Shown: piece by piece, positions 1 to 64,000 of the stretch
Layout of the letters: every line of letters begins with the position of its first letter
Numbering within the stretch: the stretch's first letter is position 1
DNA from: Betaproteobacteria bacterium
GTDB taxonomy: Bacteria > Pseudomonadota > Gammaproteobacteria > Burkholderiales > Burkholderiaceae_E
Reading direction: 5' to 3'
Assembly: GCA_018970865.1 (NCBI GenBank)
Contig: JAGWVN010000001.1
Span: 1-64,000 of the forward strand
Length of the DNA: 64,000 nt
Notes under the pieces: model-generated
Told to the model about the DNA's origin: nothing
Seen by the model: only the letters and a program-made list of their open reading frames with translations
Databases searched by the model: none
Program-made: the position numbers and the translations under genes

Positions 1-920
1 TCGTGCACCTCGGCCAGCGACATGTCCTGCGGCCCGAGGCCGGCGATCTGATACGCGCGATTGGCCGCAAGATGGGTGATGTGGCGATCGACCTGCGCGG
101 GGTCGCGCGCCTGGCCGCTGGCCAGCACGCTGGCGCAGACCTTCACCGCGCGCGAGCGGTCGAAGTGACGCAGCATCGGCTCGGTGACCAGCACCGCCGC
201 CGCGGCGCCATCGCTGATCGGCGAGCACATCGGCAGGGTGAGCGGCCAGGAGATCATCCGCGCGGCCAGCACCTCGTCGATGCTCATGTCGTTGCGAAAC
301 TGCGAAAGTGGATTGAGCGTGGAGTGGAAGTGGTTCTTGGCGGCCACCGCGGCGAGCTGCCGCTCGGTGGATCCGAAGGTCTTCATGTGAAAGCGCGCCA
401 GCGCCGCGTAGACATCCATGAACAGGCTGCGCGGGCCGCTCTCCCAGGGCGTGCCCGGTGGCGGCGACACGCCCTCGCCCAGGGCGAGCAGGTCGCGGCT
501 GCTGGCCTGCGCCTGGTGCACATCCCAGGCGCCGTCGAAGATCGCGAAGCTGCGCGCCTTGTCGGCGTGGTACATCTTCTCGGCGCCCACCGCGAGCGCG
601 ATGTCGGACACGCCGGCCTTCAGCCGCGTCCAGGCGAGGTGGAAGGCGGTGCTCGCGCTGGCGCAGGCGTTCTCGACATTGACGATCGGGATGCCGGCGA
701 TGCCGCAGTCGCGCAGGGCGATCTCGCCGCCCACCATGAACTGCCCCTCCATGGCCGACTGCGCCGCATTGGCGAAGAAGGCCGAGTCGATGCGTTCGCG
801 GCCGATGCCGGCGTCAGCCAGCGCGGCCAGCACCGCCTCGCGGGTGAGGTCCTTGACCGACTTGTCCAGAAACTTGCCGAAGGCGGTCATGCCCACCCCC
901 ACCACATACACATCGCCCAT
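1..920 (-). CDS. SCP-x/acetyl-CoA acetyltransferase-type thiolase, 3' end outside window
   Basis: My translation of the minus strand from ATG 920 reads MGDVYVVGVGMTAFGKF and stays open for 306 codons to the window edge, so the C-terminus is missing. The family is the lipid-transfer-type thiolases (non-decarboxylating Claisen enzymes on acyl-CoA). The expected nucleophile cysteine is C86 in VENACASAS, and the SPISDGAAA stretch is also typical. Start choice: a GGAG lies about eight bases upstream of ATG 920, and the ATG at 952 is out of frame. The gene is divergent from the Bug receptor at 1034. Such thiolases often have a DUF35/OB-fold partner downstream, which would lie outside the window. 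The exact substrate cannot be told. Confidence 0.88.
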   Translation of the reverse strand, partial: MGDVYVVGVGMTAFGKFLDKSVKDLTREAVLAALADAGIGRERIDSAFFANAAQSAMEGQFMVGGEIALRDCGIAGIPIVNVENACASASTAFHLAWTRLKAGVSDIALAVGAEKMYHADKARSFAIFDGAWDVHQAQASSRDLLALGEGVSPPPGTPWESGPRSLFMDVYAALARFHMKTFGSTERQLAAVAAKNHFHSTLNPLSQFRNDMSIDEVLAARMISWPLTLPMCSPISDGAAAAVLVTEPMLRHFDRSRAVKVCASVLASGQARDPAQVDRHITHLAANRAYQIAGLGPQDMSLAEVH

Positions 921-989
921 GCCGACGCTCCAGAAGTTGTCGCGGCAAGCATAGCGCCGGAAGCGGAATGGCCGGCGCGGGCGGCTCGC

Positions 990-995
990 TATAGT
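990..995 (+). promoter_or_regulatory. possible -10 element of the Bug receptor gene
   Basis: TATAGT lies 38 bases before the ATG at 1034, in the 113-base divergent gap. No convincing -35 is visible. The same TATnnT look recurs ahead of several other genes here. Confidence 0.35.
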
Positions 996-1033
996 GGGCC
1001 GCCACAGCCTGTCCGCCGAACGAGGAGACCGCC

Positions 1034-2008
1034 ATGGACCGCACCCGCCGACTGCTCGCCAGCGCCCTGCCCGCCGCGCTGGCGCTGAGTCCTGCCCTGG
1101 GCCGGGCACAGGCCTGGCCGACCCGGCCCATCCGCCTGATCCTGCCCTTCGGGCCGGGCTCGGGCACCGACACCCTGGCCCGCACCCTGGTCGAGCCGAT
1201 GTCGCGCGCGCTGAAGCAGAACTTCGTGATCGAGCATCGGCCGGGCGCCAACACCGCCATCGCCTGCGCCATGGTGGCCAAGGCCGCGCCCGACGGCTAC
1301 ACCCTCGGGCTGCTCACCAACTCGGGTCTGGCCGCCAACCCCGGCGGCATGATCGACAACCCTGGCTACGATGTGGCGAAGGAGCTGGTCTTCGCCTCGC
1401 TGGTGGCCTCGGTGAACTATGTGCTGCTGACCGCGCCCGGCATCCCGGGGCGCACGGTGCGCGAGGTGATCGACCATGTGAAGGCCAATCCGGGCAAGCT
1501 CAGCTACGCCAGCGGCAACACCGGCGGCATCTCGTACATGGGCCACCTCGCCCGCACCCAGGGCCTGAACATCGCCCATGTGCAGTACAAGTCCACGCCG
1601 CCCGCGCTGGTCGATCTCGCCGCCGGCCATGTCCAGCTCATGGTGAGCGATGTGCCCGCCGCGCTGCCCATGATCCGCGGCGGCCGGGTGCAGGTGGTGG
1701 CGGTGCCCTGGCCCACCCGGCATCCCCTGCTGCCCGACACGCCCACCTATGCCGAGCAGGGCGTGCCCACGCCCCCCGACTTCTCCGGCTGGTGGATGCT
1801 CACCGCGCCGGCCGGCACGCCCACCGAGATTCTCGACCGGCTCAATGCCGAGGCCGGCACCGCGTTGCGCAGCGCCGAGGTGCGTGCCGCGCTCAACCGG
1901 GCCGGCCTGGTGCCGATCCCGTCCACCCGCGACGAGGCGCTGCGCTACCAGCGCGACCAGCTGCAGATCTGGGGGCGCATGATCAAGGAACTCGATCTGA
2001 AGATCTGA
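1034..2008 (+). CDS. Bug/TctC-family periplasmic solute receptor
   Basis: 324 residues, the usual size for tripartite-tricarboxylate-transporter receptors of the Bug family, which bind carboxylates and related small molecules in the periplasm. A signal peptide spans about residues 1-25, ending near GRAQA, followed by the hallmark WPTRPIRLILPFGPGSGTD. Downstream are the usual AAPDGYTL, YASGNTGG and AEQGV motifs. A GAGGAG ribosome site precedes ATG 1034. No TctA/TctB membrane genes are nearby, so this is one of the orphan receptors abundant in Burkholderiales. Its stop overlaps the next gene's start (TGATG), so the two are co-transcribed. The ligand is unknown. Confidence 0.93.
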   Translation: MDRTRRLLASALPAALALSPALGRAQAWPTRPIRLILPFGPGSGTDTLARTLVEPMSRALKQNFVIEHRPGANTAIACAMVAKAAPDGYTLGLLTNSGLAANPGGMIDNPGYDVAKELVFASLVASVNYVLLTAPGIPGRTVREVIDHVKANPGKLSYASGNTGGISYMGHLARTQGLNIAHVQYKSTPPALVDLAAGHVQLMVSDVPAALPMIRGGRVQVVAVPWPTRHPLLPDTPTYAEQGVPTPPDFSGWWMLTAPAGTPTEILDRLNAEAGTALRSAEVRAALNRAGLVPIPSTRDEALRYQRDQLQIWGRMIKELDLKI

Positions 2009-2919
2009 TGGCTGACCTGCGCGCCCGGATGCGCCCGATTGGCGTGCGGGCGCTCACCGCACTGCTCGTGGCAGCGGCGGCGGCGGCGATGCTGCCAGCG
2101 GTTGCCAGCGCGACGATCGTCGAATCGGTGATCGAGGTGCCGGTGCGGGTGACCGGCGCCCGCGGGCAGCGCGTGGAGCAGACCATCAAGGTCACCATCT
2201 TTCGTGATGACCGCCTCGGGCGTGCTCCCTATCTGGTGCTCCATCATGGTCGCCCGGTGTCGCTCGAGGATCTGCCCGCCATGGGTCGCGCGCGCTACCC
2301 GGAAAACGCCCGCTACTTCGTACGACAGGGCTTCGTCGTGCTGGTGCCCACGCGGGTCGGTTATGGAGAATCCGGCGGACCGGATGTCGAGAACTCCGGT
2401 CGTTGCGAGGACCGGCAATTCCGGCCTGCCTATGCGGCCAGCGCCGACCAGACGGAAGCTGTCCTGCGCGCCGCGGCCGACCTTCCGTTCGTCGACCCCG
2501 GCCGCGGTATCGTGGTCGGCCAGTCATTCGGCGGCATGACCGCCCTGGCAGTGGCTGCACGGCAGCATCCCGGTCTGGTGGCGGCGATCAACTTTGCCGG
2601 TGGTGGCGGCGGCAATCCGCGCGAGCGGCCCGCGCAGCCGTGCAGCCAGGCGCGGCTCGCCGGTCTTTTCGCCGAGTATGGCGCGCAGGCCGCTGTGCCG
2701 AGCCTGTGGCTCTACAGCGAAAACGATCGCTACTGGGGTCCGCACCTGCCGAGGCAATGGTTCGAGCGCTATGTCGCCGCTGGCGCTGCGGCGGAATTCA
2801 TTGCGCTGCCGCCGCACGGCGAGGACGGGCACGGCATCTTCAGCGGCAATCCGGCAGCGTGGCGACCTTCCGTCGAGGCGTTCCTGCGCCGGCTCGGCTT
2901 CACGCCACCGCCGCGCTGA
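2008..2919 (+). CDS. secreted alpha/beta hydrolase (dienelactone hydrolase/peptidase-like)
   Basis: 303 residues. The first 35 form a signal peptide (basic start, Ala-rich core, ASA at the likely cleavage point), so it acts in the periplasm or outside. The nucleophile elbow is GQSFGG with S173. An acidic residue in YSENDRYWG and a histidine in PPHGEDGHGIF complete a plausible triad. It resembles dienelactone-hydrolase-like esterases, but the substrate is not evident. Start: ATG 2008 overlaps the Bug receptor stop, which supports translational coupling. A row of palindromic repeats follows the stop codon. Confidence 0.85.
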   Translation: MADLRARMRPIGVRALTALLVAAAAAAMLPAVASATIVESVIEVPVRVTGARGQRVEQTIKVTIFRDDRLGRAPYLVLHHGRPVSLEDLPAMGRARYPENARYFVRQGFVVLVPTRVGYGESGGPDVENSGRCEDRQFRPAYAASADQTEAVLRAAADLPFVDPGRGIVVGQSFGGMTALAVAARQHPGLVAAINFAGGGGGNPRERPAQPCSQARLAGLFAEYGAQAAVPSLWLYSENDRYWGPHLPRQWFERYVAAGAAAEFIALPPHGEDGHGIFSGNPAAWRPSVEAFLRRLGFTPPPR

Positions 2920-2924
2920 AACCG

Positions 2925-2995
2925 CTCGGCCGATCGGTGCCACGGACCTCGGCCGTACGGCCGATCGGTGCCACAAGCCTCGGCCGTACGGCCGA
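2925..2995. repeat. palindromic tandem repeats between hydrolase and comM
   Basis: The perfect palindrome TCGGCCGTACGGCCGA occurs at 2949-2964 and again at 2980-2995, exactly 31 bases apart. The intervening CGATCGGTGCCAC is also duplicated at 2930-2942 and 2961-2973. The block follows the hydrolase stop codon and could act as a REP-like or terminator structure. No T-tract follows. Confidence 0.6.
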
Positions 2996-3070
2996 GGCGT
3001 GCCTCCGATGCGGCCCGCGCGGATGTCGGCCTAGACTGGGCATCGTCTTCGCTCAGCCTGCATCCCGCCC

Positions 3071-4627
3071 GTGTCGCTCGCCGTCGTCCACTCCCGCGCC
3101 CTGGTCGGCGTGCTTGCACCCGAGGTCCGGGTGGAGGTCCATCTCGCCAACGGCCTGCCGGCGCTGCATCTGGTCGGGCTGCCGCAGGCCGCGGTCCGCG
3201 AAAGCGCCGATCGGGTCCGCGCCGCGCTGCTGCAGTCCGGGCATCAGGTGCCCAGCCGGCGCATCACCGTCAATCTCACCCCGGCCGATCTCCCCAAGGA
3301 CTCCGGCCGCTTCGATCTGCCCATCGCCATCGGCATCCTCGCCGCCAGTGAGCAGGTGCCGGTAGCCGCGCTGCGCGGCCTGGCTTTCGTCGGAGAGCTC
3401 TCCCTCACCGGGCAGATACGGCCGATCCGCGGCGCACTCGCCATGCTGCGTGCGCTGCACATCGACGCGCCGGGCACCCGGCTGGTGCTGCCGGCTGACT
3501 GCGCGCCGGAAGCCGCCCTGCTGCCTGATGGATGCGCCCTCCTGGCCGCTCATCTGACCGAAGTCTGCGCTCACCTCACGGCGCGCAGGCCGCTGCCGGC
3601 CGTGGTGCATCACACCCCGCCGCCTGCCCTGCCCGCGGGTCCGGACCTCGCCTCGGTGCGCGGTCATGTCCAGGCCAAGCGGGCGCTCGAGATCGCCGCG
3701 GCCGGCGGTCACTCGCTGCTCATGGTCGGGCCGCCGGGCGCCGGCAAGAGTCTGCTCGCGAGCTGCCTGGCCGGGCTGCTGCCGCCGCTCGCACCGGCGC
3801 AGGCGCTGGAGAGCGCGCTGGTGGCCTCGGTCAGCAGCGGCTTCACGCCATCGGCCTGGGCAAGACGGCCGCTTCGCGCGCCGCACCACAGCGCTTCGGT
3901 GGCAGCGCTGGTGGGCGGCGGCAATCCGCCGCGGCCGGGCGAGATCACTCTCGCCCATCAGGGCGTGCTGTTCCTCGACGAACTGCCGGAGTTCCCGCGC
4001 GCCGCGCTCGAGGCCCTGCGCGAACCGCTCGAGACCGGTACGGTCACGCTGTCGCGCGCCGCCCGCCAGGCCACCTACCCAGCGCGCTTCCAGCTGGTCG
4101 CAGCCATGAATCCCTGTCCCTGCGGCTATCAGGGCGCGCCGGGTCGCCGCTGCGTCTGCCCGCCGGGCGCGGCGGCACGCTACCGGCAGCGGCTTTCCGG
4201 CCCCTTGCTCGACCGCATCGATCTCCAGATCGATGTCACCGCGGTGAGCCCGGCAGAGCTGCTCGGCTCGGCACCGGCAGGCTCTGCACATGCTGATCCG
4301 CAGGCCAGCGCCGCCACCGCCCGCCGGGTGGCCACGGCGCAGGCCCGCGCGCTGCAACGCCAGGGCGCACTCAATGCCGCGCTCGGTCCGGCCGAACTCG
4401 ACACCCACTGCCAGGTCGATGCCGCGGCGCTCGCGCTGGTGCAGCGGGCTGCGCAGCGCTGGCACTGGTCGGCCCGCACCCTGCACCGGGTATTGCGGGT
4501 GGCCCGCAGCATCGCCGACCTCGCCGGTCAGGCCAGCGTGCTGCCCGCCCATGCCGCCGAGGCCGTGGCCTACCGGCACTCGGCTATCCTCGGCGCTCCA
4601 CCCGAGCCCGCAGCCGCGCCGCCATGA
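3071..4627 (+). CDS. comM: ComM/YifB-type magnesium-chelatase-like AAA+ ATPase
   Basis: 518 residues, full family length. The N-terminal Lon-protease-like fold begins MSLAVVHSRALVGV, typical of YifB/ComM. The Walker A GPPGAGKSLL lies near residue 220 and Walker B VLFLDELPEF near 300. A cysteine cluster (PCPCGYQGAPGRRCVCPPG) is near 347-365, and a Mg-chelatase C-terminal domain ends the protein. In transformable bacteria ComM is a hexameric helicase that drives branch migration during uptake of DNA. Start is GTG 3071, chosen because the protein begins there with the family's conserved N-terminus. A TAGACT -10-like hexamer lies at 3032-3037. The stop overlaps the next start as ATGA. Confidence 0.95.
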   Translation: MSLAVVHSRALVGVLAPEVRVEVHLANGLPALHLVGLPQAAVRESADRVRAALLQSGHQVPSRRITVNLTPADLPKDSGRFDLPIAIGILAASEQVPVAALRGLAFVGELSLTGQIRPIRGALAMLRALHIDAPGTRLVLPADCAPEAALLPDGCALLAAHLTEVCAHLTARRPLPAVVHHTPPPALPAGPDLASVRGHVQAKRALEIAAAGGHSLLMVGPPGAGKSLLASCLAGLLPPLAPAQALESALVASVSSGFTPSAWARRPLRAPHHSASVAALVGGGNPPRPGEITLAHQGVLFLDELPEFPRAALEALREPLETGTVTLSRAARQATYPARFQLVAAMNPCPCGYQGAPGRRCVCPPGAAARYRQRLSGPLLDRIDLQIDVTAVSPAELLGSAPAGSAHADPQASAATARRVATAQARALQRQGALNAALGPAELDTHCQVDAAALALVQRAAQRWHWSARTLHRVLRVARSIADLAGQASVLPAHAAEAVAYRHSAILGAPPEPAAAPP

Positions 4628-5958
4628 CCGCCATCCTGCATCGCGCCCTCAGCCACCTGCCGCCGCGCGCGGTCTTGGGCGAGGGCGTCTACATCACCGA
4701 CGACACCGGCCGGCAGTACCTCGATGCCTGCGGCGGCGCGGCGGTGTCCTGCCTCGGGCACGGCCACCCGGCGGTGGCGCAGGCCATCCGCCAGCAGCTC
4801 GAGCAGCTCAGCTATGCCCACACCAGCTTCTTCACCACCGAGGTGGCCGAGTCGCTCGCCGAGCATCTCGTCTCGCGCGCCCCGGCCGGGCTGTCGCATG
4901 CCTACTTCGTGTCGGGCGGCTCCGAGGCCATCGAGGCCTCTCTCAAGCTCGCGCGCCAGTACTTCCTCGAGATCGGCCAGCCGCAGCGCGAGCTCTTCGT
5001 GTCGCGCCGCCAGAGCTACCACGGCAACACCCTGGGCGCGCTCGCCGTGGGCGGCAACGCCGCGCGGCGGCGGCAGTACGCGCCGCTGCTGATGGCCACC
5101 GAGCAGGTCTCGCCCTGCTATGCCTATCGCGACCAGTTGCCCGGCGAGTCGGCCGCCGCCTATGGCGAGCGCCTGGTGCGCGAGCTCGACCTCACCCTGC
5201 AGCGCCTGGGCCCGCAGCGCGTGATCGCCTTCGTGGCCGAGACCGTCGGGGGCGCCACCGCCGGCGTGCTCGAGCCGGTGCCGGGCTACTGGCGCGGCAT
5301 CCGCGAGGTCTGCGATCGCCACGGCGTGCTGCTCATCCTCGATGAAGTGATGTGCGGCATGGGCCGCTGCGGCAGCCTGTGGGCCTGCGAGCCCGAGGGC
5401 ATCAGCCCCGACATCGCCACCATCGCCAAGGGTCTGGGCGCGGGCTACCAGCCCATCGGCGCCATGCTGCTGTCGCGGCGCATCTACCAGGCCATCCAGG
5501 GCGGATCGGGCGCCTTCCAGCACGGCCACACCTACCTGGGGCACGCCGTGGCCTGCGCCGCTGCACTGGCCGTGCAGCACACCCTCGAGCGCGAGGGCCT
5601 GCTCGAGCGGGTGCAGGTCATGGGCGCGCGGCTGGCCAGCGGGCTGCGCCAGCACCTGGGCGGGCATCCGCGGGTGGGCGACATCCGCGGGCGCGGGCTC
5701 TTCATGGCGCTGGAGCTGGTGGCCGACCGCGCCAGCCGCGAGCCCTTCGACCCGGCGCTGCGCGTGCACGCCCGCTTCAAGCAGGCCGCCATGGCCCGCG
5801 GGCTGATGACCTATCCCATGGGCGGCACGCTCGACGGCACCCGGGGCGACCACATCGTGCTGGCGCCGCCCTTCATCATCGACGAAGCCCAGATCGACCT
5901 CCTCATCGAGCGGCTGGGCAGCGCGCTGACCGACACCCTCGCCGGCCTGCCGGCGTGA
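4624..5958 (+). CDS. class III PLP aminotransferase
   Basis: 444 residues, fold-type I class III (the omega-aminotransferase/acetylornithine/GABA group). SGGSEAIEASLKLARQY binds the cofactor phosphate, LILDEVMCGMGR carries the aspartate that contacts the pyridine nitrogen, and TIAKGLGAGYQP provides the Schiff-base lysine K269. It transfers an amino group from an amine or amino acid to a keto acid. The substrate is not predictable from sequence. ATG 4624 overlaps the comM stop, and the gene's stop overlaps the GTG of the DMT exporter downstream. This pairing suggests that the exporter may handle an amine or amino acid. Confidence 0.92.
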   Translation: MTAILHRALSHLPPRAVLGEGVYITDDTGRQYLDACGGAAVSCLGHGHPAVAQAIRQQLEQLSYAHTSFFTTEVAESLAEHLVSRAPAGLSHAYFVSGGSEAIEASLKLARQYFLEIGQPQRELFVSRRQSYHGNTLGALAVGGNAARRRQYAPLLMATEQVSPCYAYRDQLPGESAAAYGERLVRELDLTLQRLGPQRVIAFVAETVGGATAGVLEPVPGYWRGIREVCDRHGVLLILDEVMCGMGRCGSLWACEPEGISPDIATIAKGLGAGYQPIGAMLLSRRIYQAIQGGSGAFQHGHTYLGHAVACAAALAVQHTLEREGLLERVQVMGARLASGLRQHLGGHPRVGDIRGRGLFMALELVADRASREPFDPALRVHARFKQAAMARGLMTYPMGGTLDGTRGDHIVLAPPFIIDEAQIDLLIERLGSALTDTLAGLPA

Positions 5959-6923
5959 ACGCGGCCCTGCCCGCCGGCGTGGCCTGCGCGCTGGCCGCGG
6001 GGCTGCTCTGGGGTCTGGTGTTCATCGTGCCGCTGCTGCTGCCCGGCTACTCCGCGGCGCAGCTCAGCGCCGGCCGCTATCTCGCCTTCGGGCTGGTGGC
6101 GCTGCCGCTCGCCCTGGCCGGGCGCGCCGGCCTGGCCACGCTGCGCCGGGCCGACTGGCTGGAGGCGCTGCGGCTCGCGCTGGTGGGCAACCTCGCCTAC
6201 TACGCGCTGCTGGCGGCGGCCATCCAGCAGGCCGGCGCGCCGCTGCCCACCATGATCATCGGCACGCTGCCGGTGGTGATCGCGGTCTGCGCCAACCTCG
6301 GGCAACGCGAGATCGCCTGGCGCCTGCTGGCCCTGCCCCTGGGGGTGCTGGGCGCGGGCATCGCGCTGGTCCATGCCGACGAGCTCGCGCGCCTGCGCGC
6401 CCAGGGGCAGTCAGCGCAACAGCTGCTGGTGGGGGCGGTGCTGGCCGCCGGCGCGGTGGTCTGCTGGACCTGGTATCCCATCCGCAACGCCCGCTGGCTG
6501 CAGGCGAATCCGCAGGCCGGCTCGGGCACCTGGGCCACCGCGCAGGGCCTGGCCACGCTGCCACTGGCCGCCGCGCTGTGGCTGGTCCTGAGCGGGTTGA
6601 CGGACTCCGCCCCGGGCCTCGGCCCGGAACCGCTGCGCTTTCTGGCGCTCATGGCCCTCACCGCAGTGGGCGCCTCATGGCTGGGCTCGGTGCTCTGGAA
6701 CCGCGCCAGTCAGCGCCTGCCCACCGTGCTGGCCGGCCAGCTGATCGTGTTCGAGACCCTGGCCGCGCTCGGCTATGCGTTCGCGCTGCGCGCGGAAGCG
6801 CCAGGGCCCTTCACGCTGGCCGGCATGGCGCTGCTGGTGGCCGGCGTGGTGCTGGGGGTGCGCGCCACCGCCTCGGCCGCCTTGATGCCATCCACCGCGG
6901 CCGACAGGATGCCGCCGGCGTAA
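5955..6923 (+). CDS. EamA/DMT-superfamily transporter
   Basis: 322 residues with about ten hydrophobic segments and the two-repeat EamA organisation (first helix AALPAGVACALAAGLLWGLVFIVP). Members export amino acids, amines or metabolites across the inner membrane. GTG 5955 is chosen because it overlaps the TGA of the upstream aminotransferase, and the first helix begins right after it. The 3' end runs 151 bases into the convergent FAD dehydrogenase frame. The last residues (STAADRMPPA) are poorly hydrophobic and may be tail only. Confidence 0.85.
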   Translation: MNAALPAGVACALAAGLLWGLVFIVPLLLPGYSAAQLSAGRYLAFGLVALPLALAGRAGLATLRRADWLEALRLALVGNLAYYALLAAAIQQAGAPLPTMIIGTLPVVIAVCANLGQREIAWRLLALPLGVLGAGIALVHADELARLRAQGQSAQQLLVGAVLAAGAVVCWTWYPIRNARWLQANPQAGSGTWATAQGLATLPLAAALWLVLSGLTDSAPGLGPEPLRFLALMALTAVGASWLGSVLWNRASQRLPTVLAGQLIVFETLAALGYAFALRAEAPGPFTLAGMALLVAGVVLGVRATASAALMPSTAADRMPPA

Positions 6924-8500
6924 CCGGCGCCCTCCCCCGCCGGGAACAGTCCGGCCACATTCAGGCTCTGGCCATCCTCGCCGCGGGTGATGCGCAGGGG
7001 CGAGGAGGTGCGGGTCTCCACGCCGGTGAGCACGGCGTCGGGCCGGTCGAAGCCGGCGATCTTGCGGCCGAACACCGGCAGCGCCTCGCGGATGGCGGCA
7101 ATCGCATAGCCGGGCAGGCTGCCGCCGAGATCGGTGAGCGTCACGCCCGGCTTGTACGAGGGCAGCACCTCGCCGAAGGCGGTGGAGGGCCGCCCCGCGA
7201 GGAAGTCGCCCACCAGCTGCCCGGGCGCGTTGTAGTTGCCCCCGCCCAGGGTGAAGGCGCCGGCCTCGAGCTCGCGTTGCAGCGCCATGCCGGCCAGGGG
7301 ATGCACCCGGCCGCCCACCCGCGGCATCAGCGGATAGTCCTCGGGGCTGATGCCCACCACGATGCCGGCATTGGCGTTACGCTCGTTGCGCGAGTACTGG
7401 CTCATGCCGTTGGTGACCACCCGGCCGGGCTCGGAGGCCGCGGCCACCACCGTGCCGCCGGGACACATGCAGAAGCTGTAGACCGCGCGACCGTTGCCGG
7501 CGTGATGCACCAGCCGGTAGTCGGCCGCGCCGAGCGCGGGGTGCCCGGCGTGCACGCCGTGGCGGGCGCGATCGATCATGCCCTGCGGATGCTCGATGCG
7601 GAATCCCACCGAGAAGGGCTTGCTCTCCAGGAACACCCCGCGCTCATGCAGCAGGGCGAAGCTGTCGCGCGCACTGTGGCCGGGCGCAAGCACCACCTGC
7701 GACACCGCGAGCTCCTCGGTGCGGCCGCTCGCGGCATCGGTGACCGCCAGCGCGCGCAGGCGCCGGCCCTGCGGCCCGTCGTCGATGAGGAAGTCGGTGA
7801 CCCGCTGGCCGAAGCGGATCTCGCCGCCGAGCGCGATGATCTTGGCGCGCAGGTTCTCCACCACCTTCACCAGGCGGAAGGTGCCGATGTGCGGATGGGC
7901 CGCCACCAGGATCTCGGGCGGCGCGCCAGCCTGCACGAACTCGTTCATCACCTTGCGCCCGAGATGGCGCGGATCCTTGATCTGGCTGTAGAGCTTGCCG
8001 TCCGAGAAGGTGCCGGCGCCGCCCTCGCCGTACTGCACATTCGACTCCGGGTTGAGCTCATGGCGCCGCCACAGGCCCCAGGTGTCGCGGGTGCGCTCGC
8101 GCACCGCCTTGCCGCGCTCGAGCACGATCGGGCGCAGGCCCATCTCGGCGAGCACCAGCGCGGCGAAGATGCCGCACGGCCCGAAGCCGATCACCACCGG
8201 GCGCGGCTGCCCCGGGGGCGCCTGCACCGTCGGCGCCTGATAGCGCATGTCGGGCGTGAGGCCGATGCGCGGGTTGCCGCGATGACGCGCCAGCAGCGCG
8301 GCCTGCGCCGCCGGGTCGCGCAGCGTGAGGTCGACGATGTAGACCAGCAGCAGCTGGCGCTTGCGCGCGTCATGGCTGCGCTTGAAGACCGTGAGCTGCG
8401 CGATGTCGGTGGGCGGCACGCCCAGCACCGCCGCCGCGGCCTCGGTGAGGGCCGGCTCGGCATGGTCGAGCGGCAGCTTGATTTCGCTCAGGCGGATCAT
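6773..8500 (-). CDS. NAD(P)/FAD-dependent dehydrogenase (COG2509 type)
   Basis: 575 residues from ATG 8500 (MIRLSEIKLPLDH, the family's usual beginning). An N-terminal ferredoxin-fold-like region is followed by the dinucleotide-binding loop VVIGFGPCG at 102-110, then PESNVQYGEGGAGTFSDGKL and a C-terminal FAD motif, GLFPAGEGAGYAGGI. Members are uncharacterised flavoproteins of the glutathione-reductase-like superfamily. A longer frame starts at 8551, but the alignable protein starts at 8500. The last 50 residues or so are low complexity and overlap the 3' end of the EamA gene, so the biologically relevant C-terminus is near KAAEAVA. Confidence 0.87.
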   Translation of the reverse strand: MIRLSEIKLPLDHAEPALTEAAAAVLGVPPTDIAQLTVFKRSHDARKRQLLLVYIVDLTLRDPAAQAALLARHRGNPRIGLTPDMRYQAPTVQAPPGQPRPVVIGFGPCGIFAALVLAEMGLRPIVLERGKAVRERTRDTWGLWRRHELNPESNVQYGEGGAGTFSDGKLYSQIKDPRHLGRKVMNEFVQAGAPPEILVAAHPHIGTFRLVKVVENLRAKIIALGGEIRFGQRVTDFLIDDGPQGRRLRALAVTDAASGRTEELAVSQVVLAPGHSARDSFALLHERGVFLESKPFSVGFRIEHPQGMIDRARHGVHAGHPALGAADYRLVHHAGNGRAVYSFCMCPGGTVVAAASEPGRVVTNGMSQYSRNERNANAGIVVGISPEDYPLMPRVGGRVHPLAGMALQRELEAGAFTLGGGNYNAPGQLVGDFLAGRPSTAFGEVLPSYKPGVTLTDLGGSLPGYAIAAIREALPVFGRKIAGFDRPDAVLTGVETRTSSPLRITRGEDGQSLNVAGLFPAGEGAGYAGGILSAAVDGIKAAEAVARTPSTTPATSSAMPASVKGPGASARSANA

Positions 8501-8599
8501 CGGGGAAAGGGCGCGGGAGTGGCTGACTGACGCGGGGTCGCTGCGTGGCAACGCGACAGGCGGGGGCGTGTCGGCTCGCGGCGTGGGCTGATGCGCATT

Positions 8600-9826
8600 C
8601 TAAGCGCGCGGCCCGGCGCGCCAGCCCAGCAGCAGCGCGAAGGCCACCGTCTGCATGCCCACCCACACCAGCAGCGTGGCGCGGAAGGCCGCCGCGGTGT
8701 CGCCGAGGGCGGCGCGGAACAGGTCGACGGACACGCCGAAGAGCCACTGGTGCAGAAAGATGCCGCCGAAGATGAGCAGGTTGAAGCCGGTGAAGGCGCG
8801 GCCGGTGAGCGCGGGCGGAAAGCTCATCGCCACATGGGTCTGCACCAGGGTGTAGCCGGTGGACATCACGCCCAGCGGCAGCCACAGCAGCCAGGCCCAG
8901 GACGCCGGCACGAGCGCGATCGCGGCCTGCAGCCCGATGAAGCCGGTGCCGCACACCGCCACCACCTGCAGCACCGTCCAGCCACGGCGCTCGAAGCGCG
9001 GCGCAAGCCAGCCCATGCCCAGGAAGCCGCAGAGCAGCACCGCATTGAAGACGAGCAGCGCGCCGGCCGCCTGCGAGGGCGACATGCCGATCACCTGCGT
9101 GAACCAGGGCCCGGCCCACAGGCTCTGCAGGGCCACGAAATGCGACTGCATGGCCAGCGCCGCGATCGCCCAGCGCCAGAAAACCCGGCTGCGATAGACC
9201 TCGCCGTAGCCCGACCAGATCGGCTGGCCGCGCACCGGCGGCGCAAGCGCCTGCTCCTCGTCGCGCGGCACCCGCAGCCAGATGCCCAGCGACACCGCCG
9301 TCAGCGCCACCGCGGCCAGCGCGAACAGGCCGCGCCAGCCCACCAGGGGCAGGGCCATCTCCACCGGCACGGTCACCGCCATGGCCCCGCCGGTGCCCAC
9401 CACCAGCATCCAGGCCGCGAGCTGCGCCTGCCGCGCGGGCGGGTACCAGAAGCGGTAACCCTTGAGCGCCGACATCAGCGCGCCGGCCACCCCCAGCCCG
9501 ATCAGCGCCCGACCCAGCCACAGCGCGCCGGTGCCCTGGGCCAGCCCGAACACCGCGCAGCCGCAGGCCGACACCAGCAGCAGCAAGGCATTGGTGCGCC
9601 GCGAGCCGAAGCGGTCGAGGCACACCCCCAGGGGGAGCTGCATCAGCGCGAACGACAGGAAGTAGGCCGATGACAGCGCGCCGAGCTGGGCGTTGCTCAG
9701 GCCGAAGCGCGCGATCAGCTCGGGCGCGATCACCGCGTTGATCGAGCGCAGCGCGTACGACAGGAAGTACGCGCCGCCGAACCAGGCGAAGACCGTGAGC
9801 GCGGACAGGCCGCGCAGATGCGCCAT
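8600..9826 (-). CDS. MFS transporter
   Basis: 408 residues with twelve predicted membrane segments. The MFS signature between helices 2 and 3 (GVCLDRFGSRRT) is present, and a second repeat follows a central loop near residue 200. It is a proton-linked secondary transporter of unknown substrate. ATG 9826 lies two bases after the TGA of the upstream lipoprotein gene, and a TTG at 9832 is a less likely start overlapping that stop. The two genes are therefore probably coupled. Confidence 0.88.
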   Translation of the reverse strand: MAHLRGLSALTVFAWFGGAYFLSYALRSINAVIAPELIARFGLSNAQLGALSSAYFLSFALMQLPLGVCLDRFGSRRTNALLLLVSACGCAVFGLAQGTGALWLGRALIGLGVAGALMSALKGYRFWYPPARQAQLAAWMLVVGTGGAMAVTVPVEMALPLVGWRGLFALAAVALTAVSLGIWLRVPRDEEQALAPPVRGQPIWSGYGEVYRSRVFWRWAIAALAMQSHFVALQSLWAGPWFTQVIGMSPSQAAGALLVFNAVLLCGFLGMGWLAPRFERRGWTVLQVVAVCGTGFIGLQAAIALVPASWAWLLWLPLGVMSTGYTLVQTHVAMSFPPALTGRAFTGFNLLIFGGIFLHQWLFGVSVDLFRAALGDTAAAFRATLLVWVGMQTVAFALLLGWRAGPRA

Positions 9827-9828
9827 GC

Positions 9829-10437
9829 TCAACCGGCCGGCGCGACGAGGCGCAGCGAGTCGAGGAACAGCCGCGCCTCCTCCTCGGGGAGGTTCTCGCC
9901 CACGACCACCGCCTGACAGGCCCGACCGGCCTCGCCCACGAAGACCGCGCGCATGGCCGTGGGCCGCGACTGCACCGTGCCGCGGACAGCCACCCGCATG
10001 GCGGGCAAGCGCGTTCGCGGTGCGCCGGCGGTGTCGATGAGCGGGACGGTCACCGCATCGGCCCGCTCCTCGGTGCCGGCGATGTTGGCCAGCATGCCGG
10101 CGCGCATCGCGGCCAGCACCCGCTCGCGTCGCTCGGGCGCGGCATCGGGCAGGGCGGCGCAGGCCACGGTGAACGCAATGCCCTCGGCGCGCGCGCCGGT
10201 CATGCTCATCACCAGGTCCTGGCCGTCGAGCCGCACCCGCTGGGTGAGCGTGGCCGGCTTGCCGGGCAGCATCACCGCCACCGCCGGATCGGCTGGCCGG
10301 ACCTCGCGCCAGTTGTAGTCGGGGGCGCAGGCGGCGAGGGCGAGCAGCAGCGGCAGGGCGACGGCCCGGGTCAGGCGCGGGCCGGCCGGTCGGGACCGGC
10401 TATGCTTGGCCAGGGATGCAATGAGGGAGACGGGCAT
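9829..10437 (-). CDS. putative lipoprotein, function unknown
   Basis: Up to 202 residues. A hydrophobic stretch ALPLLLALAAC near residues 27-38 ends in a lipobox with cysteine, so the product is probably a lipoprotein anchored in the envelope. The rest (VMLPGKPATLTQRVRL, MRAVFVGEAGRACQAVVVGENLP) recalls small periplasmic proteins seen next to transporters. ATG 10437 is the only ATG but gives an unusually long n-region and overlaps the start of the divergent DUF1840 gene. A non-ATG start nearer the lipobox is possible. Confidence 0.65.
   Translation of the reverse strand: MPVSLIASLAKHSRSRPAGPRLTRAVALPLLLALAACAPDYNWREVRPADPAVAVMLPGKPATLTQRVRLDGQDLVMSMTGARAEGIAFTVACAALPDAAPERRERVLAAMRAGMLANIAGTEERADAVTVPLIDTAGAPRTRLPAMRVAVRGTVQSRPTAMRAVFVGEAGRACQAVVVGENLPEEEARLFLDSLRLVAPAG
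10401..10406 (+). promoter_or_regulatory. possible -10 element of the DUF1840 gene
   Basis: TATGCT lies 29 bases before ATG 10436, giving a short leader that includes an AGGGAG ribosome site. No clear -35 is visible. Confidence 0.35.
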
Positions 10438-10750
10438 GCTGTACGAGTTCAAGAGCAAGGCGGGCGGCACGGTGGTGATGACCCAGCCGGTGGCCGAGCA
10501 GTTGCTGGGCATCATCGGCAAGGCGCCAGCGCCCGCCGGGGTGTTCGAACCGACCCATCTGCCCGAGGCGGTGCGCAAGCTGCAGGCCGCGGTGGATGCC
10601 GAAGCACCGCCCACCCCGGAAGACGACGACGCCCAGGAGGCGGTGGCCCCGATGGCGCGGCGAGTCAGCCTGCGCCAGCGCGCCTGGCCGCTGATGGATC
10701 TCTTCAAGGCGGCGATCGCCGCCAGGCAGCGGGTGACCTGGGGCGTCTGA
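10436..10750 (+). CDS. DUF1840 family protein
   Basis: 104 residues beginning MLYEFKSKAGGTVVMTQ and ending PLMDLFKAAIAARQRVTWGV, the typical frame of the DUF1840 family common in betaproteobacteria. There is no signal peptide or membrane segment, so it is cytosolic. An acidic linker (PEDDDAQ) lies mid-protein. ATG 10436 has AGGGAG at the right distance, and this start overlaps the divergent lipoprotein start by two bases. The role is unknown. Confidence 0.85.
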   Translation: MLYEFKSKAGGTVVMTQPVAEQLLGIIGKAPAPAGVFEPTHLPEAVRKLQAAVDAEAPPTPEDDDAQEAVAPMARRVSLRQRAWPLMDLFKAAIAARQRVTWGV

Positions 10751-10761
10751 CCCGCATTATC

Positions 10762-10807
10762 GCCCCGGCGGCGGCCGGGGCCATGCATGCCCCGGCTGCG
10801 CAGCCGG
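10762..10807. terminator. double stem-loop in a convergent junction
   Basis: GCCCCGGC/GCCGGGGC (10762-10781) is an eight-pair stem with a four-base loop. It is followed by CATGCATG and the 16-base palindrome CCGGCTGCGCAGCCGG (10792-10807). The pair sits between the stops of two convergent genes, where a bidirectional terminator is expected. There is no U-tract, so intrinsic termination is uncertain. Confidence 0.5.
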
Positions 10808-10808
10808 T

Positions 10809-12308
10809 TCAGTGGTGCAGCTCAATCACCGACACCCGCCCCTCGGCTGCCGGCCAGCTGCGGGCGGCGATGCGCTCGCCGTTGAACTCGGCCACCACCG
10901 TGCGCGAAGCGGCCGCCGGCAGCACCAGCCGCGCGCTGGACAGCCCGGGCACGCCCGGCCCGATGCCGGGCAGCGGCCGGCCATCAAGGCTCATGCTGTC
11001 GCGGCCCAGGCCGAAGTAGCCGCGCGGACGCGTGAAGCTGAGCACTGAGCCCGCGGCCCGGTCGGCATCGCTCGGACGCGCCGCGCGCAGGTGCACCAGC
11101 GCGGAAGACCGCGGAAACGGCGAGCGGTAGACATGCTGGGTGGCATAGCCCTCGGCGGAGAGCTCGAACTCCAGGCAGGTGGTCGGCCCGGTGCGCAGCG
11201 GCCCCCAGCGGCCATCGGCCGCGGTGATCCGCTCGAGCAGGGGGGCGCCCCGGCGCTCGCCGCTCGCGCAGTCGAGCGGATGCACCCGAAGCCGCGCGCC
11301 GGCCAGCGGCCGGTTGGTGACCGCGCTGCCCGCCAGCCCGCTCACCATGCCATCGAGCACCACCTCGGGCTCGGGCCGGATCGCGGTGTCGCGCGGGGGC
11401 TGGCCGGTGATGAACTGCCAGGTCTGCTCGAAGGCGCGGGCGTGGTACGAGACCTCGCGGTGATCGGCGCCGGGCAGCACCCGGTTGTCGGCGCCGCGCA
11501 GCTCGGGTCCGCGGGCGTCCACCCCGGTCTGCCAGCCAGCGCGACCGATCCACTCGCCGGTGGGCTGGGCGAACTTGTCGTTGCCGTCGGAGCGCAGCGT
11601 GAGCCAGCGAACGCCGGGCGTGACCTCCAGCCCCTGCGGCCCCTGCGGCGTGTTCAGCGCGGTCAGGAAGGGGCCGGCGCCGTTGAACTCGTTGCCGGGC
11701 CGGAAATCGGCGCGGGCCCACACGCCGTGGTTGGGCGTGCCGCCGAGCACGGCATGCGAGACCTTGCCCGCGCCACCGCCCTGGCGAAGGTAATTGCGGA
11801 TGGCGTTGCCGCCGCGCGAATTGCCCACCAGCACCACCTTCGCGGCTCCGGTGCGGGCGAGCACCCGGTCGACCTCGGCGGCCAGGAAGGCCATGTGCTC
11901 GGCGGCCGAGGTGCGTCCGGCCTGGGCCACCGCGTCATCGTCGCGGGCCAGCGGATCGGGCAGGTCGATGGCATGCAGGCGGTCGCGCGGCCAGCCGAGC
12001 GACTCGAATCGCCAGACGGTGGTGATCCAGAGCGCCGCGGTGTCGCCGTTGCCATGCACGAAGACGATGGGCGGACGGGCGTCGGCGGACGGGCCGGTGG
12101 CCAGCGGCGCGCAGGCCGACAGACCCGCGGCGAGCAGCAGCCCGCCCAGCATCGCCAGGGGTTTGCGCCGCCCGGCTGAGAGGGGTTCACGCTGCCCGAC
12201 TGAGAAGGGTTCGCGGCGGGCGGCTGAGAGGGGTTCGCGCCGGGCGGCGGCGGGCGCTTCGCGCAAGGCGGTTGCGGGGCGCAGCGCACGCCGATCGGAG
12301 GAAGTCAT
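10809..12308 (-). CDS. alpha/beta hydrolase with lipoprotein signal (esterase/lipase-like)
   Basis: 499 residues from ATG 12308. The hydrophobic MLGGLLLAAGLSAC ends in a lipobox. The hydrolase core shows VFVHGNGDT and the elbow VGNSRGGN with S164, and is followed by a beta-rich C-terminal region (LAGARLRVHPLD). It resembles secreted lipases or PHB-type esterases. Two starts are possible. ATG 12308 overlaps the amidohydrolase stop (ATGA) but places a 24-base tandem repeat before the signal. ATG 12152 starts directly at the lipoprotein signal. It shares an operon with the amidohydrolase upstream. Confidence 0.8.
   Translation of the reverse strand: MTSSDRRALRPATALREAPAAARREPLSAARREPFSVGQREPLSAGRRKPLAMLGGLLLAAGLSACAPLATGPSADARPPIVFVHGNGDTAALWITTVWRFESLGWPRDRLHAIDLPDPLARDDDAVAQAGRTSAAEHMAFLAAEVDRVLARTGAAKVVLVGNSRGGNAIRNYLRQGGGAGKVSHAVLGGTPNHGVWARADFRPGNEFNGAGPFLTALNTPQGPQGLEVTPGVRWLTLRSDGNDKFAQPTGEWIGRAGWQTGVDARGPELRGADNRVLPGADHREVSYHARAFEQTWQFITGQPPRDTAIRPEPEVVLDGMVSGLAGSAVTNRPLAGARLRVHPLDCASGERRGAPLLERITAADGRWGPLRTGPTTCLEFELSAEGYATQHVYRSPFPRSSALVHLRAARPSDADRAAGSVLSFTRPRGYFGLGRDSMSLDGRPLPGIGPGVPGLSSARLVLPAAASRTVVAEFNGERIAARSWPAAEGRVSVIELHH
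12156..12239 (-). repeat. 24-bp minisatellite in the hydrolase N-terminus
   Basis: About 3.5 copies of a 24-base unit encode the eight-residue repeats REPLSAAR, REPFSVGQ, REPLSAGR and RKPL. The block sits just before the hydrophobic part of the lipoprotein signal. Confidence 0.7.
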
Positions 12309-13129
12309 GTCTCGAGGCCTTTCCAGCCGATCCATTCGCAGACGCCGCGGCCCATGACCCATTCCAGGTCGTCGCCGCCGGCGAGCCAGGGCAGCTCTTC
12401 GGTGAAGTGGGTGACGCACTGGCGCCAGGTGCAGGGCATGCGGGTGATGTCGGTGCCCCAGAAGAAGCGCTTCGGGCCGAAGGCGTCGAAGATGCGATGC
12501 AGGCCTTCGGCCAGGCGCGGGAAGGGATAGGGCTCGGTGGCGTAGCCCGGCGCGCCGGTGGCCTTGACGGCCACATTGGGCAGCGCCGCCAGCGCGAGCA
12601 GATCGGGCAGCTTCGCAAACGCGGCCTCGTCGCGGCCCTCGCGCACCAGGCCGAGGTGATCGACGATCAGCCGCAGCCGCGGATGGCGCCGCGCGATCTC
12701 GCCGAAGTCCTTCAGAAAGCGGCCGGCCATGGTGGCCACCGGCAGACCCACCCGCTCGGCCTCGGCCCAGACCCAGTCCATGGTGCCGTCGATGTGCCAG
12801 GTCTGCTGGTCGGGGCGCAGCAGCGGCCAGCGCAGGCCGCACTGCCCCGGGCGGCTGCGCCAGTCGGCGAGCAGGCCCCGGCTCTCGGGGCGGTCGATCG
12901 GCACCTGACCCAGCACCGCAAAGCGCCGCGGATGCAGGCTGGCGGCCTGCTCGGCCAGGGCGTTGGCGTGAGGATCCCAGCTGAGCGGCGGGTGGATCAC
13001 CGCGGCATCCACGCCGGCCTCGTCCATGGCCGCCAGCGCCTCGTCGATGCCCCAGGCAGTGATCTGGCGATGCGGGTGACTGGGCAGCCCGGTGGACCAG
13101 AGGTGGATCTGCGCGTCGACGATCTTCAT
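12305..13129 (-). CDS. amidohydrolase-2 family hydrolase (TIM barrel)
   Basis: 274 residues beginning MKIVDAQIHLW, the start of the Amidohydro_2 family (2-pyrone-4,6-dicarboxylate lactonase or 4-sulfomuconolactonase-like enzymes). The barrel motifs LRLIVDHLGLV and FFWGTDITR carry the expected metal or catalytic histidine and aspartate. ATG 13129 has GGGAGG upstream at the right spacing. The longer frame to 13264 lacks similarity. The likely role is hydrolysis of a cyclic ester or decarboxylation in aromatic or sugar-acid breakdown. The stop overlaps the lipase start. Confidence 0.87.
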   Translation of the reverse strand: MKIVDAQIHLWSTGLPSHPHRQITAWGIDEALAAMDEAGVDAAVIHPPLSWDPHANALAEQAASLHPRRFAVLGQVPIDRPESRGLLADWRSRPGQCGLRWPLLRPDQQTWHIDGTMDWVWAEAERVGLPVATMAGRFLKDFGEIARRHPRLRLIVDHLGLVREGRDEAAFAKLPDLLALAALPNVAVKATGAPGYATEPYPFPRLAEGLHRIFDAFGPKRFFWGTDITRMPCTWRQCVTHFTEELPWLAGGDDLEWVMGRGVCEWIGWKGLET

Positions 13130-13278
13130 CAGGCCTCCCGTAAACCCGGAAACGGACCACCGCGGTGCCGGCATTGCCCCGCATCCGCTGCGGCCAGAGA
13201 GGGCCGGCGCAGTATCGTGACAGGCCCGACACCGAGTCAACCCGCGCGGCGCGTGCCTCGACACGCCCGGAGAACCCC

Positions 13279-13737
13279 ATGACCGAGACCGTTGCCTTCG
13301 AACGCAGCCACGACATCCTGATCGACGCCCCGCCCAAGGCGGTGTTCGACTATGTGAGCAACCCCCGCTCCTGGCCGGAGTGGATCGCGGTGTCCCACGA
13401 GGTGGACAGCCCCGACCGCCCCCTGATCACCGGCGAGACCTTCCGCGAGAAGTGGTTCTCGCGCGAAGAGATCCAGCTCGACTGGGTGGTGCTCAAGGCC
13501 GACTCGCCGCGCTGCTGGGTGGCGCGCACCCACGCCGGCTTCATCGGGCCGATCATCGTGCGCTACGACTTCGAACCGGTGGGCCAGGGCACGCGCTATC
13601 GGCGCACCGTGAGCAACCCGGCCCGCCCTAAGCCGCCCACCGAGGCCATGATCGGGCGCATCGACGCCGAGGCAGCCACCGCGCTGGGCAACATCAAGGC
13701 GCAGGTGGAGCGGCGGGTGCGGGAGGGCCGGGCCTGA
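13279..13737 (+). CDS. SRPBCC/START-like protein
   Basis: 152 residues with the ligand-pocket fold of the SRPBCC superfamily. The opening FERSHDILIDAPPKAVFDYVSNPRSWPEW is diagnostic. Members bind hydrophobic ligands or act as cyclases, but no catalytic motif is evident. ATG 13279 is chosen because the fold begins right after it. A TATCGT at 13213-13218 may be the -10. It is convergent with metH, with a ten-base gap between the stops. Confidence 0.87.
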   Translation: MTETVAFERSHDILIDAPPKAVFDYVSNPRSWPEWIAVSHEVDSPDRPLITGETFREKWFSREEIQLDWVVLKADSPRCWVARTHAGFIGPIIVRYDFEPVGQGTRYRRTVSNPARPKPPTEAMIGRIDAEAATALGNIKAQVERRVREGRA

Positions 13738-13746
13738 GGCCCGCCC

Positions 13747-17571
<3,825 letters not shown>

Positions 17572-17580
17572 GACGAGATT

Positions 17581-18678
17581 TTAGCCGGGGAGGGGGTTGC
17601 TACCCGGATTGCCCCGCGCACGCGGGCGGGCGGAAGGCAAGGGTGTGTCACCGACAGACGAAGGGATGGTGACGGCAAGCGCATCGAGCGGCGACGCGAC
17701 CGCCGTTGCGGCAAATCGCAGCACATGCGTGTAGATCATGGTGGTGCTGACATCGCTGTGACCGAGCAATTCCTGCACCGTTCGGATGTCGACACCCGAC
17801 TGCAGCAGATGGGTCGCAAAGGAATGCCGCAGGGTATGCACACTGACCGGGACGTCGATTCCCGCGGCAATGACCGCCTTGTGCACATGTCGCTGAATGG
17901 TCTGCGGATAGAGGTGGTGGCGTCGATGGATGCCGGAGATGGGGTCATCGGAGAGGTGGTCCGCAGGAAAGACCCAGTGCCATCCCCAGGTGGCGCCGCG
18001 CCTGGGGTACTTCACGGCGAGCGCGTGCGGCATCGCCACCCCTGGTCGTTGCAGCGCCCGGTCCTGCTCCCACAGGGTGCGCGACCTTGCCAGTTGCATG
18101 CGCAGATCGGGCATCACGGAGACGGGCAGCATCACGAGACGATCCTTGCCACCCTTGCCTGATCGAACCGTGATCAGTTTCCGCTCGAAATCGAGATCGT
18201 TCACACGCAAGGCGAGCGCTTCGGCAAGCCGCAGCCCGCACCCGTAGAGCACCTTACACACCACCGCGGTTTCGCCCTCCATACGGGCAAGCAATGACTG
18301 CACCTGCTGCGGCGTGAGTACCGTGGGAATGCGCTTGCGCACCACGGGGCGCTGGATTTCGGTCATCCAGGGGAGGTTGGCGCCGAGGACCTCGCGATAG
18401 AGAAACAGTAGAGCGCACAAGGCCTGCTTGTGCGTGGAGGGCGATATGCGACGGGTATTGACCAGATGATTCAGGAAAGACTCCACTTCTGCAGCCGCCA
18501 TTTGCGATGGATGCCGCATTCCGTGATGCCGTATGTACGCCTTGATCCAGAGCAGGTAGGCTTGCTCGGTGCGCAGGCTGTAATGCCGATAGCGAATGCG
18601 TTGACGCACCTGATCAAGCAGACGGAGGGGCCCTGGACTGGAAGGCCGCTGGTGGGCGGCCGAATCGTTACTGGACAT
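17581..18678 (-). CDS. intI: integron integrase IntI (tyrosine recombinase)
   Basis: 365 residues. The N-terminal SAM-like domain (residues 20-100) is followed by the catalytic domain with R150 (YGCGLRLAEAL), H281 and R284 (HTLRHSFATHL), H307 (LGHSDVSTT) and Y316. The region from ALAVKYPRRGATWGWHWVFP to SGIHRRHHL (219-255) is the insertion that separates integron integrases from other tyrosine recombinases and lets them bind folded attC hairpins. All catalytic residues are intact, so it may be active. A tail of about 40 residues after the tyrosine motif is longer than in IntI1 and Pro/Arg-rich. Confidence 0.96.
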   Translation of the reverse strand: MSSNDSAAHQRPSSPGPLRLLDQVRQRIRYRHYSLRTEQAYLLWIKAYIRHHGMRHPSQMAAAEVESFLNHLVNTRRISPSTHKQALCALLFLYREVLGANLPWMTEIQRPVVRKRIPTVLTPQQVQSLLARMEGETAVVCKVLYGCGLRLAEALALRVNDLDFERKLITVRSGKGGKDRLVMLPVSVMPDLRMQLARSRTLWEQDRALQRPGVAMPHALAVKYPRRGATWGWHWVFPADHLSDDPISGIHRRHHLYPQTIQRHVHKAVIAAGIDVPVSVHTLRHSFATHLLQSGVDIRTVQELLGHSDVSTTMIYTHVLRFAATAVASPLDALAVTIPSSVGDTPLPSARPRARGNPGSNPLPG

Positions 18679-18871
18679 GAAGCCAGTATTTCCAGGATTC
18701 GCCGAACCGGCAATGGGCCGGTCGGTCTAGGCCGCAGAGACGAGGAACCTTGCGGCAGCAAGGCTCCGGCTTCCCTGGCAGGTTATGCGGAAAGATGCAT
18801 CGGCGTTATGAGGACAGAGATGACCCAAGAGCGCGATGCGGCGTGCTGTTCCGACCGACTGCTCGTGAGCG

Positions 18872-18930
18872 GTTAGCGGTAAAGCGCTGCTAATGTTATT
18901 CAGTCTGGCAAACCTAGATACAAGTTAGGC
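18872..18930 (+). other. attI-like integration site
   Basis: GTTAGGC at 18924-18930 matches the GTTRRRY core in which integrases cut after the first G. A second core-like GTTAGCG is at 18872-18878, and GTTATG occurs twice further upstream (near 18782 and 18805). The site lies about 200 bases from the intI start, as expected for attI. The 322 bases between intI and the first cassette gene contain no other gene. I could not identify the cassette promoter Pc. Confidence 0.65.
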
Positions 18931-18975
18931 CTCAGGGGCCGCGCAGTCGCGCACTCAATCAGCGCTTGCAAAATA

Positions 18976-18990
18976 TACGGCAGTGCCGTA
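18976..18990. promoter_or_regulatory. palindromic operator of the first toxin-antitoxin cassette
   Basis: TACGGCAGTGCCGTA, seven-base arms around one central base, ends ten bases before the toxin's GTG and overlaps an AT-rich AAATATA that may be the -10. HTH antitoxins of this type usually repress their own operon through such sites. Confidence 0.5.
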
Positions 18991-19000
18991 GCATCCGACC

Positions 19001-19312
19001 GTGCTGACTGTCGCCGAAACCGCCGTCTTTGTTCGATACGCCGCGGAGGTCTGGAGCGACGCTGAGCGAGAGGCGTTCATCTCATGGATCGCAGCGAATC
19101 CGAGCGCGGGGGATGTGATCCCCGGTAGCGGTGGCTGTAGGAAGGTGAGATGGACGCGCCAAGGCCAAGGGAAGCGTGGGGGCGCTCGAGTCATCTACTT
19201 CGTCGCATCAGGCCAAACGATCTGGCTGCTAATCGTTTATGCGAAGGCGAGGTTCGACAATCTGCCCGCCGAATTCCTGGCTGAGCTAAAGCGCGGAGTT
19301 GAAGATGACTGA
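19001..19312 (+). CDS. RelE/HigB-type toxin
   Basis: 103 residues. AGDVIPGSGGCRKVRW and GKRGGARVIYF are typical of the RelE/HigB-like toxin group, which cleaves mRNA on ribosomes. It starts with GTG 19001 and lies close behind attI, as cassette genes do. Its end overlaps the antitoxin start by eight bases, giving the toxin-first order of HigBA-like pairs. Activity cannot be judged from sequence. It probably stabilises the cassette array. Confidence 0.88.
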   Translation: MLTVAETAVFVRYAAEVWSDAEREAFISWIAANPSAGDVIPGSGGCRKVRWTRQGQGKRGGARVIYFVASGQTIWLLIVYAKARFDNLPAEFLAELKRGVEDD

Positions 19313-19586
19313 CGAACTCGAACGGTTCAAGCGAGACCTGCTTAAGTCCGTAAAGCAGATGCGTCGCGGCGAGGCTGCGCGTGTCACGCGCGTGAAGGTT
19401 CCAGAGGCTGCCGAGGCGCGGTCTCGTACCGGGTTGTCGCAGGAGCAGTTCGCGAGGTTGCTCGGTGTCTCTGCGCGGACGTTGCAGGATTGGGAGCAAG
19501 GACGTCGAGAGCCGACAGGGGCTGCGAAGACATTGCTGCGCGTCGCGTATGAACATCCCGAAGTGCTCCTGAAGCTCGAGCGCTGA
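19305..19586 (+). CDS. HTH-type antitoxin (HigA/NadS-like)
   Basis: 93 residues from ATG 19305, preceded by GGAG. An upstream in-frame TTG at 19299 is possible. The C-terminal half is a Cro/C1-type helix-turn-helix (SRTGLSQEQFARLLGVSARTLQDWEQGRREP), as in NadS/HigA antitoxins. The N-terminal part (LERFKRDLLKSVKQMRRGEAARV) should bind the toxin. It neutralises the toxin and represses the operon, likely at the palindrome at 18976. The stop codon directly abuts the attC site. Confidence 0.9.
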   Translation: MTDELERFKRDLLKSVKQMRRGEAARVTRVKVPEAAEARSRTGLSQEQFARLLGVSARTLQDWEQGRREPTGAAKTLLRVAYEHPEVLLKLER

Positions 19587-19587
19587 T

Positions 19588-19684
19588 GCATAACAAGCTG
19601 CTGCATCGGACGCTTGACCTCGCTGCCCGCCTGCTACCGCAGTCGGTCATCGGCGTCAAGCGCCGCTGAGCGCCACCGTTAGGC
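19588..19684 (+). other. attC recombination site of cassette 1
   Basis: R' GCATAAC (19588-19594), then GGACGCTTGAC whose CGCTTGAC (19611-19618) pairs perfectly with GTCAAGCG (19655-19662). CCGCTGAGC follows, and R'' is GTTAGGC (19678-19684). The length of 97 bases, the bulged hairpin and the 36-base variable loop fit a classical attC. R' has one mismatch to RYYYAAC. Confidence 0.88.
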
Positions 19685-19718
19685 AGTACCGGCGATCCTT
19701 GTCGCGCATTAGCTTGCA

Positions 19719-19741
19719 GTGTATGTATAGCGTGCGTACAC
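19719..19741. promoter_or_regulatory. operator/promoter of brnTA
   Basis: GTGTATG (19719-19725) and CGTACAC (19735-19741) form an imperfect inverted repeat around TATAGCG, just before ATG 19749. BrnA-type antitoxins autoregulate, so this is a natural operator. Confidence 0.45.
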
Positions 19742-19748
19742 TCTCGGC

Positions 19749-20030
19749 ATGTCGGCACTACGCTTCGAGTGGGATCCCAAGAAGGCTGCATCGAATCTGC
19801 GGAAACACAAGGTCTCGTTCGAGGATGCGCAGACAGTCTTCTACGACGAACGAGCCCTGCTCATCAACGACCCCGACCACTCCGAGGAGGAAGATCGCTT
19901 CGTGTTGCTCGGCTTGAGCAGCACGATGCGGCTATTGGTGGTGGTTCACTGCTATCGAGCCGCTGACAACATCATCCGCCTGATTTCCGCGCGCAAGGCC
20001 GACGCTGACGAACGCTCCCTCTACCGATAG
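19749..20030 (+). CDS. brnT: BrnT-family toxin
   Basis: 93 residues. FEWDPKKAASNLRKHKVSFEDAQTVF followed by RFVLLGLSSTMRLLVVVHCYR and IRLISARKAD is the hallmark of BrnT, a ribonuclease toxin with a RelE-like fold. No signal or membrane segment. It is the first gene after the attC core at 19684, so it belongs to the cassette array. brnA follows eight bases downstream, the normal toxin-first order. Confidence 0.95.
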   Translation: MSALRFEWDPKKAASNLRKHKVSFEDAQTVFYDERALLINDPDHSEEEDRFVLLGLSSTMRLLVVVHCYRAADNIIRLISARKADADERSLYR

Positions 20031-20038
20031 GTGACGCC

Positions 20039-20275
20039 ATGCGAAAACACTATGACTTCAGCAATGCGCGAAAGAACCCCTACGCTGCACAACTGAAGAA
20101 GTCGGTCACTATCCGCCTGGATGAAGGTTCGATCTTGTATTTCAAGGACATGGCTGAGGAAACAGGGATCCCGTATCAAAGCTTGATCAATCTGTACCTC
20201 AAGGACTGTGCCGCCACTGGCAAGAGGTTGAACCTCGCCTGGAAATCGACGACCGCAAAGAGCCGTGACGCCTGA
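20039..20275 (+). CDS. brnA: BrnA-family (CopG/ribbon-helix-helix) antitoxin
   Basis: 78 residues. MRKHYDFSNARKNPYA is the toxin-wrapping N-terminus typical of BrnA, and KSVTIRLDEGSILYFKDMAEETGIPYQSLINLYL is the ribbon-helix-helix DNA-binding half. It binds BrnT and represses the brnTA promoter. No recognisable attC follows. The 107 bases to the next gene hold GCTCAAC and GGACGC fragments that may be a decayed site. Confidence 0.93.
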   Translation: MRKHYDFSNARKNPYAAQLKKSVTIRLDEGSILYFKDMAEETGIPYQSLINLYLKDCAATGKRLNLAWKSTTAKSRDA

Positions 20276-20382
20276 CCCTACGCTCAACCGGACGCGCAAC
20301 AGCGTTCGTCACCCGGGCCTTATTGCATTCTGGCCCGATCGCCGCCCACTGCCGCACGCCGGTCAGCTTCACGAAAGGCCAC

Positions 20383-20772
20383 ATGCTCACACCCGCGCTC
20401 CAGTTCTCAGTCGAGGTTTACCGGCGCTATGTGTCGCCGCACAAGGGATATCGCTGCGCTTACGCGGCGCTCCATGGACGCATGTCGTGTTCAGACTGGG
20501 CCGTTCGGGTTCTGAAGCGCAGGGGCTCGCTTGCGTTTGTCACCTGGTTGCCCAGACGATTCCGGTCTTGCGCAATCGCAAGCAGAGCGCTGATGACGGC
20601 GCCTCGGCTGGTCCGTGCCCAAGCGCATGGGTTGGATTCAACTCGTGAGTCGCCTGAAGGCCAGGATTCGGGACCCCCGACATCATCATCCAAGCCCGAC
20701 AATGACATAGCCAAGATCTGCGCAGCAGACCTGGGGCTCGAGTGCTGCTGCTTTTTGCCCTCCCTCTTCTAG
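20383..20772 (+). CDS. YidD-like membrane-insertion efficiency factor homologue
   Basis: 129 residues from ATG 20383 with AAAGG upstream. The frame opens at 20323, but similarity starts here. LQFSVEVYRRYVSPHKGYRCAYAALHGRMSCSDWAV matches the YidD pattern (aromatic-rich start, SP, then conserved cysteines) found in a divergent, longer class of YidD proteins. The C-terminus is cysteine-rich (CAADLGLECCCF). Canonical yidD sits between rnpA and yidC. This copy is alone in the integron region, so it is probably an acquired cassette gene. Confidence 0.72.
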   Translation: MLTPALQFSVEVYRRYVSPHKGYRCAYAALHGRMSCSDWAVRVLKRRGSLAFVTWLPRRFRSCAIASRALMTAPRLVRAQAHGLDSTRESPEGQDSGPPTSSSKPDNDIAKICAADLGLECCCFLPSLF

Positions 20773-20836
20773 TCGGTATCAGTTCATTCTTGCCCGGCTC
20801 CGCCACTCCGGCGCACGCATATTGCCCGGCCGCCAT

Positions 20837-20859
20837 CCGCTGCCCAATGCCAGTTAGCC
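20837..20859 (+). other. degenerate attC right half
   Basis: CCGCTG, ten bases, GTTAGCC mirrors the L''-R'' half of the attC at 19663-19684 (CCGCTG, nine bases, GTTAGGC). No partner left half was found, and the core departs from GTTRRRY at one base. It lies 20 bases before the lipoprotein start, where a cassette boundary would be. Confidence 0.3.
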
Positions 20860-20879
20860 GTCCGTCAGGCATCGAAGCC

Positions 20880-21338
20880 ATGCAAAGAGCCGTCTCTCTG
20901 ATCCTGATCCTCTGCATGTCTGCATCCGGCGCAGGCTGCGCGGCGATGATTCTCAAGTCAGCCCCGGACACACCCAAGATGATCCGAGGCGGCACCACCC
21001 TGGAGGATCTCAGAGCCCGGCTTGGCGAACCCATCCGCTCAACACGCATCGAACCTCCAGTACCGGCTCAGCGTATCTGGGAGAATGATCACCAGGTTCC
21101 CACATTGACCTCGGACGGGCTTGCATTTTCGAGTTCAGCGTTCAGTTTCAAAGGCAGGCTCGAGTCGAAAGCGCGTTCCGGTCAAGCTGGCTTTGACAGC
21201 TTCATGACCCTGGGGCTGGCGGAAATCTATCTGATACCCAAGGCCCTCTGGGAACGCTTCACCGACGAGGAACTGGAATTGACAGTCTGGTTCAACGCGA
21301 ACAGCGAAGCGGTTGCATACAAAGTGGGCCCAGCGTAA
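20880..21338 (+). CDS. small lipoprotein, BamE/SmpA-like
   Basis: 152 residues from ATG 20880. The frame opens at 20742, but a lipoprotein signal (MQRAVSLILILCMSASGAGC) begins here. MIRGGTTLEDLRARLGEPIRS resembles the repeat of SmpA/BamE-fold outer-membrane lipoproteins. The remainder (WERFTDEELELTVWFNANSEAVAYKVG) fits a beta sheet packing on it. It is probably the last cassette gene or the first gene outside the array. Function unknown. Confidence 0.7.
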   Translation: MQRAVSLILILCMSASGAGCAAMILKSAPDTPKMIRGGTTLEDLRARLGEPIRSTRIEPPVPAQRIWENDHQVPTLTSDGLAFSSSAFSFKGRLESKARSGQAGFDSFMTLGLAEIYLIPKALWERFTDEELELTVWFNANSEAVAYKVGPA

Positions 21339-21412
21339 ATCACGCTGATCTCAGCCCTGACGACCAGCTCAACCGACTTTGCCCTCATCCCGGCAGCAGA
21401 GTCACACCCACC

Positions 21413-21856
21413 ATGCACGACACGCCCCTCGATTTCTCTGGCGCTCCCCTGTCGCACCAGAAGGCGATTGTTCGCACCTTCTATCAGGACATGTGGAACC
21501 GCGCGGATACCAGCCTGGTACCCGGCATCTTTCATCCCGACTTCACCTTTCGCGGATCACTCGGCCCGACTCTTGTCGGACATCAGCCGTTCATCGGCTA
21601 TGTCGCGTCGGTCACCGCTGCGCTGGGAAGCTACACCTGCGACATCCTGGCCCTGGTGGAAGAGGGAAACCAGGTCTTCGCCAAGCTCCGCTTTCACGGC
21701 GTCCACAGGAAGGAACTGCTCGGCGTGCCGCCGACCGGTCGTCATGTGTGGTGGTATGGCGCACCGGTATTCACCTTCGAGGATGGCCTGGTCCGGGACC
21801 TCTGGGTGCTGGGCGATGTGCATGGGCTCCTTCAGCGTCTGCGCGGCGAGTCGTAG
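21413..21856 (+). CDS. SnoaL-like/ester cyclase-family protein
   Basis: 147 residues. KAIVRTFYQDMWNRADTSLVPGIFHPDFTFRGSLG and GVHRKELLGVPPTGRHVWWYGAPVFTFEDGLV form the alpha+beta barrel pattern of SnoaL-like proteins, some of which cyclise polyketides while most are uncharacterised. No signal peptide, so cytosolic. No strong ribosome site precedes ATG 21413, but the fold starts immediately. Confidence 0.8.
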   Translation: MHDTPLDFSGAPLSHQKAIVRTFYQDMWNRADTSLVPGIFHPDFTFRGSLGPTLVGHQPFIGYVASVTAALGSYTCDILALVEEGNQVFAKLRFHGVHRKELLGVPPTGRHVWWYGAPVFTFEDGLVRDLWVLGDVHGLLQRLRGES

Positions 21857-21886
21857 CGCCCCCATGCAGCGCGCTGATGCCTGAGC

Positions 21887-22498
21887 GTGGCAGCCATGCT
21901 GCCTGACCGCAGGATCGGCCGGGCACGCGCCGCCACCGCCCGAGCGCTCTCGATCCTCGGCCACCCTGCGCTGGTGATGCCGGTCGCCGTGGTGCTGTCT
22001 TCCGTCAGCCGCGGCGCGCCGGCTGAGGTCACTCGGGTGGCCCTCGCCGCCGCCCTGATCGTTGCCGCGATCGTTGCCGTCTACAGCCTGCTTCAGGTTC
22101 GGGCCGCACGCTGGTCGCATGTCGATGCCTCGGCTCCGGCGGAACGGGTGCATCTCAATCGGTTTCTGGCCGCGCTGTTGCTGACTGCCGCCGCACTGTT
22201 GTGGATCGCTGGCCAACCCGCCGCGCTGGTGGCAGGGCTTGGATGGTCGGCCGCCATCGTCATCGTTGCGCTGGCAGCTCGGCGGTGGATGAAGCTTTCG
22301 CTCCACAGCGCCTTCGGCGCCTACGCCGCCGGACTGCTCTGGCCGCTGCTCCTCGCGATGGCCGTCCTTGCCAGCCTGGCCGCGGCGGTTGCGTGGTCGC
22401 GGCTGCAGTTGGGTCGGCACACCACGGCGGAGGTCGCAGCTGGGCTCGGCCTTGGTGTCATGGCTGGCGCGGCGTTCCATCTCCTTGCCGGGTATTGA
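21887..22498 (+). CDS. PAP2-family membrane phosphatase
   Basis: 203 residues from GTG 21887 (an ATG at 21896 is an alternative). Five or six membrane helices. The PAP2 signature survives in part: KLSLHSAFGAYAAG stands for the second motif and SRLQLGRHTTAEV for the third, with the catalytic-type histidines. Members dephosphorylate phosphatidate, undecaprenyl diphosphate or similar lipids at the membrane. The basic first motif is not obvious, so activity is uncertain. Confidence 0.72.
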   Translation: MAAMLPDRRIGRARAATARALSILGHPALVMPVAVVLSSVSRGAPAEVTRVALAAALIVAAIVAVYSLLQVRAARWSHVDASAPAERVHLNRFLAALLLTAAALLWIAGQPAALVAGLGWSAAIVIVALAARRWMKLSLHSAFGAYAAGLLWPLLLAMAVLASLAAAVAWSRLQLGRHTTAEVAAGLGLGVMAGAAFHLLAGY

Positions 22499-22824
22499 AG
22501 GCGCTGTCGCCCTGACATGGCGAGATCACGTCCTACGGACGATGCCGGCAACCCTGCGAGGCCGCGGCGCCGGCCGTGCCAGACCCAATCGGATCTGGAT
22601 AAGCATCGCAGGCCAGGCACCTGGAAAACTGTCAGGAATCATCCTCGGCCTTCCTGGCATTGCGATCCTGGCAGGATACGGGCACATCTCGCTTCCGCTG
22701 CTGTTGCGTCTCTCCATCGCCTGGGTCACATGAAGGACCCTCTGACGCCCGGAATCGTCACTGCCCGTTTCGGCCCGGCCTGGTCCCGCCGCCACGGGCA
22801 GGCCAGCCCCCCTTGACCCTCACG
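22499..22824. other. gene-poor stretch with one doubtful small ORF
   Basis: 326 bases between the PAP2 gene and the next membrane protein. The only candidate is a 63-codon plus-strand frame at 22542-22733 whose second half is hydrophobic (LSGIILGLPGIAILAGYG), but it has no ribosome site and I recognise no family. Nothing else is visible. Confidence 0.3.
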
Positions 22825-23196
22825 ATGCGCCCCACCGACCGTATCCTCATCCCGGCACTCGTTCCCGTCGGGATCGTCCTGAGCATGCTGCTCGAGGCCG
22901 CCTACTCGGGGGAAACCGTCACCCTGCTGGAAAACATGGGATTTTTCGCGGTGAACGCACTCTACCTGGGTGCGCCGCACCTGCTTCTGGGCATCGTGGC
23001 GCGGTGGCGGCAGGGCGTGCGACGCCATGCAGTTCCTGCGCTGTGGTGCCTGAGTCTTTATCTGCTGGCCTTTCACATCTGGGTCACATCGCAATTCGCG
23101 GCCAGAGATGCCGCGTTCATCTGGCTGGCCTACCTGCCCGGGAGCCTGATGGTTGTCCTCCTCTACTGGGCATTCCACGGCCGGACGAAACCCTGA
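22825..23196 (+). CDS. small integral membrane protein, unknown function
   Basis: 123 residues from ATG 22825, with a TTG at 22813 as alternative. Four hydrophobic segments (LIPALVPVGIVLSMLLEA, FFAVNALYLGAPHLLLGIVA, HAVPALWCLSLYLLAFHIWV, AFIWLAYLPGSLMVVLLYWAF) suggest a four-helix inner-membrane protein. No family is recognised. It lies between the PAP2 gene and the formylglutamate amidohydrolase-like gene, with a 49-base gap to the latter. Confidence 0.65.
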   Translation: MRPTDRILIPALVPVGIVLSMLLEAAYSGETVTLLENMGFFAVNALYLGAPHLLLGIVARWRQGVRRHAVPALWCLSLYLLAFHIWVTSQFAARDAAFIWLAYLPGSLMVVLLYWAFHGRTKP

Positions 23197-23245
23197 ATCA
23201 GGGCCCGCCTGCCAGTGCTCACCTTTTACGCGAGGCCACATCAAG

Positions 23246-24028
23246 ATGATCCGTCGCCATCTCCTCATCCTGCTGGCCACGCTCCTGCCGTCTCTGGCCG
23301 CGGCCTACGAGGCCAGCGCGGTCCTCGAGGCCCGAGCCGGAAGCCTGCCGCTGCTCCTGACGGTTCCCCATGACGGCAACGATTTCCTCGGGTTCCATCC
23401 GAGTCGAACCCAGGGCGCCACCGTGCGCGATGTGGGCACCCGCGACCTGGCGGAACGGGTTGCCGACCTGCTGCAGCAGCAGACCGGTCGCCGCCCCTAT
23501 CTCGTCATCGCCAAGGTGAGCCGCAAGCAGGTGGACATGAACCGGCCTGAATCCGAGGCCGTGGAATCCGGCGAGCTGCTGCCAGCCTATCGGGCTTACC
23601 ACGCGCAGGTCGCTGCCTATGTGGCCGAGCTGCGAGAGAAGTTTCCGGGCGGCGCGCTGCTGATCGATGTGCACGGACAGTCCGGTGAGCCCAACACCAC
23701 CTTTCGCGGTACCCGGGCCGGGCTCACGGCCAGCCGGCTGCTGGGCCGCTTCGGTCCATCCGCGCTCCAGGGCGCAAACAGCATCACCGGGCTGCTGGCG
23801 GCCAGGGGCTACACCGTGAACCCAGCGCCCGACGCACCGGATCTGAGGGAGGATCCGCGGTACGCCGGCGGCTACACGGTTTTCGCATACGGCAGTCACC
23901 GGCCCGAGGGCATCGACGCCATCCAGCTGGAGTTCGGGCGCCAGCACCGGGCCAGTTCGCGCCTGGCCGAAGACCTCGCCGCGGCGCTATCAGGGTTCAT
24001 GGCCAGCCACGCCCTGATCGCCCGATGA
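23246..24028 (+). CDS. N-formylglutamate amidohydrolase-like protein, exported
   Basis: 260 residues. Signal peptide MIRRHLLILLATLLPSLAAA. The family motifs LTVPHDGN, DVGTRDLAERVADLL, KVSRKQVDMNRPESEA and LLIDVHGQSGEPN carry the histidine, arginine and acidic residues of the FGase zinc-peptidase-like fold. Classical HutG-type enzymes are cytosolic and act in histidine breakdown. The signal peptide here suggests a periplasmic amidase of another substrate. GAGG precedes ATG 23246. Confidence 0.83.
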   Translation: MIRRHLLILLATLLPSLAAAYEASAVLEARAGSLPLLLTVPHDGNDFLGFHPSRTQGATVRDVGTRDLAERVADLLQQQTGRRPYLVIAKVSRKQVDMNRPESEAVESGELLPAYRAYHAQVAAYVAELREKFPGGALLIDVHGQSGEPNTTFRGTRAGLTASRLLGRFGPSALQGANSITGLLAARGYTVNPAPDAPDLREDPRYAGGYTVFAYGSHRPEGIDAIQLEFGRQHRASSRLAEDLAAALSGFMASHALIAR

Positions 24029-24086
24029 GGCCCGGGCCTGAGGGCACCTGCATCGCCCGAGAGCCCGCGCCCACCGACGCGCCGCG

Positions 24087-25085
24087 TCAGTCCACCTTCG
24101 CCCCGGACGCCTTGATCGCCGCCGCGTAACGCTGCATTTCCGCATCCAGGTGCGCGGCAAACTGCGCCGGCGTGCTGCCCACCGGCTCCACGCCCTGCGC
24201 CAGCAGCCGCTCGCGCGTCTCGGGCGCGCTCAGTGCCTTGGCGGTTTCGGCGCTGAGCCTGGCCACGATGTCGGCGGGCGTGCCGGCCGGCGCCACCAGG
24301 CCCAGCCAGGTGCTGCCGTTGAACTGCGGCACGCCCTGCTCGGCAATCGTCGGAATATCGGGCACCGCGGCCGAGCGACGAAGGCCGGTGACGCCCAGCG
24401 CCTTCAGGCGGCCGGCGCGCACATGGGGCAGCGCCGAGAGAATGTCGACGAACATCAGCGAGGTGTTACCCGCCACCACATCCACCAGCGCCGGCGCGCT
24501 GCCCTTGTAGGGCACATGGATCATGTCGATGCCGGTCATCAGCTTGAAGATCTCGCCCGAGAGATGGTTCGACTGGCCGTTGCCCGCCGAGCCGAAGGTG
24601 AGCGAGCGCGGCCGCGCCTTGGCGCGCGCGATGAGCTCCTGCACCGTGGCGATGCCCACCGAGGGATGCGCCACCAGCATGTTGGTGAGGTTCACCGTGT
24701 GCGACACCGGGATCAGATCCTTCACGGTGTCGTAGGGCATCTTCGGGTAGAGCGCGGGGTTGATCGCGTGGCTGGTGGCCACCTTGGCCAGGGTGTAGCC
24801 ATCCGGGGCGGCCTTGGCCACCACCTCGGTGCCCAGGATGCCGCCGGCCCCCGCGCGATTCTCCACCACCACATTCTGGCCGGTGCTCGCCGCGATGCCG
24901 GTGGCCACGATGCGCCCCACGGTATCCAGGATGCCGCCGGCGGCCGAGGCCACCACCAGCCGGATCGGCCGGTTCGGGAAGGTCTGCGCGCCCTGCGCGG
25001 CGGCAAGGCCAGGTGCGATCGGCATGCCCAGGCAGAGAAGGGCTCGCGAAATCCGTCGGCGGGAAGGCTGCATGGGGTCGTCCAT
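24087..25085 (-). CDS. Bug/TctC-family periplasmic solute receptor
   Basis: 332 residues with signal peptide (MQPSRRRISRALLCLGMPIAPGLAAAQG) and the family core FPNRPIRLVVASAAGGILDTVGR, AAPDGYTLAKV, GSAGNGQSNHLSGE and AEQGVPQFNGS. It is an orphan receptor like the one at 1034. Two ATGs are possible (25085 and 25073). Neither has a ribosome site, because a (GGGGTT)-type repeat starts two bases upstream of 25085. It is divergent from the asparaginase gene, so the ligand could be an amide or dicarboxylate, which is conjecture. Confidence 0.92.
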   Translation of the reverse strand: MDDPMQPSRRRISRALLCLGMPIAPGLAAAQGAQTFPNRPIRLVVASAAGGILDTVGRIVATGIAASTGQNVVVENRAGAGGILGTEVVAKAAPDGYTLAKVATSHAINPALYPKMPYDTVKDLIPVSHTVNLTNMLVAHPSVGIATVQELIARAKARPRSLTFGSAGNGQSNHLSGEIFKLMTGIDMIHVPYKGSAPALVDVVAGNTSLMFVDILSALPHVRAGRLKALGVTGLRRSAAVPDIPTIAEQGVPQFNGSTWLGLVAPAGTPADIVARLSAETAKALSAPETRERLLAQGVEPVGSTPAQFAAHLDAEMQRYAAAIKASGAKVD

Positions 25086-25086
25086 C

Positions 25087-25116
25087 GGGGGTTGGGGTTG
25101 GGGTTGGGGTTGGGGG
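25087..25116 (+). repeat. telomere-like G4 repeat before the Bug receptor gene
   Basis: Five G-runs of 4-5 bases separated by TT (GGGGG TT GGGG TT ... GGGGG) on the plus strand. This is a perfect G-quadruplex pattern and a six-base microsatellite. It occupies the whole ribosome-binding region of the minus-strand receptor gene. Confidence 0.85.
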
Positions 25117-25183
25117 TCAGGGCATTCTAGCCACCCGCACGCGCGCGCACGCCGCGCGCTTGAGCCGCCTCACCGGGCCGGGA

Positions 25184-25189
25184 TACAGT
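25184..25189 (+). promoter_or_regulatory. -10 element giving a possibly leaderless asparaginase mRNA
   Basis: GATACAGT ends seven bases before ATG 25197. If this is the -10, transcription would start at or beside the A of the ATG. No Shine-Dalgarno is present. Confidence 0.4.
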
Positions 25190-25196
25190 GCCCGCC

Positions 25197-26234
25197 ATGT
25201 CAGCCAACCCCATCCTCGCCGAGGCCCTGCGCGGCGGCCTGGTCGAATCCTTCCATCGCGGCGCGATGGCCATCGTCGATGCCGACGGCACCGTCCACAC
25301 CGCGCTCGGCGACATCGATCGCCCGATCTTTCCGCGCTCGGCCGTGAAGGTGCTGCAGGCGCTCCCGCTGGTGGCCTCGGGCGCGGCGGACGCCCTGAAC
25401 CTGAGCGACGAGGAACTCGCGCTGGCCTGCGCCTCGCACGGCGGCGAACCGCGGCACGTGCAGACCGCTGCCTCGATGCTGGCCAAGGCCGGGGTGGATG
25501 CCGCCGCCCTGGCGTGCGGCGCGCACTGGCCCTATCACGAGGCCTCGGTCAGGGAGCTCGCCGCCCGGGGGGCGCAGCCCGGCGCGCTGCACAACAACTG
25601 CTCGGGCAAGCATGCCGGCTTCGTCTGTCTGGGATGCCAGCTCGCCGGCGGCCGCGATGTGGCGGCCTTCGTGCGCGGGTATGTGCAGCCGGAGCACCCG
25701 GTGATGCGCGAGGTGACGGCGGCGCTGCAGGCGGCCACGGGCTTCGACCTGGAACACGCGGCGCGCGGCACCGATGGCTGCTCCATCCCCACCTATGCGA
25801 TCCCGCTGCGCCACCTCGCCCATGCCTTCGCGCGGGTGGCCACCGGCATCGGGCTTTCGCCCGAGCACGCGCGCGCGGCCCGGCGGCTGCGCGAGGCGGT
25901 GGCGCGGGCGCCACAGATGGTGGCTGGCACCGGCCGATTCGACAGCCGCGTGATGGCCCGTCTGGGCGAGCGCGTGTTCTGCAAGGTGGGCGCCGAGGGC
26001 GTGTACTGCGCGGCACTGCCCGAGGTGGGGCTCGGCGTGGCCCTGAAGATGGACGACGGCAACACCGCGCGCGCGGCCGAGGTGGTGATGGCGGCGGTGA
26101 TCGAGGCCCGGCTGTCGCTTGTCGGGGACGACGCCGCGCTGATGCGCAGCCTGAGCCAGGTGGAACTTCGCAACTGGAATGGCCTGGCAGTGGGCAGCCT
26201 GCGGGCGGCCGAGGCGCTGCGGGAAGGCACCTGA
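25197..26234 (+). CDS. asparaginase II (Rhizobium-type)
   Basis: 345 residues, the length of the Asparaginase_II family, a serine-lysine type unrelated to E. coli AnsA/AnsB. FPRSAVKVLQALPLV carries the SxxK pair, and ACASHGGE, NNCSGKHAGFV, DGCSIPTYAIPLRHLA and DDGNTARA follow in the usual order. It hydrolyses L-asparagine to aspartate and ammonia in the cytosol. GTG 25188 could also start the frame, but ATG 25197 directly precedes the conserved N-terminus. Confidence 0.9.
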   Translation: MSANPILAEALRGGLVESFHRGAMAIVDADGTVHTALGDIDRPIFPRSAVKVLQALPLVASGAADALNLSDEELALACASHGGEPRHVQTAASMLAKAGVDAAALACGAHWPYHEASVRELAARGAQPGALHNNCSGKHAGFVCLGCQLAGGRDVAAFVRGYVQPEHPVMREVTAALQAATGFDLEHAARGTDGCSIPTYAIPLRHLAHAFARVATGIGLSPEHARAARRLREAVARAPQMVAGTGRFDSRVMARLGERVFCKVGAEGVYCAALPEVGLGVALKMDDGNTARAAEVVMAAVIEARLSLVGDDAALMRSLSQVELRNWNGLAVGSLRAAEALREGT

Positions 26235-26244
26235 ATCCGGCCGG

Positions 26245-26706
26245 GTGAACACCACGCTCGCGCTCCGGCCCGCACTGACTCCTCTGCTCGCAGCCCGCCC
26301 CGTGCCCCTCCCCTACCGCGTCCCCGAGTCCGAAGTCGAATTCAGCGCCATCCGCGCGCAAGGCCCGGGCGGCCAGCATGTGAACAAGGCGGCAACCGCC
26401 GTGCATCTGCGCTTCGACATCCACGCCTCGGCCATGCCCGACACGGTGAAGGCGCGCCTGCTCGGCAGCCTCGATTCACGCATCTCCAGCGAGGGCGTGC
26501 TCGTCATCAAGGCCCAGGGCTCGCGCAGCCTGGAGAGCAACAAGGCCGAGGCCCTGGCCCGGCTTCAGGAGGTGGTGGCGCAGGCCTGCGAAGTGCCCAG
26601 GCCACGCAAGCCCACGCGGCCCAGCTTCGGGTCCCGGCAGCGCCGTCTCGAGGGCAAGGCCCAGCGCTCGGCGATCAAGTCGGGCCGGGGCAAGGTCATC
26701 CTGTAG
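26245..26706 (+). CDS. arfB: alternative ribosome-rescue factor ArfB (YaeJ)
   Basis: 153 residues from GTG 26245; GTG 26302 would give a shorter form that aligns better with E. coli ArfB. IRAQGPGGQHVNKAATAVHLRFDI holds the catalytic GGQ of class I release factors. The basic C-terminal tail (PRKPTRPSFGSRQRRLEGKAQRSAIKSGRGK) enters the mRNA channel of stalled ribosomes. It releases peptide from ribosomes lacking a stop codon. It begins ten bases after the asparaginase stop. Confidence 0.93.
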   Translation: MNTTLALRPALTPLLAARPVPLPYRVPESEVEFSAIRAQGPGGQHVNKAATAVHLRFDIHASAMPDTVKARLLGSLDSRISSEGVLVIKAQGSRSLESNKAEALARLQEVVAQACEVPRPRKPTRPSFGSRQRRLEGKAQRSAIKSGRGKVIL

Positions 26707-26725
26707 ATCGACACGAGGAGGCCAC

Positions 26726-27091
26726 ATGATCTCGCTGGCGCAGGCCGACCCCATGCTCGCCAATCTCGGCGCCCTTCTCACGCTCGCGCTCGGCCTGTTC
26801 GGTGCGCTCGCCCCGGCGCGGGCCGCCGGTTTCGTGGGCATCCAGCCGCTCGGCGGCGCAGGGCTCTCGGAGGTACGCGCCACCTATGGCGGCCTGTTCA
26901 TCGCGATGGGCGCGGCCTGTCTGGTGCTGCAGTCATCCACCGCCTTTCTGCTGGCCGGGCTCGCCTGGTGCGGCGCCGGCCTGATGCGATTCCCCTCCCT
27001 GTGGCTGGACAAGGGCAGCTTCCCCAAAGGCCTCGGTGGCGCGGCCATCGAGCTGGCGATCGGCATGCTGCTGCTGTCCGGCGCGATCTGA
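26726..27091 (+). CDS. small membrane protein, DUF4345-like
   Basis: 121 residues with four hydrophobic segments. GLFGALAPARAAGFVGIQPLGGAGLSEVRATYGGLFIAMGA is typical of the DUF4345/DoxX-neighbour families of small inner-membrane proteins. An ACGAGGAGG ribosome site lies well placed before ATG 26726. Function unknown. Probably transcribed with arfB and the kinase-like gene. Confidence 0.78.
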   Translation: MISLAQADPMLANLGALLTLALGLFGALAPARAAGFVGIQPLGGAGLSEVRATYGGLFIAMGAACLVLQSSTAFLLAGLAWCGAGLMRFPSLWLDKGSFPKGLGGAAIELAIGMLLLSGAI

Positions 27092-27104
27092 CCCCCGTCT
27101 CACC

Positions 27105-27590
27105 ATGACCCCCACCCTCCACTTCATGTGCGGCAAGGCCGGCGCCGGCAAGAGCACCCTAGCCGCCTCGCTCGCGCGCGAGACCGGCGCGATTCTGCTC
27201 ATCGAGGATGTCTGGATGGCCCGGCTCTTCGGCGACCAGATGCAGGTGTTCGACGACTACATCCGCTTCTCCCGCAAGCTCAAGACCGTGATCGGGCCGC
27301 TCACCATCGATCTGCTGCGCCGCGGCCATTCGGTAGTGCTCGATTTCCAGGCCAACACCCGCGCGGGCAGAGCCTGGTTCCGGTCGGTCTTCGAAGAGGC
27401 CGGCGTGCCCCATGTGCTGCATGTGCTGGCCACGCCCGATGCCACCTGCCTTGCGCGCATCGCCCGGCGCAACCTCGAGCGCCCGGAGGGCTCGCACCAG
27501 CTCACCGAGGAAGACTTCCACCACATCTCGTCCTTCTTCCAGGCGCCCGACCCGGCCGAGGGATTTCAGCTGCGCGTGCACCATGCCTGA
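27105..27590 (+). CDS. P-loop ATPase/kinase, zeta-toxin/AAA_33-like
   Basis: 161 residues. Walker A GKAGAGKSTLAASLA is near residue 10, a Walker-B-like SVVLDFQANT is mid-protein, and an arginine-rich lid (CLARIARRNLERPEGSHQL) follows. This is the short single-domain P-loop kinase type that includes chloramphenicol phosphotransferase-like proteins and zeta-like kinases. The substrate is unknown. The ATG at 27105 is chosen because conserved sequence begins there; the frame opens at 27036. Confidence 0.8.
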   Translation: MTPTLHFMCGKAGAGKSTLAASLARETGAILLIEDVWMARLFGDQMQVFDDYIRFSRKLKTVIGPLTIDLLRRGHSVVLDFQANTRAGRAWFRSVFEEAGVPHVLHVLATPDATCLARIARRNLERPEGSHQLTEEDFHHISSFFQAPDPAEGFQLRVHHA

Positions 27591-27617
27591 GGCGCCCGCC
27601 AGATCGGGCCGGCGACC

Positions 27618-28283
27618 ATGACGGCGTCGGACGGGACCGAACCGCCGGACATGCGCGAGTACTACGCGGCCAGGGCGCCGGAATACGATCAGGTCTACGC
27701 GAAGCCGGAACGCCAGCAGGACCTGCGCGCCATCGAGGCCTGGCTGCCAGGTCGCTTCATCGGCCGCCGCCTGATCGAGATTGCCTGCGGCACGGGCTAC
27801 TGGACGCGCTTCCTCGCACCGGCGGCGTCGGAACTGCTGGCCACTGACGCCGCGCCGCAAACCCTCGAGATCGCCCGCCGCCGCGTGCGCTCGCCGAGCG
27901 TGCAGTTCGTGGTGGCCGATGCCTACCGTCTGCCGACGCGGGCGGGCGCCTTCTCGGGCGCCTTCGCAGGCTTCTGGCTCTCGCATGTGCCCCGCCAGCG
28001 CCTCGCGGCCTTTCTCGACGATCTGCATGCGCGGCTGGCGCCCGGGGCCAGGGTGGTGTTCCTGGACAACCGCTTCGTCGCGGGCAGCAGCACGCCGATC
28101 AGCGAAGAGGATGCATTCGGCAACACCTACCAGCAGCGGCGGCTTGGCGACGGCTCCAGCCATCGCGTCCTGAAGAACTTCCCATCAGAGGCCGAACTCA
28201 CGCAGGCGATAGGCGGTGCCGGCATCCGGCTTCGCCATCACGCATGGCAGCACTACTGGGCCCTGGAGTACCTTGTGTCCTGA
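27618..28283 (+). CDS. class I SAM-dependent methyltransferase
   Basis: 221 residues. Motif I RLIEIACGTGYWTRFLA, acidic motif II (LLATDAAPQTL) and motif III (VQFVVADAYRLP) mark the Rossmann SAM-binding fold. The nucleophile-side region (FAGFWLSHVPRQRLAAFL) fits the Methyltransf_11/25 group that acts on small molecules. Substrate unknown. It starts 27 bases after the kinase-like gene. Confidence 0.87.
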   Translation: MTASDGTEPPDMREYYAARAPEYDQVYAKPERQQDLRAIEAWLPGRFIGRRLIEIACGTGYWTRFLAPAASELLATDAAPQTLEIARRRVRSPSVQFVVADAYRLPTRAGAFSGAFAGFWLSHVPRQRLAAFLDDLHARLAPGARVVFLDNRFVAGSSTPISEEDAFGNTYQQRRLGDGSSHRVLKNFPSEAELTQAIGGAGIRLRHHAWQHYWALEYLVS

Positions 28284-28366
28284 CCCGGACGCTGGCGCAC
28301 CGTGCCCCCACGGCCTCGCCGGCGCACCGGGCTGCCCAGCCCGCTCTCCACTCACCGAGCCCCGCC

Positions 28367-28783
28367 ATGGCCACCATCGCCCCCCCGACGAACCCCGAGG
28401 CCGATCCCCGCGTGAAAGCGGTGTTCGACGACATTCGCGCCACGCGCCGGACCGACTTCATCAACAACCTCTGGCATGCGCTGGCCTTCAGCCCCGATCT
28501 GCTCGCCAGCACCTGGGCAGAGGTCAAGGCCCTGATGGCCACGCCCAGCCACCTCGATCCGCTGACCAAGGAGATGATCTACATCGCGGTCTCCGTGGCC
28601 AACGCCTGCAGCTATTGCGTGCACTCGCACACTGCGGCGGCTCGCGCCAGGGGCATGACCGATGCCCAGCATGCCGAGCTGCTGGCGATCATTGCGCTGG
28701 CCGCTCGCACCAATCACCTGGCCACCGCCTTGCAGGTACCGGTCGACGCGGCCTTCGATGCCGCCGCCCGCGGGGTGTCGTGA
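28367..28783 (+). CDS. AhpD/carboxymuconolactone-decarboxylase-family protein
   Basis: 138 residues. LTKEMIYIAVSVANACSYCVHSHTAAARARGM holds the C-x-x-C and following histidine of the alkylhydroperoxidase AhpD fold. Such proteins reduce peroxides or act as decarboxylases. With both cysteines present a redox role is more likely. ATG 28367 is chosen because the family's N-terminus (PPTNPEADPRVKAVFDDI) starts there. Confidence 0.85.
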   Translation: MATIAPPTNPEADPRVKAVFDDIRATRRTDFINNLWHALAFSPDLLASTWAEVKALMATPSHLDPLTKEMIYIAVSVANACSYCVHSHTAAARARGMTDAQHAELLAIIALAARTNHLATALQVPVDAAFDAAARGVS

Positions 28784-28813
28784 TACGAACGGCCCGCCGC
28801 CGAGCCGGCGCGC

Positions 28814-29548
28814 TCAGCCGAGCTCGGCGGGCATCAGCATCAGCATCCGGACGATCTCGGCCTGCCGGCTCACGCCGAGCTTGGACGAGATGGTGCGCAG
28901 ATGCGTGCGCACGGTGTTGGTGGACACGCCGAGCATCACGGCAATGTCGGCAGGCGACTCGCCCTCGGCCAGCAGGCCCGCCACCTTCGCCTCGGCCCGG
29001 GACAGCCCGAAGAACTCCACCAGCATCGCGGGGTTGATGTTCAGCGCCGCCTGCGCGTCATTGAGCACCAGAACCGCATGGCGCACCCGCGCCGACACCG
29101 CCTCGCCGCTGGCGGGATCGACCCGACAGCAGTCGACGATCAGCGGGAGCGGGGATTCCTGACGATTGAGGCGAAGACGCCGCTGACGGGGCAGGGAGGG
29201 ATCCGATCCGGTCTTGTCGAGCCAGTGAAGAATCCCTGAAAAGCTCGCCTGGTCGGCGGTGTTTCGCCAGCGGATCTGGCCGTTCAGCAGCGTCATCGAT
29301 CGCTGCCCATCCATCCAGCGGGCCAGCGCCCGATTGCCCGACAGCAGCCGCGCCTCGCTGTCGATCACCATGGCGGGCTGCGCGATCAGCGCCACCAGCT
29401 CATGAAGCCCCGGCAGAAGGGCGGGAGCGGCGCCGACGGACCAGGCCGGGAGGCGCTCGGCCACGGAGTTCCAGTGACGATCGGGTGCCCGCCCCGGCAA
29501 TTCGCTCTCGATGAAGCCAGCGGCCAGTGCCTGCAGGGAATCGGTCAT
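28814..29548 (-). CDS. LuxR-type transcriptional regulator
   Basis: 244 residues. The C-terminal HTH (LSRAEAKVAGLLAEGESPADIAVMLGVSTNTVRTHLRTISSKLGV) is a clear LuxR/GerE domain. The N-terminal 170 residues look PAS-like (MVIDSEARLLSGNRALARWMDG), a likely ligand or redox sensor, and no receiver aspartate is present. It is divergent from the response regulator/kinase operon across a 257-base gap with repeats, so it may control that operon. Confidence 0.88.
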   Translation of the reverse strand: MTDSLQALAAGFIESELPGRAPDRHWNSVAERLPAWSVGAAPALLPGLHELVALIAQPAMVIDSEARLLSGNRALARWMDGQRSMTLLNGQIRWRNTADQASFSGILHWLDKTGSDPSLPRQRRLRLNRQESPLPLIVDCCRVDPASGEAVSARVRHAVLVLNDAQAALNINPAMLVEFFGLSRAEAKVAGLLAEGESPADIAVMLGVSTNTVRTHLRTISSKLGVSRQAEIVRMLMLMPAELG

Positions 29549-29665
29549 GGTGAAGCGCCTCTCTCGCGGTGCCAGACAGTTCGGAGTGAGTCAATCCTAT
29601 GAGGCCGTCCGCGATGCCACCATTGGTCCCAAAGCTAGCCCGAGGGCCGAGGGCGAGAGGCCGAG

Positions 29666-29712
29666 ACTGGCCGATCGTCTAGGCCGACTGGCCAGCGCGG
29701 ACTGGCCGATCG
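29666..29712. repeat. direct repeats in the LuxR/response-regulator gap
   Basis: ACTGGCCGATCG occurs at 29666-29677 and 29701-29712, with a related CGACTGGCC between them. The spacing of 35 bases fits binding sites on one DNA face or a small duplication. Function not shown. Confidence 0.4.
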
Positions 29713-29805
29713 GCAGCTTTCCGGCAAAGGCGAATCCGGTAGAGTCCTGACTGCTCCCGCACCACCGGGAGCGGCCACCCGCCACGCCCCAGCGGAGCGT
29801 CTCCC

Positions 29806-30456
29806 TTGAAATTCCTGCTCATCGACGACCACGACCTGTTTCGCAGCGGCCTGCGCCTGCTGCTCGGTCAGTTGCCCGTCGACATCGAGGTTCTGGAGGC
29901 CGGCTGCGTCGAGGACGCGCTGGCGCATGTCGATCACGGCATCGGCATCGTGATGCTCGATCTGTCGATGCCGGGCACCAGCGGCATGGAGGCCCTCATC
30001 AGGGTCCGCGAGGCCTTCCCCGACACGCCCATCGTCATCGTCTCCAGTGATGACGATCCCGAACTGATCCGCCAGGCGATCGACCTCGGCGCCTCGGGCT
30101 TCGTGCCCAAGACATCCACCCCGCCACTGCTGATCAGCGCGCTGCAGCTGATCCTCGCCGGTGGCGTCTACCTGCCCAGGGCGGTGCTCAGCCCCGCGCC
30201 GCCAGGCACCACGCCGCGTGGCGCCGATCCATCGATCGGCGCCACCGCAACCCCCTCGGGGCTCACCGATCGCCAGGAGGAGGTGCTGCTCAAGGCGGTG
30301 CTCGGTCAGTCGAACAAGGCGATCGCCCGGGCCATGGATCTCTCCGAAGGCACCGTCAAGGCGCATCTCTCGGCTGCCTTCCGGGTTCTGGGCGTGCGCA
30401 ATCGCACCGAGGCGGTCTACGCGGCGGCGGCGCGAGGCATCGGACAGAAGCGCTGA
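29806..30456 (+). CDS. NarL/FixJ-type response regulator
   Basis: 216 residues. The receiver domain (1-120) has the acidic pair in LLIDDHD, the phospho-acceptor aspartate in VMLDLSMPGTSG, and the conserved lysine in FVPKTS. A Pro/Ala linker leads to a C-terminal LuxR HTH (LTDRQEEVLLKAVLGQSNKAIARAMDLSEGTVKAHLSAAFRVLGV). The start is TTG 29806 with GGAG upstream. The hybrid kinase begins three bases after its stop, so they form a cognate pair. Confidence 0.93.
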   Translation: MKFLLIDDHDLFRSGLRLLLGQLPVDIEVLEAGCVEDALAHVDHGIGIVMLDLSMPGTSGMEALIRVREAFPDTPIVIVSSDDDPELIRQAIDLGASGFVPKTSTPPLLISALQLILAGGVYLPRAVLSPAPPGTTPRGADPSIGATATPSGLTDRQEEVLLKAVLGQSNKAIARAMDLSEGTVKAHLSAAFRVLGVRNRTEAVYAAAARGIGQKR

Positions 30457-30459
30457 AGC

Positions 30460-32226
30460 ATGCGCACGCGCGGCGAACCCGGCGCCAGCGACGCGCTCGA
30501 TGTCGATGACACGCTCCTGCAGGCCTTCGTCCGGGAACGCTCCATCGCCACCTGGCTGCGCCAGATTCCGTCTTCAATGGCAGGCCAGCTCTTTGCAGGC
30601 CTGCTGCTCGGCGCCATCTGGTGGGTCAACACCCGCAGCATCTGGCCGCTGGCGTGGGCAGGCACGCTGGTCGCCGCGCTGCTGCTGAGGCTTGTCTACA
30701 CCGAGCGCATCGTGCGGATGCCGGGGCGCGTGCCCACCGAAACCCGCATTAGCGCCCTCATGGTCAGCCAGGGCGCGCTGATCACGCTGCCGCTGCTGGG
30801 GTTCAGCCGGTTCCCCGCCGTGGAGCAGGCGGCCGTGTCGATCATCCTGGTGGCGCTCGCCACGGCATCGGTGGCCACCACCGCCGGCTTCCGCCTGGTG
30901 TTCCTGTACTACGCGGTGCCCATCCTGATGCCCCTCGCGCTTGCCTGGGCCCTGGCAGCCAGCGAGGCAGCGTCGCCCCACGCGGGGCTCGGCATGGCGG
31001 CGCTGGTGCTGGTCTACCAGACCTATCTCATCGGGCTGTCGCGCCAGATCGGCCGCGTGGTGCAGGAGGCCGCCCGTTTCCGCTACAGCCAGGAGCGCAT
31101 GAACCAGGCCCTGAAGCAGGCGCTCGATACCGCCGAATCCTCCAGCCGCGCCAAGACGCAGTTCCTGGCGGCCGCAAGCCACGATCTGCGCCAGCCCATG
31201 CACAGCATGAATGTCCTGGTGGCCGCCCTGTCGCTGAAGACCCTCGACAAGAGCGTGCGCGAGATCGTCAACATGCTCGATGCCGTCAACCAGTCGATGA
31301 CGCGGCAGCTCGACAGCCTGCTCGACATCTCGAAGCTCGACGCCGGCATCGTGGTCCCCCGGCTCAAGACCTGCCAGCTCGATGCCATGCTCAGGAACCT
31401 CGTGCTGTCGGCCAGCGCGGTGGCCGGCGAGCGCGGCCTCTCCTGCCACCTGAGCATCGGGCAGCCGCTCGCGGTGCGCAGCGACGAGTCGCTGCTCGGG
31501 CGCGTGCTCAGCAACCTCACCGACAACGCCATCAAGTTCACGCCGCGGGGCGGCGCGATCACGATCAGCCTGCAGCGAGAGGGCGACACCGCGCTCATCG
31601 AGATCCGCGATTCCGGGATCGGCATTCCGCCCGAGCTTCAGAGCCGGGTGTTCGAGGAGTTCTACCAGATCGGCAACCCGCAGCGCGATCGCACCCGCGG
31701 ACTGGGGCTTGGCCTGTCGATCGTCAAGCGCCTGTGCGATCTCCTCGGCGCCAGCCTGACCCTGCAGTCGCGGGTCGGCGAAGGCACGCGCTTCGAGATC
31801 CGGCTTCCCCTCGCCCTCACGCCCGAGACCGAGCCAGCCCAGCCGCCTGTCGCGGTGCCAGCGGCAACGGCCCGGATCGTGCTGGTGATCGATGACGAGC
31901 TCGCTGTCCGCCAGAGCATGCGGGTGCTGCTGGAAGAACTCGGCTGCACCGTCCTCGACGCCGCGGGCACGAACGAGGCCACCCGGGTGGCCGCCGAGCA
32001 TCCGATCGATCTCATCCTGTCCGACATGCGTCTGGCCGACGGCGACAGCGGCATCGAGGCCATCCGACAGGTGCGCGCCCGCCGGCCCGGCGCGCGCGCC
32101 GTCCTGATCACCGGCGACACCGCGCCCGAGCGGCTGCGCGAAGCGCAGGCCAGCGGCCTGATCCTGCTGCACAAGCCGGTGAGCCTGGAAAGCCTCACCG
32201 GCGTTCTCGATGCCAGCACCGACTGA
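30460..32226 (+). CDS. hybrid sensor histidine kinase with C-terminal receiver
   Basis: 588 residues. About six membrane helices (residues 40-200) carry no obvious periplasmic sensor, so it may sense from within the membrane. A short coiled segment precedes the H-box (AASHDLRQPMHSM). The N-box (DNAIKFTPRG), G1 (DSGIGIP) and G2 (GLGLGLSIVKRL) follow. A receiver domain at about 470-588 has its acceptor aspartate in LSDMRLADG and lysine in LHKPVS. The last 17 bases overlap the start of the giant enzyme gene, so sensing and enzyme production are coupled. Confidence 0.94.
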   Translation: MRTRGEPGASDALDVDDTLLQAFVRERSIATWLRQIPSSMAGQLFAGLLLGAIWWVNTRSIWPLAWAGTLVAALLLRLVYTERIVRMPGRVPTETRISALMVSQGALITLPLLGFSRFPAVEQAAVSIILVALATASVATTAGFRLVFLYYAVPILMPLALAWALAASEAASPHAGLGMAALVLVYQTYLIGLSRQIGRVVQEAARFRYSQERMNQALKQALDTAESSSRAKTQFLAAASHDLRQPMHSMNVLVAALSLKTLDKSVREIVNMLDAVNQSMTRQLDSLLDISKLDAGIVVPRLKTCQLDAMLRNLVLSASAVAGERGLSCHLSIGQPLAVRSDESLLGRVLSNLTDNAIKFTPRGGAITISLQREGDTALIEIRDSGIGIPPELQSRVFEEFYQIGNPQRDRTRGLGLGLSIVKRLCDLLGASLTLQSRVGEGTRFEIRLPLALTPETEPAQPPVAVPAATARIVLVIDDELAVRQSMRVLLEELGCTVLDAAGTNEATRVAAEHPIDLILSDMRLADGDSGIEAIRQVRARRPGARAVLITGDTAPERLREAQASGLILLHKPVSLESLTGVLDASTD

Positions 32227-35200
32227 CCGACGATCGCGGCGCGCCTCCCGCCGCCTGGCGAGTCTGGTCCGCGGCGTCGAAGACGAACTGCTCTTCGATG
32301 TGGTGATCGTCGGCAGCGGCTACGGCGGCAGCATGGCCGCCGCCGAGCTCGCCAATGCCGTCGTCGATGGCGAGAAGCCTGGAGGGTCGCGGCGGCTCTC
32401 GGTCTGCCTGCTCGAACGCGGCGAGGAATATCTGCCGGGCGAGTTTCCGGCCGATGTGGGCGAACTGCCCCGCCATGTGCGGGTGAGCGATCAGGCCAGC
32501 GGCGCGGTGCGGGGCTTCCACCAGGGCCTGTTCGACCTTCGCCTCGGACCGGATGTCGCCGCGCTGGTGGCCAACGGCCTGGGCGGCGGCTCGCTGATCA
32601 ACGCGGGCGTCATGCTCGAGCCGAGAGCCGAAGACTTCGAGCCAGGCAGCGTCATGGGCGCTCTGCTCGAATCACTGCACGCCAGCTCTGACACAGGACG
32701 GAGCTTCTTCGCCGAGGCCGGCCTCAGGCTGGGAAGCCGGGAAAACCACGCCGAGGGCAACACCATCCGGCGGCACAAGCGGTTCCGCTCGGGCGACCAC
32801 CCCCAGGGGCCGCTGCCGGCCAAGACCGCCGCGCTCCAGACCCTGGCGGGCAGTCGCACGCCCGAACTCGCGCCGATCACGGTATCGATGACCGGGGGCG
32901 GCAATCATGCCGGCGTCGCGCTCGATGCCTGCACCCTGTGCGGCGACTGCCTCACCGGCTGCAATGTCGGCGCCAAGGACTCGCTCGACGCCAATCTGCT
33001 GGAAATCGCCAGCCGGGGCGGCGTGGAGATCGTCACGGGCGCCACCGTGCTGTCCATCCGGCGCGCCCGACCGTCGGAAATCAGGCAGGACAGGCCGCCA
33101 CGCTGGGTGCTGCGGGTGGCGCACACCGATCCGCGCCTTCAGGACCGGGAAGCCACCCACTTCAGGATCGGCGCCCGCAGGCTCATCCTGAGCGCCGGCA
33201 CGCTCGGCACCACCGAGATCCTGCTGCGCTCGCGCGACGAGCGGCTGGTCTTCTCGCCGCGGCTGGGCGAGCGCTTCTCCTGCAATGGCGACAACATCGC
33301 CGCGGTTCACCGGATGCCGCAGACGGTCAACGCGCGGGCCATGCCCGACACGCGGGTGACCGAGGGCAGTCGCGCAGTCGGCCCCACCATCACCGCCTCG
33401 ATTCCCGTCCGCCGTGGCGATCCGGCGCTCGAGACAGGCTGTCACGCGCCGGGCGCCCGAGGGTTTCTCATCCAGGAGTTCGCGGTCCCCGCGGCGCTGC
33501 GGCAGTTCTTCGACGAACTCGTCACCACGCGCCATGTGCTCGAGCAGTTGCCGAACAAGGATGACGAATTCCATGGCACCCGGCGCGCCGAGGCCAGCGA
33601 TCCGATGGCCGTGGATGCAAGCGCCATGGAACGCACCCTGCTGGTGGGCGTGATCGGCCACGACGACGCCGCAGGCTCCCTCCACCTGAGCAACCCGAGC
33701 CGGCCGCGCGATCGCGTGCCGCAGCAGGGCGGGCTGTTGATCCGATGGCCGAACGCGCGGCACGGCGCCGACCTGAACAACTCGCATGCCGTGCTCCACG
33801 ATCTCGTCGGCCACCTGCCAACCGGCGACCCGACCCAACCGCCCAGCCTGGTCGCCAACCCCATGTGGCGGCTCATCCCCGACAAGCTTGCCGAGCTGGT
33901 TGCGCAGCCCCGAGGGCCGGTGCTCACGGTGCATCCGCTGGGCGGCTGCGCGATCGGGCGCAGCATCGAAGACGGCGTGGTGGACGAATACGGCTGCGTG
34001 TTCAATGGCCTGCGCACCAGTCCCGATGCCGCCCCCGATGACGACTGGCAGGGCAGCCTGGTGATCCTCGACGGGTCGATCATCCCGGGCTCGCTCGGGG
34101 TGAATCCCTCGCTGACCATCGCAGCCACCGCGCTGCGGGCCATGGCGCACCATCGGCGGGCCTGGGGGGTCCGCACCGGCGACGCCGTCGGCACCCGGTG
34201 GGCAGCCGCCGGGCAGGCCGGCTCGCCCGAAACGACCCTGCCTCGCCGCCGCGTGCCGCTGCCGCCCACGCCGCCAGCCGCGCCCACCGAGATCGAGATC
34301 ACGGAGCGCCTGCGGGGCACGGTGCTGCTTCACGCCGGGGTGTCGTGTCCCTCGCCGTTCATGGTCGATCTGACGCTGCGCTACCGACGGGCAGACCTGA
34401 CCGCGCTCAGCACCCGAGCAGTGCGTGAACTCGAGCTTGACCCGGAACGGTCGCGACTGCGGCTCTTCCGCCAGGCCGACTGGGATCGGCTGGCGCTGCG
34501 ATTCCAGCCCGAGTGGATGCAGCAGCGGCACGCCGTGCTGGAGGCCAGCCTGCGCGGCAGCCTGCGGTTCCTTCACCGCGAGCCTTCGTCGGCCTGGCGG
34601 CGACAGTGGCGGGGCCTGTGTGCCTGGGGGGTGAACCGCGGCGCACGCGACAGCCTGCAGTACCTGCTCAAGCGACTGGGTGGCCGACAGCCTGCCACCG
34701 GCAACTTCCTGCGGGATCTGCTTCGCACCGCCTCGCGCGCCGGCGAGGTCCGCCGCTTCGATTACGCGCTCCAGGTCGAGGCGGTGCTCACCCCCGCCGA
34801 TCGCATCACACTGCCCTGTCCGGCGTTCATGCCGGGCGACGCCATTCAGGGGCACAAGCGCCTGACCTACGGCAAGCGGGCAAATCCCTGGCGGCAACTC
34901 GGCGAACTCACGCTCACCGCCATGCCGCACATGCAGGCCGGCCAGCGGCCGGTGCTCGGTCTCGACCTGCGCTTCATGGCCGCGCAGGGCATTCCGCTCG
35001 TGCAGATCGTGTCGCAGCAGGATCAGGTCCGTGCCCTTGGCGATCTGGCGTCGTTCGGCCTGTACATGGCCCGGGTGATCGTCAACAACCATCTCTGGAC
35101 TTTCCGCAAGCCCGATGAGCCCGATGCGCAGTCCCGCGTCGAACCGCAGCGACTGCCCGGCCCGATCGCCGGCCTGGCCAACCCCGAGATCACCGAACTC

Positions 35201-38155
35201 AAGGTGGGGCTGATCCCCGGAACCACCGACCCGGTGATCGTGCGCCTCACCCATTACCGCGCGGTCCGGTCGGCCGATTCACGCCCCGGCGCGCTGCCGC
35301 CACTGGTCATGCTTCACGGCTACAGCGCCAGCGGCACCACCTTCACGCACGACACGCTGGCGCCAAGCGCCGCCGCGCATTTCTGCCGAGCCGGCCGCGA
35401 TGTCTGGGTGGTCGATCTGCGTACCAGCACCGGCATGCGCACGGCAACCCTGCCCTGGGCGCTCGAAGAGCCCGCGCTGGTGGACATCCCGGCGGCGCTG
35501 CTCCACATCCGCACCGTGACCGGCCAGCGCGTGGATGTGCTGGCGCACTGCGTGGGCGCCGCCATGCTGAGCATGGCCCTGCTCACCGACGCCCGGGACA
35601 TCCGCAGCAGCGAGGTGCAGCTCGGCATCGACACCTGGATCACCGACGAGCAGCTCGGCACCCTGACCGCCTTCAACGGCCCGCGTCCCTCGGGCGACAG
35701 CCATCCCTGCATCCGCCGGATCGTGCTCAGCCAGAAGGGCCCGGTGCTGCGCTATCCCGACGACAATGTCTTCCGCACCTTCCTGCTGCGCCGAATCCGC
35801 CGACTGGTGCTGCCCGCGGACTACCGGTTCCGCAGCGACGCCAACCCCGGCGTGGCTGCCCAGCTGCTCGACCGCCTGCTGTCGAGCCTGCCGTACCCGG
35901 ATCGCGAGTACGACGCCGAGAACCCGTTCCCGCGGTTCTGGAAGACCACGCCCTGGACGGCGGTGCGGCACCGCATGGATCTGCTGTACGGCCGCACCTT
36001 CTCGGCAGCCAATCTGAGCGATGCCACGCTGAACCGCCTCGATGACCTGTTCGGGCCGATGAACATCGACACGCTCGCGCAGATCATCCACTTCGCGCGC
36101 TTTGACGCCATCACCAATCAGCGCGGCCGCGGCGAGTTCGTCACCCGCCGAAAGCTGCGCGACCGGTGGGGCGGCATCCCGACACTGGCCATCCACGGCC
36201 AGGAGAACGGCCTGGTGGATGTGGCCACGCAGGATCTTCTGAGCAAGGCCATGGGCTTTGCGGGCGTGCCCTTCCGGACCTCGCCCTCGGATCAGCCCCC
36301 CTATCAGGCGCTTGGCCACCAGGATGTCCTCATCGGCCGTCAATCGGTGGCCGTGTTCGAGGACATCGAGGCGTTCCTGGGCGAGGCGTCAGCCGACGCG
36401 CCGGCGCGCCGCGTCAGCGCCACCCCATCCGAAAAGCCCGCGCGGCCAGCGCAATACCGGTTCATGCCGCCCTGGATCGGCCCGAGAATCGATCTCCCCG
36501 ATGACCCCCGCGCCGGCCGGCTCACCATTGCGGCCCTGTCGAACCCCGACCAGGGACACGCGCGTCTGGCGCTGATCCCCGTGCACCGCCGGGTCGAGCA
36601 GGGCGTCAGCCGTTTTCTGCCGGCCAGTGACCGGATCGCCCTGAGCGCAGCGCAGAGCAGCAGCCGCTGGCTCAGGGCCGAGCCGCTCGAGTTTCCGCCT
36701 GCGGAGGCGCCCGCCTCCGACGCCATCGCCGGCCATCTCGCGCTGATCGTCCATGAAGTTGACACCCTCTCGGAACCCGACGGGGACGCCGCGGCGGGCG
36801 AACCGAAGGTCGGGATGGTGGCAGGCCCAACCCGGGTCAACCCCGGAACGCCGGAGGCGACTGCCCTGGCCAAGGCGCTGGCGGAATGGCTGCGCACCGC
36901 AGACCCGGGCAGGCTGGCCGAGGCCTTCCTTCGCCAGGACGAACTCGACCGCGCCTGGCGGCTGCACACCGGCAACGAGCCCGGCGCGCTGCGCGTTGCC
37001 TTCGGCAGCTGCCAGTACCCGCCGGGGCTGTTCGACCGGCCCGTGGCCGAGGGCAGTCTGCGCCGGCTCGCCGAATCGCTCGGCCCTGCCGACAGTCCCG
37101 ACCCGGTGCGTTCCCCCGGTCCCGACCTGGTGCTGCTTCTGGGCGACCAGATCTATGCCGACGCCACCGGCGGCTTCGCGGATGCCACCCGCATCGATGA
37201 ACGCGTCGAGCAGCCCCATGACGACGCCCTGCGGGTGAGCCCGCTGCGCGAGCTGATGCGACGCCGGCCCGTGCGCACCCTGATCGACGATCACGAGCTC
37301 ATCGACAACTGGGAGCCGATGCCCGAGGCGGTGGCGCTGCGCCGCCCCGACGAGGCGCGGCGTCGGCAGCAGACGCAGGAGGCCGGGCGCGAGGCCTTCC
37401 TGCGCTATCAGCGGATGCGCCCGGCCGTCGATGATCCGGCCAGCGGTCGGCGCCGACGGGACATCCTTGCCCGACCCGTCGACCAGCACTTCGCGTTCGC
37501 CGGACACGCCTTCTATCTGCTGGACACCCGTACCGGGCGGTCGGCGCGGGGTTCGTCGACCGCGCCGCAGGAGCGCCTGATCATCGACGAGCGCCAGTGG
37601 TACGGGCTGCGCGACTGGCTGCTGGCCAGACCCCGGGCGCTGAAGTTCGTCGCCACCGCCTCGGCCCTGCTGGCCCGGCGCCGGCACATCGCCGACCACC
37701 CCGAGGACACCGGCAGCAGTGATGCCTGGGACGGCTTTCCCGAGTCGCTGCGCTGGCTGATCGAATTCCTCTATTTCAACCGCATCTCGAACACCGTGTT
37801 CCTGAGCGGCGACGAGCATCACAGCTTCCACGCCGAGGCCCGGGTCACTTCCCCCGATGACGACCACATCCTGAAGATCGTCTCCATCCACAGTTCGGCG
37901 CTCTATGCGCCCTTCCCCTTCGCCAATGGCCGCCCGCTGGATTTCCTGCCGAGCGACGCCGGCCCTGGCGGCGGGGTCGAGTGCTACCGCGTGGGGAACC
38001 TGCATCTCGAGGTGACCATGCGGTTCGCCCCCCCGGGAGACGGCTATGCCGTGCTCGAAGTGCCCTCGGCCGCGCAGCGGACCAACGACATCACCCTGCA
38101 CTACCTCAAGCGCAACCCACCCGATGCCCGCCCGATCGTCCTGTCGCTCGACTGA
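32210..38155 (+). CDS. giant fusion: GMC oxidoreductase + alpha/beta hydrolase + PhoD-like phosphatase
   Basis: 1981 residues, no signal peptide. Residues 25-650 form a GMC flavoprotein of the cholesterol-oxidase-like type: FAD loop VGSGYGGS (34-41), NGLGGGSLINAG (about 123-134), a C-x2-C-x2-C-x3-C motif at C241-C251, and the C-terminal VHPLGGC and GSLGVNPSLTIAATALRAM motifs. Residues 690-1010 are a linking domain without clear family. Residues 1020-1390 are an alpha/beta hydrolase (MLHGYSASG) whose elbow is AHCVGAA with C1114, and H1370 is a candidate catalytic histidine. Residues 1590-1981 are PhoD/metallophosphatase-like: FGSCQ, LLGDQIYAD, DDHELIDN and SGDEHHS. It likely acts on a sterol- or lipid-like alcohol ester, which is inference. 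Confidence 0.9.
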   Translation: MPAPTDRRSRRASRRLASLVRGVEDELLFDVVIVGSGYGGSMAAAELANAVVDGEKPGGSRRLSVCLLERGEEYLPGEFPADVGELPRHVRVSDQASGAVRGFHQGLFDLRLGPDVAALVANGLGGGSLINAGVMLEPRAEDFEPGSVMGALLESLHASSDTGRSFFAEAGLRLGSRENHAEGNTIRRHKRFRSGDHPQGPLPAKTAALQTLAGSRTPELAPITVSMTGGGNHAGVALDACTLCGDCLTGCNVGAKDSLDANLLEIASRGGVEIVTGATVLSIRRARPSEIRQDRPPRWVLRVAHTDPRLQDREATHFRIGARRLILSAGTLGTTEILLRSRDERLVFSPRLGERFSCNGDNIAAVHRMPQTVNARAMPDTRVTEGSRAVGPTITASIPVRRGDPALETGCHAPGARGFLIQEFAVPAALRQFFDELVTTRHVLEQLPNKDDEFHGTRRAEASDPMAVDASAMERTLLVGVIGHDDAAGSLHLSNPSRPRDRVPQQGGLLIRWPNARHGADLNNSHAVLHDLVGHLPTGDPTQPPSLVANPMWRLIPDKLAELVAQPRGPVLTVHPLGGCAIGRSIEDGVVDEYGCVFNGLRTSPDAAPDDDWQGSLVILDGSIIPGSLGVNPSLTIAATALRAMAHHRRAWGVRTGDAVGTRWAAAGQAGSPETTLPRRRVPLPPTPPAAPTEIEITERLRGTVLLHAGVSCPSPFMVDLTLRYRRADLTALSTRAVRELELDPERSRLRLFRQADWDRLALRFQPEWMQQRHAVLEASLRGSLRFLHREPSSAWRRQWRGLCAWGVNRGARDSLQYLLKRLGGRQPATGNFLRDLLRTASRAGEVRRFDYALQVEAVLTPADRITLPCPAFMPGDAIQGHKRLTYGKRANPWRQLGELTLTAMPHMQAGQRPVLGLDLRFMAAQGIPLVQIVSQQDQVRALGDLASFGLYMARVIVNNHLWTFRKPDEPDAQSRVEPQRLPGPIAGLANPEITELKVGLIPGTTDPVIVRLTHYRAVRSADSRPGALPPLVMLHGYSASGTTFTHDTLAPSAAAHFCRAGRDVWVVDLRTSTGMRTATLPWALEEPALVDIPAALLHIRTVTGQRVDVLAHCVGAAMLSMALLTDARDIRSSEVQLGIDTWITDEQLGTLTAFNGPRPSGDSHPCIRRIVLSQKGPVLRYPDDNVFRTFLLRRIRRLVLPADYRFRSDANPGVAAQLLDRLLSSLPYPDREYDAENPFPRFWKTTPWTAVRHRMDLLYGRTFSAANLSDATLNRLDDLFGPMNIDTLAQIIHFARFDAITNQRGRGEFVTRRKLRDRWGGIPTLAIHGQENGLVDVATQDLLSKAMGFAGVPFRTSPSDQPPYQALGHQDVLIGRQSVAVFEDIEAFLGEASADAPARRVSATPSEKPARPAQYRFMPPWIGPRIDLPDDPRAGRLTIAALSNPDQGHARLALIPVHRRVEQGVSRFLPASDRIALSAAQSSSRWLRAEPLEFPPAEAPASDAIAGHLALIVHEVDTLSEPDGDAAAGEPKVGMVAGPTRVNPGTPEATALAKALAEWLRTADPGRLAEAFLRQDELDRAWRLHTGNEPGALRVAFGSCQYPPGLFDRPVAEGSLRRLAESLGPADSPDPVRSPGPDLVLLLGDQIYADATGGFADATRIDERVEQPHDDALRVSPLRELMRRRPVRTLIDDHELIDNWEPMPEAVALRRPDEARRRQQTQEAGREAFLRYQRMRPAVDDPASGRRRRDILARPVDQHFAFAGHAFYLLDTRTGRSARGSSTAPQERLIIDERQWYGLRDWLLARPRALKFVATASALLARRRHIADHPEDTGSSDAWDGFPESLRWLIEFLYFNRISNTVFLSGDEHHSFHAEARVTSPDDDHILKIVSIHSSALYAPFPFANGRPLDFLPSDAGPGGGVECYRVGNLHLEVTMRFAPPGDGYAVLEVPSAAQRTNDITLHYLKRNPPDARPIVLSLD

Positions 38156-38663
38156 CCGGCGGCCCACGGCGCGTCTGGCGCTGGTCGTCCTGCTGGCCGC
38201 GGCGCTGCCGGTCCGGGCTGCCGCCACCGGCGCCGCCGCATCGCCAACCGGCAGTCTCTGCAGCCCCGACGAACCCGTGCAATTCAGCTGCCGGATGGCC
38301 CGCTCGGGCAAGACCGTGTCGCTGTGCCAGGGGCCTCGCCACCTGATCTACCGCTTCGGCAATCCGGGCAAGCTGGAGCTCACGCTGCCCGATCCGGCCG
38401 CCCCGTCGGCGCCGTTCCTGGTCCACGAGCAGGGCGGCAATGCCGAGCTGAAGGGCGTGGCATTCGCGCGCGGCGCCCATACCTATCAGCTCACGCACTT
38501 CGTGGGCGGCCGGCCGGTCACCGAGGAGCTGGCGATCTCGGTCCTGCGCGACGGCAGCCCCACCGCGCTGCTCAAGTGCGCCACCCAGCCGGCGCCGATC
38601 GGTGACCTGCCGGCGCTGTTCGAACGGCTGCGCGCCGGGGGCATGCGCGTGGTTCATCGGTGA
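38124..38663 (+). CDS. exported protein of unknown function, four cysteines
   Basis: 179 residues from ATG 38124, which overlaps the giant gene by 32 bases. That start gives an n-region plus hydrophobic core (LALVVLLAAALPVRAAA) with a likely signal-peptidase site. The mature part (CSPDEPVQFSCRMARSGKTVSLCQ ... YRFGNPGKLELTLP) belongs to a family of uncharacterised proteobacterial periplasmic proteins, and its cysteines probably form disulfides. It is the last gene of the kinase-giant operon by position. Confidence 0.75.
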   Translation: MPARSSCRSTDRRPTARLALVVLLAAALPVRAAATGAAASPTGSLCSPDEPVQFSCRMARSGKTVSLCQGPRHLIYRFGNPGKLELTLPDPAAPSAPFLVHEQGGNAELKGVAFARGAHTYQLTHFVGGRPVTEELAISVLRDGSPTALLKCATQPAPIGDLPALFERLRAGGMRVVHR

Positions 38664-38831
38664 CGCAGTCCGGGGCGGGTCCGCGACATCCGCCCCCCGA
38701 TCCGCCGCAGCCGGATCGGGCACTGCCCCGACCCGCCCGGATCGACCACTGCTCAGGTCGGGAGCACCGGCGGAGATGGCAGCGCCCGTGTGCCCGCGCG
38801 AGGGGAATGCCTGCGTGCGATCATCCCCGCC

Positions 38832-40343
38832 ATGAGCGCGGCGCGCCCCACCGAGAGCCTGAACACCGCCCTGACCGCCTCCCTGGTCTCGCGGATCTGG
38901 GTTGCGGCCATCGCGGTGCTGTCGGTGCCGGTCTACCTGCGGTTCATGGGCATCGAGGCCATCGGCGTGGTGGGCGTGTTCACCAGCCTCTCGGCCCTGG
39001 TGGGCGTGCTCGACCTCGGCATGGGCGCCACGCTCACCCGCGAGCTGGCCCGCCTGTCCGGGGAGCCGGCGCAGCTTCCCCAGGCGCGCGACACCACCCG
39101 CACCCTCGAGATCGCGTACGCCGGCATCGCGCTGCTGATCGCGCTGCTGCTGATCGCGCTGTCGGGGCAGATCGCGCGGCACTGGGTGCAGGCGGCATCG
39201 CTCTCGGTGGAGAGTGTCGGGCGCGCGATCGCGCTCTCCGGCGTGGCACTGGCCGGCCAGTGGCCCGGCAACCTCTACGCCTCCGGTCTGGCGGGCCTGC
39301 ACCGCCAGAGCGCCCTTGGCGCGATGACCGCGTTCATGGCCACGCTGCGGGTGGCCATCACGGTGCTGGCCCTGTGGCGCGAACCCTCGATCGAGCAGTT
39401 CTTCCTGGCGCAGGTGATCGCCGGGCTGCTGCACACCATCGGCCTGCGCTGGCTGCTGTGGCGCGCGCTGGCCCTGCCCGGGCGTCGGCCCCGCTGGGAT
39501 CCGGCCATGGTGAGCGGCAGCCTGCGCTTTGCCGGCGGCATGACCGGCATCACGCTCACCAGCCTGCTGATCACCCAGACCGACAAGCTGATCCTGAGCC
39601 GGGCGCTCAGCCTGAGCGAGTTCGGCGTGTACTCGCTGGCCACAGCGGTCACCAGCGGGCTTTACATGCTCATCAGCCCGGTGTTCTCGGTGCTGTATCC
39701 GCGACTCACCGCCCTGGTCCACGCCGGCGATGAGCGCGCCCTGGCAGAGCTCTACCTCACCGGCAGTCAGGCCATGGCCTTGCTGGTGCTGCCGGTGGCC
39801 GCAGTGATCGCCTGCTTCTCGACCGATGTGCTGCTCGCCTGGACCGGCGATGCGGCCCTCAGCCGCAGCGGCGCCTGGGTGCTGACCCTGCTGGTGGTGG
39901 GCAACGCCGGCAATGGCCTCATGAACCTGCCCTTCGCGCTGCAGCTGGCCAACGGGTGGACGCGGCTCGCCCTGTGGGTGAACATTGTGTCGCTGCCGCT
40001 GCTGGTGCCCGCAATCTGGTTGGCCGCCACGCAGTACGGCGCGGTGGGCGGCGCCGCGGTCTGGGCTGGGTTCAGCCTGTGCCTGGTGGTGGCCATCCCG
40101 CAGATCATGCATCGCCACCTGCTGCCGGGCAGCCGCAACGCCTGGTACCGCACTGGCGTCGCGCTGCCGGTGGCGGTGTGCGGCGGGCTGATGACGGTCG
40201 CGGCCCTGCTGCACGATGCCACGGCGTCGCGCGCGGGCCTGGCCCTGCAGCTGGCTCTCTGGTGGGCGCTGGCCAGCCTGGCCACCGCCCTGTGTCTGCC
40301 CCGCCTGCGGGCGCGCTTGCGGGTCTACATCGGAAGACAGTGA
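38832..40343 (+). CDS. Wzx-like polysaccharide flippase (MATE/MOP superfamily)
   Basis: 503 residues with about twelve to fourteen membrane helices. VGVLDLGMGATLTRELARLSG and SLLITQTDKLILSRALSLSEFGVYSLA are the characteristic segments of O-unit or capsule flippases. It moves lipid-linked glycan across the inner membrane. ATG 38832 is preferred over an in-frame ATG at 38790 because the hydrophobic part follows directly. The stop overlaps the methyltransferase ATG, starting the glycan operon. Confidence 0.9.
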   Translation: MSAARPTESLNTALTASLVSRIWVAAIAVLSVPVYLRFMGIEAIGVVGVFTSLSALVGVLDLGMGATLTRELARLSGEPAQLPQARDTTRTLEIAYAGIALLIALLLIALSGQIARHWVQAASLSVESVGRAIALSGVALAGQWPGNLYASGLAGLHRQSALGAMTAFMATLRVAITVLALWREPSIEQFFLAQVIAGLLHTIGLRWLLWRALALPGRRPRWDPAMVSGSLRFAGGMTGITLTSLLITQTDKLILSRALSLSEFGVYSLATAVTSGLYMLISPVFSVLYPRLTALVHAGDERALAELYLTGSQAMALLVLPVAAVIACFSTDVLLAWTGDAALSRSGAWVLTLLVVGNAGNGLMNLPFALQLANGWTRLALWVNIVSLPLLVPAIWLAATQYGAVGGAAVWAGFSLCLVVAIPQIMHRHLLPGSRNAWYRTGVALPVAVCGGLMTVAALLHDATASRAGLALQLALWWALASLATALCLPRLRARLRVYIGRQ

Positions 40344-41053
40344 TGCTCGAGGTTCTCAGGAACACCCAGGAGATTCGACTGGCCCGCGCGCGGCTGCGCG
40401 AAACGGCCCGCAGCGGGATCGACGGCCCGCTCAGGCGCTGGCTCAAACGCCGCGGCCTTGCCCGCGGTCCGCTGGTGGGCGACGACCTCAAGAGCTGGGA
40501 TGTCGAGCGCTCGCTCGCCTTCATCGCCGAGCGCCTGCCGAAGGATGCGCCCATCCTCGATCTTGGCGCCTATGGCTCGGAAGTACCGGTGTCGCTCGCG
40601 CGCATGGGCTACTCGGCGGTCCATGGCGTCGATCTGAATCCGGCCGTGCGCGACATGCCGATGGCCGACCGGGTGCGCTACGCGGTGGGCGACTTCATGC
40701 GCACGCCCTACGCCGACCGCAGTTTCGACGCCGTGACCGCCACCTCGGTGATCGAGCACGGCTACGATGCGCCGCGACTGTTCGCCGAGATGGCCCGGCT
40801 GCTGCGCCCGGGCGGCTTCTTCATCGCCTCGTTCGACTACTGGCCCGAGAAGATCGACACCGGCGACACCCGCTTCTTCGACCTCTCGTGGCTGATCTTC
40901 TCCTGGACCGAGGTGCAGACCCTGCTGCAGACCGCGGCCGGCCATGGGCTGGTGCCGGCCGGACCCCTGGCGCACGCCGCGCAGGATCGCCCCATCCAGT
41001 GCGCCGGCTTCGACTACACCTTCGGCTGGCTGGTGCTGCAGCGGGAGGGCTGA
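40343..41053 (+). CDS. class I SAM methyltransferase of the glycan cluster
   Basis: 236 residues. APILDLGAYGSEVPVSLARMGY and VHGVDLNP are SAM-binding motifs I and II, and SVIEHGYDAPRLFAEMARLLRPGGFFIAS is the Methyltransf_11 post-motif region. It probably methylates a sugar or caps the glycan. The TGATG junctions on both sides place it in one translationally coupled operon with the flippase and glycosyltransferase. Confidence 0.88.
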   Translation: MLEVLRNTQEIRLARARLRETARSGIDGPLRRWLKRRGLARGPLVGDDLKSWDVERSLAFIAERLPKDAPILDLGAYGSEVPVSLARMGYSAVHGVDLNPAVRDMPMADRVRYAVGDFMRTPYADRSFDAVTATSVIEHGYDAPRLFAEMARLLRPGGFFIASFDYWPEKIDTGDTRFFDLSWLIFSWTEVQTLLQTAAGHGLVPAGPLAHAAQDRPIQCAGFDYTFGWLVLQREG

Positions 41054-42144
41054 TGCGGGTGCTCCTGATCGCCGGCAGCTATCCCCCGGACCGCTGCGGC
41101 GTGGGCGACTACACCAGCCAGCTGGCGCGCGCGCTCGCCGGTCAGCCCGGCACCGAGGTGGCCGTGCTGGCGCGCGGCGCGCCTGAAGGGGCCGACACGC
41201 CGGGGCTGACCATCCTGCCGCCGGTGCGGTCCTGGCTGTTCGAGGAGCTGCCTGCCATCCTGCAGCGGGTGCGGCAGTGGCGCCCGGATGTGGCGCATGT
41301 CCAGTACCCCACCCAGGGCTTCTTCGGCACGAGCCTGCCCCGGCTGCTGCCCCTGGCGCTGCGGCTGACCGGCCTGCGGGTGGTGATCACCTGGCATGAA
41401 CCGCCACCACCGGGCGGCCGGGTGCTGCTGCATTTCCTGCAGCCGCTTCTGGGATCGAGCGGACTGATCTTCGTGCGGCCGAACTATCTCGACTACTTTG
41501 GTCCGGCACTGCGCCGGGTCGTGGAACGACTGCCGCGCGCGACGATTCCCAACGCAGCCAACCTCCCGGTCAGCCAGCTGGCCCCTGCGCAGCGCGCGGC
41601 CCTGCGCGAGCGCCTCTTGCAGGGGCAGTCACGGCTGGTGGTGTTCTTCGGCTTCATGGCCCGCCACAAGGGCGTGGAGCGGCTGTTCGAGATTGCCGAC
41701 CCGGCAACCGACCGGCTGGTGATCGCCGGCGCCAGCACCGACGACGACTACCTGGGCGAACTGCAGGCCCTGGCAGACGCGCCGGGCTGGCGCGGCAAGG
41801 TGGACTTCGCCGGATTCTCGCCCCCTGACCAGGCTGCCGACCTGCTGGCCGCGGCCGACGCGGTGGTGCTGCCCTTCATCACCGGGGGCGGCAACTGGAA
41901 CACCTCGATCCACAGCGCACTCGCTCAGGGCAGCTTCGTGCTGACCACCGGCGAGCCGGCCAGCGGCGACGATCCGGTCCGCAACCTGTATGTGGCCTCC
42001 CCCGACGGGCTGAGCGAGATGCGCGAGGCTCTGCGCGTGCATGCCGGCCGACGCGTGGCCCCGGCGCGCGGACCATCACCCTGGGAGGCGATCGCCCAGG
42101 CCCACCTCACCCACTACGCCCGCTGCCTGGGCCGAAGGGTCTGA
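41053..42144 (+). CDS. glycosyltransferase family 4-like (GT-B)
   Basis: 363 residues. The N-terminal MRVLLIAGSYPPDRCGVGDYTSQLARAL is typical of GT4 enzymes, and the C-terminal half (VVFFGFMARHKGVERLFEIAD, ADAVVLPFITGGGNWNTSIHSALAQG) holds the nucleotide-sugar-binding acidic loop region. It acts on the cytosolic face of the membrane. Substrate unknown. Four bases separate its stop from the next start. Confidence 0.9.
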   Translation: MRVLLIAGSYPPDRCGVGDYTSQLARALAGQPGTEVAVLARGAPEGADTPGLTILPPVRSWLFEELPAILQRVRQWRPDVAHVQYPTQGFFGTSLPRLLPLALRLTGLRVVITWHEPPPPGGRVLLHFLQPLLGSSGLIFVRPNYLDYFGPALRRVVERLPRATIPNAANLPVSQLAPAQRAALRERLLQGQSRLVVFFGFMARHKGVERLFEIADPATDRLVIAGASTDDDYLGELQALADAPGWRGKVDFAGFSPPDQAADLLAAADAVVLPFITGGGNWNTSIHSALAQGSFVLTTGEPASGDDPVRNLYVASPDGLSEMREALRVHAGRRVAPARGPSPWEAIAQAHLTHYARCLGRRV

Positions 42145-42147
42145 GCC

Positions 42148-43236
42148 ATGAACGAGCCCATCCGACTTTCCTTCTGCATCCCGGTCTACAACTTCGGAGC
42201 CTTCGTCACCCAGACCCTCGACTCGATCGCGGCGAGCCTGGCCACCCATCCCGGCCTCGAGGCGGTGGTGCTTGACGGCGGCTCAACCGACGACACCCCG
42301 CAGATCATGGCCGACTACTGCGCCCGTCATCCCGCCGTGCGCTATGTCCGCCAGGACCAGCGCGGCGGAATCGATGCCGACATGGCCCGCAGCGTCGCGC
42401 TGGCACGCGGCGAGTATTGCTGGCTGCTCAGCGGCGATGACCTCGTGCGGCCAGGCGCGATCGACGAGCTCCTCGGCATGCTTCCGGAGGGTCACGATGT
42501 CTACCTCTGCGAGCACACGCAATGCGACATCGCCATGAACTACCTGGGAGACCACCGCATCTTCCAGCGCCAGGACGGCTTCAGCGTCAATCTCGGCAAT
42601 CCGGCAGAGCGGATTCGCTATCTGGCCGGGGCACGCAACAGCGAGGCGATGTTCAGCTTCATGAGCGGGCTGATCGTCCGGCGCGAGCAGTGGATGTCGG
42701 CCCCGGAGCCGGTGGCATTCATGCGCAGCTGCTGGGGACATGTGGCCCGGCTCCTGTCCAGCGCCAACCCCGATCTGCGGGTGCGCGTGGTGGGCAGGCA
42801 GTGGATCGACCGGCGCGGCGACAACGACTCCTTCCGTGAGAACGGCATCGTCCGCCGGCTGGCCATCGCGGTGGACGGCTACCAGCAGCTGGCCACCCAC
42901 TTCTACGGCGCCGACTCGGCCGAGTCGGCGCAGATTCGCCGCCTGATCCGCAACGAGCTCTCCGTGCGCACGTTCCTGCAGGTGCGTGTGCTGTGCAGCC
43001 GGAACCCGGCGCAGGAGGACCGCGCGATGCTGGATCGGCTGATGCGCACGCTCTATGGCGACCCGCGACTCGACTGCCGGCTGGCCAGGCTGATCTACTT
43101 CATGATGGTGCCCGATGCCCTGATCGAGCAGGCAGCGATCGTCGCCCGGTTCGGCCGACGGATCCTTGCGCGACTCAACGGACGGCATCATGGTGGCTCC
43201 GTGGCGAGCCGCGGCGGCGCAGACCGCGCTCCGTGA
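42148..43236 (+). CDS. glycosyltransferase family 2 (abequosyltransferase-like)
   Basis: 362 residues, GT-A fold. SFCIPVYNFGAFVTQTLDSI opens it, VVLDGGSTDDTPQIM binds the nucleotide, RGGIDADMARSVALARGEYCWLLSGDDLVRPGAI holds the metal-binding DD. The C-terminus includes a long helical tail. The GGIDADM feature is shared with deoxyhexosyl-type transferases such as abequosyltransferase. It is paralogous to the next gene. Confidence 0.9.
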   Translation: MNEPIRLSFCIPVYNFGAFVTQTLDSIAASLATHPGLEAVVLDGGSTDDTPQIMADYCARHPAVRYVRQDQRGGIDADMARSVALARGEYCWLLSGDDLVRPGAIDELLGMLPEGHDVYLCEHTQCDIAMNYLGDHRIFQRQDGFSVNLGNPAERIRYLAGARNSEAMFSFMSGLIVRREQWMSAPEPVAFMRSCWGHVARLLSSANPDLRVRVVGRQWIDRRGDNDSFRENGIVRRLAIAVDGYQQLATHFYGADSAESAQIRRLIRNELSVRTFLQVRVLCSRNPAQEDRAMLDRLMRTLYGDPRLDCRLARLIYFMMVPDALIEQAAIVARFGRRILARLNGRHHGGSVASRGGADRAP

Positions 43237-44327
43237 GCGCGGCCAACCCAGCCGACACCCCCGTGCCCGACTGTCGGCTCTCGATCTGCATCACCACCCG
43301 CAACCGGCGCGCGGTGCTGGCGCAGACGCTGGCCAGCCTGCTCGCGCAGATGCCAGCCCAGGGCGTGGAAGTGGTGGTGGTCGACGGCCAGTCCGATGAC
43401 GACACGCCGCAGGCGATGCGCGCGCTGGCCGACCGGGATGCGCGGGTGCGATTCTTCCGCGAGACCGTGAACGGCGGCATCGACCGCGACTACGACAAGA
43501 CAGTGATCTACGCCCGCGGCCATCACTGCTGGCTGATGTCCGACGACGATCTCTTCCTGCCCGGCGCGATCGATCGGGTGCTGTCGGCGCTGGTCGATGA
43601 TCCCTGCCTGGTGGTGGTCGACGCCGAGGTCCGCAACGCGCATCTGACGCGCGTGGTCCAGACGAGCCGGCTCGGGCTGAGCGCCGACACCGTGTTCGGC
43701 CCGACCGAGCACGAGGCGCTGTTCCTGGCCGCCGCCGATCACCTCTCGTTCATCGGCGGTACCGTGATCCGGCGCAGCCTCTGGCTGTCGCGCGAGCGCG
43801 AGGCCTACATCGGCAGCTTCTTCATCCATGTCGGGGTGATCTTCCAGGCGCCGTTGCCGGACAAGGCGGTGCTGCTCGCCGGCCCGCTGATCGCGATCCG
43901 TTACGGCGCGGCAAGCTGGTCGCCGCGCAGCTTCGAGATCTTCGGCGTGCGCTGGCCGGCGCTGCTCTGGTCGTTCGGCGGGCTGTCGGCGGCGGCGCGG
44001 GCCCGGGTGGTGCCCCGCGAGCCCTGCCAGTCGCTGCGCCAGCTGCTCGCGCTGCGCTCGACCGGCGCCTACACCCTGGCCGCGTACCGGCGCTGGCTGG
44101 CCGATGCGTCCGCGCCCGCCTGGCGCAAGGCGCTGCAGATTGCCATCGCGCTGACCCCAGGCGTGCTGCTCAACCCGCCGGCCATCGCCTGCCTGCTGCT
44201 GCTCTCGCGGCACCCGCAGCTGCACCTGATCGATCACCTGAACAGCCGCTACTGCCTGCTGCGCGGCCCCTGGCGCTGGTACGAGGCCGCGCGGGCGCGC
44301 CGGCTCAGCCCGCCCCCATCGCGCTGA
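43233..44327 (+). CDS. glycosyltransferase family 2, paralogue of the preceding gene
   Basis: 364 residues from GTG 43233, overlapping the upstream stop by four bases. SICITTRNRRAVLAQTLASL, VVVVDGQSDDDTPQAM, GGIDRDYDKTVIYARGHHCWLMSDDDLFLPGAI match the preceding transferase motif by motif, which suggests tandem duplication with later divergence. Its 3' end overlaps the convergent gene at 44305 by 23 bases. Confidence 0.9.
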   Translation: MSAANPADTPVPDCRLSICITTRNRRAVLAQTLASLLAQMPAQGVEVVVVDGQSDDDTPQAMRALADRDARVRFFRETVNGGIDRDYDKTVIYARGHHCWLMSDDDLFLPGAIDRVLSALVDDPCLVVVDAEVRNAHLTRVVQTSRLGLSADTVFGPTEHEALFLAAADHLSFIGGTVIRRSLWLSREREAYIGSFFIHVGVIFQAPLPDKAVLLAGPLIAIRYGAASWSPRSFEIFGVRWPALLWSFGGLSAAARARVVPREPCQSLRQLLALRSTGAYTLAAYRRWLADASAPAWRKALQIAIALTPGVLLNPPAIACLLLLSRHPQLHLIDHLNSRYCLLRGPWRWYEAARARRLSPPPSR

Positions 44328-45303
44328 TCAGGCTGGCCATGCGGTGGCGGTAGGTGTGCTCGGCGAGCGCGCGCCGCAGCGCGGCCTGACCGGCCCGGGC
44401 GCGGCCCGCCGGATCGGCAAGGGCATCGGTCACCGCCTGCGCGAAGTCGTCGGGCCCGGGCACCGCGGCGAGCTCGGCGCCCGGGGTGAAGAGCGAGGCG
44501 ATCTCGCGCTTGTCGTCCACCACCTGGAAAGCGCCGCAGGCTGCGGCTTCGAAAAGCCGCGGGTTCACGCCATGATCGAAGCGGCCGCACCAGGAGTGCA
44601 GGTTGAGCACGACCTGCGCCGACGAGAACATCGCGGCCATCTCGTCAGGGGTGAAGAAGCCGTCGCGCAGCAGCGGGCGCAAGGGCGAGTCGGGCGCGAG
44701 CTTGCGGCCCCAGGGTCCGAACACCCGCACCTCGAAACGACGGGCGAGCGCGGTGACCACCTGCTCGCGCAGCGGGCTCCAGTCACCGGCAAAGCACAGC
44801 TCGCAGGCGTCGGCGGCCACCGGCGGCACCGGCCGATGCACCGAGGGCTCGCAGGCCGTGGGCAGGAAGGCGCTGGCAGCCACGCCGCGCTCGCGATACC
44901 ACTGGGCGCACACCGCCGAATTGCTGAACACCCAGTCGTAGTGCGGCGCGCGCTGCAGCGAGCGCTCGAACTGGAAAGGATCGTTGATCCACCAGCAGGC
45001 GCTGGGCACGCCTGCGGCGCGCACCGCCGCCAGCGTGCGCGGCGACACGCCGAAGCCGAATACCGAGAGAAAGAGGTCGGGACGGAACTCGCGCAGCAGC
45101 GCGCGCAACCGGCGGTTGACGAAGGGACGCTCCTCCAGCCGCAGGCCCAGGCCGCGCGCCAGCCCGCGGGCGAGCTTGTCCAGCGGCTGCAGGGAATCGT
45201 CGAACACCGCCACGCGGTGGCCGAGTTCCTCGAGGGCGCGCGCCGAGAAGCCGCCCATCGGCACGGTGCGCAGCTTGCCGGGGATGACCAGCAGGATGTT
45301 CAT
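44305..45303 (-). CDS. CgeB-like glycosyltransferase (GT-B)
   Basis: 332 residues. MNILLVIPGKLRTVPMGGFSARALEELGHRVAVFDD begins a GT-B N-terminal domain. The C-terminal half (QVVLNLHSWCGRFDHGVNPRLFEAAACGAFQVVDDK, then SLFTPGAELAAV) is the diagnostic region of CgeB/YkvP-type transferases. It is encoded opposite to the glycan operon, 17 bases after cysB on the minus strand, yet its function links it to that operon. Confidence 0.88.
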   Translation of the reverse strand: MNILLVIPGKLRTVPMGGFSARALEELGHRVAVFDDSLQPLDKLARGLARGLGLRLEERPFVNRRLRALLREFRPDLFLSVFGFGVSPRTLAAVRAAGVPSACWWINDPFQFERSLQRAPHYDWVFSNSAVCAQWYRERGVAASAFLPTACEPSVHRPVPPVAADACELCFAGDWSPLREQVVTALARRFEVRVFGPWGRKLAPDSPLRPLLRDGFFTPDEMAAMFSSAQVVLNLHSWCGRFDHGVNPRLFEAAACGAFQVVDDKREIASLFTPGAELAAVPGPDDFAQAVTDALADPAGRARAGQAALRRALAEHTYRHRMASLISAMGAG

Positions 45304-45320
45304 GCGACAGCCGACCGCCG

Positions 45321-46247
45321 TCAGGCCGGCCGGCGGGCGCGCCGCGCAGGCGCGGGCGCGATCGGCCGCAGCCAGCCGATGAAGGCGCGCTCGTAGCGGC
45401 GCAGCAGCCGACCGCGGCGGTAGGCCACGCGGGTGGTGTTCACCGGGAACAGGTCAGGGGCGGCCGCGCGCACCCGCTTGAGCTCGCCCTCGCCGCCGGC
45501 CGGCATGGCCATCTCGGTGACGATGCCCACGCCCAGGCCGAGCGCGGTGTAGGCCTTGATCACATCGGCATCGGCGGCCTCGAGCACGATCTCGGGCGAC
45601 AGGCCGGCAGCGGCGAAGGCCGCATCGATGCCGCCGCGGCCGGCGAACTGCGCGTCATAGGTGATCAGCGGATGTCGGGCGAGCTCGGGCAGGCCCAGAC
45701 GCCGCGCGCGATGCAGTGGATGGCCCACCGGCGCGATCACGCAGTGGTGCCAGGTGAAGAGCGGCTCGCTCTCGAGCTCCTCGACGCGGCCAAGCAGCTC
45801 GGTGGCCAGGCCCAGATCGGCATCGCCGGCGCGCAGCATGGCCACGATCTGCGCCGGCGTGCCCTGCCGCAGCTGCAGGCGCACGCCGGGATAGGCCTCG
45901 CGCAGCCGCACCACCGCCGGCGGCAGCACATAGCGGGCCTGGGTGTGGGTGGCGGCCAGCCGCAGCACGCCGGCATCCACGCCGAGCAGCTCGCGGCCCA
46001 CCGCGCGCAGGTTGTCGGCCTCGGTGAGCAGGCGTTCGGCGATCGCCAGCACCTCGCGGCCCTCGTCGGTGATGGCGGTGAGCCGCTTGCCCTGGCGCAC
46101 GAAGACCTGCACGCCGAGCTCGTCCTCGAGCTCGCGGATGGCCTTGGACAGGCCGGGCTGCGAGGTGTGCAGCACCCGCGCGGCCTGGGTGAGGTTCAGA
46201 CCGCGGCGGGCCGCCTCACGCAGGTAGCGGATCTGCTGCAGGTTCAT
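45321..46247 (-). CDS. cysB: CysB-family LysR regulator of sulfur metabolism
   Basis: 308 residues. MNLQQIRYLREAARRGLNLTQAARVLHTSQPGLSKAIRELEDELGVQVFVRQGKRL is very close to CysB/Cbl rather than to other LysR proteins. The effector domain follows (LRLAATHTQARYVLPPAVVRLREAYPGV and RGGIDAAFAAAGL). CysB senses acetylserine/sulfide and Cbl senses APS, and the sequence alone does not decide between them. It lies 12 bases after the PLP enzyme gene on the same strand and probably controls the cys operon at 48137. Confidence 0.88.
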   Translation of the reverse strand: MNLQQIRYLREAARRGLNLTQAARVLHTSQPGLSKAIRELEDELGVQVFVRQGKRLTAITDEGREVLAIAERLLTEADNLRAVGRELLGVDAGVLRLAATHTQARYVLPPAVVRLREAYPGVRLQLRQGTPAQIVAMLRAGDADLGLATELLGRVEELESEPLFTWHHCVIAPVGHPLHRARRLGLPELARHPLITYDAQFAGRGGIDAAFAAAGLSPEIVLEAADADVIKAYTALGLGVGIVTEMAMPAGGEGELKRVRAAAPDLFPVNTTRVAYRRGRLLRRYERAFIGWLRPIAPAPARRARRPA

Positions 46248-46259
46248 GCCGGTTCCGGA

Positions 46260-47276
46260 TCAGGGCGAGACCGGCGACTCGCCGAGCAGCTCGCGCTCGA
46301 GCACATGCAGCGCCGGCAGGCCGCCGGTGTGCAGGAAGAGGACATTCTCGTCGGGCCGGAAGGCGCCGCGCCGGATCTGGTCGATCAGGCCGGCCATGGC
46401 CTTGCCGGTGTAGACCGGGTCGAGCAGGATGGCCTCGGTGCGGGCCAGCAGCTGCACCGCCTCGACCATGCGGGCGTTGGGCACCGAGTACTTGGGGCGC
46501 CAGTAGTCGCCCAGGCTGCGCACCGCCTCGGGCGGCACGGTGAGGCCCAGACCGAGCAGGTCGCAGATCGCCTGCGCCTCGCGGAGCACCAGCGGGTCCT
46601 GGTCGGCCGGGTCACGGCTCACGCCGATGCCCAGGATGGGAATGTCGATGCGGTTGCCCAGGAAGCCGGCCACCAGGCCGCCGTGGGTGCCCGAACTGCC
46701 GGAGCAGACCACCAGCCGGTCGATGCGCAGGCCGCGCTCGAAGAGCTGCTGCTGCAGCTCCTGCGCGCAGGCCACATAGCCCAGCCCGCCCAGGGCGTTG
46801 GAGCCGCCACCCGGGATGACATAGGGGCGGCGGCCGGCCGCGCGCAGGGACTCGGCCTCGCTGGCCATGGCCGCGGCCATGTTCGTGCCGGCAGGCACCA
46901 CGGTGAGCGCCTCCAGGCCCATCAGCCGGAACAGGAAGTTGTTGCCGCTGGCATCGACGCGGTAGCTGCCCGGCACCCGTTCCTCGATGACGAAGCGGCA
47001 CTTGAGGCCCTCGCGCACCGCCGCGGCCAGGGTGATGCGGCAGTGATTGGACTGCGGCGCGCCGCAGGTGATGACGGTGTCGGCGCCCTGCGCGAGCGCG
47101 TCGGCCATCAGGAACTCGAGCTTGCGGGTCTTGTTGCCGCCCGGGGTCAGGCCGAGCATGTCGTCGCGCTTGATCCAGATGCGCGGACCGCCCAGGGCGC
47201 GGGTGAAGTTCGGCAGGAACTCCAGCGGCGTGGGGCCTTCGGTGTAGCGGCGGCGGGGGAAACGGGTGAGATCCAT
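46260..47276 (-). CDS. D-cysteine desulfhydrase/L-cysteate sulfo-lyase-type PLP enzyme
   Basis: 338 residues, fold-type II PLP protein of the ACC deaminase/D-cysteine desulfhydrase group. WIKRDDMLGLTPGGNKTRKLEFLMADAL contains the PLP lysine. TCGAPQSNHCRITLAAAV and PGGGSNALGGLGYV bind substrate and phosphate. It likely eliminates sulfide from D-cysteine (DcyD) or sulfite from L-cysteate (CuyA), and both give pyruvate via 2-aminoacrylate. ATG 47276 is chosen because MDLTRFPRR is the family N-terminus. Confidence 0.87.
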   Translation of the reverse strand: MDLTRFPRRRYTEGPTPLEFLPNFTRALGGPRIWIKRDDMLGLTPGGNKTRKLEFLMADALAQGADTVITCGAPQSNHCRITLAAAVREGLKCRFVIEERVPGSYRVDASGNNFLFRLMGLEALTVVPAGTNMAAAMASEAESLRAAGRRPYVIPGGGSNALGGLGYVACAQELQQQLFERGLRIDRLVVCSGSSGTHGGLVAGFLGNRIDIPILGIGVSRDPADQDPLVLREAQAICDLLGLGLTVPPEAVRSLGDYWRPKYSVPNARMVEAVQLLARTEAILLDPVYTGKAMAGLIDQIRRGAFRPDENVLFLHTGGLPALHVLERELLGESPVSP

Positions 47277-47493
47277 GTCGGCTCCGGAGTGACGCGGCGC
47301 AGCCCTCGCAAGCGCCGCCGCGGACCGCCCGGGCGGTCTGGGGACCGCAGCCCGGGCAGGGCGGGGCAAGGGATGGGCAAGGCCGACATCCTACCGCCCG
47401 GCATCGCCGGCCGGATGCGATCATGCCGGCTGACGAACCGGCGGCGCGGCCCGGACAGGCCGCGGTCGCAACCCACCCTCCAGGAGACCGACC

Positions 47494-47964
47494 ATGACCC
47501 AGCACATCGAAGACCGCCTCGCCGCCCTCGGCCTGCAACTGCCGCCCGTGCCCAAGCCGATCGGCAACTATGTGGCCGGCGTGGCCGTGGGCAATCTGCT
47601 GTTCATGTCCGGCATCGGCCCGCGCCGACCCGAGGGCGGCGTGGTCGCCGGCCGCCTGGGCGAGTCGATGGACATCGAGCAGGGCTATCAGGCGGCGCAG
47701 CTGGTGGCGCTGAACATGCTCGCCAACATCCGCTCGGTGATCGGCTCGCTCGACCGCATCGAGCGGGTGGTGAAGGTGCTGGGCATGGTGAACTGCACCC
47801 CCGCCTTCAACGACATGCCCAAGGTGATCAACGGCTTCTCCGACCTGTTCGTGCAGCTGCTCGGCGAGGAGCGCGGCCGCGGCGCACGCTCGGCCGTGGG
47901 CATGGCCTCGCTGCCCAACCAGATCGCGGTCGAGGTCGAGATGGTGCTGCAGATCAGCGCCTGA
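47494..47964 (+). CDS. RidA-family imine/enamine deaminase-like protein
   Basis: 156 residues, the longer RidA subfamily. GNYVAGVAVGNLLFMSGIGPRRPEG and RVVKVLGMVNCTPAFNDMPKVINGFSDLFVQLLGEERGRGARSAVGMASLPNQIAVEVEMVLQI cover the fold. The arginine in GARSAVG corresponds to the substrate-binding arginine of RidA. GGAG precedes ATG 47494. It is divergent from the PLP enzyme, whose 2-aminoacrylate product is the classical RidA substrate. Confidence 0.9.
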   Translation: MTQHIEDRLAALGLQLPPVPKPIGNYVAGVAVGNLLFMSGIGPRRPEGGVVAGRLGESMDIEQGYQAAQLVALNMLANIRSVIGSLDRIERVVKVLGMVNCTPAFNDMPKVINGFSDLFVQLLGEERGRGARSAVGMASLPNQIAVEVEMVLQISA

Positions 47965-48136
47965 TTGTCATATCCAAAGCCACTCCTCATAACCGCAGGT
48001 TTGGTTTTCATAGCGAACATGTCGTTGGTGGGGGCGCGGGCCGCGCGATAAGGTCGCGGCCCCTGGGCGCCTGCAAGGCCGCCGGCAGTGCGCCGGCGGG
48101 CGGGCGCTCCGTCACCGCCACCCGACGCCGCCCGAC
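47965..48136 (+). promoter_or_regulatory. promoter region of the cys operon, possible CysB site
   Basis: 172 bases with an AT-rich patch (about 47970-48020) in otherwise GC-rich DNA, including CATAACCGCAGGTTTGG and CATAGCGAAC. Such patches ahead of cys genes usually hold CysB sites and the -35/-10. I cannot place the exact boxes. The remainder up to the cysI ATG is GC-rich leader. Confidence 0.4.
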
Positions 48137-49834
48137 ATGTACCGCTACGACGCGATCGACCAGCGCCTGGTCGAGGAGCGGGTCGCGCAGTTCCGCGACC
48201 AGACCGCGCGCTTCCTGCGCGGCGAGCTCTCCGAAGAAGACTTCCGGCCGATCCGGCTGCAGAACGGCCTGTATGTGCAGCGCCAGGCGCCGATGCTCCG
48301 GGTGGCCATCCCCTACGGCGAACTGAGCGCCACGCAGCTCACTGCGCTGGCGCGCATCGCCCGCGACTACGACCGGGGCTACGGTCACTTCACCACCCGC
48401 CAGAACATCCAGTTCAACTGGCCGGCGCTCGAGCGCGTGCCCGACATCCTGGCCGAGCTGGCCACGGTGCAGATGCATGCCATCCAGACCTCGGGCAACT
48501 GCGTGCGCAACACCACGGTCGATCACCTCGCCGGCGTGGCGGGCGACGAGCAGGTCGATCCGCGGCCCTATGCCGAGCTGATCCGGCAGTGGTCGACCTT
48601 CCACCCCGAGTTCGCGGCCCTGCCCCGCAAGTTCAAGATCGCGCTCTCGGGCGCGCTCACCGATCGGGCCGTGGTCAAGGCCCACGACATCGGGATCAAC
48701 CTGCGCCGCGATGCCCGGGGCGAGGTGGGCTTCGAGGTGTTCGTGGGCGGCGGCATGGGCCGCACGCCGGTGCTCGGCCAGTGCATCCGCGAGTGGCTGC
48801 CCGAGCGCGAGCTCTTCAACTACCTGGATTCGATGCTGCGGGTCTACAACCTGCACGGCCGCCGCGACAACAAGTACAAGGCGCGCATCAAGATCCTGGT
48901 GCGCGAGATCGGGCTGGACGCCTACCGTGACCAGGTCGAGGCCGACTGGCGCGAATCCGGCCAGCCCGCGCCGCTCGCCCCGGCGGTGGTGGCGGCCGTT
49001 CGCGCGCAGTTCGCGGCGCCGGTGGATCCGCTCGCCGATGCGCCTTCGGTGGACGCGCTCGCCGCCGGTGGCGCCGAAGCGGCCGAGCTGCTGCCGGCGG
49101 ACCTGCCGCGCTTTGCCGCCTGGCTGCGGCGCAACACCCACGCGCACCGCCTGGCCGGACGCCGCGCGGTGACGGTGTCGCTCAAGCGCCGGGGCGTGCC
49201 GCCCGGCGACATCACCGCCGACGAGATGGACGCGGTGGCCTCGCTGGCCGCCACGCACAGCGCCGGCGAGCTGCGGGTGACGCACGAGCAGAACCTGGTG
49301 CTGCCCTGGGTGGCCACGGGCAGCCTGCCCGGGCTGTGGCGCGCGCTGGACGCGCTGGGCCTGGCGCAGCCGAACATCGGCCTGGTCACCAACATCATCG
49401 CCTGCCCGGGCGGGGACTTCTGCGCGCTGGCCAACGCCCGCTCGCTGCCGATCGCCGCCGACCTGCTCGAGCGCTTCGACCGCGCCGACGACTGGTTCGA
49501 CATCGGGCCGCTCGACATCAAGATCTCGGGCTGCATCAACTCCTGCGGCCACCACCATGTCGGCCACATCGGCGTGCTCGGCGTGGACAAGCACGGCGAG
49601 GAGTGGTTCCAGGTGACCATCGGCGGCCATGCCGGCAACCGGCCCGGCCAGCGCGCCGCCTTCGGGCGGGTGATCGGCCCCTCGTTCTCGGCGGCCGAGG
49701 TGGCGCCGGCGATCGAACGCATGATCGAGCGATACATCGGCCTGCGTGAGCACGAGGACGAGACCTTCGTCGAGGTGGTCGAGCGCGTGGGCATCGAACC
49801 CTTCCGGGAGAGCGCGTATGCCGACAGTCATTGA
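48137..49834 (+). CDS. cysI: assimilatory sulfite reductase hemoprotein
   Basis: 565 residues with the two nitrite/sulfite reductase ferredoxin-like half-domains and two siroheme domains. The [4Fe-4S]-siroheme cysteines are C423-x5-C429 (ACPGGDFC) and C466-x3-C470 (SGCINSCGHHH). It reduces sulfite to sulfide with six electrons. No cysJ flavoprotein is present, so electrons presumably come from ferredoxin or another donor. The start ATG 48137 begins the conserved MYRYDAIDQRLVEERV. The end overlaps the DUF934 gene by 17 bases. Confidence 0.95.
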   Translation: MYRYDAIDQRLVEERVAQFRDQTARFLRGELSEEDFRPIRLQNGLYVQRQAPMLRVAIPYGELSATQLTALARIARDYDRGYGHFTTRQNIQFNWPALERVPDILAELATVQMHAIQTSGNCVRNTTVDHLAGVAGDEQVDPRPYAELIRQWSTFHPEFAALPRKFKIALSGALTDRAVVKAHDIGINLRRDARGEVGFEVFVGGGMGRTPVLGQCIREWLPERELFNYLDSMLRVYNLHGRRDNKYKARIKILVREIGLDAYRDQVEADWRESGQPAPLAPAVVAAVRAQFAAPVDPLADAPSVDALAAGGAEAAELLPADLPRFAAWLRRNTHAHRLAGRRAVTVSLKRRGVPPGDITADEMDAVASLAATHSAGELRVTHEQNLVLPWVATGSLPGLWRALDALGLAQPNIGLVTNIIACPGGDFCALANARSLPIAADLLERFDRADDWFDIGPLDIKISGCINSCGHHHVGHIGVLGVDKHGEEWFQVTIGGHAGNRPGQRAAFGRVIGPSFSAAEVAPAIERMIERYIGLREHEDETFVEVVERVGIEPFRESAYADSH

Positions 49835-50333
49835 CACGCGCGGACCGCTGGCCGACGACCCCTGGCAGCGTCCCCCGGACGGCGAGCCGATCCCGGCGAC
49901 CGGCGCGCTGCTGCTCTCGCCCGCCGAGTGGACCGATGGCCGGCTCGCCGTCGCGCGCGCGGCCGGCCGCACCGCCGCCAACGGCCTGTGGCTGGCGCCC
50001 GATGCCGATCTGGCGCAGGTCGCGCCGATCCTCGCGCAGGCGGCATTGGTGGCGGTGCACTTCCCCTCGGCCACCGATGGGCGCGGATTCTCGATCGCGG
50101 TGGTGCTGCGGCGCCGGCTGGGCTGGCGCGGTCCGCTGCGCGCCACCGGCCCGCTCTGGCGCGATCAGCTCTTCGCGCTGCGCCGGGTGGGCTTCGACCA
50201 GTTCGAACTGCGCGCGGGCGAAGACCCGGCGCAGGCCCTGGCCGCCTTCACCACCTTCAGCGACGCCTACCAGACGAGCGTGGATGGTCTGGCCCCGCGC
50301 GCGCTGAGCCGATTTGCCGCGGAGCAGACATGA
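49818..50333 (+). CDS. DUF934 protein of sulfite reduction
   Basis: 171 residues. FPSATDGRGFSIAVVLRRRLGWRGPLRATGPLWRDQLFALRRVGFDQFEL is the DUF934 core. These proteins are regularly found between cysI and cysH in Burkholderiales and are thought to assist sulfite reduction, perhaps in electron delivery. ATG 49818 lies inside the end of cysI, and the stop overlaps the cysH ATG. Confidence 0.92.
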   Translation: MPTVIDTRGPLADDPWQRPPDGEPIPATGALLLSPAEWTDGRLAVARAAGRTAANGLWLAPDADLAQVAPILAQAALVAVHFPSATDGRGFSIAVVLRRRLGWRGPLRATGPLWRDQLFALRRVGFDQFELRAGEDPAQALAAFTTFSDAYQTSVDGLAPRALSRFAAEQT

Positions 50334-51121
50334 GCACGCCCGTCACCGATGTGGATGCGCTGACCGCATTCCTCGCGCAGGTGGCGCATGAACACGCGCC
50401 GCTGGTGCAGGTGAGTTCACTCGGCCCCGAGGACATGCTGATCAGCGAGGCGATCGCCCGCGCGCAGCTGCCGATCCGGGTGGTCACCATCGACACCGGT
50501 CGCCTGCCCGCCGAGACCTGCGCGCTGATCGCGCAGGCGCAGGCGCGATGGGCCGCCAGCGGCCTGGCGATCGAGGTGATCTTCCCCGAGGCGCCGGCGG
50601 TCGAGGCCTTCGTGCATCGGCACGGCATCAATGGCTTCTACGACTCGGTGGCGGCGCGTCAGGCCTGCTGCGAGGCCCGCAAGGTGCGCCCGCTGGCCCG
50701 CGCGCTCGCCGGGCAGCGCGGCTGGGTGACCGGCCTGCGGCGCGCGCAGTCGGCCGAACGCGCCGGCATCACCGAGATCGCCTGGGACATCCCGCCCGCG
50801 GCCAACGCGCCGGGCCGCATCAAGATCAACCCGCTCGCGCACTGGCGCGACGACGCGCTCTGGGCGGCGCTGCGCGCCCTGGCGGTGCCGGTCAATGCGC
50901 TGCACGCGCTCGGCTATCCGAGCATCGGCTGCGCGCCCTGCACCCGCGCGGTGGCGCCCGGCGAAGACCCGCGCGCCGGCCGCTGGTGGTGGGAACAGGC
51001 CGAGGTGAAGGAGTGCGGCCTGCATGTCGGGGCCGACGGCCGCCTTCGCCGCGGCATCGCCCTGGACCCCGCCCGCGCCGCGCCAACCCAACCCGCAGCG
51101 CATACCGAGACCCAGCCATGA
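50330..51121 (+). CDS. cysH: APS reductase (phosphoadenylyl/adenylyl-sulfate reductase)
   Basis: 263 residues. The PP-loop nucleotide fold (SLGPEDMLISEAIA) is followed by the cysteine pairs C113-C114 and C201-x2-C204. These four cysteines bind a [4Fe-4S] cluster and mark the APS-reducing (not PAPS) type. The catalytic C-terminal KECGLHVG carries the active-site cysteine. It reduces APS to sulfite with thioredoxin, so no cysC kinase is needed, and none is seen here. Confidence 0.94.
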   Translation: MSTPVTDVDALTAFLAQVAHEHAPLVQVSSLGPEDMLISEAIARAQLPIRVVTIDTGRLPAETCALIAQAQARWAASGLAIEVIFPEAPAVEAFVHRHGINGFYDSVAARQACCEARKVRPLARALAGQRGWVTGLRRAQSAERAGITEIAWDIPPAANAPGRIKINPLAHWRDDALWAALRALAVPVNALHALGYPSIGCAPCTRAVAPGEDPRAGRWWWEQAEVKECGLHVGADGRLRRGIALDPARAAPTQPAAHTETQP

Positions 51122-52065
51122 ATGCCCGAGCCGATGCCGACGCGCTGCGCGCGCGCGATGCCGCCCTGGATGCCGATGCCCGGCTGAACTGGCTGGAATC
51201 CGAGGCCATCCACATCCTGCGCGAGGCCGCCGCCGAGAGCCGCGCGCCGGCGCTGCTGTTCTCGGGGGGCAAGGACTCGCTGGTGCTGCTGCGCCTGGCC
51301 GAGAAGGCGTTCCGGCCCGCGGGCTTTCCGTTCCCGCTGCTGCATGTGGACACCGGCCACAACTTCCCGGAGGTGATCGACTTCCGCGACGCCACCGCCG
51401 CGCGCCTGGGCGAGCGCCTGCTGGTGCGGCAGGTGAGCGACAGCATCGCCCGTGGCTCGGTGGCCGACCCCGGCCCGCTCGGCTCGCGCAACGCGCTGCA
51501 GTCGGTGACGCTGCTCGAGGCGGTCGCCGAGCTCGAGTTCGACGCGCTGATCGGCGGCGCCCGCCGCGACGAGGAGAAGGCCCGCGCCAAGGAGCGGGTG
51601 TTCTCGCACCGCGACGCCTTCGGGCAGTGGGATCCGCGTCGTCAACGTCCCGAGCTCTGGTCGCTCTACAACGCGCGGGTGGGCCCCGGCCAGCACCTGC
51701 GGGTGTTCCCGATCTCGAACTGGACCGAGCGCGATGTCTGGCAGTACATCGCCCGCGAGGGCATCGCCTTGCCCTCGATCTACTTCGCCCACGAGCGCGA
51801 GGTGATCGTGCGCGGTGATCGCCTGCTTGCCGTCACCGCCGTGACCCCGCCGCGCCCCGGAGAGACGGTGCGCCGCGAGCGGGTGCGCTATCGCACCGTG
51901 GGCGACATGACCTGCACCTGCCCGGTGGCCTCGCAGGCCGACACCGTGGCGGCGGTGCTGGCCGAGACCCTGGTGGCGCGGATCAGCGAGCGCGGCGCCA
52001 CCCGCCTGGACGACCGCACCTCCGAGGCGGCGATGGAAGCGCGCAAGCGCGAAGGATATTTCTGA
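51118..52065 (+). CDS. cysD: sulfate adenylyltransferase subunit 2
   Basis: 315 residues. LNWLESEAIHILREAAAESRAPALLFSGGKDSLVLLRLAEKAF has the PP-loop SGGKDS, and HVDTGHNFPEVIDFRD, GARRDEEKARAKERVFS and FPISNWTERDVWQYI follow in order. It forms APS from ATP and sulfate, driven by the CysN GTPase. ATG 51118 overlaps the cysH stop as ATGA, and its own stop overlaps the cysN ATG. Confidence 0.96.
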   Translation: MNARADADALRARDAALDADARLNWLESEAIHILREAAAESRAPALLFSGGKDSLVLLRLAEKAFRPAGFPFPLLHVDTGHNFPEVIDFRDATAARLGERLLVRQVSDSIARGSVADPGPLGSRNALQSVTLLEAVAELEFDALIGGARRDEEKARAKERVFSHRDAFGQWDPRRQRPELWSLYNARVGPGQHLRVFPISNWTERDVWQYIAREGIALPSIYFAHEREVIVRGDRLLAVTAVTPPRPGETVRRERVRYRTVGDMTCTCPVASQADTVAAVLAETLVARISERGATRLDDRTSEAAMEARKREGYF

Positions 52066-53423
52066 TGAGCACCCCCGTCCTCCAGACCCCGTCCGGCGCG
52101 TCGGCCGGCCCGGCCATCCCGCCGGCCCCGGTGCTTCGGGTGATGACCGCCGGCAGTGTCGATGACGGCAAGAGCACGCTGATCGGACGGCTGCTGCACG
52201 ACCTCGACCGCATCGATGACGATGTCCTCGAGGACCTGCGCCGCGCCTCGCAGCGCCGCGGCCGCGGCGAGCTCGACCTGTCGCTGTTCACCGACGGCCT
52301 GAGCGACGAGCGCGAGCAGGGCATCACCATCGATGTCGCCTACCGTTACTTCGCCTTCGGCGGTCGCAGCTTCATCCTCGCCGACGCGCCCGGGCATGTG
52401 GAGTACACCCGCAACATGGTCTGCGCGGCCAGCCAGTCCGATGTGGCGCTGATCCTGGTCGATGCCCGCACCGGCCCGCTGGAACAGACCCGCCGCCACG
52501 CCCTGCTCGCCTCGCTGATGGGCGTGCCCGAGCGGGTCTATCTGGTCAACAAGATGGATCTGGTGGACTTCGACCGCGGCCGCTTCACCGCCGCGCGCGA
52601 GGCCATCGAGGCGATCGAGGCCGGCATCGCCGCGCGCGAGGGCGTCGCGCCGGGCCGGGTGCATGTGCTGCCGATCTGCGCGCTCGACGGCGACCACCTC
52701 GCGCGGCGCGGCGATCGCATGGCCTGGCACGAGGGCCCGCTGCTCGCCGACCTGCTGCTGTCGCTGCCGGCGCGCGCCGCGCTCGACGGCAAGGCGCCGC
52801 TGCGCTTTCCGGTGCAGGGTCTGATCCGCCCCACCGGTCGCGCCGCGCAGGCCCGCTGGCATGACTTCCGCGGCCTGGCCGGTCGGGTGGAAAGCGGCCG
52901 TCTCGCGGTGGGCGACACGCTCGCGGTCGCCGAACCCGGCCGGGGCGAGCCGCGCACCGCCCGGGTGAGCGCCATCCTGCTGCACGAGCAGGAACGCCAG
53001 CAGGCCCAGGCCGGCGACTCGATCACCCTGGTGCTCGATGCCGACCTCGACATCAGCCGCGGCGCGATGCTGGTCCATGCCGATCAGCCGGCGGTGTTCA
53101 CCGACCGGCTCGAGGTCGACCTGTGCTGGATGGACGAGCGGCCCGGCCGGCCCGGCCAGCGACTGCTGGTCAAGCAGGGAACTCGCACCCTCGCCGCGCG
53201 CATCGAGACCCTGCTGGGCGTGGTCGATGTGAACACCGGCCGCACCGAGCCGGTGACCGATCCGGCCGGCGCCCTGCGCCGCAATGCGGTGGTGCGGGCG
53301 CGGCTGCACACCGAGCGGCCGCTGCTTGCCGATGCCTACCGCCAGCTGCCGCGCACCGGGAGCCTGATCCTGCTGGAGCCGGGCGAGTTCGCCACCCTGG
53401 CCGCGGGCGTGATCCGTGGCTGA
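52065..53423 (+). CDS. cysN: sulfate adenylyltransferase subunit 1 (GTPase)
   Basis: 452 residues. The translation-factor-like GTPase motifs are GSVDDGKSTLIG (P-loop), DAPGHVEYTRNM (G3) and NKMD (G4), followed by two beta-barrel domains. GTP hydrolysis powers APS formation by CysD. No APS kinase domain is fused, in line with direct APS reduction. The end overlaps the cobA start by eight bases. Confidence 0.96.
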   Translation: MSTPVLQTPSGASAGPAIPPAPVLRVMTAGSVDDGKSTLIGRLLHDLDRIDDDVLEDLRRASQRRGRGELDLSLFTDGLSDEREQGITIDVAYRYFAFGGRSFILADAPGHVEYTRNMVCAASQSDVALILVDARTGPLEQTRRHALLASLMGVPERVYLVNKMDLVDFDRGRFTAAREAIEAIEAGIAAREGVAPGRVHVLPICALDGDHLARRGDRMAWHEGPLLADLLLSLPARAALDGKAPLRFPVQGLIRPTGRAAQARWHDFRGLAGRVESGRLAVGDTLAVAEPGRGEPRTARVSAILLHEQERQQAQAGDSITLVLDADLDISRGAMLVHADQPAVFTDRLEVDLCWMDERPGRPGQRLLVKQGTRTLAARIETLLGVVDVNTGRTEPVTDPAGALRRNAVVRARLHTERPLLADAYRQLPRTGSLILLEPGEFATLAAGVIRG

Positions 53424-54213
53424 GCCTGCCGCGCCGCGGGTGTGGCTGGTGGGCGCGGGGCCCGGCGACCCCGATCTGCTCACCGGCCAGGCCCTGCGCC
53501 TGCTTGCGCGGGCCAGCGTGCTGATCCACGACGCGCTGGTGGCCGAGGCCATCCTCGCGCTCGCGCCGCAGGCCCTGCGGGTGCCGGTGGGCAAGCGGGC
53601 CGGCCGGCCGAGCACGCCGCAGTCACGCATCAACACCCTGCTGGTGGACCACGCCCGGGCGCTGCTCGCCGACCCGCGGATCGCGCCCGATCGGCTGGTG
53701 GTGCGGCTCAAGGGCGGCGATCCGCTGATCTTCGCCCGGGCCCAGGAGGAGATCGACGCCCTGCGCGCGGCCGGCATCGGCTACGGCGTGGCGCCCGGCA
53801 TCACCTCGGCCCAGGCCGCCTTCGCGGCGCTGGGCACGCCCATGACCCGCCGTGGCGAGCGCCGCGCGCTGGTCCTCACCACCCCCACGGTGCAGGCGGG
53901 CGACGCGGCCGACCTCTCCTGGGCCCGGCCGCTGCTGGCTGCCGGCGGTGGCGCGCTCTACATGGCCGCCGGCTGCGCGGCGCGGGTGCGGGCCACGCTG
54001 CTGGTGCTGGGCCTGCCCGCCAGCCTGCCCGCCGCCTGGGTGATCGATGCCTCGCGGCCGACCCAGCGGGTGCTGCGCACCACCCTGGGCGCCATCGACC
54101 GTGACGCTCCGGTTGATGGCGCGCCGGCCCTGCTGGTGCTCGGCTGCGATGCCCACGCCGTGACACCCGCGCTCGCTGCTGAAACGCTCGCCGACAAAGC
54201 CAGCGCCCACTGA
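53416..54213 (+). CDS. cobA: uroporphyrinogen-III C-methyltransferase
   Basis: 265 residues, SUMT family. VWLVGAGPGDPDLLTGQALRLL, VRLKGGDPLIFARAQEEIDAL, GVAPGITSAQAAFA and YMAAGCAA are the SAM and porphyrin-binding motifs. It makes precorrin-2, the precursor of siroheme for CysI. It lacks the CysG dehydrogenase/ferrochelatase half, which must be encoded elsewhere. It starts at GTG 53416, overlapping cysN. Confidence 0.92.
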   Translation: MAEPAAPRVWLVGAGPGDPDLLTGQALRLLARASVLIHDALVAEAILALAPQALRVPVGKRAGRPSTPQSRINTLLVDHARALLADPRIAPDRLVVRLKGGDPLIFARAQEEIDALRAAGIGYGVAPGITSAQAAFAALGTPMTRRGERRALVLTTPTVQAGDAADLSWARPLLAAGGGALYMAAGCAARVRATLLVLGLPASLPAAWVIDASRPTQRVLRTTLGAIDRDAPVDGAPALLVLGCDAHAVTPALAAETLADKASAH

Positions 54214-54225
54214 CATCGCGGCGGC

Positions 54226-54231
54226 TATGCT
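54226..54231 (+). promoter_or_regulatory. possible -10 element of the hydrolase at 54259
   Basis: TATGCT, followed 12 to 27 bases on by two in-frame ATGs. It fits a short leader containing GGAG (54250-54253) ahead of ATG 54259. Confidence 0.4.
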
Positions 54232-54258
54232 CTCGGCTGCCCGATGACTGGAGCGCCG

Positions 54259-55143
54259 ATGCAGCGCTTTTCCCTTCCGCTGGCCGGCGGCCACCTCGCC
54301 GGCCTGAACTTCGGACCGGCCCACGGCCGGATCGACCTGGTCTTCCTGCATGCCACCGGGTTCAACGCGCTGACCTACCGCCAGCTGCTCGCGCCGCTGG
54401 CCCCGCCCTGGCGGGTGGTGGCGCTCGACCTGCGCGGCCATGGCCTGAGCAGCCTGCCGGCGCGCCCGGGGCGGCTCATGCACTGGCAGGGCTATGCCGC
54501 GGATGTGACCGCGGCCATCGACCCGCTCAGCCGCGGCCAGGGCAGCCCCCGCCTGATCGCCGGACACTCCATGGGCGCCACCGTGGCGCTGCTCGCGCTC
54601 GCCCGCCGGCCCGACCTCGCCGGTGGGCTGCTGATGATCGATCCCGCCACCGTGCCCTCGGCCTGGCGCCGCTGGCTGCTGCTGCCCTTCGCGCCGCGGC
54701 TGTTGCGCCGGCGCCTGCCGATTGCCCGCGCCGCCGGCCGGCGGCGGGCCGACTTCGACAGCCCCGCCGCGGCGCTGGCGAGCTACACCGGCCGCGGCGC
54801 CTTCAGGACCTGGCAGCCCGGCTTCCTCGAGGACTATGTGGCCGACGGCTTCGGCCCGGCCCCGGGCGGGGGCGTGCGGCTGCGCTGCAGCCCGGCCTGG
54901 GAGAGCGCCACCTTCGCGGCGCACCGCCATGACACCCTGGCCGCGCTGCGCGCCCTGCGGGTGCCGGCGCGGCTGCTGGTGGCCGGGCGTGGCTCGACCA
55001 CCGCCGAGATGCTGCCCGAGATCCGCATGGCAGCCCCAGCCATCACCATCGAAACGCTGCAAGCCTTCACTCACTTCATCCCGATGGAAGCGCCTCAGAC
55101 CGTGCGCGAGCACCTGCTCGCGCTGGCCACGGCCACGGCCTGA
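54259..55143 (+). CDS. alpha/beta hydrolase
   Basis: 294 residues from ATG 54259, chosen for the GGAG five bases upstream; an in-frame ATG at 54244 lacks one. VFLHATGFNALTYRQLL, ALDLRGHGLS, the elbow AGHSMGAT and a C-terminal histidine (FTHFIPME) give a full triad pattern of the esterase/haloalkane dehalogenase-like family. No signal peptide. Substrate unknown. Confidence 0.85.
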   Translation: MQRFSLPLAGGHLAGLNFGPAHGRIDLVFLHATGFNALTYRQLLAPLAPPWRVVALDLRGHGLSSLPARPGRLMHWQGYAADVTAAIDPLSRGQGSPRLIAGHSMGATVALLALARRPDLAGGLLMIDPATVPSAWRRWLLLPFAPRLLRRRLPIARAAGRRRADFDSPAAALASYTGRGAFRTWQPGFLEDYVADGFGPAPGGGVRLRCSPAWESATFAAHRHDTLAALRALRVPARLLVAGRGSTTAEMLPEIRMAAPAITIETLQAFTHFIPMEAPQTVREHLLALATATA

Positions 55144-55205
55144 GCGACGCGCCGCTGCCGGCCGGTGCCGCATACTTCCGGGCTTTCCCGCAACGGCGCA
55201 CCCCC

Positions 55206-56108
55206 ATGTGGTTCAGGAACCTGATCGTCTACACCCTGCCCGGCACGCTGCCCCTCAGCGCCGAGGAACTCGGCCCGCTGCTCGCCCCGCAGGCCTTCAT
55301 CCCCGGCGGGCGGCTGGAAGCCCTGCGGGTGGGCTGGGCGCCCCCGCAGCCCGACGACCCGGCCCTGGTCTGCGCAGTGGGCGGCCAGCTCCTGCTCAGC
55401 CTGCGCCAGGAGAAGAAGCTGCTGCCGGCCCGCGTGATCGCCCAGACCGTGGCCGAACGCGCGCGCCTGATCGAGGCCGAGGAGGGCTTCAAGCCCGGCC
55501 GCAAGCGGCTGCGCGAGCTCAAGGACCAGGTCCGCGACGAGCTCCTGCCCCGGGCCTTCAGCCTGAGCAGCGACACCCGGGTGTGGATCGATCCGGCCGC
55601 GCGGCGGCTGGCGGTGGAGGCGGTCTCGGCCGCCCGGGCCGACGAGGTGGTGGGCCTGCTGCTCAAGGCGGTGGAGGGCCTGGTGATCCGCCCGCTGCGC
55701 ACCGAGGCCTCGCCGGCCGGCGAGATGACCGCCTGGCTGGCCGAGGGCGAGGCGCCGGCGGGCTTCACCATCGACCAGGACGCCGAGCTGCGCGCCCGCG
55801 ACTCGAAGGCGAGCGTGCGCTTCGCCAACCAGACCCTGGATCACGAGGACATCCTGCGCCACACCCGCGCGGGCAAGCAGTGCGCGCGGCTCGCCCTCAC
55901 CTGGTCGGCGCGGGTGGCCTTCGTGCTCACCGACCGGATGGAGATCCGCCGCATCCGGCCGCAGGATGTCATCAAGGAGACCGCCGCGGGCCACGAGGGC
56001 GACGCGGCCGAACGCTTCGCGAGCGACATGAGCCTCATGACCGGCGAGCTCTCGCGCCTGCTCGATGCGCTGATCGCGGCCCTGGGCGGCGCCCAGGCGG
56101 CGGTATAG
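55206..56108 (+). CDS. rdgC: recombination-associated protein RdgC
   Basis: 300 residues, standard length. MWFRNLIVYTLPGTLPLSAEEL and EKKLLPARVIAQTVAERARLIEAEEGFKPGRKRLRELKDQVRDELLPRAFS are RdgC hallmarks. The dimeric ring binds DNA and limits RecA activity at replication forks. The ORF is intact. The TAG stop overlaps the next gene's TATAGT -10-like element. Confidence 0.96.
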   Translation: MWFRNLIVYTLPGTLPLSAEELGPLLAPQAFIPGGRLEALRVGWAPPQPDDPALVCAVGGQLLLSLRQEKKLLPARVIAQTVAERARLIEAEEGFKPGRKRLRELKDQVRDELLPRAFSLSSDTRVWIDPAARRLAVEAVSAARADEVVGLLLKAVEGLVIRPLRTEASPAGEMTAWLAEGEAPAGFTIDQDAELRARDSKASVRFANQTLDHEDILRHTRAGKQCARLALTWSARVAFVLTDRMEIRRIRPQDVIKETAAGHEGDAAERFASDMSLMTGELSRLLDALIAALGGAQAAV

Positions 56109-56109
56109 T
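56104..56109 (+). promoter_or_regulatory. possible -10 element of the FAH-family gene
   Basis: TATAGT, 65 bases before the TTG start at 56175, overlaps the rdgC stop codon. No clear -35. Confidence 0.35.
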
Positions 56110-56174
56110 CGTACTGCCCTGATGCCCCGCACTGCCCCGCCAACCCGCCTTTCGTTTCCCGCCAGGAGCCTGCC

Positions 56175-56870
56175 TTGAGCCATGTCGTCGCCGCCCCCGC
56201 GCCGGTGGAGATCCCCGTCGCCGGCACCCAACAGACCTTCCCGGTGCGCCGCGTCTACTGCGTCGGCCGCAACTATGTCGAGCACGCCAAGGAGATGGGC
56301 TTCACCGGCCGTGAGCCGCCCTTCTTCTTCATGAAGCCGGCCGACGCCCTGGTGGTGGTGCCCGAGGGCAGCACCGGCGTGATGCCCTACCCCGCGCGCA
56401 CCAGCGACCTGCACCACGAGATCGAGCTGGTGGCGGCGATCGGCAAGGGCGGGCGCAACATCGCCGCGGCCGACGCGCATGCGCATGTCTGGGGCTATGC
56501 CATCGGCCTGGACATGACCCGCCGCGATCTGCAGGGCGAGGCCAAGAAGCAGGGCCGGCCCTGGGAAGTGGGCAAGGCCTTCGACCACTCCGGCCCGATC
56601 GGTCCGATCCATCCCGCCTCGGCCACCGGCCACTACGAGAAGGGCGCGATCTCGCTCGAGGTCAACGGCGCCACCCGGCAGTCCAGTGACATCTCGCTGC
56701 TGATCTGGAGCGTGGCCGAGACCATCGAGCACCTCTCCAGCCTGTTCGAGCTGATGCCCGGCGACCTGATCTTCACCGGCACCCCCGAGGGCGTGGCCGC
56801 GGTCGGCCGCGGCGACCTGCTGGTGGGCAAGGTGGCGGGCCTGGGCGAGCTGCGCGTGAAGATCGACTGA
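56175..56870 (+). CDS. fumarylacetoacetate hydrolase-family enzyme (fumarylpyruvate/acylpyruvate hydrolase type)
   Basis: 231 residues from TTG 56175 with AGGAG upstream. RVYCVGRNYVEHAKEMGFTGREPPFFFMKPADALV, DLHHEIELVAAIGKGGRNI and FTGTPEGVAAVGRGDLLVGKVAGLGEL are the catalytic and metal-binding blocks of the short FAH enzymes. These cleave C-C bonds of acylpyruvates, for example in the gentisate pathway. The AMP-binding gene follows 10 bases after its stop, in the same operon. Confidence 0.92.
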   Translation: MSHVVAAPAPVEIPVAGTQQTFPVRRVYCVGRNYVEHAKEMGFTGREPPFFFMKPADALVVVPEGSTGVMPYPARTSDLHHEIELVAAIGKGGRNIAAADAHAHVWGYAIGLDMTRRDLQGEAKKQGRPWEVGKAFDHSGPIGPIHPASATGHYEKGAISLEVNGATRQSSDISLLIWSVAETIEHLSSLFELMPGDLIFTGTPEGVAAVGRGDLLVGKVAGLGELRVKID

Positions 56871-56880
56871 GGTCGCCGCC

Positions 56881-58422
56881 ATGCACCCCTGCATCCACGC
56901 GGCGCGGTTCCCCGACAAGCCCGCCTACCGGATGGCAGGGTCGGGCGAGACCGTCACCTACGGGCAGCTCGAGGCCCGCAGCAACCAGTTCGCCCAGCTG
57001 CTGCGGGCGCGCGGCGTGCGCGCCGGCGAGCACATCGCGGTGATGCTCGAGAACCATCCGCGCTTCTTTGAAATTCTGTGGGGCGCGCAGCGCGCCGGCA
57101 TCATCTACACCGCGATCAGCTCGCGGCTCACCACCGCCGAGGCCGCCTACATCATCAACGACTGCGGCGCGCGGCTGGTGGTGTCCTCGGCGGCGCTCGC
57201 CGGCACCGCCGCCGATCTGCCCGCCCACTGCCCGGGGGTGCACAGCTGGCTGATGATCGACGCGACACCGCCGGGCTGGCAGGACTTCGCCGGCACGCTC
57301 GCCACGCAGCCCGCCACCCGCATCGCCGACGAGACCGCGGGCACCGACATGCTCTACTCCTCGGGCACCACCGGCCGCCCCAAGGGCGTGTCGGTGCTGC
57401 CCGAGCAGCCCGCCATCGACGCGCCCGGGCCGGGCATCGAGCTGGCCCGCAGGGTGTACGGCATCGACGAGCACAGCATCTACCTCTCGCCGGCGCCGCT
57501 CTATCACGCCGCGCCGCTGCGCTTCAACATGATGGTGATGCGCCTGGGCGGCACCTGCGTGCTGATGGAGCACTTCGATGCCGAGGAGTACCTGCGGCTG
57601 GTGCAGGAACACCGGGTCACCCACAGCCAGCTGGTGCCCACGATGTTCGTGCGCATGCTCAAGCTGCCCGAGGCCGTGCGCGCGGCCTATGACCTCTCCA
57701 GCCTGCGCTGCGCGATCCACGCCGCCGCGCCCTGCCCGGTGCCGGTGAAGGAACAGATGATCGCGTGGTGGGGGCCGGTGCTCTGGGAGTACTACGCCGG
57801 CACCGAGGGCAACGGCGTCACCATGGTCGGCTCGGCCGACTGGCTCACCCACAAGGGCACGGTGGGCCGCGCGATGATCGGCGAGCTGCGCATCTGCGAC
57901 GACGAGGGCAACGCGCTGCCGGTGGGCGAGGAGGGCACGGTCTACTTCGCCAACGGCAAGCCCTTCGCGTACCACAACGACGCCGACAAGACCGCGCAGT
58001 CGCGCAACCGCCACGGCTGGACCACCCTGGGCGATGTCGGGCGGGTGGACGCCGAGGGCTACCTCTACCTCACCGACCGCAAGGCCTACATGATCATTTC
58101 CGGCGGGGTGAACATCTACCCGCAGGAGGCCGAGAATCTGCTGGTCACCCACCCCGAGGTGGTCGATGTGGCGGTGTTCGGCGTGCCCGACGAGGAGTTC
58201 GGCGAGCAGGTGAAGGCCGTGGTCCAGCCACGCGACATGGCCCGCGCCGGCCCCGCCCTGGAGGCCGAGCTGATCGCCTGGTGCCGCGAGCGCCTGGCCC
58301 ACATCAAGTGCCCGCGCAGCATCGACTTCGAGGCCGAGCTGCCGCGCCATCCCACCGGCAAGCTCTACAAGCGGCTGCTGCGCGACCGCTACTGGCAAGG
58401 CCGCAGCACGCGCATCGCCTAG
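56881..58422 (+). CDS. AMP-binding acyl-CoA synthetase
   Basis: 513 residues of the ANL superfamily. TDMLYSSGTTGRPKGV is the ATP-binding P-loop. YAGTEGNG, GDVGRVDAEGYLYLTDRKAYMIISGGVNIYPQE and HPTGKLYKR (catalytic lysine) complete the fold. It activates a carboxylic acid to its CoA ester. The substrate is not predicted, but the neighbouring FAH enzyme suggests aromatic or short-chain acid breakdown. Its TAG shares the CTAG tetranucleotide with the stop of the convergent LysR gene. Confidence 0.93.
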   Translation: MHPCIHAARFPDKPAYRMAGSGETVTYGQLEARSNQFAQLLRARGVRAGEHIAVMLENHPRFFEILWGAQRAGIIYTAISSRLTTAEAAYIINDCGARLVVSSAALAGTAADLPAHCPGVHSWLMIDATPPGWQDFAGTLATQPATRIADETAGTDMLYSSGTTGRPKGVSVLPEQPAIDAPGPGIELARRVYGIDEHSIYLSPAPLYHAAPLRFNMMVMRLGGTCVLMEHFDAEEYLRLVQEHRVTHSQLVPTMFVRMLKLPEAVRAAYDLSSLRCAIHAAAPCPVPVKEQMIAWWGPVLWEYYAGTEGNGVTMVGSADWLTHKGTVGRAMIGELRICDDEGNALPVGEEGTVYFANGKPFAYHNDADKTAQSRNRHGWTTLGDVGRVDAEGYLYLTDRKAYMIISGGVNIYPQEAENLLVTHPEVVDVAVFGVPDEEFGEQVKAVVQPRDMARAGPALEAELIAWCRERLAHIKCPRSIDFEAELPRHPTGKLYKRLLRDRYWQGRSTRIA

Positions 58423-59330
58423 CGCGGCTTTGCCGACGCCGGGCGGCTGAGCGCCTGTCGCACGGCGCCGGCAAAGGCGTGGGCGATCGCCGGCAGCTGC
58501 CGGCCGGCGAGGTGGGCCAGCACCAGATCGCCCCGCGGAAAGCCGGCGTCGTCGACCACCCGGGCCACCAGATCGGCACGGCCGATCAGCGCGCCGATGC
58601 CGATCTGGAAGCTGATCGACTCGCGGTCCTCGAGACAGCTGCGCAGGAACTCGAAGCTGTTGCTCTCGATGACCGGGCGCAGCCGCATCGAGCTGCGCGC
58701 CAGGAAGCGCTCGAGCATCTGGCGCCCGCCGGTGTCGCGATCGGGCAGGGCCAGCGGCCACTCGGCGCATTCCCGCAGCCGCAGCGGGCCGCGGGTGCGG
58801 GCGAGCGGGTGCTCGGCATGCATGATCGCGTGCAGCCGCTGCTCGAGCAGCACCTGACGCTCCACCCCGGGCTGGGGCGGCAGATTGAACACCAGCGCCA
58901 GATCGATCTCGAAGGCGCGCAGCGCGGTCAGCGCCTGACCGTGGTCGAACACCCGAACCTGGAAGTCCACCAGCGGGTGGCTGCGCCGGAAGCGCGCGAT
59001 CACCGGCGCGAGAAAGGACGGCGCCAGCGCCTGGCTGATCGCCACGCGCACGGTGCCGCGACGCAGCCCGCGCAGCTCCTCGATGCGCGAGCGGACATGG
59101 TCGAGCGCTGCGGCCCGGCTGCGCACATAGTCGATGAAGAGTTCGCCAGCGGCGGTGAGTCGCATGCCGCGCGGCAGCCGCTCGAAGATCGGCGTGCCGA
59201 GTTCCTCCTCGAGATCGAGCAGGCGCCGGTTGACCGCCGAGGGCGCGACATGCAGCCGCTCGGCCGCCCCGCGGATGGAGCCCGCGCGGGCGATCTCGTC
59301 GACATAGCGAAGAAAGCGCAGGTGGTTCAT
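58419..59330 (-). CDS. LysR-type transcriptional regulator of the ring-opening cluster
   Basis: 303 residues from ATG 59330 (MNHLRFLRYVDEIARAGSIRGAAERLHVAPSAVNRRLLDLEEELG, the HTH). The frame opens further upstream at 59414, but there it only translates a G-rich repeat into Ile-Pro-Val-Pro. The effector domain begins near VRVAISQALAPSFLAPVI. It is divergent from the cysteine hydrolase gene, with a T-N11-A palindrome in the gap, so it probably regulates that operon in response to its substrate. Confidence 0.9.
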   Translation of the reverse strand: MNHLRFLRYVDEIARAGSIRGAAERLHVAPSAVNRRLLDLEEELGTPIFERLPRGMRLTAAGELFIDYVRSRAAALDHVRSRIEELRGLRRGTVRVAISQALAPSFLAPVIARFRRSHPLVDFQVRVFDHGQALTALRAFEIDLALVFNLPPQPGVERQVLLEQRLHAIMHAEHPLARTRGPLRLRECAEWPLALPDRDTGGRQMLERFLARSSMRLRPVIESNSFEFLRSCLEDRESISFQIGIGALIGRADLVARVVDDAGFPRGDLVLAHLAGRQLPAIAHAFAGAVRQALSRPASAKPR

Positions 59331-59343
59331 GGGCTGCGGTACA

Positions 59344-59369
59344 GGGACAGGGATGGGGACGGGGATGGG
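59344..59369 (+). repeat. G-quadruplex-type tract before the LysR gene
   Basis: GGG ACA GGG AT GGGG AC GGGG AT GGG on the plus strand, 14 to 39 bases upstream of the LysR start. The LysR leader is correspondingly C-rich and has no Shine-Dalgarno. Confidence 0.8.
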
Positions 59370-59383
59370 ACGATGATAGAACC

Positions 59384-59400
59384 GTTGCCGTTTCGGCAAC
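59384..59400. promoter_or_regulatory. LysR-type operator
   Basis: GTTGCCGTTTCGGCAAC has perfect seven-base arms around TTT. Inside it TGCCGTTTCGGCA is T-N11-A, the classical LysR box. It lies 54 bases upstream of the LysR start and 67 bases before the cysteine hydrolase start, in the divergent promoter region. Confidence 0.65.
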
Positions 59401-59466
59401 ACTGCAATGGTCATTCAGCATGCTTGATGGACGCTTTCAGGCACGGGAGATGCGTGACCTGCCGGC

Positions 59467-60399
59467 ATGACCCGTCGAACCTCCCGCGCACGCACCAGCA
59501 CCGGGCAGCCCGAGACCGGCGCCCCGTCGACTCGCGCGGCAAGCGCACCACAAGCGGGCGTCTACGGCCCGGCGGCGCACAACGCCTGGACCCTGAGCGG
59601 CGACACGGTCTCGCTGGTGCGGCAGCCGAAGCGGCCGCGCCCGCTCACCCTGGCGGCGCAGCCGCAGGCAGTGCGCCTCGACCTCGCCCGCAGCGCGCTG
59701 GTGATCGTCGACATGCAGAACGACTTCTGCCACCCGAAGGGCTGGTTCGGCCAGAAGGGCATCGATGTGCGGCCGATGCGCCGGCCGATCCCGGTGATCG
59801 CGGGGCTGCTGCCGGCCTGGCGCGCGGCCGGCGGCGCGGTGGTCTGGCTGCACTGGGGCGTCCGACCCGACCGGCTGAATCTCAGCCCGACCATCCAGTT
59901 CAAGGGACGCCATCCGCGCGATGGCGGCGCCGACCTCGCCGGCTACGCCGAGGCCTCGCCCGATGACCGCGGCCTGTCGGTGGTGCCGGGGCACTGGGGC
60001 GCGCAGGCCATCGACGAGCTGCCGCCCGCACCCGGCGACATCACGGTCTTCAAGCACCGCCTGAGCGGCTTCTGGGACAACGAGCTCGACAGCGTGCTGC
60101 GCGGCCAGGGCCTGCAGACCCTGCTCTTTGCCGGCGTGAACACCGACCGCTGCGTGTTCTCCACGCTGCAGGACGCGGGCTTTCTCGGTTACGACTGCCT
60201 GCTGCTGGAAGACGCCTGCGGCACGCCCTCGCCGGCCTATGTGAGCCGCGCCATCCCCTTCATCGTGCGCCAGCTGCACGGCTTCACCGCCACCGCCGCC
60301 GACCTGCTGGCCGCCCTGCCCACGCCCCGCGGCAGCGCCCGACCCGACGGCGCCGCGCGCGCCGCTTCCGCTTCCCGACCCAAGAGGAGTTCGACATGA
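59467..60399 (+). CDS. isochorismatase-family cysteine hydrolase (RutB/biuret-hydrolase-like)
   Basis: 310 residues. The catalytic triad is D82 (VIVDMQNDF), K196 (FKHRLSGFWDN) and C229 (VNTDRCVFSTLQDAGF), with the usual cis-peptide region before the cysteine. The motif pattern around SGFW and LDSVLR is close to RutB. An N-terminal 45 residues are low complexity, so a later start is possible. It likely hydrolyses an amide of a urea-like product (ureidoacrylate, biuret or similar). Overlaps the next gene as ATGA. Confidence 0.88.
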   Translation: MTRRTSRARTSTGQPETGAPSTRAASAPQAGVYGPAAHNAWTLSGDTVSLVRQPKRPRPLTLAAQPQAVRLDLARSALVIVDMQNDFCHPKGWFGQKGIDVRPMRRPIPVIAGLLPAWRAAGGAVVWLHWGVRPDRLNLSPTIQFKGRHPRDGGADLAGYAEASPDDRGLSVVPGHWGAQAIDELPPAPGDITVFKHRLSGFWDNELDSVLRGQGLQTLLFAGVNTDRCVFSTLQDAGFLGYDCLLLEDACGTPSPAYVSRAIPFIVRQLHGFTATAADLLAALPTPRGSARPDGAARAASASRPKRSST

Positions 60400-61448
60400 G
60401 CCTGATCAACCGGCGCGCCGCCTCGCGCGCCCTGGCCGGCCTGCTGGCTGCGGCCGGCATCGCCCTGGGCGCCCTGCCCGTGGCAGCCACGGCCCAGACC
60501 CGGATCAAGATGGTGCTGAACTGGAAGTACGAGGGCCCGCAGGCCTGGTTCTTCATGGCCCAGGACAAGGGCTACTTCAAGGCCGAGGGCCTCGATGTGG
60601 AGATCGACCAGGGCGAGGGCTCGGCAGCCTCGATCCCGAAGGTGGCCTCGGGCGCCTACCAGGCCGGCTTCGGCGACCTGAACGCGGTGATCGACTTCTC
60701 GGCGCGCCGGCCGGCCGACGCCCCGCTGGCGGTGTTCATGATCTACAACACGCCGCCCTTCACCATCGTGGTCAAGCAGGACAGCCCGATCCGCTCGCCG
60801 AAGGACCTGGAAGGACGCACCGTCGGCGGGCCGGCCAACGACGCCGCGCTGCGCCTGTTCCCCGCCTTCGCGCGGCTGGCCGGCGTCGACGCCTCGAAGG
60901 TGTCGATCAGCAACATGGCGCCCAACCTGCGCGAACAGATGCTGATGCGCGGCCAGGTGGATGCGGTCTTCGGCTTCGTGACCACGGTGAGCTTCAGCGC
61001 GAAGGCGATGGGCCTGGATCCGACCAGGGAGCTGCGCTTCATCCGCTACGGCGAGCACGGCATGGATCTCTATTCCAACGCGGTGTTCTTCTCGCGCGGC
61101 TTCGTGAAGGACAACCCGAAGGCGGTGCAGGGCTTCCTGCGCGCGCTCAACCGCGCGATGCGCGATGTGATCGCCGACCCCGACGCGGCGATCGAGGCCG
61201 TGCTCAAGCGCGAGCCGCTGCTCAAGCGCGAGGTCGAGAAGGAGAAGCTGCTGTTCACCCTGCGCAGCGACATGAGTCATCCCGAGCTCGCGCGCCTGGG
61301 CGTGGGCGATGTCGATGACGCCCGCCTGCGCAAGGCGATCGGCATCGTGGTCGAGGCCAACCAGCTGCCGCGCAGCCCCGCGCCGGCCGAGGTCTTCGAT
61401 CGCAGCTTCCTGCCGCCGCGCGCCGAGCGCCCGGCCAGGCTCTTCTGA
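60396..61448 (+). CDS. ABC transporter substrate-binding protein (NMT1/THI5-like)
   Basis: 350 residues. Signal peptide about 1-33 (ending AATAQ). IKMVLNWKYEGPQAWFFMAQDKGYFKAEGLDVEI is typical of NMT1/THI5/SsuA-like receptors, which bind pyrimidines, nitrile-like or sulfonate compounds. It should deliver the cluster substrate to an ABC permease and ATPase, which are not in the window and may lie beyond 64000 or elsewhere. Confidence 0.9.
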   Translation: MSLINRRAASRALAGLLAAAGIALGALPVAATAQTRIKMVLNWKYEGPQAWFFMAQDKGYFKAEGLDVEIDQGEGSAASIPKVASGAYQAGFGDLNAVIDFSARRPADAPLAVFMIYNTPPFTIVVKQDSPIRSPKDLEGRTVGGPANDAALRLFPAFARLAGVDASKVSISNMAPNLREQMLMRGQVDAVFGFVTTVSFSAKAMGLDPTRELRFIRYGEHGMDLYSNAVFFSRGFVKDNPKAVQGFLRALNRAMRDVIADPDAAIEAVLKREPLLKREVEKEKLLFTLRSDMSHPELARLGVGDVDDARLRKAIGIVVEANQLPRSPAPAEVFDRSFLPPRAERPARLF

Positions 61449-61458
61449 GGCCGGCGCC

Positions 61459-62250
61459 GTGGATCTTCAGCTGACCGACAAGGTGGCGGTGATCACCGGT
61501 CCGGCCAAGGGCATGGGCGCGGCGATCACCCTGGCCTTCGCCCGCGAGGGCGCGCGCCTGGTGCTGGCCGGCCGGGACCTCGCCGCCATCGAGCCGGTGG
61601 CGCAGCAGGCCCGCGCGCTGGGCGTGCCGGCGATCGTGGTCGCCTGCGACCTGACCGTGGCGGCGCAGACCGAGGCGCTGGCCGCGGCCGCGCTGCAGTC
61701 CTTCGGCCGCATCGATGTGCTGGTGAATGTGGCCGGCGGCTCCGGGCCGATCGGCAAGACCGGCTGGGAGACCACGCCCGAGGAGTTCGACGAGATCGTG
61801 CAGCTCAACATGAAGGGCTGCTTCAACACCATGCGCGCGGTGCTGCCGACGATGATCGCGCAGCGCGGCGGCAAGGTGGTCAATGTGGGCGGCACCTTCG
61901 GCATGCGCGGGCGCGCCGGCCGCATGGCCTACTCGGCCTCGAAGTGGGGCCTGCGCGGCATCACCAAGAGCTTCGCGCTGGAGGCCGGGCCGCACAACAT
62001 CAACATCAACTGCGTGGCGCCGGGCATGGTCGACGGGCCGCGCTTTCGCGAGAAGGTCTGCGCCAACATGGCCCGCACCCTGGGCATCAGCCTGGAGGAG
62101 GCGATGACCCGCCATGCCGCCGACTACGCGCTGCGCCGGGTCAGCACCGACACCGATGTGGCCAATGCCTGCCTGTTCCTCGCCAGCGAGGTGTCGCGCC
62201 AGATCACTGGCACCGACCTCCCGGTGGATGGCGGCTGGGCCGCGCTCTGA
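61459..62250 (+). CDS. short-chain dehydrogenase/reductase, atypical catalytic serine
   Basis: 263 residues from GTG 61459. Cofactor motif VAVITGPAKGMGAAI, structural VNVAGGSG (the NAG motif), and YSASK with Y and K of the active site are present. The segment KVVNVGGTFGM stands where most SDRs have a serine after NI, so the catalytic serine seems replaced by glycine. NAD(P)-linked oxidoreduction is possible but not assured. It is encoded between the receptor and the amidohydrolase. Confidence 0.87.
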   Translation: MDLQLTDKVAVITGPAKGMGAAITLAFAREGARLVLAGRDLAAIEPVAQQARALGVPAIVVACDLTVAAQTEALAAAALQSFGRIDVLVNVAGGSGPIGKTGWETTPEEFDEIVQLNMKGCFNTMRAVLPTMIAQRGGKVVNVGGTFGMRGRAGRMAYSASKWGLRGITKSFALEAGPHNININCVAPGMVDGPRFREKVCANMARTLGISLEEAMTRHAADYALRRVSTDTDVANACLFLASEVSRQITGTDLPVDGGWAAL

Positions 62251-62260
62251 GGAGGACGCG

Positions 62261-63724
62261 ATGAAACCCGAGATCGACCTGGTGATCCGCGGCGCGCAGG
62301 TGGTGTCGCCCGAGGCGATCCGCCCGGCGTCGGTGGCGATTGCCGGCGGCCAGGTGGTGGCCGTGGGCCATGACGACCTGATGCCGCCGGCGCGCGAGAC
62401 CCTGAACGCGGACGGCCTGTACCTGCTGCCCGGCGCGATCGACAGCCATGTGCATTTCCGCGACCCGGGCTATCCGCACAAGGAGACCTGGAAGACCGGC
62501 TCGGCGGCGGCCGCCTGCGGCGGCGTGACCACGGTGTTCGAGATGCCCAACACCAACCCGCCCACCGGCACGGTGGCGGCGCTGCGGCTGAAGCAGCAGG
62601 CTGCGGCGGCATCCTATGTGGACTACGGCATCCACGGCCTGCTCGGCGACGACACCGTCGACCATCTCGAGGCCTTGCTGGACGCCGGCGTGACCAGCTT
62701 CAAGGCCTTCGTGGGCAACACCTTCGGCAACCTGCCCGCGCCCTCCGACGGCGCGCTGCTGGAAGGCTTCGAGAAGCTCGCGCTGCTCGGCTACCGCACC
62801 GCGGTGCACGCCGAGAACTCCTCCATCCTGTTCCGGCGCCAGCAGAAGATGGAAGCGGCCGGCCGCATCGACGCGCTGGCCCACCTCGCCTCGCGGCCCG
62901 CGGTGGCCGAGATCGAGGCGATCGGCCGGGTGATCACGCTCGCGGAGTGGACCGGCGCGCGGCTGCACATCGCCCACCACAGCGCCGCGGATTCCCTCTT
63001 CCTGGTGCGCGAGGCCAAGCGCCGCGGCGTGGACATCACCGTGGAGACCTGCCCGCAGTACCTGCTGCTGAACACCGAGCGCATGCTCAAGCTCGGCGGG
63101 ATCATGCGGGTGAACCCGCCGATCCGCGAGGCGCGCCACAACCAGCCGCTGTGGGATGCGCTGGTGGACGGCACGATCGACATGATCGCCACCGACCACG
63201 CGCCGCACACCCCCGAGGAGAAGCAGCGCGAGCGCATCTGGGACTGCGACTGCGGCTTTCCCGGCGTCGAGACCCAGATGCCGCTGATGCTCACCGAGAT
63301 CGGCCGTGGCCGCGCCACGCTGATGGACTATGTGCGCTGGAGCGCGGTGGCGCCGGCGCGCGCCTGGGGCATCTACGGGCCCAAGGGCGTGATCGCGCCC
63401 GGCGCCGATGCCGACATCGCGGTGGTGGACATGAACCGCACCGCGGTCATCTCGCAGAACGGCCTGCAGTCGATCAGCCGGATCTCGCCCTGGCACGGCC
63501 GCGCGGTGCGCGGCTGCCCGATCCACACCCTGGTGCGCGGCCGCTTCGTGATGCGCGAGGGCCGGCTGGTGAGCGAGGCCGCCGGCTGGGGCCGTTCGGT
63601 GAAGGAGCGCCAGCAGATGCCGCCGGCGCGCCCGCGCAACACCGAGCTGAGCACCGCCGCCATCCTGACCACGCCGCCCGGCGTGCCGCCCAACGCCCTG
63701 CCGGTGCCGGAGGCGCAGCGATGA
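62261..63724 (+). CDS. dihydroorotase/hydantoinase/allantoinase-type amidohydrolase
   Basis: 487 residues. The binuclear-metal set is complete: HVHFRDPG (HxH), TSFKAFVG (carbamylated lysine), AVHAENS and LHIAHHS (histidines) and ATDHAPHT (aspartate). It opens or closes cyclic amides. GGAGGA precedes ATG 62261. The last 35 residues are a Pro/Ala-rich tail. The stop overlaps the next start as ATGA, so it is coupled to the ring-opening amidohydrolase. Confidence 0.92.
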   Translation: MKPEIDLVIRGAQVVSPEAIRPASVAIAGGQVVAVGHDDLMPPARETLNADGLYLLPGAIDSHVHFRDPGYPHKETWKTGSAAAACGGVTTVFEMPNTNPPTGTVAALRLKQQAAAASYVDYGIHGLLGDDTVDHLEALLDAGVTSFKAFVGNTFGNLPAPSDGALLEGFEKLALLGYRTAVHAENSSILFRRQQKMEAAGRIDALAHLASRPAVAEIEAIGRVITLAEWTGARLHIAHHSAADSLFLVREAKRRGVDITVETCPQYLLLNTERMLKLGGIMRVNPPIREARHNQPLWDALVDGTIDMIATDHAPHTPEEKQRERIWDCDCGFPGVETQMPLMLTEIGRGRATLMDYVRWSAVAPARAWGIYGPKGVIAPGADADIAVVDMNRTAVISQNGLQSISRISPWHGRAVRGCPIHTLVRGRFVMREGRLVSEAAGWGRSVKERQQMPPARPRNTELSTAAILTTPPGVPPNALPVPEAQR

Positions 63725-64000
63725 GCGCCGCAACCGGCGCCACGGCGACGCATGCGCGCCCCCGACCCGCGGGCGCGCAGCAGGTACGGGCCTGGCGGGT
63801 GCCTTGCCGCGGGCCGGCCGACCTCGGCGGCGTGCAGGCGCTGATCGATGCCGGCGAACTGGTGCCCGCCGAGATCGTGGCGGTGATGGGCAAGACCGAG
63901 GGCAACGGCTGCGTCAACGACTACACCCGCGAGCTCGCCTCGCAGGCCTGGTGCCACCTGCTGGCGCCGCTGCTCGGCTGCACGCCCGCGCAGGTCCATG
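63721..64000 (+). CDS. cyanuric acid amidohydrolase/barbiturase-family protein, 3' end outside window
   Basis: My translation gives 93 codons before the window ends. After a 20-residue Ala-rich start, AWRVPCRGPADLGGVQALIDAGELVPAEIVAVMGKTEGNGCVNDYTRELA matches the first of three repeat domains of the AtzD/barbiturase ring-opening amidohydrolases, with K58 at the catalytic lysine position. The NGCVNDYTRE wording is nearer to my memory of AtzD than of barbiturase. The remaining two domains and their Ser-Lys dyads lie outside. Confidence 0.87.
   Translation, partial: MSAATGATATHARPRPAGAQQVRAWRVPCRGPADLGGVQALIDAGELVPAEIVAVMGKTEGNGCVNDYTRELASQAWCHLLAPLLGCTPAQVH

Follow-up and report, generated by a model that had tools for sequence, protein, structure and literature searches.

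A conserved three-enzyme protein joining a GMC flavoenzyme, an acid-lipase-fold hydrolase and a PhoD-like phosphoesterase is usually encoded beside its own sensor kinase

Among the GMC flavoenzymes, the glucose dehydrogenase of B. cepacia (BcGDH; PDB 6a2u) binds a [3Fe-4S] cluster by means of Cys212, Cys218 and Cys222 (PMC6719666). BcGDH and the fructose dehydrogenase of Gluconobacter (8jej) are periplasmic and are accompanied by a cytochrome and a small subunit known as the "hitchhiker". The cholesterol oxidase ChoA from Streptomyces (1b4v, 1mxt) is a single-enzyme protein. The PhoD family of phosphoesterases includes a phospholipase D and is otherwise extracytoplasmic and Ca2+-requiring (PMC4223295); for the PhoD enzymes of Ramlibacter and B. 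subtilis, ten active-site residues have been listed (PMC5768637). Proteins of the Leptospira WP_002741297.1 type (approximately 1150 residues, annotated as "alpha/beta fold hydrolase") combine a GMC module and an alpha/beta-hydrolase. The window analysed here, a stretch of 64,000 nucleotides from a Betaproteobacteria bacterium, codes for a protein in which all three kinds of enzyme are joined. It belongs to a real and widespread protein family, which is built from known enzyme kinds and is apparently undescribed: neither the fusion nor its domain combinations were found in the open-licence papers searched, in agreement with the first-pass annotation, which knew of no role for the version with PhoD.

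The ORF at positions 32210–38155 (plus strand) starts with ATG and is uninterrupted over 1981 residues. The modules follow each other in the order GMC, unknown domain, alpha/beta-hydrolase, PhoD. The first-pass annotation had postulated three catalytic modules in one polypeptide, and the domain search bears this out: PF00732, PF05199 and PF09423 scored above their cut-offs, and the hydrolase, which was missed by Pfam, was matched by means of a family profile and an AF2 model. The observation made there is confirmed, and its interpretation is partly supported; the channelled pathway suggested there, in which the hydrolase would free an alcohol, the GMC domain would oxidise it and the phosphoesterase would remove a phosphate, is a putative scheme. 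The gene is present once in the 3.9-Mb genome of the window. A chimeric ORF resulting from a frameshift or an assembly error, which had been named as a possible objection, is ruled out by the orthologues. The protein of the sister species has the same length and module order and is 73% identical over its full length, the same order and length are seen at 46 loci including those of isolate genomes, and the flanking genes are syntenic. No point in favour of a chimera was found, and its probability is negligible.

The full-length architecture is present in many genera at approximately 28–73% identity to the protein of the window. Comparison with the sister species yielded dN/dS values of 0.30 for the GMC module, 0.32 for the linker, 0.27 for the hydrolase and 0.35 for the whole PhoD region, with 0.19 for the PhoD core; every module is under purifying selection. 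The genes flanking the fusion are more alike between the two species (regulator 88%, kinase 86%, several others 90–98% identity). The fusion therefore evolves faster than its surroundings, yet is constrained. Inspection by eye and hydropathy revealed no signal peptide, either on the fusion or on the PhoD proteins encoded by separate genes, and neither a hydrophobic nor a twin-arginine leader on the fusion, which makes a cytoplasmic location likely.

The GMC module comprises residues 29–660 (32294–34189, plus strand) and contains the FAD motif GSGYGG. It passed the Pfam models GMC_oxred_N (31.9 bits, cut-off 23) and GMC_oxred_C (31.2 bits, cut-off 24.6). Of the Rossmann motif, G35 and G37 are kept in 79 of 80 rows of the alignment and G40 in 73 of 80. 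The equivalents of Glu361, His447 and Asn485 of cholesterol oxidase are all retained: position 423, which was placed by motif, is Glu or Asp in 80 of 80 rows, and H575 and N632 are each found in 79. In sequence the module is closest to cholesterol oxidase (E 4e-39), with ChoA as its best match. A structure comparison of the model ranked the Fe-S fructose dehydrogenase at the top (Z 35), with cholesterol oxidase near behind (Z 33 at 24% identity), and the cholesterol-oxidase equivalog NF058674 (NCBIfam) gave 121.5 bits at a cut-off of 850.

What separates the module from ChoA is a CxxCxxCxxxC motif (C241, C244, C247, C251; 32930–32962, plus strand), at the position of which ChoA has no cysteines. 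The four residues are kept in 80, 78, 80 and 80 of the 80 loci, and the motif is also kept in the two-enzyme and stand-alone GMC relatives. The BcGDH segment CCGNNNCMPICPIGA aligns with CTLCGDCLTGCNVGA of the window: the C-x5-C-x3-C spacing, the loop and the following GA (xxGA, also in fructose dehydrogenase) are the same, and the window protein adds a fourth Cys, C244. An Fe-S cluster bound by the GMC module is the best reading of this conservation and spacing, and the motif is accordingly listed as a predicted site. Cysteines at the place and in the spacing of the BcGDH ligands argue that the module is probably an Fe-S GMC dehydrogenase and not a plain oxidase; of the "GMC oxidase" originally proposed, the family assignment stands and the oxidase part does not. 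Genes for a hitchhiker subunit and a cytochrome, as they accompany BcGDH and fructose dehydrogenase, do not form a recurring neighbour cluster at the fusion loci, where the recurring neighbours scanned were regulators.

Residues 690–1010 (34277–35239, plus strand) had been taken for a linker. It is more than a mere linker: two independent AF2 models predict a confidently folded domain with confidence values mostly above 90. Pfam gave only single scattered matches among the family members, none of them consistent; two of these were to unrelated viral proteins and were taken as chance. The best matches in the PDB, to Photorhabdus lectins (E 1e-4 to 5e-3), comprised short stretches, did not cover the predicted domain, and were not used. 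A profile self-comparison detected no internal repeat. The structural searches with both AF2 models were filled by GMC and hydrolase folds and barely probed the fold of this domain.

The alpha/beta-hydrolase (residues 1011–1425; 35240–36484, plus strand) lies below the sensitivity of Pfam in the single sequence of the window. A profile of 68 relatives matched gastric lipase (E 2e-10) and lysosomal acid lipase (E 8.5e-7) in the PDB. For the AF2 model of residues 662–1432 (mean pLDDT 90.6), the top structural alignment was that with lysosomal acid lipase (336 residues, Z 31.5, rmsd 3.3), with agreement in fold and cap arrangement; gastric lipases followed with Z values of about 30 and all others with about 24 or less. 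The local sequence near the nucleophile also resembles that of these lipases, which differ from the window hydrolase in that the latter is fused and without signal peptide and has a Cys in place of Ser and an Asn at the Asp position. Instead of the Ser of a GxSxG motif, the nucleophile position (AHCxG; C1114) holds Cys in all 78 rows with a residue there, and His1370 is invariant in the same 78 rows. At the usual acid position (HGxxN; N1333), Asn apparently replaces Asp in 76 of 80 rows. The nucleophile Cys is likewise present in the two-enzyme and separate-gene relatives. Among the next-best structural matches are PHA synthases, which use a Cys nucleophile on an alpha/beta-hydrolase fold. The Cys/Asn site could mean acyl transfer instead of hydrolysis.

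The PhoD core (residues 1590–1950; 36977–38059, plus strand) is preceded by a poorly conserved stretch (residues 1426–1589; 36485–36976, plus strand), which is roughly where the break lies in species that encode PhoD as a gene of its own. The module passed the Pfam model PhoD (74 bits, cut-off 27), its profile matched B. subtilis PhoD (2yeq) with E 7e-18, and the equivalog NF058638 (NCBIfam) gave 18.6 bits at a cut-off of 1000. Nine of the ten residues of the Fe/Ca active-site list (C, D, Y, D, D, H, N, N/D, D, H) are kept, namely C1601, D1646, Y1649, D1693, D1694, H1695, N1700, D1868 and H1870; the exception is the first of the two Asn, replaced by Asp in 37 of 47 rows. The module shares the metal-site residues with B. 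subtilis PhoD and the phospholipase D of S. chromofuscus, and differs from them by its C-terminal place in a fusion, its divergent N-terminal part and the missing signal peptide.

From 84,980 species genomes, the best 80 loci were collected by similarity to the full fusion; the selection profile contains PhoD, and the set therefore over-represents PhoD-linked forms. Wherever a lineage is named, these loci belong to Pseudomonadota, among them Burkholderiales, Rhizobiales, Rhodobacterales, Cellvibrionales, Arenicella, Granulosicoccus and others. The whole fusion is found at 46 of the 80 loci, a GMC-hydrolase gene next to a PhoD gene at 29, and five loci are cut by contig ends. The link with PhoD is strong: at all 75 loci uncut by a contig end, as selected with the PhoD-containing profile, PhoD is either fused or encoded directly downstream on the same strand. 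Where the genes are split, they overlap or lie close together; in many cases the PhoD gene starts within the stop of the preceding gene (ATGA or similar). At one split locus (L089) the GMC-hydrolase portion is in turn divided into two pieces. In a phylogeny of the shared region, the fused or split state requires seven changes, six of which are forced by well supported branches. In a sample of 299 evenly drawn Pseudomonadota genomes, the PhoD-linked form occurred only in the window's own genome and in one other. Ensifer megaplasmids carry it too, one copy being annotated merely as "alpha/beta fold hydrolase" (WP_205239617.1).

Two-enzyme GMC-hydrolase proteins without PhoD are present in Leptospira and Variovorax, and in two genomes from the window's order. 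Those of the Leptospira type have the Cys cluster and the HCxG motif, and their middle region is shorter. One two-enzyme gene is followed by a gene for a RoxA-like cytochrome c (L124:11209–13140), a possible electron acceptor there. Separate-gene relatives of the GMC and hydrolase modules occur at two loci beside a patatin phospholipase gene, in the run alpha/beta-hydrolase (HCxG), acetoacetate-decarboxylase-like, patatin, GMC (CxxCxxCxxxC) (L117:6844–12114 and L118:3318–10237). On an Acinetobacter contig, genes for a related GMC protein (25% identical) and a lipase lie beside two Baeyer-Villiger-type monooxygenase genes and SDR-type genes. These separate-gene contexts point to lipid or ketone chemistry. 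In a phage collection, only distant GMC matches were found, in probable host contigs; the monooxygenase, lipase and choD genes on CAKLQF020000036.1, a contig filed as an Acinetobacter phage, are of the kind usual on a host chromosome, and the contig is probably host DNA.

The coupling of the fusion to a two-component pair, noted in the first-pass annotation, is confirmed. The operon begins with a NarL/LuxR-type response regulator (29806–30456, plus strand; TTG start; Response_reg 73.9 bits, GerE 57.5 bits). It is followed by a hybrid sensor histidine kinase (30460–32226, plus strand) with approximately five TM segments and HisKA, HATPase and REC domains, whose core comes closest to the NahK/ErcS group at a score below the cut-off of that model. 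The kinase stop overlaps the fusion start by 17 nt, such that the three genes overlap or nearly touch. Kinases were counted at the 74 of 80 loci with enough upstream sequence. A kinase of the same cluster lies directly upstream on the same strand at at least 48 of these and adjacent on either side at at least 52; ORF ends were taken from stop to stop, and the counts are therefore lower bounds. A LuxR-type regulator is located within 3 kb at 38 of the 80 loci. At 13 alphaproteobacterial loci (L022:3570–7580 and at least 12 others), a mostly divergent gene for a 1340-residue guanylate-cyclase/AAA_16 protein takes the place of kinase and regulator; its guanylate-cyclase match is partial, being confined to the second half of the Pfam model.

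Architecture and operon arrangement are conserved, and the catalytic residues of the three modules are near-invariant. A lipase-fold acyl enzyme, a phosphoesterase related to phospholipase D and an alcohol dehydrogenase in combination would fit a hydrophobic molecule that carries both acyl and phosphate groups. We consider it about evenly balanced whether the protein processes a lipid-like (phospho)ester alcohol under the control of its own sensor kinase and regulator. The fusion would reside in the cytoplasm or at the inner face of the membrane and would be transcribed with the membrane sensor kinase and the response regulator. Its substrate would be hydrophobic and lipid-like and would contain a phosphodiester or phosphomonoester as well as an acyl (thio)ester or a comparable bond. 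The acyl group may be cleaved or transferred by the hydrolase with its Cys nucleophile, and the PhoD module may take off the head group or the phosphate. The alcohol thus freed may be oxidised by the GMC module with FAD, the electrons passing via a predicted Fe-S cluster to an acceptor. The sensor kinase, which spans the membrane with about five helices, would respond to the substrate, or to what it does to the membrane, and switch on the operon. Several points count against this explanation: catabolic gene families do not recur among the neighbour clusters of the fusion, where only regulators are conserved, and pathway context is therefore missing; no gene for an electron-transfer partner is conserved adjoining the fusion; the Cys/Asn pair of the hydrolase could signify acyl transfer; the 80 loci favour PhoD-linked forms, and relatives without PhoD exist; and the Ca2+ need and extracytoplasmic habit of the PhoD family fit poorly with the cytoplasm, where Ca2+ is scarce.

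A more specific version, which we put forward tentatively and deem rather unlikely to hold in full, is signal-controlled lipid processing. One membrane-derived molecule would be processed in sequence by an Fe-S flavin dehydrogenase, by an acid-lipase-fold enzyme with a Cys-His-Asn site that hydrolyses or transfers acyl groups, and by a PhoD domain resembling phospholipase D and located in the cytoplasm. The same molecule would be read by an intramembrane sensor kinase dedicated to it; in alphaproteobacteria, the cyclase-AAA protein would take this part. If true, this would be a new bacterial pathway of lipid remodelling or signalling. The family is of interest in any case, being widespread and annotated at present only as "alpha/beta fold hydrolase". 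Its fused and split forms tie together three enzyme activities that otherwise seem unrelated. The kinase partner offers a way of approaching the substrate, while the Cys cluster of the GMC module and the Cys/Asn site of the hydrolase are testable predictions on the enzyme chemistry.

The modules could alternatively serve the catabolism of sterol or steroid esters, with a cholesteryl-ester hydrolase and a cholesterol oxidase in one chain and PhoD removing a sterol phosphate. The proximity of the GMC module to cholesterol oxidase, including the three active-site positions kept in nearly all sequences, and that of the hydrolase to lysosomal acid lipase/cholesteryl ester hydrolase are consistent with such a role. 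It conflicts with the cholesterol-oxidase equivalog score far below its cut-off and with the neighbourhood clusters, in which steroid genes do not recur. A survey of the ring-degradation marker KshA_C, strong in only 4 of the 39 genomes carrying the protein and without a true match in the window's genome, gave little support; it weakens the steroid substrate guessed at originally and led us to reject sterol catabolism as the main role. As a general answer, a sterol pathway is unlikely.

In another alternative, oxidation would come first: the product of the GMC module would be a ketone or an aldehyde, and this activated compound would then be cut by the Cys hydrolase, much as in beta-diketone hydrolases or a Baeyer-Villiger route, with PhoD acting on a separate head group. 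The Acinetobacter gene cluster, with its two Baeyer-Villiger-type monooxygenases, suggests oxidation before hydrolysis there, and the acetoacetate-decarboxylase-like and patatin genes flanked by GMC and the same Cys-type hydrolase at the two separate-gene loci fit as well. No such monooxygenase is found among the conserved fusion neighbours, however, and the low identity of the Acinetobacter GMC protein is a further argument against this order, which is possible but rather improbable. Quite improbable is a joining for co-regulation or assembly only, i.e. modules needed simultaneously for different substrates without shared pathway flux. The repeated changes between fused and split states imply that physical fusion is not essential, and GMC-hydrolase proteins without PhoD exist; against this stand the invariable fusion or adjacency of PhoD at the uncut loci and the constraint on all modules.

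Two further features of the neighbourhood were seen in the window. A second LuxR-type regulator (28814–29548, minus strand) is divergent from the operon, has no Pfam receiver domain and is 67% identical in the sister species. Downstream of the fusion, on the same strand, a polysaccharide-type cluster (38790–44327) is syntenic in the sister species and codes for a flippase-like Polysacc_synt protein (38790–40343), a GT4-type glycosyltransferase (40216–42144) and two GT2 proteins (42148–43236 and 42993–44327).
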